Shown here: positions 1-64,000 of the stretch, in pieces | Layout: each line of letters begins with the position of its first letter | Numbering within the stretch: position 1 is the first letter of the stretch | The notes under the pieces: model-generated | Databases searched by the model: none | Told to the model about the DNA's origin: nothing | What the model saw: only the letters and a program-made list of their open reading frames with translations | Source: Cliona cf. orientalis | Taxonomy: Eukaryota; Porifera; Demospongiae; Clionaida; Clionaidae | Direction: 5' to 3' | Length of the DNA: 64,000 bases | Assembly: GCA_963930775.1 (NCBI GenBank) | Contig: OZ005705.1 | Location: 2,728,001 to 2,792,000 of the forward strand | Translations under genes and position numbers: made by a program

Positions 1-227
1 ATCTAAGGAGCTACCATGCACACTAAGCATAAAAAGTTCCACATAATTAGAAACATGCATGTATATAATATTCACGCGCTACAGTATAATAATAATATTA
101 TTACTGTAAAAAAATTGTCCAGAAACCACCACATAGTTGAGCTGGATGCCCATACAATCGGAAACAAGGCCGTCTATGCTCCTAATAGAACCGCCTAGAA
201 AACTCAGAGTATATGATCAGTGTTGAG

Positions 228-800
228 AGGTTCAGTACCAGTGGCCGCTGCAATATGTTACTTCCTACTAGTACTCAAGATCATCACAGCACACACACAA
301 GGCTAGGGGAAGAGGTTCAGTACCTGTGGCCCCTGCAACACGTTACTTCGTACTAGTACTCAAGATCACCACAGCACACACACAAGGCTAGGGAAAAGCA
401 CAAAACAATTTTAGTTATGTTTCTCAACTAGATGTACTTTCCCACACATCCACAATGTAAAACTATAGCTGTATTACCCCACCTACCTCAGCAAAAACGG
501 GAGAGTTACAGTTGTGACTGATTCCTCATCCATTCAGCAAGTCTCTGGATACAATACCAGCTCCATGGTAGCCTATGCATGTACTGGACTAGCGATTTTC
601 TAAATAACGCACACCGGGACTCAAAACATTGCAAACACATGGCTTCCCTGTACAAACATATGGGTAAACTTTAAAGGGCCATAACTTTAATTCTAAGACA
701 TGAATCAAAATTCCCCAGGGTCAAATCTCTAGTTTCGACCCATTCTGCGTACCCATGTAAAAATTATCTCCCCAAGTGCTCCCAAACCCCCCATGAATTT
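228..800 (+). repeat. Dispersed repeat, copy A
   Basis: Positions 228-311 and about 312-395 are a near-exact tandem duplication (AGGTTCAGTACC...AGGCTAGGGGAA). The block then runs on to about 800. Most of it recurs in the same order and orientation at about 1340-1790, and its distal part again at about 2715-2925 (ACATATGGG...AAAGGGCCATAACTTTAATT). This is an old, diverged multi-copy repeat. No coding capacity was recognised. Confidence 0.7.
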
Positions 801-945
801 TTATTTTATTTTTTTTTCTACTTAGTGTGTAACAAGCAAGCCGATACACTAAGCAGAAAAAAATAATTGTCCAGAAAACACCACTAAGTACTGGTGGAAT
901 GCATATAGAAGAGCCATTAAATAGAAGAAACTCCTAGTAGAGCCC

Positions 946-1300
946 TAGTCTCGTGCCCAGCCCCCTTTCACGCATGCGGAGAGAAGGGATCTGGTCAAAC
1001 GTGTATAGGGCCCGTATCACCGAGGAATGTATGATGCCATCACGTATTCATGGTGTGCGTGAATAAGAAACACGAATAAATTAACATTTCTTTGGATACC
1101 GATGGTTATATTTCGTACGAATGCACAAGCGTACAATCGATATCATTAATGTCCATTCTGTTCATGCCCGTGCAATCATGTAACTTGATCCGTGCGTCTG
1201 ATTGGCGCGCACTGTATGTTGCACGGGCGACACAGGCCCTATACACGTTTGGCCAGACACCTTCTCTCCGCGTGCGTAAAATGGGGCTGGGCATGCGACA
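946..1300. mobile_element. MULE-like MITE with long terminal inverted repeats
   Basis: The first ~80 bases (946-1027) are the imperfect reverse complement of the last ~80 (1219-1300); both arms contain GCCCAGCCCC, GCGGAGAGAAGG and AAACGTGTATAGGGCC. A 10-bp direct repeat AGTAGAGCCC flanks the element exactly (936-945 and 1301-1310), which reads as a target-site duplication. Long inverted repeats with a 9-11 bp duplication are typical of Mutator-like elements. There is no transposase inside, so it is non-autonomous. Its termini do not match those of the autonomous element at 10071-15012. Confidence 0.7.
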
Positions 1301-1339
1301 AGTAGAGCCCAGAGTATATGATCAGCATTATTCATAATT

Positions 1340-1790
1340 GAGGTTCAGTAGCAGTGGCCCCAGCAACATATTACTTCCTACTAGTACTTAAGATCACCAC
1401 AGCACACACACAAGGCTAGGGGAAAAGGACAAAATAATTTTAGTTATATTATTTCTCAGCTTTCCCACACATTCATGCATGCACAATATAAAACTCAGTA
1501 TAGCTGTATTATACCACCTACCTCTCAGCAAAAGAGACAGCTACTGTTGTAGTTGATTCAGCAAGCCTCTGCATATGCTACCAGCTGCATGATAGCCTAT
1601 ACATGTACTGGCCTAGCGATTTTCTAAATAACGCACACCGGGACTCAAAACATTGCAAACGCATGGCTTCCTATACAAACATATGGGATAACTTCAAAGG
1701 GCCGTAACTTTAATTCTAAGGCGTGAATCAAAATTTCCCAAGGTCAAATTTCTAATTTCAACCCATTCTGCGTGCCCATATATAGGGTCC
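1340..1790 (+). repeat. Dispersed repeat, copy B
   Basis: This is a second copy of the block at 228-800. The shared parts include the AGGTTCAGTA start, the ACACACACAAGGCTAGGGGA stretch, the TAGCGATTTTCTAAATAACG segment and the GGGCCGTAACTTTAATTC segment. Substitutions and small indels separate the copies, so the duplication is not recent. Confidence 0.7.
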
Positions 1791-3426
1791 GCAATAAGAA
1801 ATATGATGTTGGCAAATTCGGCTAATCTCCAAGCCGCTGATAGCCCTCGATGGACTAATCTCATACGTGATGCAAAATCCGTGGCCACGCCCACCGTAAT
1901 GTAGAAACGCGTAATTAATTGAATCGCTATTTTTCCCGTTTTTCGCGAAAATATGGTCCAGTGCGCTATGTTACAGTATGGACTGCTTTCAGGGCTTTTC
2001 ATGACGCTGATTCGCGTGATGCTAGCCTCAGAAAGTGGAAAACTCTACTTTTTATGAGTTATCTATCAGGAACTGAAGGCTGAAGAGTCAGATTCTAAGC
2101 AGCTCCTAGCACCTTCATACAAAAGAAATGGGTTTGTAGCAATTATAGAGATGAGCAAATGGATAAGCAAGGGTAAAGACCTCAATAAAATTATCACCAC
2201 GTAAATCAGTGCCCCAGAAAACCTTAGATTGAGTAGTTAAAACAGCCATCATCATGCTCTTGACCGTATTTTCTTCAAAAATACGAAATATGTTGAAATT
2301 TTAAATAGTGATTTTCTCTTTAATGAGGGGTGTGGTCACCAGTTTTGATATTGATTTACAATCAGTCCATCAAGCCCTAATATTGGCCAGGATACCAGAT
2401 GAATTCGTGCTCATCCCCAATTTGAATTGCAGACCCTACCATATAAAAATTATCTCTCCAAGTGCTCTCAACCCCCCTGTGAATTATTTTTCTATATTTT
2501 TTTCTACTTAGTGTATAATTTCTACTTAGTGTATAACAAGGAGACCACACACCAAGCAGAAAAAAATTGTCCGGAAACCACGACATAGTTGAGCTGGATG
2601 CTTAGTAGAGCCATACAATGCAAGCAGGCAGCCTATACTCCAATTTTGGCCAAATTGGGTAAAGGTCGTCAAGTCTATGTGCGCGCGCGTAGCCCCGCCC
2701 CTCACGTAGCGCGTGGGTGGAAACATTGCAAATGCATGGCTTCCTATACAAACATATGGGGAAACTTCAAAGGGCCATAACTTTAATTGTAAGGTGTGAA
2801 TCAAAATTTCCCGCCATCAAAATTCTGGTTTTGACCCATTCTGCGTGCCCATGTAAAAATTATCCCCCCAAGTGCTCCCAAACCCCCCCCCCCCCAAGTG
2901 CTCCCAAACCCCCCATGAATTAGATTATTTAATTATTTAAATTTGCTTTTTTTTTCTACTTAGTGTATAAGTCGTCGTTGCGGTTAATAGTTAAGAAAGA
3001 ATGCTTTGATCTTGCTTTGATGTGGGCAATTACCGGTCTTTTCTTCAGGGGCCACTTCCGGTTGCTAATTACACGCGCATAATCATCCCTGGCCGATTCT
3101 GGACACGCCCACCTTCGACCAAAAGCACTCGTATGGCCTCTTCGGCCACGCCCCTTCACGATTCGCTAATTGAATTAGCCATTCCTGACGCTCACGCCCA
3201 CGCAATTAAATGGTACCTTAATACATCCCTAGTAACAATTTTAATACTTTTCTGAAACAGTAAAGGTATTAGGATATCGAATCATGATATTTGGCACAGA
3301 TACAGGTGAATATGGAAAATATTTTAGTTTGTCATCTATTTTCATTTTCAAGTTACGCCACTTTAAAGCATTTGATGATTACGTAACGTTGCATAACTAA
3401 AGGATGCTAATTACTTACTTAGTGAT

Positions 3427-3763
3427 CAGGGGTGGATCCAGGGGGTGGGGTCATGGGGGGCAGGACCCCCCCTTCCAGGGCTGAATATCTTGTACCAGCT
3501 TGCTGTGCTTGGCTAAACAGCCAGCTTTACCACCCTCCCTTCAACTAATGAACCTTGATCTGACATAAAATATAGCTAAAAACCTGTTTGTATGATGAAA
3601 AAGTCGGGTTCCATTGACATCTCGGGCTGTTTGTTTCGTTCGCGGCAACAATATGGGTGTGGTCTTCACAAAAGTGGGCGTGGCCAAAAATTTCGCGCAC
3701 ACTTCACACGCGATTAATTTTAGTATATGACCCCCCCAAATTGATGTCCTGGATCCGCCCCTG
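3427..3763. mobile_element. Small inverted-repeat transposon (CAGGGGYGGATCCAG type)
   Basis: The left end CAGGGGTGGATCCAGG and the right end CTGGATCCGCCCCTG are inverted copies. The interior holds a GTGGGCGTGGCC...TTTCGCGC motif that also occurs inside the related element at 6784-7103. The element is 337 bp and non-coding. I could not define a clean target-site duplication, so superfamily assignment is open; the termini resemble hAT-like MITEs. Confidence 0.6.
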
Positions 3764-3918
3764 GTGTTCCTTTACCATATACAATGAAGCTACTAGGGAA
3801 GTGGCTGTAATAAGGAGGTAGTGGCTTCCTTATAGATGACAATCATACACAGATTTGCATTCATGCACAATAATATTGTGGAGTGGTGATTGATAAATCC
3901 CCCCACTAAATTTTTCTA

Positions 3919-9857
<5,939 letters not shown>

Positions 9858-10070
9858 TTTTCACTAGGTTATGAAGCTCAGGACTAGTAAGGTATCGGGA
9901 CTCGGGGGGATTTCATCTGCCAAAGGTCAACCTCGTGACATCAATACACATGCCATATAAATTGTGCACAAGGTTACTACGTTTATATAGCAACACGAGC
10001 CAAAGCGTACACTACTAGTACTATGGTGGCACATTGTGCAGCGCTGTACACTCAGCTCCATCAAATTAAA

Positions 10071-10091
10071 GGCATTGTGTCACGATATAAG
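10071..10091 (+). repeat. Left terminal inverted repeat of the MULE
   Basis: This 21-bp terminus differs from the reverse complement of 14992-15012 at one position (T versus C at base 10). Weaker inverted similarity (TACTAAATTTA versus TAGTAAATTAG) continues inward for about 20 bases. Confidence 0.75.
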
Positions 10092-10276
10092 CGGTGATTG
10101 TTACTAAATTTAGATCGAGTATACGGACTCGCGTTGTCAAAAAGGGAGGCGCTTTATTCACAGTACTCCATCTGAGGACGGCACGTGATGCTGTGTGGGG
10201 CGTGGCCATATATGGGTGTGTCCATAGCGCACATGGACTTTGCGAACTTGGCGCGAAAACCAAACACGTTGCTGGC

Positions 10277-13200
10277 ATGGCTATCTCCGCAGGCAAGCCC
10301 TCCTGGGCTCAAGAGTTGAGATCTGTTGGGCTGAATTATTATGGAGGGGTTGTGAAAAACGTAGATGATGTATTGGAAGAGCATAGAAGAGACACACACT
10401 GTACTTTTGGAACCAGAAGCTCAAAGAAACTTGGATCTCTCACTACAAACTCATGTCAGCAAACTGAAAGTGAGAGCCCCTCCTCGGCGTTATCGTCGAT
10501 GCAGCAGGATGAAAAGGAAAATGCTAACCCTAAGAAAGTACGTAAATATAAATATTATTCTGTGAATCTGGTGCTATTTTAATCTCTGTTTTAATACAGG
10601 CAACAAAAACCAAAATTTTCTGGCAGCACACAATAGAGAATGAACAAATTGAGTTCAACTACACTCCTTTCACAGTCACTGAGACAAGACGACTTGATTG
10701 TCAGTTTGGCAAACAATATTTTAAGGAAAAACCCGCCAAATCCAACCGCACTAGACTCCAAGGGACACGGAAAATTGGCTGTCCAGCCCACATCACCGTC
10801 AAGACTCTCACTCTCTTTCCAGAGTACGCCATCGAAGATCCATCCTCACTTGGTCCAAGGAAACTGAAGGAAACTAAAACAAAAAAATTGGAGGAATTAC
10901 GTGCTGCTTCTGAAATGAAAATCGAAAAAAGGTATTATATTGTGCTCCCAACCAAAGAAGCACACCATAGTGTACATCCCACAGAAGGTGCTATTGGGTA
11001 TGCTCAAAGGATGCATCCAAAATTGGCAGAAAAAGTTCAAGATTTGGTATCTGAAGGAATTACCAATGTACCAGAGGTAACGAGGGCTTTAAAGTATTAT
11101 GTTAACCACACCTTATGCCCTGACTCTAAACCAGACATCTCTGATCGGGCTTACTACCCCACTGCTGATGACATAAGAAACCATATTTATCGTGCACAGA
11201 AATCATGCCAGCTCTCACATCTTGACCAGGAGAATCTACGCTTGAAAATTGAACAATGGAAAAAAGATGACCCAGAAAATTTATTTTTGTTTAGACCATT
11301 CACTGAATCAGAGCCTGACCATGATACAAGACAAAACTCACCTAACACTTTAGAGGCACCGCCTTCTTCACTTTTATTTATCCATCAAAATGCGTGGCAA
11401 CAGCAGCTCCTAATCAAGTACGGAAATACAATTTCACTCTTGGATGCTACATACAAGACAACTAAATATGAACTCCCACTGTTTTTTCTATCGGTGAAGA
11501 CAAATGTAGGATACTCTGTGGTTGCAGAATTTGTTATTCAGTCTGAGACTGCCCCTCAAATTAGTGAAGCACTAAATATCTTATCACAGTGGAATCCCAC
11601 ATGGAAACCCAAGTTTTTTATGACCGACTACTGCGACGCAGAGATGTCAGCTATTGAGGAGGTTTTCCCAGAATGTAAAACTTATCTTTGTGACTTTCAC
11701 AGAGAGCAGTGCTGGGAGAGGTGGGTGAAAGACAGAAAGCACGGACTTTCACAGGTAGAGGCAGAAGGGTTGCTCACTTTGTTGAGAAAATGTGCACATG
11801 CCCAACCATCCAGTGATGGGATTGCTGTTGATCATGGCTACCAACAGCAAGTTCGACTCCTAAAACAATCCTATATTTGGGGAAAAAATCAACAGGTTAG
11901 GGAATGGTTACAAACCAAGTGGCTGCTAATCCCTCAGGTAAGTTGTACCTCTACACAACCCCTCTAACTAGTATACAGTACTATGTGTGTGTGTACCTGG
12001 ATTAACAGTGTTAACACAGTACAAGGCTGTACTGTAAACCCACAAACACTACCATCCTTGTAGTGGCTTGTTGTAATGATTACTATGTAATTATGCAAAT
12101 TGTACAAGTGCTGCATGCATGTGCACACTGCTATGGGATACAATAAACCACAAGTATGCATTTATTACAGAAATGGGCTAGAGCATACAGAGATGGATCA
12201 TACCATGCTGCAGTGAATACAAATAATGGAGCAGAGTCCCTAAACAAGGTGTTAAAGTACAGTTTCCTTCCAAAAAAGAAATCCTTGACACTATCAAAAA
12301 CGATTTCACTGCTTATCGACGATTTTCTACCAATAAGCCATCAGAAGTACTTATTCCAGAATTATAAGCAATCAAGCCAATACAGATCGTACAAAGGTTT
12401 TGTGCCTGATTACTTGTGTGGACGACCTCGCAGTACAATACTACACTGCTTGGAGCGAAAAACGAAGGCACTCAAGTATTCTCTGAGTGATACAAATGCA
12501 ATAGACTTGGAAAACGGGAAGTTTACAGTAAAAGGCACAAAGAATAAGACACATACCATTGATTTTGGATCAACAAATGCAGAACACATGCCTTCCTGCA
12601 CTTGTCAAGACTGGACTCAATGGCACATGCCTTGTAAACATTTTTTTGCGATTTTCAACCTCTATCCTGAATGGGGTTGGCATCAACTACCAAACGAGTA
12701 CTTGAACAGTGCTTACCTCAGTACTGACACTGATGCTCTTCAAAGCAATTTCTCCCTTGCACAACCAGAGGATCCTTTCAGCACTCAAGAACTACCTGAG
12801 GAAGACAATAGCACTACTAGCCCGGTGGTTGACAAAATACCAACACATAAGGTATTATAATAAGCATGACAGTAATACCATAGATTATTGACTACATTGC
12901 ACTCCAGACACTGATAAGCTCTCTCAAACAAGAAGGAGAAAGGGCTAGAACAAATCTAAGAGTGTTGGAAACCCTCACATACAGCTGTATAAACCCCGGT
13001 GATTTGCACGAACTTTCAGTAAAGCTAGACGATCTTGCTAAAGAATTTCGATCAAAGTTACCGCAGTCAGAGGGACTGGTATTACAGCCAAATGCACGCA
13101 GAGCAGCCAGACGAAGAGCTCAACAGGTTAGTAAAAAGTACAAAGCACTACCCTTGAAAACAAGGCGTGGAAGGGTACGTACAGACTGGAAGGTCAGAAA

Positions 13201-14422
13201 TCGTGTGGGTGCAAAAGAGTGGACCGGCTAAAGAAGGTAACAATTATTGGATCGAAATAAATAAAATTTTTGACCCCCCCCCCCCCCCCCCCCCCCCCCC
13301 ACTATCATGTAGGCAGCAGGAGCGTTTCTGAAGCAGAGCTTTTCATGCAGTAATACCATAACTTCCGCACATTTAAACCAAGTGAAGAAGCCATCCATGG
13401 GAAACGAGTTACTAGTGGATACTTCAACGAGTGGCTCACACACAATTAAATCTCAAAAAGCTGGTGAGTCGGGCACAAAATTAGCATCAGATTCTATATT
13501 ATTTCTGAATCATACACATTTACAGGAAAGAAGAGAAAGCGATGTGGTTCGTGTTCAGCTTGCTCTCGTGAAAACTGTGGGCATTGCTCATCATGCAAAG
13601 ATATGCCAAAATTTGGGGGGCCGGGACGCAAAAAGCAGTGCTGTGAACTAAGGAGATGTCTTGTCGCTGATGTTAACCTCTCAAAGGGACATGTATGTGC
13701 AAATAAAATTTGTTTGTGCATGTTAAGCATACTTATATAGGATCTAGGAGCAATTTGTCTATAATATCAATCTCTCTCTCTCTCTCTTTGTCTCTCTAAA
13801 GGGCTCTTCTCAATCCAAACAAGCAAATGAAGGTATAGGCACCAAGAAATTTCTTGAAAGTCAAGCTAGACAGATAGTGCCAATGCTACCAGATGGAAAC
13901 TGTCTGTTCAGATCTGTAGCTCATCAACTTGTTGGGGATGCTGAACAGCATGATCAACTACGCCAAGCTACGGTTGCTTTCGCTGCTCAAAATAAAGAGG
14001 CACTAAAGGGATATTTACCCCAGGAAGAGGGAACTGAAAGTTCTTCATTACAGGATCATTTACAGCGAATGTGCAAAGTAGGATGCTGGGGGACCCACTG
14101 TGAATTGAGAGCGATGGCCTCAATGCTACAAGTACCCATTTATGTTCTAACAGACTCACTTGTTCCTGGTGAGTGTAGATGGACCCGGTTTGACCCATGG
14201 CTTTCTCCTGGAGACGACACTACAGCTCTGAGTCCGAGCGATGAAAGTTGCACAACATCTTGGATAGCAGGAGTCCTTCAGGGTGGTCTACTACCACAGT
14301 GGATAGAAATATGCCACTCCAACGCGGTACACTATGACAGCATAGAGTTTAAGGGTCCAGATCCTCACTCACCACCATGTCTTTCCGAGAGTTCTGTTCC
14401 TGCTATTGTTGTCCTCGAATAG
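10277..14422 (+). CDS. MULE transposase with SWIM, CXXC and OTU domains
   Basis: Exons: 10277-10537, 10600-11937, 12171-12851, 12908-13174 (or to 13126), 13313-13463, 13526-13692, 13802-14422. All phases agree, giving about 1,161 residues (1,145 with the shorter exon 4). The start is the first in-frame ATG. The N-terminal region has a C/H-rich motif (RRLDCQFG...[14 protein letters not shown]) like a DNA-binding finger. The DDE core has LLDATYKT (D369), FMTDYCDAE (D430), a C/H signature ([10 protein letters not shown]) and [11 protein letters not shown] (E555). A SWIM finger follows at C676-x-C678...C688-x-H690. Exons 5-6 encode a CXXC zinc finger ([34 protein letters not shown]), the type that binds unmethylated CpG. 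Exon 7 is an OTU-type cysteine protease: PDGNCLF (D986, C989) and NAVHYD (H). All key residues look intact. Joining exons 5-7 to the transposase is inferred from phase and spacing; they could in principle be a separate gene. Confidence 0.83.
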
Positions 14423-15427
14423 TCTTAGCACTTTTTATCGTGCCAGTCTTTTTGTTTACATATCTTTGTGTATTGTGTATATACGTGCCAATAATATTGA
14501 ACAGGATGTCACGTGGTGTAATAATTACTTCCGTTCATCAGATGGAGTGAATAAAGCGCCTCCCTTGTCAAAAATAGCGCACATACAAAATATTGTCGCG
14601 CGCTCCTCGTGGATGCCAGAACCCATCGAAAGACAAGGAAAGAACTTAGCTACTCGTCGCGCTACTAGAGGACTGGTATCTTTGTCTACTTTTCGACCCA
14701 CTCTCGCTCGCTAAAGGTAAATCTACTCGTGGTATACTACCTTGCACGTGGTAGATCTAGCTAGACAAAAACATCGCTACTCTGGCACAGCCGACTCTCG
14801 CCCGTCCTTCTGATAGATCTCTTACCTTCCTCCGCTAGCTGAAGACCTTCCAGCTCCAACACTCGAGCCTTTCTTGGACCGATCGCGTTCTGCTACCGCG
14901 AACTACAACCGTTGATTGAAAAGTGGCTGCCAGATTTCAATCTAATGGGCGCGGTTACATCACGTGTGACACTAATTTACTAAAAATAGCCCTTATATCG
15001 TGGCACAATGCCTTTAAATTAAACGCCATGCAATAACGACCAGCTGCACTGAGGGTAAATTAGTGCCACAACATGCCAGCTGATCACTTGCCCTATCTTT
15101 AAAATGGCTATAGTAATGGAGGCTAAATTATTATTATTAACTGCAATCAAGCCCTCAACACGGTCATGACTTAGTCCATGCATGATGATTTAGCATTAAC
15201 ATGATATGGAACATCTCTGCAACTTTCATATAATAAATAATAATACTATAATTATATTCAGCAAAATTGTCAGACATGTCAAACAGAGCTCCATGAGTAG
15301 TGCATGTCATTGTGGAATGAAAAAATGAAGTATTAAAATTTTTGATGAATAAAAATGATGTGGCAATTAACAATTATTACTATTGTTATTATGCTGGAGT
15401 CAATCAGCGTCAAGTGAATGCATGATT
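14423..15427. other. MULE right arm and 3' flank of alpha-glucosidase copy 2
   Basis: After the OTU stop codon comes the right subterminal arm (CACGTG at 14510, GAATAAAGCGCCTCCCTT near 14549), about 370 bases with no counterpart in the left arm, and the terminal repeat at 14992-15012. From 15013 to 15427 I see only AT-rich sequence up to the stop codon of copy 2. No further gene was recognised. Confidence 0.6.
14992..15012 (-). repeat. Right terminal inverted repeat of the MULE
   Basis: This is the reverse complement of 10071-10091 with one mismatch. The outer flank carries AAATTAAA at 15016-15023, matching 10063-10070. Confidence 0.75.
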
Positions 15428-29663
<14,236 letters not shown>

Positions 29664-30022
29664 CTTCAACTTTAGTTTCCGAGTACAGTCACACTACACA
29701 GTACAGCGTTCCAGTTTTATATGGCAACCGGAATTGCAGCTGACCGGACGCAATCACTGTGCCAGAGGTCGTACTATACTAGAGGTGTATTCTAGTACAT
29801 AAAATTATGCGCTGCTAATGTACTATTGAGTATAGAGTACAGCCGGTGTAGATCGCTGTATGTACCTCGTGACCGCAAATTAACCATGCCAAAGGTAATC
29901 AAGGTAATCAATCATAAATTTGACATCCAACTAGCTAGAAATAAGCAACAACGACATTGAGATATTCTGTGAAACTAAGAGACGATCGTTCTATTGATAT
30001 CAATCCGAGCAGTTGATCCTGG

Positions 30023-39721
<9,699 letters not shown>

Positions 39722-40059
39722 TTTTGACCACAGGTACCGTAGCTGTAGGGGCCTATGAGCTGCTATTAATTATTTTCAGCAAGGTGGTGTCACGATTTGT
39801 GCGTGGGCGTTCAATAGCACGTGGGTGGTATACAGGGTACATGGTTGCATAATAAGCGCATGCGCATACGCACACCATAGTGCTTCTTGGCCCAGCCTGG
39901 AGAGATAATCATCACCATACACTGACTGATGCAGCTCAGTTTGTATAGGCTGTCCATCTACTGAAATGAACCAAAATTTGACAACTCCTATTAAAACGTA
40001 TAAGCATACATGCAGTGAGCGGCTGCTACCTTGCCAAAATTTTCTCTGGAGTCTCGTAT

Positions 40060-40275
40060 GTTCTGTGTTGCTGGTGGGCATTAGAGAATCTGGGAATGTA
40101 TTCCGTGTTGCTGTGGGTTTTAGAAGATCCAGGAGGAGGTGGAACCTGTTCTGTGTTGCAGTGGGCTTCAGAGAATCTAGGAACCCGTTCTGTGTTCTAG
40201 TGGGCATTAGAGAATCTAGGACTCTCAAGGTGGGACCTGTACTGTATTACAGTGATCCAGGAGGAGGTGGAACTT
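40060..40275 (+). repeat. Imperfect minisatellite
   Basis: About four units of roughly 40-50 bp containing CTGTGTTGCTGTGGG, TTAGAGAATCTAGGA and GATCCAGGAGGAGGTGGAAC. Units vary in length and order. ORFs across it are probably spurious. Confidence 0.6.
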
Positions 40276-40399
40276 CCTAATTATCCACAGACCCCCCAAA
40301 CATGGATGATGAGTTATTCAAAAGTGAAGCCTAGTTTTGCACAATTCTATATTGTATGACATAATGAGCCGACTAATTTTCCAGAAAAACGTAGGAATG

Positions 40400-41060
40400 C
40401 CTTCTTTCCCACTAAATTAAATGTAATTAGACTAATTCCAGGAAGTAGTACGTAGCTACCTTACTCTCTCTGTGTAGGGCATGCTGCACACCAAACATTA
40501 ACTAATAAAGAGGTAGAATTCCCATTATCAATAAGAAGACACTTCATTGATGTCAATAATTCATGAGAATGCAAAAGTCTAATTTTTATGAAGTTTATCG
40601 AGTCAAGTCAGTCGTGAAATATTTTAATTATACAGGATGGCAGGCACAGAGGCACCGTATTAATGAGGAGTGTTCTGGAAATAGAAGAGCAAAGAAATCA
40701 TGAGCAATAATATTTACCAAAATGGACAAACTGTCGCATTCTTGTGAATTATTGATGACATTGTAAATGGAGCATCTTCTTTAAATAATTACTGAATTAA
40801 TTGATAATTTGTAGCCTTGTCCCCAGCCTCCCTGATTGTTTTCAACGTGCGTTGAAAAGATCAGGGAGGCTGGGGACGAGGCTAATTTGAGTAGTAGGAA
40901 TTCTACCTCTTTAACAAAAATCAATTAGTCATGGCAATCGTTAGAGGAGAATATTCAATTTTGATCATAATTATTTCACGACTGACTTGACTCAAACTTC
41001 ATGAAAGTTATAGACTGCTATAATATTAGAAGTAACGGCATCTTGTTTCAATGATAAAAT
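40400..41060 (+). repeat. Dispersed repeat family R1, full-length reference copy
   Basis: Pieces recur at 47415-47545, 50567-50665 and 51418-51760 in the same orientation. Shared landmarks are AGACTAATTCCAGGAAGTAG, AATAAAGAGGTAGAATTCCC, ATGAAGTTTATCGAGTCAAG, TACAGGATGGCAGG and GTAAATGGAGCATCTTCTTT. The copies at 47415 and 50567 are the two halves of one unit split by the retroelement segment between them. No coding potential was recognised. Confidence 0.7.
40812..40884. mobile_element. 73-bp hairpin element with target duplication and empty site
   Basis: TAGCCTTGTCCCCAGCCTCC at the left is inverted as GGAGGCTGGGGACGAGGCTA at the right, with an inner TTTTCAACG/CGTTGAAAA stem. ATTTG flanks it on both sides (40807-40811, 40885-40889). 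The paralogous R1 copy near 51575 reads TGATAATTTGAGTAGTAGG with a single ATTTG and no hairpin: an empty site. Confidence 0.75.
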
Positions 41061-44000
41061 TTAATAGTGGGGCTCCTGTTTTTCACCATTAATTTCATTA
41101 GTTTTGCATCCATGAGGAGTGGTTTATATACTGGGAAGTTTTTCCTATTTCATGTTGTTCTATCAAATCGCAGGGTTCAGCAACAGAAATTGACCAACAA
41201 GATGGATTCCAAGAACCTAGAACCTGGCGCTGGTGTTCACGCCCTCTCTGATGCGATCCCCCTACAACAACTCTGGGAATGATGGCCATGCAGAAACTGC
41301 CAGAGCAGAAGAAAGCAGTGGATCTACTCATTCAGCACTTCCACTCTCTTTTCAACTAGTCCTGCCTCTTTTATCATTATTTTGTTGTTTCTTTATACAC
41401 ACCGTGCTCTTCATTGTCTACTATCATGTCACAGTCATGCACCAATCGATCAGGAAAAATCATACATTCACACAAATATTGTTATGGTTCAAACTTATAC
41501 AAGAATGAATGATTCGGCTAAATGAAGTGAGTAGTGAAATTAAGTTCACAGATCTGGCATATTATAATATTATATTAGAGAGCGTTCACCTCTACTAGTA
41601 GAGGTCCTGCTTCTATAGGTAAAATAAGTTCCTTAACACCTACTATCACATGAAACAACTACTAGTTACATGATATTGTCCTGCTTAATTATGCATAACT
41701 CAAAAGGGCCTATTACAATGACGTTTTCAAGCACACTAATGTAGCATTAAGCAATCAGATTCTATTGTTCAGTTTCTATTTTAGTCAAGAGTTCCGTAAA
41801 TTCAAAAATTTTAATATTTCACTTGAGGCTTACATTAGACTTGGCTAGCTGCTTCCTTCTCTTTGACTTGGGCTGCCTCTGCAGCACCAGGTATGTGTAG
41901 TGAGTTGGCCACTTCTTCAGGATCTGGTGCTGCAAGATTACGGGGTTGGTGCACCTCCACCACAGACTGGGTGGGCTTCACTGGCTCTTGCTGCTTGATT
42001 GGCACTTTATAGTCCTGAGTGTTAACAGGGCGGTCAATCTTGTCCAAGAATTCGTAAAATTGGTGAATATCATCATCAGGTGGTTGGCTCCAATGACGTT
42101 CAGGTTTTGGTTTTGGATCAGTATCAGTGAACAGTCTGTTGATCATTCCACCAAGCTTTGTCTTGTGAATCTTTGAGAAGACCGAGGTGTATGTGTAGAC
42201 ATGGTAGAGGATAATGAGCAGCAGCGCAATGAATGTGATGATGACTGAAGTGTAGGCAGCTGCTTCCCGATTGCTAGCTGGTTTGTCAAGAGAATACCAG
42301 GTGAAAATTACAAAGGAGAGGATGTTCAAATAGAAAAATGTTTCAAGTACATCCACTGGCCATTTCCTGTACAGTCTGCTGCCAAAGAACTGCTTTAGAG
42401 CAAAAATGCAACACACTGTAAAACTGATAGCTGTGAGAGCAATAGTAGGGTCATTGGAAACATTTGTGGCAGCTACGAGATATAAGATGACACGAACAAT
42501 CAGCAGCAGTCCAGTCCAGTAGCGATGCTTGGGAGTGTAAGACTTGTGGTAGGTTTCAATGAATGTTTGTATCTTTGGATTCCTTGTCCACTTGAAAACT
42601 CTCCACCTTGGAAGGTAGAGGAGCCACTGCCAGGAGAAGAGAAGAGCAGTGTAGACCAGACCAACCAGGAGAATGAGAACAGCTGCAATGAATAGATGAA
42701 TGTGCTTTATGGAGAGATATTTGACAGTTGCATCAGGGAGCCACAGAATTTCACTAGAGCCATCAGGATACTCAAGAATGCCAACTGATAGAGACTTAAA
42801 GCAGATTTCAAGAAGCTTAGCATAGGAAAGTAGAATTAGTGTAGCCAGAGTTGCCACTGGATCCTTCTTTCCAATGAGGTTTGAAAATTTAGTAGAATAG
42901 GAACTGATGATAATGACTAAAACCACGAGAAGAATGACGTAGGCAGGAAAAGCTAACAATAGCCACGTTTTGATGTAAGCGTCCATTTCTGGAAAGTAGC
43001 AGGTATCAATTCCAAGGTCTAAGTTCAGCCATGATATGAACACGGTAATGAAGTTTCTCATTTGAAATGGAAGTAGAATGCTCTCGTTTGCATGTAAAAC
43101 ATTGGCATAAAAGATCAGTCCATTTAGAGTTCCACCTGCGACAGTCATATTGAGTATAAGGAATAAAGCCACCAGCGCTATACCAGCTAGGATTGCAGCT
43201 ATGGTGGTGGCTATGAGTAGTGCAGGCCAGTAGCTAGGACATGGAAGACAGCGTGAACTACCAAGAGAGAGGCTGAGACCAGGTTGGCAAGATCCACACA
43301 ACAGAGATGACCGATCGAAGGCACACTGAGCATCAGCTCCATTTTGCTCACTGAGGTCAACTGATGGACTGGTTGATAAGCAGTAGTCAAAAGGACAGTT
43401 GGAGAAGACTAAGTAACCAGTTAGGTCTGTGTCATTGATGTAGGAAATCCAGGCTCTGGTTTGAGGGTGTTTGGTTAATAAACCAGTGTGGCTGTCACAA
43501 TGATCCATATATGTGACAGACTGATATTGCTGTGACAGTCACATGTATAGTTTGTGTTGTTCATTCCGGATCCTGAGACTTGTAATCCAATTGGACAGCT
43601 GCAAGGGAGGAAGTGGATTTCTACTGTTGCCCTAGAGAGTTCAGCATCCTTGCATGGACCATCCAAGGCATAGAGGGACAAATTTTCTGATTTATGTGGT
43701 GAAATAATGTTGAATGTCAAATTAGTACACTCAGCAGGGATTTCTCTAGCCAGCTGTCCTTCAGCTAGACCACTCTTAGTGAAGTGGAGGGAGGTTTGGA
43801 TGGTTGCACTAACTGGTTGGCCAACCTGATCAACAGCAACAACTGGGAGTGTGAATATTTGTCCCTTTTTAACCTCAGTGTAATGTTGGTGGGGGCAGTC
43901 ATTATTTTGATCAGCATTGAAGCAAAGGCACACTCGAACTGGATCAGATGATACTGAGAGGTTTGTGTCAATCATAGTTTCTAAACTGATATCATAGTTG

Positions 44001-45014
44001 AAATTTGTAGAAGTGGACACATTCTTAAAGTAAGCAATCCCATCACCTCTGTCTTTAAAGGCACGTGGGTACTTATTATGAACTTCAGCAAATGGACTCA
44101 CGGCACATCTGTCTAGTAGTCCTCCGTAGAGAGTGGAGCCAGAAATATTAGCATGATTTTGTGAGAAATGCATACTCCGTATCCTGAAACGTGAATGTTC
44201 AAGATTAATAATATTATGAAGAGCAAGTACTTGAAAGAAGCATTCTGTCTCTGTGCTGCTCGCACATGTACCAGAGTTGGTGTCATCATCCACATGTATT
44301 GCTCCACCGTAGTCTGCACTGTTGGCAGTGAATGCTGTTGTATAGAAGTTATAATCATACTTCAGGATATATAATTTTGCATTGGCTTCCAGTGATAATC
44401 CACCTCCCCTCTCTGCTGCATTTTCCGTGAAGTTTATTCTTGCACCAGTGTATTGGCCATTAGCAATGGATGAAGCTGCCTTGATAGACGAGCTAATGGC
44501 ATGGAGTCCTCCCCCTTTATGTGATGCAATATTATTCAATAATACAAGGGCACTCTCTTGTTGGCAGTTTAGTTCACTAGTTGAGAGGTAGACACCTCCT
44601 CCATTTCCAGTGGCTGTATTATGTGCTATAGTTACATTACCATTCACATAGAGTTCGCTCTCAGTGGAATATATTGCTCCACCATTTTCAGCATGGTTAT
44701 ATTCAAGATTGCATACTCCATCAAAAAATACTTTGCTCTGCAATAGAGTTATTGCACCTCCTTCTTGGAAGTCACCTGCGACAGTTTGTGATGGTGTATT
44801 GTTCATAAATGTAGCATAACCATTGAAAGTGATGTTGCTGTTGAATGCCACTAATGATCCCAAGTTGTAGGAGAATGTAGCACTTCCTGAGTCATTTCCA
44901 ATGAACTCTGAGTCAGATAAGTATATCACAGCGTACCTATCAGCCTTGTTGTTATCGACTAGAAGAAAGCTATGTATATGCTGAATCATAGATCTGGATG
45001 TTGCATAAATAATT

Positions 45015-45435
45015 GTGACCTGCTCTGAGAAAAGGGACCACTTGGGATATTTCATAAAAATTGAATTTTTAGCATGGATTGATAGCTTTGTGTGTGCTGA
45101 ATCCAATGGTGCAAGTTTCATGAAAAAATATCGATCATAAGTGGAATTATGACCATTTTTATACACGCAGGTAGATATATTCGTTTTTCGGAAAATACAC
45201 ATATTTAATCAAATTTTGTATTAAGTTGTATGTGTCCGAGCAATTGTTTGCACCCAAGCATTACGATAGTTTACAGCAACTACATAAACATAGCATATCA
45301 ATATGAAACTAAAATTCTACATTTCTGGTAGACTAAAATACAGAAAAATGATAAATATTTATTTTCCCCACATTTTAGCTATTATTGTAAAATGCAATTT
45401 TATCCCAAGTGGTCCCTTTTCTCAGAGCAGGTCAC
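45015..45435. mobile_element. MITE inserted in coding sequence, with GT...AG-compatible ends
   Basis: The termini GTGACCTGCTCTGAGAAAAG and its inverse form inverted repeats of about 35 bp. AATT flanks it on both sides (45011-45014, 45436-45439). A diverged single end (GGTCCCTTTTCTCACAGCAG) occurs at about 25608 inside an intron of alpha-glucosidase copy 2, so the family is dispersed. On the gene strand it starts GT and ends CAG plus five bases, so splicing would leave nine in-frame bases. Confidence 0.8.
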
Positions 45436-45539
45436 AATTGCTCCAATTGGTGAAACATTATTAGTGAAGTTACTACCAGCTATTGTGATAATGCTGGAGT
45501 AAGAATCCAGTACTCCTCCTCTATCAGTGGCATTGTTAT

Positions 45540-46150
45540 CATGAAATTCACTTGCTTCTATTGTGATAGTACTGCTGTAGGAATACAGTACTCCTCCCCA
45601 GCTGCTGGCATAGTTATCGTGAAATTCACTTGCTTCTATTGTGATAGTACTGCTGATGGAAAACAGTACTCCTCCTAAGCTGGCATTGTTATCTTGAAAT
45701 ACACTTGCTTCTATTGTGATAGTACTGCTGCTGGAATACAGTACTCCTCCCCAGTTGGTGGCACTGTTATCATGAAATCCACTTGCTCCTATTGTGATAG
45801 TACTGCTATCGGAAAACAGTACTCCTCCCCACTCGATGGCATAGTTATCATGAAATCCACTTGCTTCTATTGTGATAGTACTGCTGTCGGAAAACAGTAG
45901 CTACTCCTCCCCACACAATGGCATAGTTATCATGAAATCCACTTGTTTCTATTGTGATAGTACTGCTGTCGGAAAACAGTACTCCTGCCCACTCGATGGG
46001 ATAGTTATCATGAAATCCACTTCCTTCTATTGTGATAGTACTGCTGTCGGAAAACAGTACTCCTCCCCACTCGATGGCATAGTTATCATGAAATCCACTT
46101 GCTTCTATTGTGATAGTACTGCTGTCGGAATACAGTACTCCTCCCCAGTT
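45540..46150 (-). repeat. Tandem 78-bp coding repeats
   Basis: About eight head-to-tail units, mostly 78 bp (26 codons; one of 75, one of 82), encode beta-helix rungs of the form SGFHDNYAIEWGGVLFSDSS. Near-identity between units suggests recent expansion or conversion. The 82-bp unit contains the frameshifting 4-nt insertion. Confidence 0.85.
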
Positions 46151-46846
46151 GGTGGCACTGTTACTAACAAACATATTATCACTCATGTTAATGATGCTAT
46201 CCTGTTCTGCAAATATAGCTCCACCCAAATCTGCTCCGTTATCTTCAAATTTGCTTTGGCTGATATCAACTGTACTGTTGGTAATAATAATTGCACCACC
46301 AATGAATCCATCAAATAAACACCCATACTCAGGGCCAAATATATTTATACATTTTCTGTAAGATCCTTTTCTATTGGATAGAAAAGTGCTGTTGACAATT
46401 TGTGCTGTTGTTTCAATTAGCTCTAGGGCTGTTCCATTATTCTCTTGACCTTTAAACTTTGCATCTTCAACCACAAATTCTTCAACATGTCTCACTTGAT
46501 TTCCTCCACATCCAATGAACTCCAGGTTAGTGATGTGAATGCTCTGTGACTGATAGAAATGCATACTTGAGTCACTTGCACATTTAATTTGTGCTGTTGA
46601 GTTCTCAGACTTCATTACAAAATTGTCCACATTTAGGTTGACATTGCTGAGGTGGTGTGTTCCAGGGAGGAAGACCAGTGTGGTATTGGAGTGGAGAGAA
46701 TGGCTCGAGTTAGCAGCAAACTGGGAGAGGGTTAGACATGGCTGCACAGTGCACTGGTCAGTTGAGTTGGGTGTGATGTAATAGATCTCACTGGCTGCTT
46801 GGTTTAGAGAGCAGAGGACGAGTAGTGATAGAGTCAAGAGACTCAT

Positions 46847-47709
46847 GCTGTCTTGCTTGCGACAGGTTTTGGATCAATTCCTGTTGTTCTGCTATATGCT
46901 TCTGATGAATTTCAATGTATTAGGATAGTTTTAGTGTGATGATTGACTGCTCAGTGGTTGGATGATTCTCGCTGCTCTGACTCTTAGACTAGCAGCTACT
47001 CTCTTTTATAATCAATTGGAATACCGTAGAAACTGGTTGTTAAGCGCTGCTCGCTGTTAAGCGCATACTTTTTATTAAGCGCATAGTTTTGTGCGAGCTT
47101 TACCGCTCTTTGTTAGGCGCATATGCCCAGCAAGCCACCTGAACGACGAGCGATCTGTTACACGAGACCAGAAAGAAGGCTAGAAGTAGGCTGGAGAAGA
47201 AAACGTCGAGAATTACGCTCCCTGATCGCTTCTTGGCCACCGTTGTAGGCCTTTCTACCCTTGATACGTTCTTTATGCATGCCCCACCTACCGTGTTTTA
47301 GCACTTTTAATTAAGCGCGTGCTTCCTGTTAAGCGCATACTTTTTGTTAAGCGCATATTTTCTTACTGCCGCGTGTTATAAGCGCATGCGCTTAACAACC
47401 AGTTTCTACGGTACCTTCTTTCCCACTAATGTGTGATTAGACTAATTCCAGGAAGTAGTGGCTACCTTACTCTATCTCTGTATGGGCATGCTGCACACCT
47501 AACATTAACTAATAAAGAGGTAGAATTCCCGTTATCAATTTGGTAATGATTATTCCGAGCGAAGCGAGGTCTCTACTCGGGCTCGAGTGTCTTCGTATGG
47601 CTTCTGGGCGTATATCTCGCGTGCGTCTAAATTTTCTTTCTTACTCTCTTCGGCGATTCAGGCCACGTCCCCGGGTGCTACTGCGTCGAAAGTTGTGGGC
47701 TCCCTCAAG
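46847..47709. other. 5' flank of the beta-helix pseudogene, MITE and R1 half-repeat
   Basis: It contains the upstream region of the beta-helix gene (46847-47021), a MITE (47022-47413), the left half of an R1 repeat (47415-47545) and about 160 bp of unclassified sequence before the retroelement poly(A). No gene was recognised. Confidence 0.6.
47022..47413. mobile_element. 392-bp MITE with perfect 26-bp terminal inverted repeats
   Basis: It starts TACCGTAGAAACTGGTTGTT and ends with the exact reverse complement; the outer bases are TA on both sides. The interior repeats GTTAAGCGCATA. The TACCGTA start is shared with the MITE at 24688-24898, suggesting related Tc1/mariner-like families. No ORF. 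Confidence 0.8.
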
Positions 47710-50160
47710 ATTTTTTTTTTTTTTTTTTGTATATAATATTTCATGTCCAAGGTTACGACAAAGGATGCACAAATAGCAGATATTATGCTAACACAAATGA
47801 GCACCCTTGCTATACAAAGAACTAATAAAATAATACAGTACAAGAGAAATGACATAACCCGTAGAGGTAATACATAGATGTAATAGTATGATATTACAGT
47901 TTAGTACACGGACTATATCTTACGTACAAAACTTATATGTATACAGTATATAACATAAAACTTATTAAGTAAATGTATGATTACATAGTGCTTTCTTGAA
48001 GGATAGAAACGTATGACTGGAAACAACTTCAAAAGGTAGTTGGTTCCACATTCGTGCAGTTCGACAAAAAAAAGAATTAAAAGAACTTACTGAACGAGTA
48101 AAAGGAACATTCAATGTTAAATTGTGAGACCTTGTGTCGTGTACAGAAGAAAATAAAGAGAGTGGTGAATTCATGAAGTATGCCTGCCCATTAATGATTT
48201 TGTATAAATAACACAGTTTCAGCTGCGACCGCCTGGACTGGAGAGTGTCTATATTCAGTAATTTGAGCCTTTTGTCATAGCTCACATCACGCCACTTTTT
48301 CGTACACACTTTGGATGCGAATCGTTGTACTGACTCAAGTGCATTGATATCCTTTGATAGATGTGGATCCCAGACAGGGGTGGCGTACTCAAGGTGTGGA
48401 CGCACTTGTGTAATGTACAATGCTTTGAGAGTAGAGGTGCTAGAATCTCGATAGAACTGACGATAGAGTAGACCCAACTGTTGACGTGCTCTTGAACAAA
48501 CTCTAGAAATGTGGTCACTCCAAGTCAGAGTGGAGTTGATGACCACTCCCAAGTACTTGTAGGATTCAACCTTTTCAAGAACTTGTCCAAAGACATATAT
48601 TGACTGACCACTGAGGTACGAGTGCTTCCTTGACACAAGTAATGATTTACATTTGCGTACATTCAGTGTCAGATGATGGAAAGTAATCCAATTGGCTAAT
48701 GAATCTACATCTTTCTGTAGAGCAAGAGTGTCTTCAGCACAATAGATGACCCTGTGCAAGAGCAGGTCATCAGCAAAAATCACCAGACTGCCACCATTTA
48801 ATGGGATACTAGTGAGACCATCGATGTAAATCAGGAACAGTAGGGGTCCAAGCACTGAGCCCTGCGGTACTCCAGATATTACATTGACTGGATCAGAATT
48901 AACTCCACATACTCCCACTTGCTGTTTTCTATTGTAGAGGTAACTAGAGATCCAGGATACTAATGCTGTAGGGACATTCAGAGATATTAACTTATCAATC
49001 AGGGGACCATGGGGCACACTGTCGAACGCTTTTTGTAGATCAAAAAATATTGCCTGAACATCAGCTCCTTTATCTAGATGTTCATGCCAGTCATGCATAG
49101 CAGAGAGAATGGCACCGGTGGTTGATCTCCCAGGCATGAAGCCCCACTGTTGGTCAGATATAGATAGTATCGATCGAAGTTTGCTGGCAATGTGCTGTTC
49201 CAAGACTTTGCTAATTATAGGTAATAGGGAAATTGGACGATAATTAGATGGATCGGCTCTTTCACCCTGCTTATGGATGGGCACTACTAACGAGATTTTC
49301 CACTGGTCGGGAACGATGCCCATCGAAATTGACTGATTGAACAGGGCTGTAATGATAGGGGTGATACTTTCAGCTGTGTACTTCAGCATTTGAGCGGATA
49401 TGCCATCAGGACCAGTGGCCTTTGAGATATCCAAAGATGCTAGGAGATCGAAAACTTCGGGTTCAGTGCAGAGTAGGTTACTGTCTATATACGTATGTGG
49501 AGTTCTAGGGATTGGTATTACATCAGCATGTGTGAGCGGTAAAGCAGATTTGTTAAAGTTCTGACAAAAGGTGTGACTAAGCATCGTTGCTTTAGCATCA
49601 TTTGTTGCCGCTGTAACATTGTTTGATTTGAGTGTTGGAATTTCAGAAGAATTACGTGATACACTTTTAACAGCTTCCCAGAATGCCTTCTTCCTAGGAT
49701 TTAAATTCTTAAAGAAATTTTTCCTGGAGTTCCTAAGCAAGGTCACTACTTTATTCCTGACATGCTTATACTTTTGAACATATCTCGGTGAAGTTTTAGA
49801 CTTTTTGAAGAGAAGATTTCGCTTCCTGATAAGTTGGATAATTGATTTGGATAACCAGGGTAGGTTCTTTCTCCTAGGAATCCTACCATGTGGGATACAC
49901 AGCTCCATCACCCTCATAAATTCGTCATTCCAATTTCTACATGATGCACTAACATCTTCATCCACAATAGTAACTGAAGGATCCAGTGCTAGCAGCATAT
50001 CATTAGCCAAGTCGTAGTCTGCATATTTATATCGCCATACTCTCCTAGGGACTTGGATGTTTGGTTGGCCTGGGTTGCGTGCGAATGTGGCTAAGATCCC
50101 AAGATGATCAGATGACCCAATAGGAGGTATTGTCTCACATGATTTAGTAGCTGAAGATGG
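47710..50160 (-). mobile_element. 5'-truncated non-LTR retrotransposon (LINE)
   Basis: The minus-strand element ends in a 20-base poly(A) (T-run at about 47711-47730). It has a 3' UTR of about 230 bp and one long ORF. The open frame begins inside the endonuclease domain, so the 5' part is missing. R1 repeat halves lie outside it on both sides (47415-47545 and 50567-50665). The exact 5' junction and target duplication are not resolved; 50161-50560 may belong to another repeat. Confidence 0.8.
47965..50160 (-). pseudogene. Endonuclease remnant and reverse transcriptase of the LINE
   Basis: The open frame runs from 50160, where an in-frame stop precedes it, to 47965. The first residues hold the C-terminal end of an APE-type endonuclease (PIGSSDHLGILATFARNPG); the rest of that domain is missing. 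The reverse transcriptase is complete: KISLVVPIHKQG, NYRPISLLP, GFMPGRST, FFDLQKAFDSVPH, GVPQGSVLGPLLFLIYI, and catalytic FADD. The RT frame has no stop over about 680 codons. The style is CR1/L2/Jockey-like. As a 5'-truncated copy it is probably not autonomous. Confidence 0.85.
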
Positions 50161-52368
50161 TCATGCAAGGCCTACAAATTCTACGGTTTGGCTGGACTGT
50201 GCTTACCGGGTGAATCAATGTTCGCGCGGCCAAAAACGATCGCACCTTCTTGGCCCAAAATTGTTCGTGTTGTCGCTGATGGTAAAGATGCTGCTACCCG
50301 TGGCCTGTCAATTGGCCTATTCTTGGCTTCATTCTTCCAAGACTGATGACATAATGGAGCTCCTTTTGTTGCTAATGCTTCAGTATAGATGAAAGAAACC
50401 ACTCCCTTGTCATGTGATCTACATGTGCAGCATGCACAAATTTAATTTACAGGGAGGGGGGGGAATTCAGATCAAAATGCATAAACAGGAAGTTCAATAC
50501 AGGATCTAGGATATTGGCATAGTGGCTCGCTGAGCGAGGACTGCTACACAAAGTGTAACTCTAGTTATATAAGATGCTTCATTGAATTGACATCAATAAT
50601 TCATGGCAATGCAAAAGTCTAACTTTATGAAGTTTATCGAGTCAAGTCAGTCGTGAAATATTAAATAATAACTAGGGACACACATGAGTGTAGGAATTTC
50701 CTCGCTCAGCGCACAAGCTAATTATTGGTTAAGGATGCGGTGAGGATATATCGATACCGGATTTAGCGTTGCACCACATCCTATGAGCGCTGGGTGGGGC
50801 TAGCCTCGTGGTTGGCACGTGCCAAAGCACGAGGCTCTAGCTAGGGTGGGGCAAGGTTGCCTCAATACGAGTCGGACGGAGCTAAAATCCTTGCGTTCTG
50901 TAGATCTGTTCGACCGTCTCTGGCGAGGCGCTAGTTAAGACTAGGAGTCTGAAAGTTTAGTATTGGATAGGTACTGGCTTTAGACATCTCCTATGTTTGT
51001 GAAGGAACTGACAAAGAGACTATAGGATATGTGCGAATAAGTCCACGGACGCAACATTACGCCCACACAGTATAAGTCCAATTTTTAGCTAGGTTGTCAG
51101 TTTGACATGTTCAAAGAGTGGGCTGATTGTCAGCCAATCTGTGAGTAATAATGAAATTGGGGCCACAACTGTGACAGTGGAGTGCGAGCTTTAAGGGAGG
51201 CGCATAATTTTTCAAATGGGGTACATACACTTAGGCAAGACGAAGCATTGCACGGCTTTGTGGTACTCAGTAGCAGATTAGCAATCTTCTGATCAACAGT
51301 TGATAAACTGCAAAGGCTGGCCTGTGATGCTCTGGTGGCTGAGAGCGAGATTTTAGAAATTTGGGAAGCCACGCAAGTGCAACCAGGACCCAAGTGGGAA
51401 CCTCGCTTTGCTCGGAATTATACAGGATGGCAGGTACAGAGGAGCATTCCAGAAATAGAGGAGCAAAGAAATCAAATAATTAATATTTACCGAAATGGGC
51501 AAACTGTCGCATTCCTGTGAATTATCGATGATATTGTAAATGGAGCATCTTCTTTAATAATTACTGAATTATTGATAATTTGAGTAGTAGGAAGTCTACC
51601 TCTTTATTAACTCAATTAGTCATGGCAATTATTGGGGGAGAAATTAATTCCTTATTCATAATTATTTCACAACTGACTTGACTCAAACTTCATGACATGC
51701 AGTTATAGACTGCTATACAAGAAGTAACGGCACCTTGTTTCAATGTATAAACCATGTAGCAGTTAGCTTGTTAACAGATACACACACAGAACGACTAACA
51801 TACCCCTTGCACATGTACCAAGGGTTAAAATATCCCCCAACACTACATAGGGTTAATTTAAAAAGCAGATGCCATGCATATCATTCTGCTAATTGCAGCC
51901 TACATTATTAAGAACAGCTCAGAAGCAGAGTGGACTAACCCACAAAATTAATGTTGAATTAGCCGCCCCCCCCCCCCCTCCCGAATCTTAAAAAGTTTAA
52001 AATGTGTTTCATATTTAATTTATGATTAGTTATGACTAAGATGAAACTCCCCTCCAAATCCAACATACATGCATTATTATTAGAAGTCTATACATAAGTC
52101 ATTGATGATGATAATATTATGGCAGACATACATCCTCTGTGCACATGCAGCATCATAATGCACTCTACATGTGCATGTGATAATTACTACGTAGTCATCA
52201 CCAACAACATACTGGTATGTGCTCATGCACTTATCATGGCATCCCTCTCTTATCAGCGTCATAACAAAAAAATACCTATACTACGTACATATGTTACAGT
52301 CACATACATACACCCCCACAACATGTTCTAATAAGCACATATGTACATGTACATGGTATTATGTCCAT

Positions 52369-52774
52369 CAAGAATAAATAATAAGGAGGGGAAGAGAGTA
52401 TTGAACGCGTCATATACTCCGTGCAAGATGTTTTCGGAAAGTCACGTGCCAGGAATTCAAAAATTGACCAATCAGAGCGCTCGATTCAAATGGTACATTG
52501 TGGGCGTGGCCTCGAGTGCAAGCTAACGCGAGCGTGATTTCGACTGAAAGCACAAGCAGATCACAATATAAAACGAGCGTTTATGAAGAATCTAGCATAA
52601 AACTCATGAAAAACGCCGCTATTCTTCTCAGTTCTAAGAAAAAATCAAGTATTTAGCCCCTTGGGCTAGTCACGTGTGCACGGCTACAAATCACATTACT
52701 TGCCGAAAACATATTACACGGGGTATATAGCGGGGCGTTCGACACTCTCTTCCCCTCCTTATTATTTACTCTTG
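52369..52774. mobile_element. 406-bp MITE with long inverted repeats and 7-bp target duplication
   Basis: The ends CAAGAATAAATAATAAGGAG and (right end, reverse complement) CAAGAGTAAATAATAAGGAG begin inverted arms of about 70 bp that include GGGAAGAGAGT and TGTTTTCGG. TGTCCAT flanks both sides exactly (52362-52368 and 52775-52781). No ORF. Confidence 0.78.
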
Positions 52775-53930
52775 TGTCCATGCATGGCATTATCTAGTTG
52801 CATAAGGGCTCACTAAACTGGTTAACATGTGTGCCCATTGTAAATTCATCGTGGAGTGAGGGGTCCAAACCACAGTGACATGAAGCTAGTCCAAAAAACC
52901 CTCCAACACCACAAAATGTACCTTGTCCTACTTAGAATGGGCAGGTATTCAAGTACTTAGGACTAAGTAATTAAGTAGGCACAGTAAACAGGAAAAAATC
53001 AACCAGCTGTTCTCCTGAGTACTTTTATTATGTGGAACATATTGAGGTAATATCTGAACACACCCTGAACTGAAATTTATATTGCAGTAGTTACTTAGAT
53101 TAGAAGTCTAGATCCTCCTAGCCGGGTACTGTGATTGAACATTAGTAGGCAAATTGTCACTTGCCTGCATGTTACTTGTAGGTTTTACTTGTAAATTTTG
53201 GCCAATAGGATCGATCCATGGTATTATGAGAGCTCCAAAGCGCAAATAGCTGTACTACCACAGCAACAGTTATAAAACTCTAAATAACTTACTTAGCTCA
53301 CCTCGGCCAATGGGATCCATAGTACCAGCCTAGAGGTCAGAGTTCACATTACTATACCTGCCATCTATCAAACTAAATTTTGTATGAATATTTATGTTAC
53401 ATAGCAAGATCTGGAATCACTTCTCATTCTCAAAATTCCAAGCAGCAAGTTTTATCAACGACCAAGCATGACATAGCTATCAGCGATCGTTAATGGTAAC
53501 TCAGCACGTCTCCATGCCCTCCAGATTAGGACACGGACTATAATTTTAGCATAATAATTATAAGAAAATTATCGCTCTGAAAAATATTTTTTGCTGTATA
53601 TGAGTGTGTGTGTGTGTGTGTGTACATGTTGGAGTTCAAAGTGCTGTGTGATATAAAAATAATGGAGTCGTCTCACAATCGATAGATCACCATAGTAGAG
53701 CAGCGACGTCATCATCCAGCACGAAACCACCTCCTCCCTCCTCCCCACTCTCTGGCTCCTCCATAGCATCACGATGGGCAAACTCATCAAACTTAAGCTT
53801 ATTCTCGGAAACACTAGTCCTCTGGTTTGCCCAGCACCTACCGCAGCCCTCCCCCTCCCCTGAGGCAATCTAAAGCTCACACCTCCACCTGCAGCAGCTG
53901 CGCTCCGTAATGGAGGGTTCTTTACAGGCA

Positions 53931-54138
53931 GGCACTGATCCAGAAAATTTGCATGGAAGATGGCTGACGGGGTGGCTACCCATATTAAACATACTGGTGC
54001 AAAGGGGGTGGCTGGTTAATAACAGTGGACATCTCCTATACTATGTTGCATAAAAGAACTGATGGGGGGGGGGGGGGGGGGTGGCTAGCCACCCTATCCA
54101 CCCCCCCCCCCCCCCCCCCCCCCGGATCAGCCCCTGAC
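53931..54138. mobile_element. Possible decayed CAGGGGY-type element with poly-G/poly-C core
   Basis: GGCACTGATCCAG on the left and CGGATCAGCCCCTG on the right are weak inverted copies similar to the ends at 3427 and 3763. Between them are G and C runs of about 18-22 bases. Run lengths are unreliable in assemblies. Confidence 0.4.
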
Positions 54139-54204
54139 AGGGTAGTCTAGGCCTTGCCATTCGTCCTCCATCTCTTCACGGCTAGCTTCTGTTTTCTTCT
54201 GTGG

Positions 54205-55725
54205 CTTACTAAGATGAAGTAGAGTCCCGAGAAGCTCCTCGTATCTCTTCCTCCATCAAGGCCATCTCTGTAACAATGATGGAACTTCTCCACGAATGTT
54301 TGTAAAGCAGCTTGATATCATACACTGAGCTTACACTTTCCTATACAAGCTCTAAATAGTCTGGTTGGATAAAGAACTAAGAGCAGAGTCGGTAGGATTG
54401 AAAATAGAAGGAAACAGATTATTCCGATCACTGCATATGGAAGGTGAGCTGTACTGAAGAAGTCAATTATTGAATCAAACGATATCACTCGTTTATGCAC
54501 TAAGTTTTGCATGTTTCCAGAAATAACTGAAGCTGAGTAACTGTAAGGACTGATACATTAATTTTCCGTAAGAAAGGAGAAAAAAATTATGCAAATACAT
54601 CAGTGATATCATAGGTTTTATTCCACTCTCTCGGCAGCTGGACACAGGATCTATGGAACGGTCTCCATAGGTAGACCAATGGTTTGAAATTACGATCGTG
54701 TAGCTCAATACAAATCCATGTAATGGTTACGAGGCATAATAGGTACAGAGCAGACACAGAGCCAAGAAATTGAACATGGATGATTTTCAAATTACTGTTG
54801 ACACAAAAGGGTGGTATAGCATAGCGAAAAAATTCATATCCCATACAACACTTGCACAAGTACTTGAGTATGAGCACGGTACACCTGTAATTTTAGCTTT
54901 TCAAATTCTACCTTTTCTGTGTGCATCACGTACACTATCAGTTGACAGTACATTATAAAGCAAGTCATGGGAGATGAAATCAAACGCACACGAAAGATTA
55001 ATATCATAATGTTACTGGTACAAACTCCATCAAAATGTAAAAGATGATGTTATACCAATTTTTTGAACATTTGATGCAATCATAATCAAATGTATTAATA
55101 GCCAGAGCATATCCCTCTTTATAATGACTGCATACTCTACCTTCTCTATTTAGGGGATCACACATTGACCTGCTTAACTCTGAGAGGTGTTGTAGTGGTA
55201 GCTGGATATACTCTAAGTTGCTGATATTGAATGTGTGATATTTAACATATGGACACTCTACTAGAAATGTTTCATTACCTTCCTCATAAGTCATACAGTA
55301 GCCAAACTGTAATAGAGTACCTTGATCTGAGCAAAGAACGGCATCCCTGAGGCTACTACCCGTGGTATAACATTTACATTGAGTAGTGTTAGTTGTAGTT
55401 GGTAGGAATGACCATGGCTGACACTGTGATTCGTCAACACTGTCACTGTAGGCTGCTGGAAATCCGAAACACGATAACCCCAATGAGGTAGAAAATTGTT
55501 TGCATTGCAACAGCCACTTCTCTGTTTCTGGATTATCACAGTAATTGAGAGCAAAAAAACTTCTTTTAGCCTAAAGTGAAACCAAACTATTGAACCAGAA
55601 ATCCATAACAACCACGCACTAGGTGGAATACCTTTGAATCCATTTCTTTTGATGTTGATGAGCTTCATCATATAACTGCAGTTGAGGTGTGCTTCAATAT
55701 TGTCACGCATTGAACCGTGACACAT
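54205..55725 (-). pseudogene. Degraded inverted copy of the 57789-59525 membrane protein gene
   Basis: Minus-strand fragments match the intact plus-strand gene in order: FGFPAAYSDSVDESQCQPWSF near 55450, CDPLNREGRVCSHYKEG near 55130, FFRYAIPPFCVNSNLKIIHV near 54800, FKPLVYLWRPFHRSC near 54660 and LPYAVIGIICFLLFSILPTL near 54400. Several frameshifts break the frame (near 55010, 54880, 54590, 54500). Similarity stops near 54205, just after SFSGLYFIL, so the last third is missing. One expected cysteine codon (CSHC) reads CSHY. It is a non-functional duplicate in opposite orientation to its source. Upstream bases near 55620 also match about 57620 in the intact locus, so the duplication included 5' flank. 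Confidence 0.88.
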
Positions 55726-56059
55726 GAATACGCCATGTGGCCATGTTAATTATTTTTTCCAGGCACATTCAACTTGAATTGACAATAGCTCGATAATACC
55801 GAGTATCCCATATATTTAGTACTGGAAGCCATGTTTTCAGTATTATGAAGGTAAATCGTGCAGCTGCAGCATGCTCTCGTCAGAGCTCTAGCATACTAGA
55901 GCAGAGCATATTGTATTATTATAGTGTTGGATTCATTTGGGGTAGCCATACTACTGAACTGAAAGTGTGTACCTACCAGTGATAGGCCACTGAGTTGGGA
56001 AAGCTAATTAAAGATGGTCGTGTACAGCTACTACACTGAGATTTCTTGTTTTACTTCCA

Positions 56060-56560
56060 TACTATAGAGAATTTCAAGCAGAATCTTCCCACGTGAGGCT
56101 TGAGAGATGTACATCTTGGGACTACCTTGATAATGACATTATCCTTCCAGTATTAGATCTTGCAGTTGAGCAAATCCACAATAGATCAGATTTCCACAAG
56201 CTGGAACTGAGTCATAAAGATGAACTAAAATGATGAAGGAGAACCATTTGTACTGCTAGATGATTAATAATAGTTGATGCCTTTAAAGCTGAAGCTTTAA
56301 GGGAACAGGTGGGACCAATAACTCCTCTCCTTTCTGGATGGAAGGAAATAAACCACTTGTTAGACCTACAAGAGTACTTGTGATGATTTCACAGCCTGCT
56401 TCTTCATTAACCAGTCGAGAGAAGTACCCATTATCTTTAGGAATCCTTGGTTCCAATGCATCAATCATTAACCTGTTAGTTGCACTGATGCAGAAGAGTG
56501 GCACAATATTGCCATACAAGAACGAGCATTATATTTGCTATGCGGATTAGTATCCATTAC
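56060..56560 (+). pseudogene. Fragment of the class C receptor gene (first copy)
   Basis: Bases from 56066 match the N-terminal ligand-binding region of the intact receptor at 60472 onwards (REFQAESSHV, WDYLD). Frameshifts, a segment that appears inverted near 56283-56400 and a deletion follow. The upstream flank 55846-56010 also matches 59940-60080, so promoter-proximal DNA was copied too. Confidence 0.75.
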
Positions 56561-56579
56561 CCAACCAAGAACCTCGATA

Positions 56580-56800
56580 ATAATTATTATTCCACCGATG
56601 CTGAGCAACCAAAATTAATGTCAACAATAATTGTACAACTGCTACACTGAGATTTCTCATTTTACTTCCATGTTACAGAGAATTTCAAGCAGAATCTTCC
56701 CACGTGAAGCTTGAGAGATGTGCATCTCGGGACTACCTTGATCATGATATTATCCTTCTAGTATTATAATTATTATCTTGCAGTTGAGCAAATCAGTTGA
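56580..56800 (+). pseudogene. Fragment of the class C receptor gene (second copy)
   Basis: TTCCACCGATGCTGAGCAAC at about 56589 and the following bases match 60390-60590 (signal peptide end through the LAVEQI region) and then stop. It is a short, separately degraded N-terminal copy directly after the first fragment. Confidence 0.72.
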
Positions 56801-57788
56801 GTAAGTCAGCCATCCCCTTTCATTTGAAGTGGGGTGGCTGGGGCAAAATTTTTAAGTGACGGCAGGTTATAGAATAAGGTAGGCATGTACTCATTTTATC
56901 ATACTGGTATACATATAAGATTCTGAATATAGTCCTCATATCAATGGTATCCTGTCCAGGAGCACAACATGTTTAGTCCAACTTAACATCAGTAATAATC
57001 AATATTTGTTGTTTTGAATATATGATAGGGTAAACTATTTAGCTACACAGCTGATATTATTATCAAATTTGTGTAGCTACAACTGTTACAGTTACATTGA
57101 TGTTGCTCCTATAATCAATAATGCTTTGCTTTAATACTAAAATTTACACTAAATTAGTGTAGAAATGTGCATGATGAAGACAAGAAAAAGTTTGTAATCT
57201 GCCTTCTTGAGTTTTGTATAAGTAGAACAAACATCATAATACCAGTAGTTCTGTTTCCTGTGGTTACTATGTGTTAAGATTTTACCTTCATTATAAAGTA
57301 GGAGGCAGCTGCTCAATGGTAATTTTGTTACTCACTGAGTTTTTGCAATCTTCAATGCATTTTTTAATCCTCGGCACATGAGCGAGGGGTATGGTAGTCG
57401 TTCCATGTATGTGTGTGTTTAGGAAAGAACAGCATTGGGAATGATGACTGTATTCACTATCCATGGAGTGGAGGTTACACAGATTATGATAGTCTGCTTC
57501 CCATTGATTTAGAATTATCCTCTGAATTTCTTAAGTGTTTTCACTATAATAATATCAACCATCATGAACAGAGAGTTCATAAGCATCACTTGCTGTTATG
57601 ATGAAGTCCATCAAGATCAAACGAAAATTAATGGATTCAAAGGTATTCCACCTGATGCGCGCTTGTTATGGATTCCTGGCTCAATAGTAACTGTTTAGTT
57701 TCACTTTTGGCTGATTTTGTTTTCTCTTAAACAATCACTGTTACTGTGAAAATTCAGAAAGAGACCTCTCAAAGAAGTGGCTGTAGCA

Positions 57789-59525
57789 ATGCAAACGATT
57801 TTCTATCTCATTGGGGTCATTGTGTTCAGAAGTTTTGGATTCCCAGTGGCCTACAGTGATCACGAGTCACAGTGTCAGCCATGGTCATTCCTATCAACTA
57901 CAACTAACACAACTCAATGCAAATGCTATACCATGGCCAAGGATGACAGCCTCAGGGATGCCGTTCTTTGCTCAGATCAAGGTACTCTGTTACAGTTTGG
58001 CTACTGTATGACTTATGAGGAAGGTAATGGAACATTTCTAGTAGAGTGTCCATATGTTAAATATCACACATTCAATATCAGCAACTTGGAGTATATCCAG
58101 CTACCACTACACCTCTCAGAGTTAAGCAGGTCAATGTGTGATCCCCTAAATAGAGAAGGTAGAGTATGCAGTCATTGTAAAGAAGGATATGCTCTGGCTA
58201 TTAATTCATTTGATTATGTTTGCATCAAATGTTCAGAAAAGTGGTATAACATTGTCTTTTACATTTTAATGGAGGTTGGACCAGTGACATTATTCTTCTT
58301 TGTGATAGTAATCTTTCGTGTACGTTTGACTTCACCTCCGATGATTTGCTTTATAATGTACTGTCAACTGATAGTGTACGTGATGCACACAGAAAAGGTA
58401 GAAATTGAAAGGCTGAAATTACAGGACTACTATGTTCATACTGAAGTACTTGTGCGAGTTTTGTATGGGATATCTAATCTTGAATTTTTTCGCTATGCTA
58501 TACCACCCTTTTGTGTCAACAGTAATTTGAAAATCATCCATGTTCAGCTTCTTGGCTCTGTGTCTGCTCTGTACCTATTATGCCTCGTAACCATTACATG
58601 GATTTGTATTGAGCTACACGATCGTAATTTCAAACCATTGGTCTACCTATGGAGACCGTTCCATAGATCCTGTATCCAGCTGCAGAGAGAGTGGAATAAA
58701 ACCTATGACATCACTGATGTATTTGCATCATTTTTTCTCCTTTCTTATGGAAAATTAATGTATCAGTCCTTACAGTTACTCAGCTTCAGTTATTTCTGGA
58801 ACCTGACAGATGACACACAAAGCTTATTGCATAAACGAGTGACATTGTTTGATCCAACAATTGACTACTTCAGTACAGCTCACCTTCCATATGCAGTGAT
58901 CGGAATAATCTGTTTCCTTCTATTTTCAATCCTACCGACTCTGCTCTTAGTTCTTTATCCAACCAGACTATTTAGAGCTTGTATAGGAAAGTGTAAGCTC
59001 GGTGTAAGACATCAAGCTGCTTTACAAACATTTGTGGAGAAGTTCCACCATTGTTACAGAGATGGGCTTGATGGAGGAAGAGATATGAGGAGCTTCTCGG
59101 GACTCTACTTCATCTTACGAGGTATCATAATAGCTTCACATGAATTGCAACTTACTAAGTTAAGAGAAAACTCTTGGTTCTTTCGTACATTTCTTTTATG
59201 TGCTATTGCTCTGGTATTCAGTTATATCAAACCTTACAAGAAGTGGTATATGAATCTCATAGACACTCTTTTACTCTCCCTTTTGACTTTCCTCTCTTTT
59301 ATGATCAATATCCATAACGACAGTGGATCGAAATTAATTCATGTTCACATATTTTCAACTGGACTTGAAGCAGCTGCCTGTGTTCCTCTGGTGATATTCA
59401 TGGCTTATGTGGTTTATAAAGTGGCTTTGAAGAGTATATGTACCTTAAAGAAAAGGGTCCTATACTGTTACAGAAATGGAGTTGAACACCATGACTCTTA
59501 TGAACACCTTATTAGTTATCACTGA
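57789..59525 (+). CDS. Cysteine-rich polytopic membrane protein
   Basis: A single-exon ORF of 578 codons from the first ATG. It opens with a signal peptide (MQTIFYLIGVIVFRSFGFPV), then an extracellular Cys-rich part with N-glycosylation sites (NTTQCKC; CDPLNREGRVCSHCKEG; CIKCSEKW). About nine hydrophobic segments follow, among them YILMEVGPVTLFFFVIVIF, LLGSVSALYLLCLVTITW, FFLLSYGKLMYQSLQLL, IIGI-type ICFLLFSILPTLLLVLY and LIDTLLLSLLTFLSFMI. A short cytoplasmic end finishes it. The C-x2-C...C-x2-C plus membrane layout aligns with the C-terminal module of the beta-helix pseudogene at 41835-43508, so the two belong to one family with different ectodomains. I do not know its ligand or function. 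A receptor or transporter role is a guess. The GABA-B-like receptor follows 806 bp downstream in the same orientation. An upstream exon cannot be excluded. Confidence 0.8.
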   Translation: MQTIFYLIGVIVFRSFGFPVAYSDHESQCQPWSFLSTTTNTTQCKCYTMAKDDSLRDAVLCSDQGTLLQFGYCMTYEEGNGTFLVECPYVKYHTFNISNLEYIQLPLHLSELSRSMCDPLNREGRVCSHCKEGYALAINSFDYVCIKCSEKWYNIVFYILMEVGPVTLFFFVIVIFRVRLTSPPMICFIMYCQLIVYVMHTEKVEIERLKLQDYYVHTEVLVRVLYGISNLEFFRYAIPPFCVNSNLKIIHVQLLGSVSALYLLCLVTITWICIELHDRNFKPLVYLWRPFHRSCIQLQREWNKTYDITDVFASFFLLSYGKLMYQSLQLLSFSYFWNLTDDTQSLLHKRVTLFDPTIDYFSTAHLPYAVIGIICFLLFSILPTLLLVLYPTRLFRACIGKCKLGVRHQAALQTFVEKFHHCYRDGLDGGRDMRSFSGLYFILRGIIIASHELQLTKLRENSWFFRTFLLCAIALVFSYIKPYKKWYMNLIDTLLLSLLTFLSFMINIHNDSGSKLIHVHIFSTGLEAAACVPLVIFMAYVVYKVALKSICTLKKRVLYCYRNGVEHHDSYEHLISYH

Positions 59526-60330
59526 AATACTGGATATATATATACAATGCCCTTCAATTCAAGTGATTAATTTTAGTAAAGAAATCATCTTTGTCATTTT
59601 CCCCCACGCGCATGCGCAGTAATTAAGGGGTATGATATTTCGGTGTACAAAAATCGCCAGATCTGGAGTCAGTGGAGATCTATAAGCATCTGAGCGACTC
59701 GTAAAGCACAACGAATCAATAGAACTTTGCGAAAAACTAGTCTTGCAAGCCACACCCTTCAATCTCCGCGTGTGAAGGGTGTGGCTTGCGAGACTAGCGA
59801 AAAACAGGCTTCAGTAAGCTTCAAATCGTCATACTGTCCACGAGCATTACCTTTCTGCGTGCATGTATTGGCCGCCGTAGCCACACCTATTGACTGTGCC
59901 AGATATGTGCTTTCTGCTCATGCGCACAACCTAACAATGAGGTAAACCGCGCAGTTGCGCGTGCTAGTCAGAGCTCTAGAGCAGAGCATAGTATAGTATC
60001 GGATTCATTTGGGGTAGCCATACTACGGAACTGAAAGTGTGTAGCTGTCAGTGATAGGCCAAATTGGGAAAGCTAAAGATTGTCATAGCTACTTTCACAA
60101 TGCTTTAATTGGAAAGCAACAATTGGCAAAGATCGCCATTCCGCGCCGAATCACTATTATGTCATTGCGTATAACATGCAATAACATCATACATGTCTAT
60201 GTATCATTAATTCCAATTATTCATGCTAGTGTATTTAATAAAAAAATTATCTTGACTTTCGACAGGAGCGTTATTAGCTACCAACACTCATTAATAGCCA
60301 GTGAGTCTCTATCAGTCCCTAGCTGAGGTG
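59526..60330. other. Spacer and 5' region of the class C receptor
   Basis: It holds a 61-bp hairpin element (59737-59797) and, from about 59940, the putative 5' region of the receptor. That 5' stretch is duplicated upstream of the pseudogene at 55846-56010. No clear TATA box or other defined motif is seen. Confidence 0.5.
59737..59797. mobile_element. 61-bp palindromic element with 7-bp direct flanks
   Basis: CTAGTCTTGCAAGCCACACC at the left is inverted with one mismatch at the right (GGTGTGGCTTGCGAGACTAG). CGAAAAA flanks both sides exactly (59730-59736 and 59798-59804), consistent with a target duplication. The loop is only about 13 bases. Confidence 0.65.
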
Positions 60331-62649
60331 ATGATGCTGATTGTGTCAGTAACAATATTATTGTTCCTCAATGCCGCTATAGCTAATTGTTCCACCGATG
60401 CTGAGCAACCAAACATCAGCAGTAATTGTACAACTACTACACTGAGACTCCTTGTTTTACTTCCATGCTATAGAGAATTTCAAGCAGAATCTTCCCACGT
60501 GCATGTGAAGCTTGAGAGATGTGCATCTTGGGACTACCTTGATCATGACAGTATCCTTCCAGTATTAGATCTTGCAGTTGAGCAAATCAATAACAGATCG
60601 GACTTCCTCTCTTGTCACAAGCTGGAACTGGTTCATAAAGAAGCTGGCTGTGAAATCACCACAAGTACTCTTGTAGGTCTAACAAGTGGTTTATTTCCAT
60701 CCAATCCAGAGAGGAGAGGAGTTATTGGTGTGATTGGTCCCACCTGTTCCCTTTCAGCTTTACAAGCATCAACTATTACTAACCATCCAGAAGTACAAAT
60801 GGTTCTCCTCCATAGTTCTAGTTCATCTTTGCTAACCAATCGAGAGAAGTACCCATTATCTTTAGGAATCCTTGGTTCCACTGCATCAATTGTTAACCTG
60901 TTAGTTGCTCTGACACAGAAAAGTGGTTGGCACAATATTGCTATACTCTATGACCCCTCTGATTTCTACTATCACTCTCTCATGAGAGAATTTTTAGCTG
61001 CTCTTGATGAAGATGTCAACATAAACTTTCTCTCTTCTGTCACATCAAATTTCTACCCTCTTGACGAAGTGAAAATTGTTGGAACACGCATTGTATTCGT
61101 ATTCACCCACCCTGGACATTCCTATAGAATTATGTGCTTAGCATACAACACAAATCTTGTATATCCCAGATACCAGTGGATCTTTGTAAACAAGAGATTA
61201 GGGGACTTTTTGAATGCAGGCACAAGCTTTACCTATAGGGGAAGATACTACACCTGTTCAAACGATCTGGTGAGTGGTATCTTGAAGGAAGCTCTATTGA
61301 TTGACTATCAGTTTTCAACAACAAATCTTTCCAACGTCACTAACTATCCTCAGGGAATAAACTTGAAAGAGATTCAGCAGATGATTGCTCAAACAGTGAC
61401 TCAGAGCAAATTCAACCAAAACATTTCCAAAGATACCATCTGCTACTCGATAATACAGTGGATGTACAGCATATTATATGATACTGTATGGGCTTGGGGT
61501 ATGGTGTTACATGAATTGACAAAAAATCAGGATGAGATTAATCAGTTAGTCTTCAGATACAGGTTTGGAAACAAAACTTTAACTCAAGCCATTCTTAGAA
61601 AATTCTATTCCCTTGATTTTCAAGGAATGTCTGGTCGCATTCGTTTCAATGCCGACATTGGGGTTGTCGATCGCTTGGTCAACCTCTACCAGATTACTGA
61701 TGGACAGGAAAGGCACATTGCCTCTGCTAACAGCAGTACAGTAACAGTTGTTGCTTCACAAGATCTCAAAACCATTCACGATGTAGCAAGAGTTGTAGCT
61801 CTTCCACACATTGGCATTGTTGCGTTCTTCTTATTTACTCACTGTGTAGAATTGTTCATTGTAATACTACTGCACCTGCTCACCTTTCTGTACAGAAACA
61901 CAAAGTTCGTGAAGGCATCTAGTCCAAAGCTTGTTCAGCCAGCATTTATTGGAGTATATTTCTTTATTGCAGGTATGATGTTATATACAATATTTTTTGC
62001 AAACAAGTTGAATGAAGCGAATGGCACACTATTCTGCCAGGCTGTGTGGGTCTGGCTGTTTCCCATCAGCTTTACATTGGTGATGGGCATTACAATATTG
62101 AGGGCATGGCGCCTCTACCGTATATTCAAGCACTACATGAACCCAGGGAAATTCATTTCAAACCATGCTCTACTCGGCATTCTGTCCATACTGGTACTAT
62201 TTGATGTTGTCATTGCTATTGTTTGGACAATTAGCGACCCATTTCATTTTCAATTTGTCGAGTACAAGATAAAAAGTGGCCAAACGTATGATTTAATAAT
62301 TGATCAGAGTTGTGTTTCAACTCATGATATTATTCCTTTGTGGATTGGTACTGTTTTCACGTACAAAATTGGTTTGCTAATTGCAATGGTAGTATTATCT
62401 GTACTTACCCATCAAATCCCTAATCAGACGTTTTCGACAACACTGCTTCGTGTATTTTCCTATATATACTCTATCTCATTTGCAATTGGGTTTTCTATTT
62501 ATTATCTGTTTGTGTTCTTTGATCCTCAGTCAAACATTGACTTCTACATACTGAGTGTACTGTTGTCTGTTCTGTTGTTAAGTTTTGTAATTTTGGTCAT
62601 TCTTCCACCTTTACTACCTGTCATTAAGATCAAGTTGAAAATATTTTGA
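60331..62649 (+). CDS. GABA-B-like class C G-protein-coupled receptor
   Basis: A single-exon ORF of 772 codons from the first ATG, followed by a signal peptide (MMLIVSVTILLFLNAAIA). Residues of about 45-430 form a Venus-flytrap ligand-binding domain: LLVLLPC, LPVLDLAVEQINNRSDFL, GVIGVIGPTCSLSALQ, WHNIAILYDPSDF, YQWIFVNKRLGDF. A seven-helix membrane domain starts near residue 494 (HIGIVAFFLFTHCVELFIVI). It contains a GABA-B-like third helix end (SFTLVMGITILRAWRLYRIF) and ends only a few residues after the last helix (PVIKIKLKIF). The cysteine-rich linker of metabotropic glutamate receptors is absent, as in GABA-B receptors. The ligand cannot be told from sequence. The very short cytoplasmic tail lacks room for a coiled coil. 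Two pseudogene fragments of this gene lie at 56060-56800. Confidence 0.88.
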   Translation: MMLIVSVTILLFLNAAIANCSTDAEQPNISSNCTTTTLRLLVLLPCYREFQAESSHVHVKLERCASWDYLDHDSILPVLDLAVEQINNRSDFLSCHKLELVHKEAGCEITTSTLVGLTSGLFPSNPERRGVIGVIGPTCSLSALQASTITNHPEVQMVLLHSSSSSLLTNREKYPLSLGILGSTASIVNLLVALTQKSGWHNIAILYDPSDFYYHSLMREFLAALDEDVNINFLSSVTSNFYPLDEVKIVGTRIVFVFTHPGHSYRIMCLAYNTNLVYPRYQWIFVNKRLGDFLNAGTSFTYRGRYYTCSNDLVSGILKEALLIDYQFSTTNLSNVTNYPQGINLKEIQQMIAQTVTQSKFNQNISKDTICYSIIQWMYSILYDTVWAWGMVLHELTKNQDEINQLVFRYRFGNKTLTQAILRKFYSLDFQGMSGRIRFNADIGVVDRLVNLYQITDGQERHIASANSSTVTVVASQDLKTIHDVARVVALPHIGIVAFFLFTHCVELFIVILLHLLTFLYRNTKFVKASSPKLVQPAFIGVYFFIAGMMLYTIFFANKLNEANGTLFCQAVWVWLFPISFTLVMGITILRAWRLYRIFKHYMNPGKFISNHALLGILSILVLFDVVIAIVWTISDPFHFQFVEYKIKSGQTYDLIIDQSCVSTHDIIPLWIGTVFTYKIGLLIAMVVLSVLTHQIPNQTFSTTLLRVFSYIYSISFAIGFSIYYLFVFFDPQSNIDFYILSVLLSVLLLSFVILVILPPLLPVIKIKLKIF

Positions 62650-63689
62650 AAGTCAAGCTTTTTATCAACAAATAATATGGTAACTTTGTTATCTTTGAAT
62701 TCTGATTTGACAAATAGCTGGCATTTATGTACACAAGGCAGACCTGGGCCATCCCTGCTTATAGAGTCTCAGTACCAACTCTAAACAATAGTTTACGTAG
62801 TCTGTAATATCTATGCTGAATCCAAGGTCTCTACGCCTTTTAAGTGACCCAAAGGCCTGAGGCTGTAGCATCCCGAGCGCAGCAAGAGTGCTACTAAGGG
62901 CCTGAGGGTATCTTATTAAAGCGTAGAGACCATTGGACGAGGTCTCTAACTGATTTAGAATATACAGCAACTGTAACCATGATAGTTGACCTGAGGACTA
63001 GGCCACTGTTGCACTTTGCATCTTTCTTTGCAATTGCCTTCGGCTACACTTGTAGGTTTATGAAACTTGTAGGTCTCTATACCTCAACCCACAATGTTGG
63101 CGGTACGTGGTTTTGTGTGCAGTCCCTTTCAAATTTTGGACAGTGTCTGCAGCTGCACTGGTTGTACATACATAATAGTTAGACACTATTTAGGAGGTTT
63201 CTATGTGATTTAGACTGAACTGATCAAGGGCTATGTAGAATCCCTATCGGAGCGAAAAATCTACTGAGGATTCTACTGAGCCCTGAGGTCTTCTAAAAAC
63301 CCACTAGACAGTGTCTAACAACTTTAGATCCTAGCAACAATGCCCCGGCATAGGCTTGGCATATTATTATAATTTAAACTGCCGCCTAGCAACAATCCTA
63401 ACCATAGGTAACAATTTTTTTTTTATTTATGTGAGCTTTTTATGAGAATTAAGCCCTGTTTACACACACTGATATAATATGTTTACACAGAAACTGGATT
63501 AGTTTAATCCGGATTCTAATCTGGATTAAGGGTCTAATGTAAATGGGGCTTACTATAGACACCTGCTCCTGATCTATCAGATAACAGTAGTGAGCTCATG
63601 TATAAGTTGAGTCTAGAAACTGAAAGTTGTTATTTAATAATAAGAGTCACAAAATATGCAAAGTTACACTGTTTATATAGTTTATATAG
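62650..63689. other. Non-coding 3' flank of the receptor
   Basis: AT-rich sequence with one hairpin repeat (62822-62935). A second loose inverted pair, TTAGACACTATTTAGGAGG near 63179 and CTAGACAGTGTCTAA near 63305, is present. No gene was recognised. Confidence 0.55.
62822..62935. repeat. Hairpin repeat (GGTCTCTACGC ends)
   Basis: CCAAGGTCTCTACGCCTTTTAA is inverted as TTATTAAAGCGTAGAGACCATTGG around about 70 bases that contain GGCCTGAGG twice. Probably a small MITE; no target duplication defined. Confidence 0.45.
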
Positions 63690-64000
63690 TGTTCCTGGTG
63701 TTGTTGGTGCCCTTGGTGCCTCTAATGCCCCTTGTGTCTTTGGTGTCCTTAGTACCCCTGGTGCCTCTGGTGCCCTGGTGTCCTTGGTGCATTTTGTGTT
63801 ATTGGTGCCTCTGGTGCCCTTGGTGCCCCTGGTGTCATTGGTGCCTATGGTTCCTCTGGTGCCCCTTGTGTCGTTGGTGCCCTTGCATGGTGCCTCTTGT
63901 GTCGTTGGTGCCTCTGGTGCCCCTGATGTCGTTGGTGTCCTTGGTGTTGTTGGTTCCTCTAGTGCCCTTGGTTTGTCGTTGGTGCCCTGGTGTCATTGGA
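63690..64000 (+). repeat. (TTGGTGCCY)n minisatellite running off the right edge
   Basis: More than 30 imperfect 9-base units of the TTGGTGCCT/CTGGTGCCC type. Neither strand keeps a long open frame free of stops, so I read it as a non-coding satellite. Its full extent lies outside the window. Confidence 0.8.

Follow-up and report, generated by a model that had tools for sequence, protein, structure and literature searches.

A Mutator-like transposon family of the sponge Cliona cf. orientalis that appears to join ALS2CR8, transposase, SWIM, CXXC and OTU modules in one multi-exon gene

In Ginger1 elements, the transposase is followed by either an OTU or an Ulp1 protease, and one element carries a PHD finger (Bao et al. 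2010; accessible part of PMC2836005). Their transposase is Gypsy-integrase-like and their target-site duplication (TSD) is CCGG or CCGT, whereas the element described here has a Mutator-like (MULE) core and a 10-bp TSD, TTGTCAAAAA, which rules out membership in Ginger1. The same part of that paper contains no occurrence of CXXC. Among MULEs, the Hydra element MuDR-6_HM (group 14) is credited with an "Ovarian Tumour Gene" (OTU) domain in the available portion of Dupeyron et al. 2019 (PMC6446971); unlike for our element, no zinc finger or terminal inverted repeat (TIR) is listed and the TSD is unindicated, the two being compared by description only. CXXC does not occur in the main text of that survey. 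Maize MuDR/Mu resembles our element in its MULE core and SWIM finger (PMC6446971, portion available). Mu makes a 9-bp TSD and its insertions are concentrated at open-chromatin marks (PMC2774946, portion available).

A further set of animal MULEs carries an ALS2CR8 (CARF-like) domain. Representatives from Lytechinus (P0008, P0014), Crassostrea (P0017), Antedon (P0025) and Hydra (P0028, P0030) share with our element the core plus ALS2CR8, SWIM in several cases, and, downstream, a zinc finger and a cysteine protease belonging to the ubiquitin-like class. In several of them, unlike in ours, this protease is of the SUMO type, Ulp1, and a PHD finger lies behind it (slightly below the Pfam cut-off in P0017 and P0025). 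This Ulp1-PHD C-terminus is absent from our protein, and its replacement by CXXC and OTU identifies the element as a variant of the ALS2CR8-type MULE clade. Neither CXXC nor OTU was found, by Pfam or motif, among 36 protein relatives, many of which are partial gene models. We know of no CXXC or OTU in maize MuDR/Mu. The first-pass annotation had named no described MULE of the full architecture. As seen above, an OTU-bearing MULE was already listed; a CXXC transposase was not found in the titles and abstract beginnings of the papers listed by the literature searches, nor were CXXC transposons in the accessible parts of PMC12344493, PMC5890265, PMC10538959 and PMC8583499.

The window analyzed is a 64,000-nucleotide stretch of contig OZ005705.1; the features of the locus are collected in Table 1. 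The element had been placed at 10071..15012, with an outer inverted repeat as its ends. This repeat (10063/15020) is part of a separate sequence of about 500 bp, flanked by TTAA. Window positions 14566-15012 are matched at least 40 times across the genome, and three copies of the ~500-bp repeat (L058-L060) are insertion-free: in each, the sequences on the two sides of the insertion point share a single TTGTCAAAAA, as in an empty site. These findings ruled out the outer repeat as MULE ends and shortened the element to the interval in Table 1. Similarity to sibling L051 spans window 10165-14565, in two pieces. The TIRs and 10-bp duplication agree with the TIRs and 8-11 bp TSDs of MULEs; a TSD of 9-10 bp is present at 18 of 20 paired insertions of relatives, and the family TIR pattern has 130 matches genome-wide vs 2 for the reversed pattern.

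Table 1. Positions of the transposon, its exons and the interrupted host repeat in the window
Feature	Coordinates	Strand	Remarks
Host repeat interrupted by the MULE (10070-10143 + 14575-15013)	10070..15013	.	TTAA at each border; TIR AGGCATTGTG
Left TSD TTGTCAAAAA	10134..10143	.	single in empty copies L058, L059
MULE transposon proper, 4421 bp	10144..14564	+	TIR and 10-bp TSD
Left TIR of MULE GGGAGGCGCTTTATTCAC	10144..10161	+	imperfect continuation 10165-10189
Exon 1, aa 1-87	10277..10537	+	
Exon 2, aa 88-533	10600..11937	+	ALS2CR8 10600-11205; MULE 11437-11700; D369 11443-11445; D430 11626-11628
Exon 3, aa 534-760	12171..12851	+	E555 12234-12236; SWIM ligands 12597-12641
Exon 4 up to family-conserved donor	12908..13236	+	first-pass end 13174
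Exon 5, linker, aa 850-899	13313..13463	+	modelled in the window copy alone
Exon 6, CXXC finger with KFGGPG	13526..13692	+	Pfam match 13525-13659
Exon 7, OTU protease	13802..14422	+	D 13892-13894; C 13901-13903; H 14330-14332
Right TIR of MULE	14547..14564	-	imperfect continuation 14524-14548
Right TSD TTGTCAAAAA	14565..14574	.	

Among the domains named by the first-pass annotation, MULE (PF10551, E 1.6e-12), zf-CXXC (7.5e-14) and OTU (3.2e-15) match the window protein in a Pfam search. The strongest match, overlooked at that stage, is an ALS2CR8 (CARF-type) domain at aa 88-289 (E 1.5e-34), which precedes the core, as expected of the ALS2CR8-type clade; the genome contains 34 ALS2CR8 matches. 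The DDE triad (D369, D430, E555), described as intact, is indeed invariant in each family copy whose aligned piece covers it. The SWIM finger, common but not universal in MULEs, is present through its CxC...CxH ligands, which are intact in 10 of the 12 copies covering them (L042 and L043 are damaged). Its profile support comes from sibling L044 (1.5e-5); the window protein itself gives no Pfam SWIM match at E<=1. In a tree from which duplicates L006 and L011 and short pieces were left out, the nearest named kin are from the sponge Dysidea, which is sister to L041/L044, and the sea anemone Actinostola. A scan of viral contigs with exon 2 identified no relative.

The seven exons previously proposed for the window copy join in phase to give a 1161-aa protein. 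The exon 4 donor at 13174 is doubtful because in other copies coding continues for about 20 residues, to a ...RNRVGxKA..RK|V end corresponding to a donor at 13237. Compared with L051, to which it is 93% identical over 12801-13850, the window copy has 2 nt more in exon 4 (around 13214-13219), leading to a stop at 13229-13231. Use of donor 13174 is phase-compatible and bypasses the stretch holding both the insertion and the stop. The seven-exon model is therefore doubtful at exon 4 as the only reading, and the copy cannot be called intact unless the earlier donor is used; with its two extra bases, it may be decayed. Exon ends are common to the window copy and L052, L054 and L056 at most modelled junctions, and all domains have open frames in three other copies.

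The CXXC finger is complete, as first described, with eight Cys residues and a KFGG loop of the CpG-binding type. KFGG-type CXXC fingers recognize unmethylated CpG. Its nearest matches are KDM2B (E 5.8e-13), FBXL19 and CFP1; these fingers and that of DNMT1 have the same eight-Cys spacing and KFGGPG loop, but reside in host chromatin proteins, not transposases. The OTU domain likewise holds up, with the fold and the Asp, Cys and His residues; its best PDB matches are OTUD3, OTUD1 and OTUD5 (E down to 2.4e-10). Excluding the frameshifted L042, the Cys is found in 10/10 aligned copies and the His in 7/10, all seven that reach it. In averages taken without L051 and L024, third codon positions are the most variable in both the OTU (0.67 vs 0.55 and 0.45) and the CXXC segment (0.61 vs 0.31 and 0.28); the OTU differences between the window copy and L051 fall 0/0/4 by codon position. 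This pattern argues that the function of both modules has been kept. Some fingers are damaged: L043 lacks the first Cys, L042 the last Cys residues as well as the OTU Cys, the loop is changed in L051 and reads KFSG in L056, and L041/L044 start with C-x-C. A CXXC tree of 41 columns gave no decision between one capture and several, and branches in the OTU tree are too long for dating the module.

The genome contains 38 CXXC matches, 21 of them within 8 kb of MULE or ALS2CR8 matches. At all 21 places CXXC lies downstream of the transposase matches and on the same strand, with no other arrangement seen, and at 13 of the 21 OTU is also present (among the best 87 of 113 OTU matches). Eight CXXC-bearing copies have cores that are 57-64% identical and two have cores at 33-40%. 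CXXC is accompanied by OTU, by Ulp1 (L041/L044) or by no protease (L043). Of the 31 clusters in which ALS2CR8 or the query matched (among the best 39 of 71 whole-protein matches), 11 are without CXXC, and neither CXXC nor OTU was found in L047-L050. Copies of exactly the window type are few. The ALS2CR8-MULE-SWIM-CXXC-OTU architecture thus almost certainly belongs to a real family.

Our main reading, to which we assign a probability of about 0.68, is that of a Mutator-like family with a multi-exon gene for ALS2CR8, a DDE (RNase H-like) core, SWIM, a KFGG CXXC finger and OTU, the last two having the following proposed roles. While the ALS2CR8 and SWIM domains and the catalytic core would bind the ends and mobilize the element, the CXXC finger would bind unmethylated CpG and bias the complex to CpG-rich unmethylated DNA; the DNA so bound could be target sites, the element's own CpG-rich ends, or both. 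OTU would deubiquitinate the transposase, or else chromatin and repair factors at the site. The chance that OTU works as a deubiquitinase in transposition may be put just below even.

CpG is depleted in the window (observed/expected, o/e, 0.48); the CpG depletion of the genome resembles methylation. The left flanks of 20 insertions of the protease-free CXXC subfamily have a mean o/e of 0.85, against backgrounds of 0.47 (p 2e-7) and 0.61 (p 5e-4), drawn from one window and nine loci, a non-random genome sample. Values of at least 0.75 are reached in 12/20 flanks vs 18/146 and 21/69 in the backgrounds. The nearest 300 bp average 0.93 vs 0.55 for GC-matched sequence, a level attained in 0 of 5000 draws, and the excess is absent by 300-400 bp. 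The sample comprises these 20 sites, left side only, and 7 TIR-bounded elements; among the latter, L043 has CpG-poor surroundings (0.296). The earlier proposal that CXXC finds unmethylated CpG-rich DNA gains indirect support from the contrast with the depleted window, but the contrast with a non-CXXC transposon is weaker: flanks of a TTAA-type element, not a MULE, average 0.66 (n=8; p 0.055, not significant), or 0.72 over all flank stretches (n=18, p 0.12). We regard the flank data as suggestive of CXXC guidance of insertion, not as proof; that the finger steers by CpG methylation is slightly less than an even bet.

The bias might instead reflect a general MULE taste for open, promoter-like chromatin in which CXXC plays no causal part. 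We consider this a strong contender, though somewhat short of even odds: the values of the TTAA-type flanks and the concentration of maize Mu at open-chromatin marks (PMC2774946, portion available) both fit it, whereas the excess over GC-matched background and its confinement to the nearest few hundred base-pairs weigh somewhat against it. Extending CXXC guidance further, we tentatively propose that the family may read DNA methylation, with CXXC directing insertion to unmethylated CpG-rich DNA and also restricting end recognition to unmethylated copies, the reader (PHD/CXXC) and protease (Ulp1/OTU) forming an exchangeable cassette behind a conserved transposase. Less likely is a role for CXXC chiefly at the termini of the element itself, where it would recognize ends still unmethylated or shield them from methylation, with target choice secondary. 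Over end segments of 250 bp (for the window copy, 133 and 142 bp), the 7 TIR-bounded elements do have o/e values of 0.58-1.27 vs 0.43-0.53 for whole elements and the 0.48 of the window; but CpG-rich ends may just contain a promoter, and the values at two 3' ends fall to 0.58 and 0.68.

Transposase, CXXC and OTU very probably form one polypeptide. A natural protein of 277 aa, P0054, carries CXXC and OTU in an uninterrupted frame; about 56 residues link the two, compared with 41 in the window copy, a difference too small to contain an ordinary intron. At the end of exon 4, L051 and the other copies read at this point have a RK|GT splice donor and no stop. The second gene of MuDR is mudrB, and exons 5-7 might likewise be a second gene, separate from the transposase. 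This is improbable, even though no copy was seen with exons 4, 5 and 6 in a single frame and exon 5 of the window copy contains an in-frame ATG: against it stand the exon 4 donor of the copies read and the exon-5-like frames recognized by eye in L052 and L054, which have no Met. A protein search with residues 880-1161 of the full query gave 3 matches, none a transposase; a shorter CXXC-OTU query gave 17, including P0040, the window's own frame. The family-wide order and orientation, the residues kept in most copies, the OTU fold and P0054 support the original proposal of a single gene for MULE, SWIM, CXXC and OTU.

MULEs are prone to acquiring host gene fragments (PMC6446971, portion available), but chance capture (Pack-MULE) or a nested insertion as the source of the CXXC and OTU exons is contradicted by the family pattern (identical order at 21 places, CXXC shared by cores of such different identity, codon positions typical of a selected protein) and is most improbable. 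Equally hard to credit is a domesticated, immobile host gene, which the conserved DDE residues and the few copies of the exact type would allow, but which the TIRs with TSDs, the empty site and the 130 TIR-pattern matches contradict for the window locus.

A preference for open or unmethylated DNA is common among transposons. A KFGG CXXC finger built into a transposase, in a genome with methylation-like CpG depletion, makes the way a cut-and-paste transposase senses such DNA directly testable through one 45-residue module. Sibling subfamilies with OTU, Ulp1 or neither, together with the PHD-bearing relatives, constitute a natural comparison series. These findings suggest that a reader combined with a ubiquitin/SUMO protease is a recurrent accessory kit of animal MULEs.

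The seven-exon gene predicted in the first-pass annotation splices in phase to yield a protein of 1161 residues, in which Pfam recognises each of the MULE, CXXC and OTU domains that had been named; the best match, ALS2CR8, had gone unmentioned. Critical residues are retained in most copies of the family: the proposed DDE triad (D369, D430, E555) is invariant wherever the aligned pieces extend there, and the SWIM ligands (CTC...CKH) persist in 10 of 12 copies. The finger is indeed of the KFGG type, its nearest solved structures being KDM2B, FBXL19, CFP1 and DNMT1. At the sequence level the OTU exon resembles OTUD1 and OTUD5, and an AlphaFold model (built from 14 sequences; pLDDT 75.6) matches OTUD3, OTUD1 and OTUD5 in fold.

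Domains of the window protein, host repeat and variant loci of the sponge's own genome
Feature	Position	Description
ALS2CR8	aa 88-289	Pfam, E 1.5e-34, strongest match
MULE	aa 367-454	Pfam, E 1.6e-12
ZSWIM1-3 RNase H-like	aa 350-447	Pfam
zf-CXXC	aa 899-944	Pfam, E 7.5e-14
OTU	aa 985-1072	Pfam, E 3.2e-15
~500-bp host repeat	window 10070-10143 + 14575-15013; also L058-L060	TTAA borders, AGGCATTGTG ends, at least 40 matches
L041	C1:34366500-34375000	MULE-SWIM-CXXC then Ulp1 (Peptidase_C48), E 4.5e-9
L044	C1:35474500-35483000	MULE-SWIM-CXXC then Ulp1 (Peptidase_C48) pieces, E 1.7e-4 + 4.2e-5; TIRs, 9-bp TSD
L045	C1:262000-268500	CXXC + OTU behind different transposase; 23-bp inverted repeats 4.2 kb apart
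L046	C1:29749000-29756000	CXXC + OTU behind different transposase, the latter judged by eye

The element has moved in the past. Two pairs of inverted repeats, one nested inside the other, occur at the locus; the outer pair (10063-10091/14992-15020), originally taken for the MULE ends, belongs to another repeat, and window segment 14566-15012 by itself matches the genome at 40 places or more. Three copies of that repeat were read (L058-L060), and in these its two sides join with an overlap equal to the 10 bases doubled in the window, TTGTCAAAAA, which identifies the MULE as 10144-14564, that is, 4421 bp with a perfect 10-bp target-site duplication (TSD). The insertion target was a copy of a ~500-bp element bordered by TTAA, and L058-L060 and the window together are a natural empty-site comparison. 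Its TTAA suggests that this repeat is a piggyBac-like MITE; its CpG observed/expected ratio (o/e) is 1.2-1.3 in the copies read and 1.30 in the window's target. A little way downstream of the MULE, a single open frame of 1866 aa (16215-21815) has the appearance, by eye, of a Ty3/Gypsy-type gag-pol.

The frame of exon 4 continues through an RNRVG.KA...RK|V-like end in the sibling L051 and in L021, L024, L032, L043, L050, L052, L053 and L054, L056 being shorter at this point. In the window copy, two additional bases create a stop at 13229-13231, ahead of donor 13237. The donor chosen in the first-pass annotation, 13174, keeps the phase at the cost of about 20 conserved residues. Judged from sequence, the window copy would be either broken or rescued through this earlier donor. 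L051, 93% identical to the window over 12801-13850, has decayed further (a ~2.7-kb insertion, a changed CXXC and loss of the exon-6 donor). L052, L054 and L056 carry long open frames covering all domains, as well as TSDs (GTAGCTATAC, by eye, ATAGTGAAAC and TGACATAAT, respectively); frame-keeping junctions were found in all three, the link from exon 4 to exon 6 being purely formal because exon 5 lies outside the model.

These copies belong to a family with a shared domain order. The genome yielded 58 MULE (150 of 153 candidates scored), 38 CXXC, 113 OTU (150 of 181 candidates scored) and 34 ALS2CR8 matches. A MULE or ALS2CR8 match lies within 8 kb of 21 of the 38 CXXC matches, upstream and on the same strand in all 21, with no other arrangement seen; OTU follows downstream in 13 of them when the best 87 of the 113 OTU matches are clustered. 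Four further loci have CXXC then OTU with no recognised MULE, and 13 CXXC matches, an unsorted set of host genes or fragments, stand alone. Of the 31 clusters that contain an ALS2CR8 match or a whole-protein match (best 39 of 71 of the latter), CXXC is present in 20 and absent from 11. The 40 MULE clusters devoid of any other part were counted as other MULE families, and neither CXXC nor OTU was found in four loci fetched for their transposase parts (L047-L050). Contig C1, 17% of the assembly (37.5 of 216.8 Mb), holds 15 of the 21 CXXC-MULE clusters. One database protein, P0054, has CXXC and OTU within one frame, and short relatives of the OTU module (P0041-P0053, 47-88% identity) lie on other database contigs. 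Among diverged copies the third codon position is the most variable in both modules, as expected under protein-level selection. Some fingers are imperfect: the first Cys is missing from L043 and the last ones from L042, KFSG replaces KFGG in L056, and L041 and L044 begin C-x-C.

A tree of the transposase core places the CXXC-OTU copies in a single clade (support 98/99) of 15 rows, which takes in two CXXC-only copies, two of unknown C-terminus and database proteins P0001-P0003. The Ulp1-bearing L041 and L044 group outside it, with Dysidea P0036, suggesting either repeated gain or movement of CXXC or its loss in the intervening lineages; a tree of the fingers themselves gave no resolved branching. 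OTU was not found before the terminal inverted repeat (TIR) in CXXC-bearing L043, L024 and L021, nor could any protease be recognised by eye. The transposase part of L045 consists of pieces matching C2H2 and ZSWIM1-3 RNase H-like, plus a weak FAR1-like match; a long open frame adjoining this element (L045 4504-6502) looks NACHT-LRR receptor-like by eye. Outside the genome, the full query matched 36 proteins (best 7991 candidates by shared words), many of them partial models; neither their listed Pfam domains nor a motif check revealed CXXC or OTU in any of the 36. Several, from Lytechinus, Crassostrea, Antedon and Hydra, end in Ulp1 and PHD, the PHD of P0017, P0025 and P0031 being marginally below the Pfam cut-off.

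Parts of this architecture have precedents. The Hydra MULE MuDR-6_HM is listed with OTU, as in the window family, in PMC6446971, whose main text does not contain "CXXC". Ginger1 has OTU or Ulp1 behind its transposase, and Ulp1 was already described in Mutator elements (PMC2836005; "CXXC" has 0 occurrences). The open-licence papers searched yielded no description of a MULE with CXXC.

The window has a CpG o/e of 0.48 and a TpG value of 1.29, which would fit a methylated genome. Whole elements range from 0.43 to 0.53, and their ends from 0.58 to 1.27 (250 bp per end in six TIR-bounded relatives; shorter non-coding ends in the window copy). Target DNA (up to 500 bp) gave 0.885 for L044, 0.864 for L052 and L054, 0.997 for L056, 1.245 for L042 and 0.296 for L043. 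A TIR pattern had 130 matches, versus 2 when reversed. Among the first ~100 of these, the most frequent TIR type formed about 27 pairs; we took 20 of them, on C1, C2, C3, C5 and C6 (omitting two neighbouring pairs and any on C7-C9), and read the left 400 bp. At these sites, all of one TIR type corresponding to a CXXC subfamily without protease, flanks are biased towards CpG: mean o/e is 0.85, with 12 of 20 at 0.75 or above, versus 0.47 and 18/146 for stretches of the window (p 2e-7) and 0.605 and 21/69 for stretches of nine other loci (p 5e-4). The closest 300 bp reach 0.93 versus 0.55 for GC-matched draws from the same backgrounds (0 of 5000 draws get there), and pooled values over successive 100 bp are 1.02, 0.95, 0.92 and 0.54. 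A 9-10 bp TSD, mismatched in one case, accompanies 18 of the 20 sites; most insertions thus look young, and their flanks should still reflect the pre-insertion state. Two of the 20, L067 and L071, have target sequences 93% alike and insertions ~5 bp apart, a possible hot spot. Counting against guidance by CXXC, CpG-rich flanks may not be peculiar to elements that carry it: a non-CXXC TTAA element averages 0.66 in 400-bp flanks (n=8, p 0.055) and 0.72 over all flank stretches (n=18, p 0.12).

In the mechanism we propose, ALS2CR8, a WRKY-GCM1-like DNA-binding fold, and SWIM would aid end recognition, and the DDE core would cut and join DNA. CXXC may bind unmethylated CpG at targets, at the element's own ends, or both, classic zf-CXXC domains being known to bind nonmethylated CpG (PMC10538959). 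OTU could strip ubiquitin from the transposase or neighbouring factors; for OTU/Ulp1, Bao et al. raised the possibility of an action on repair factors during or after transposition (PMC2836005). Insertion of a CXXC-bearing MULE might be guided by methylation, a hypothesis that is both testable and interesting.
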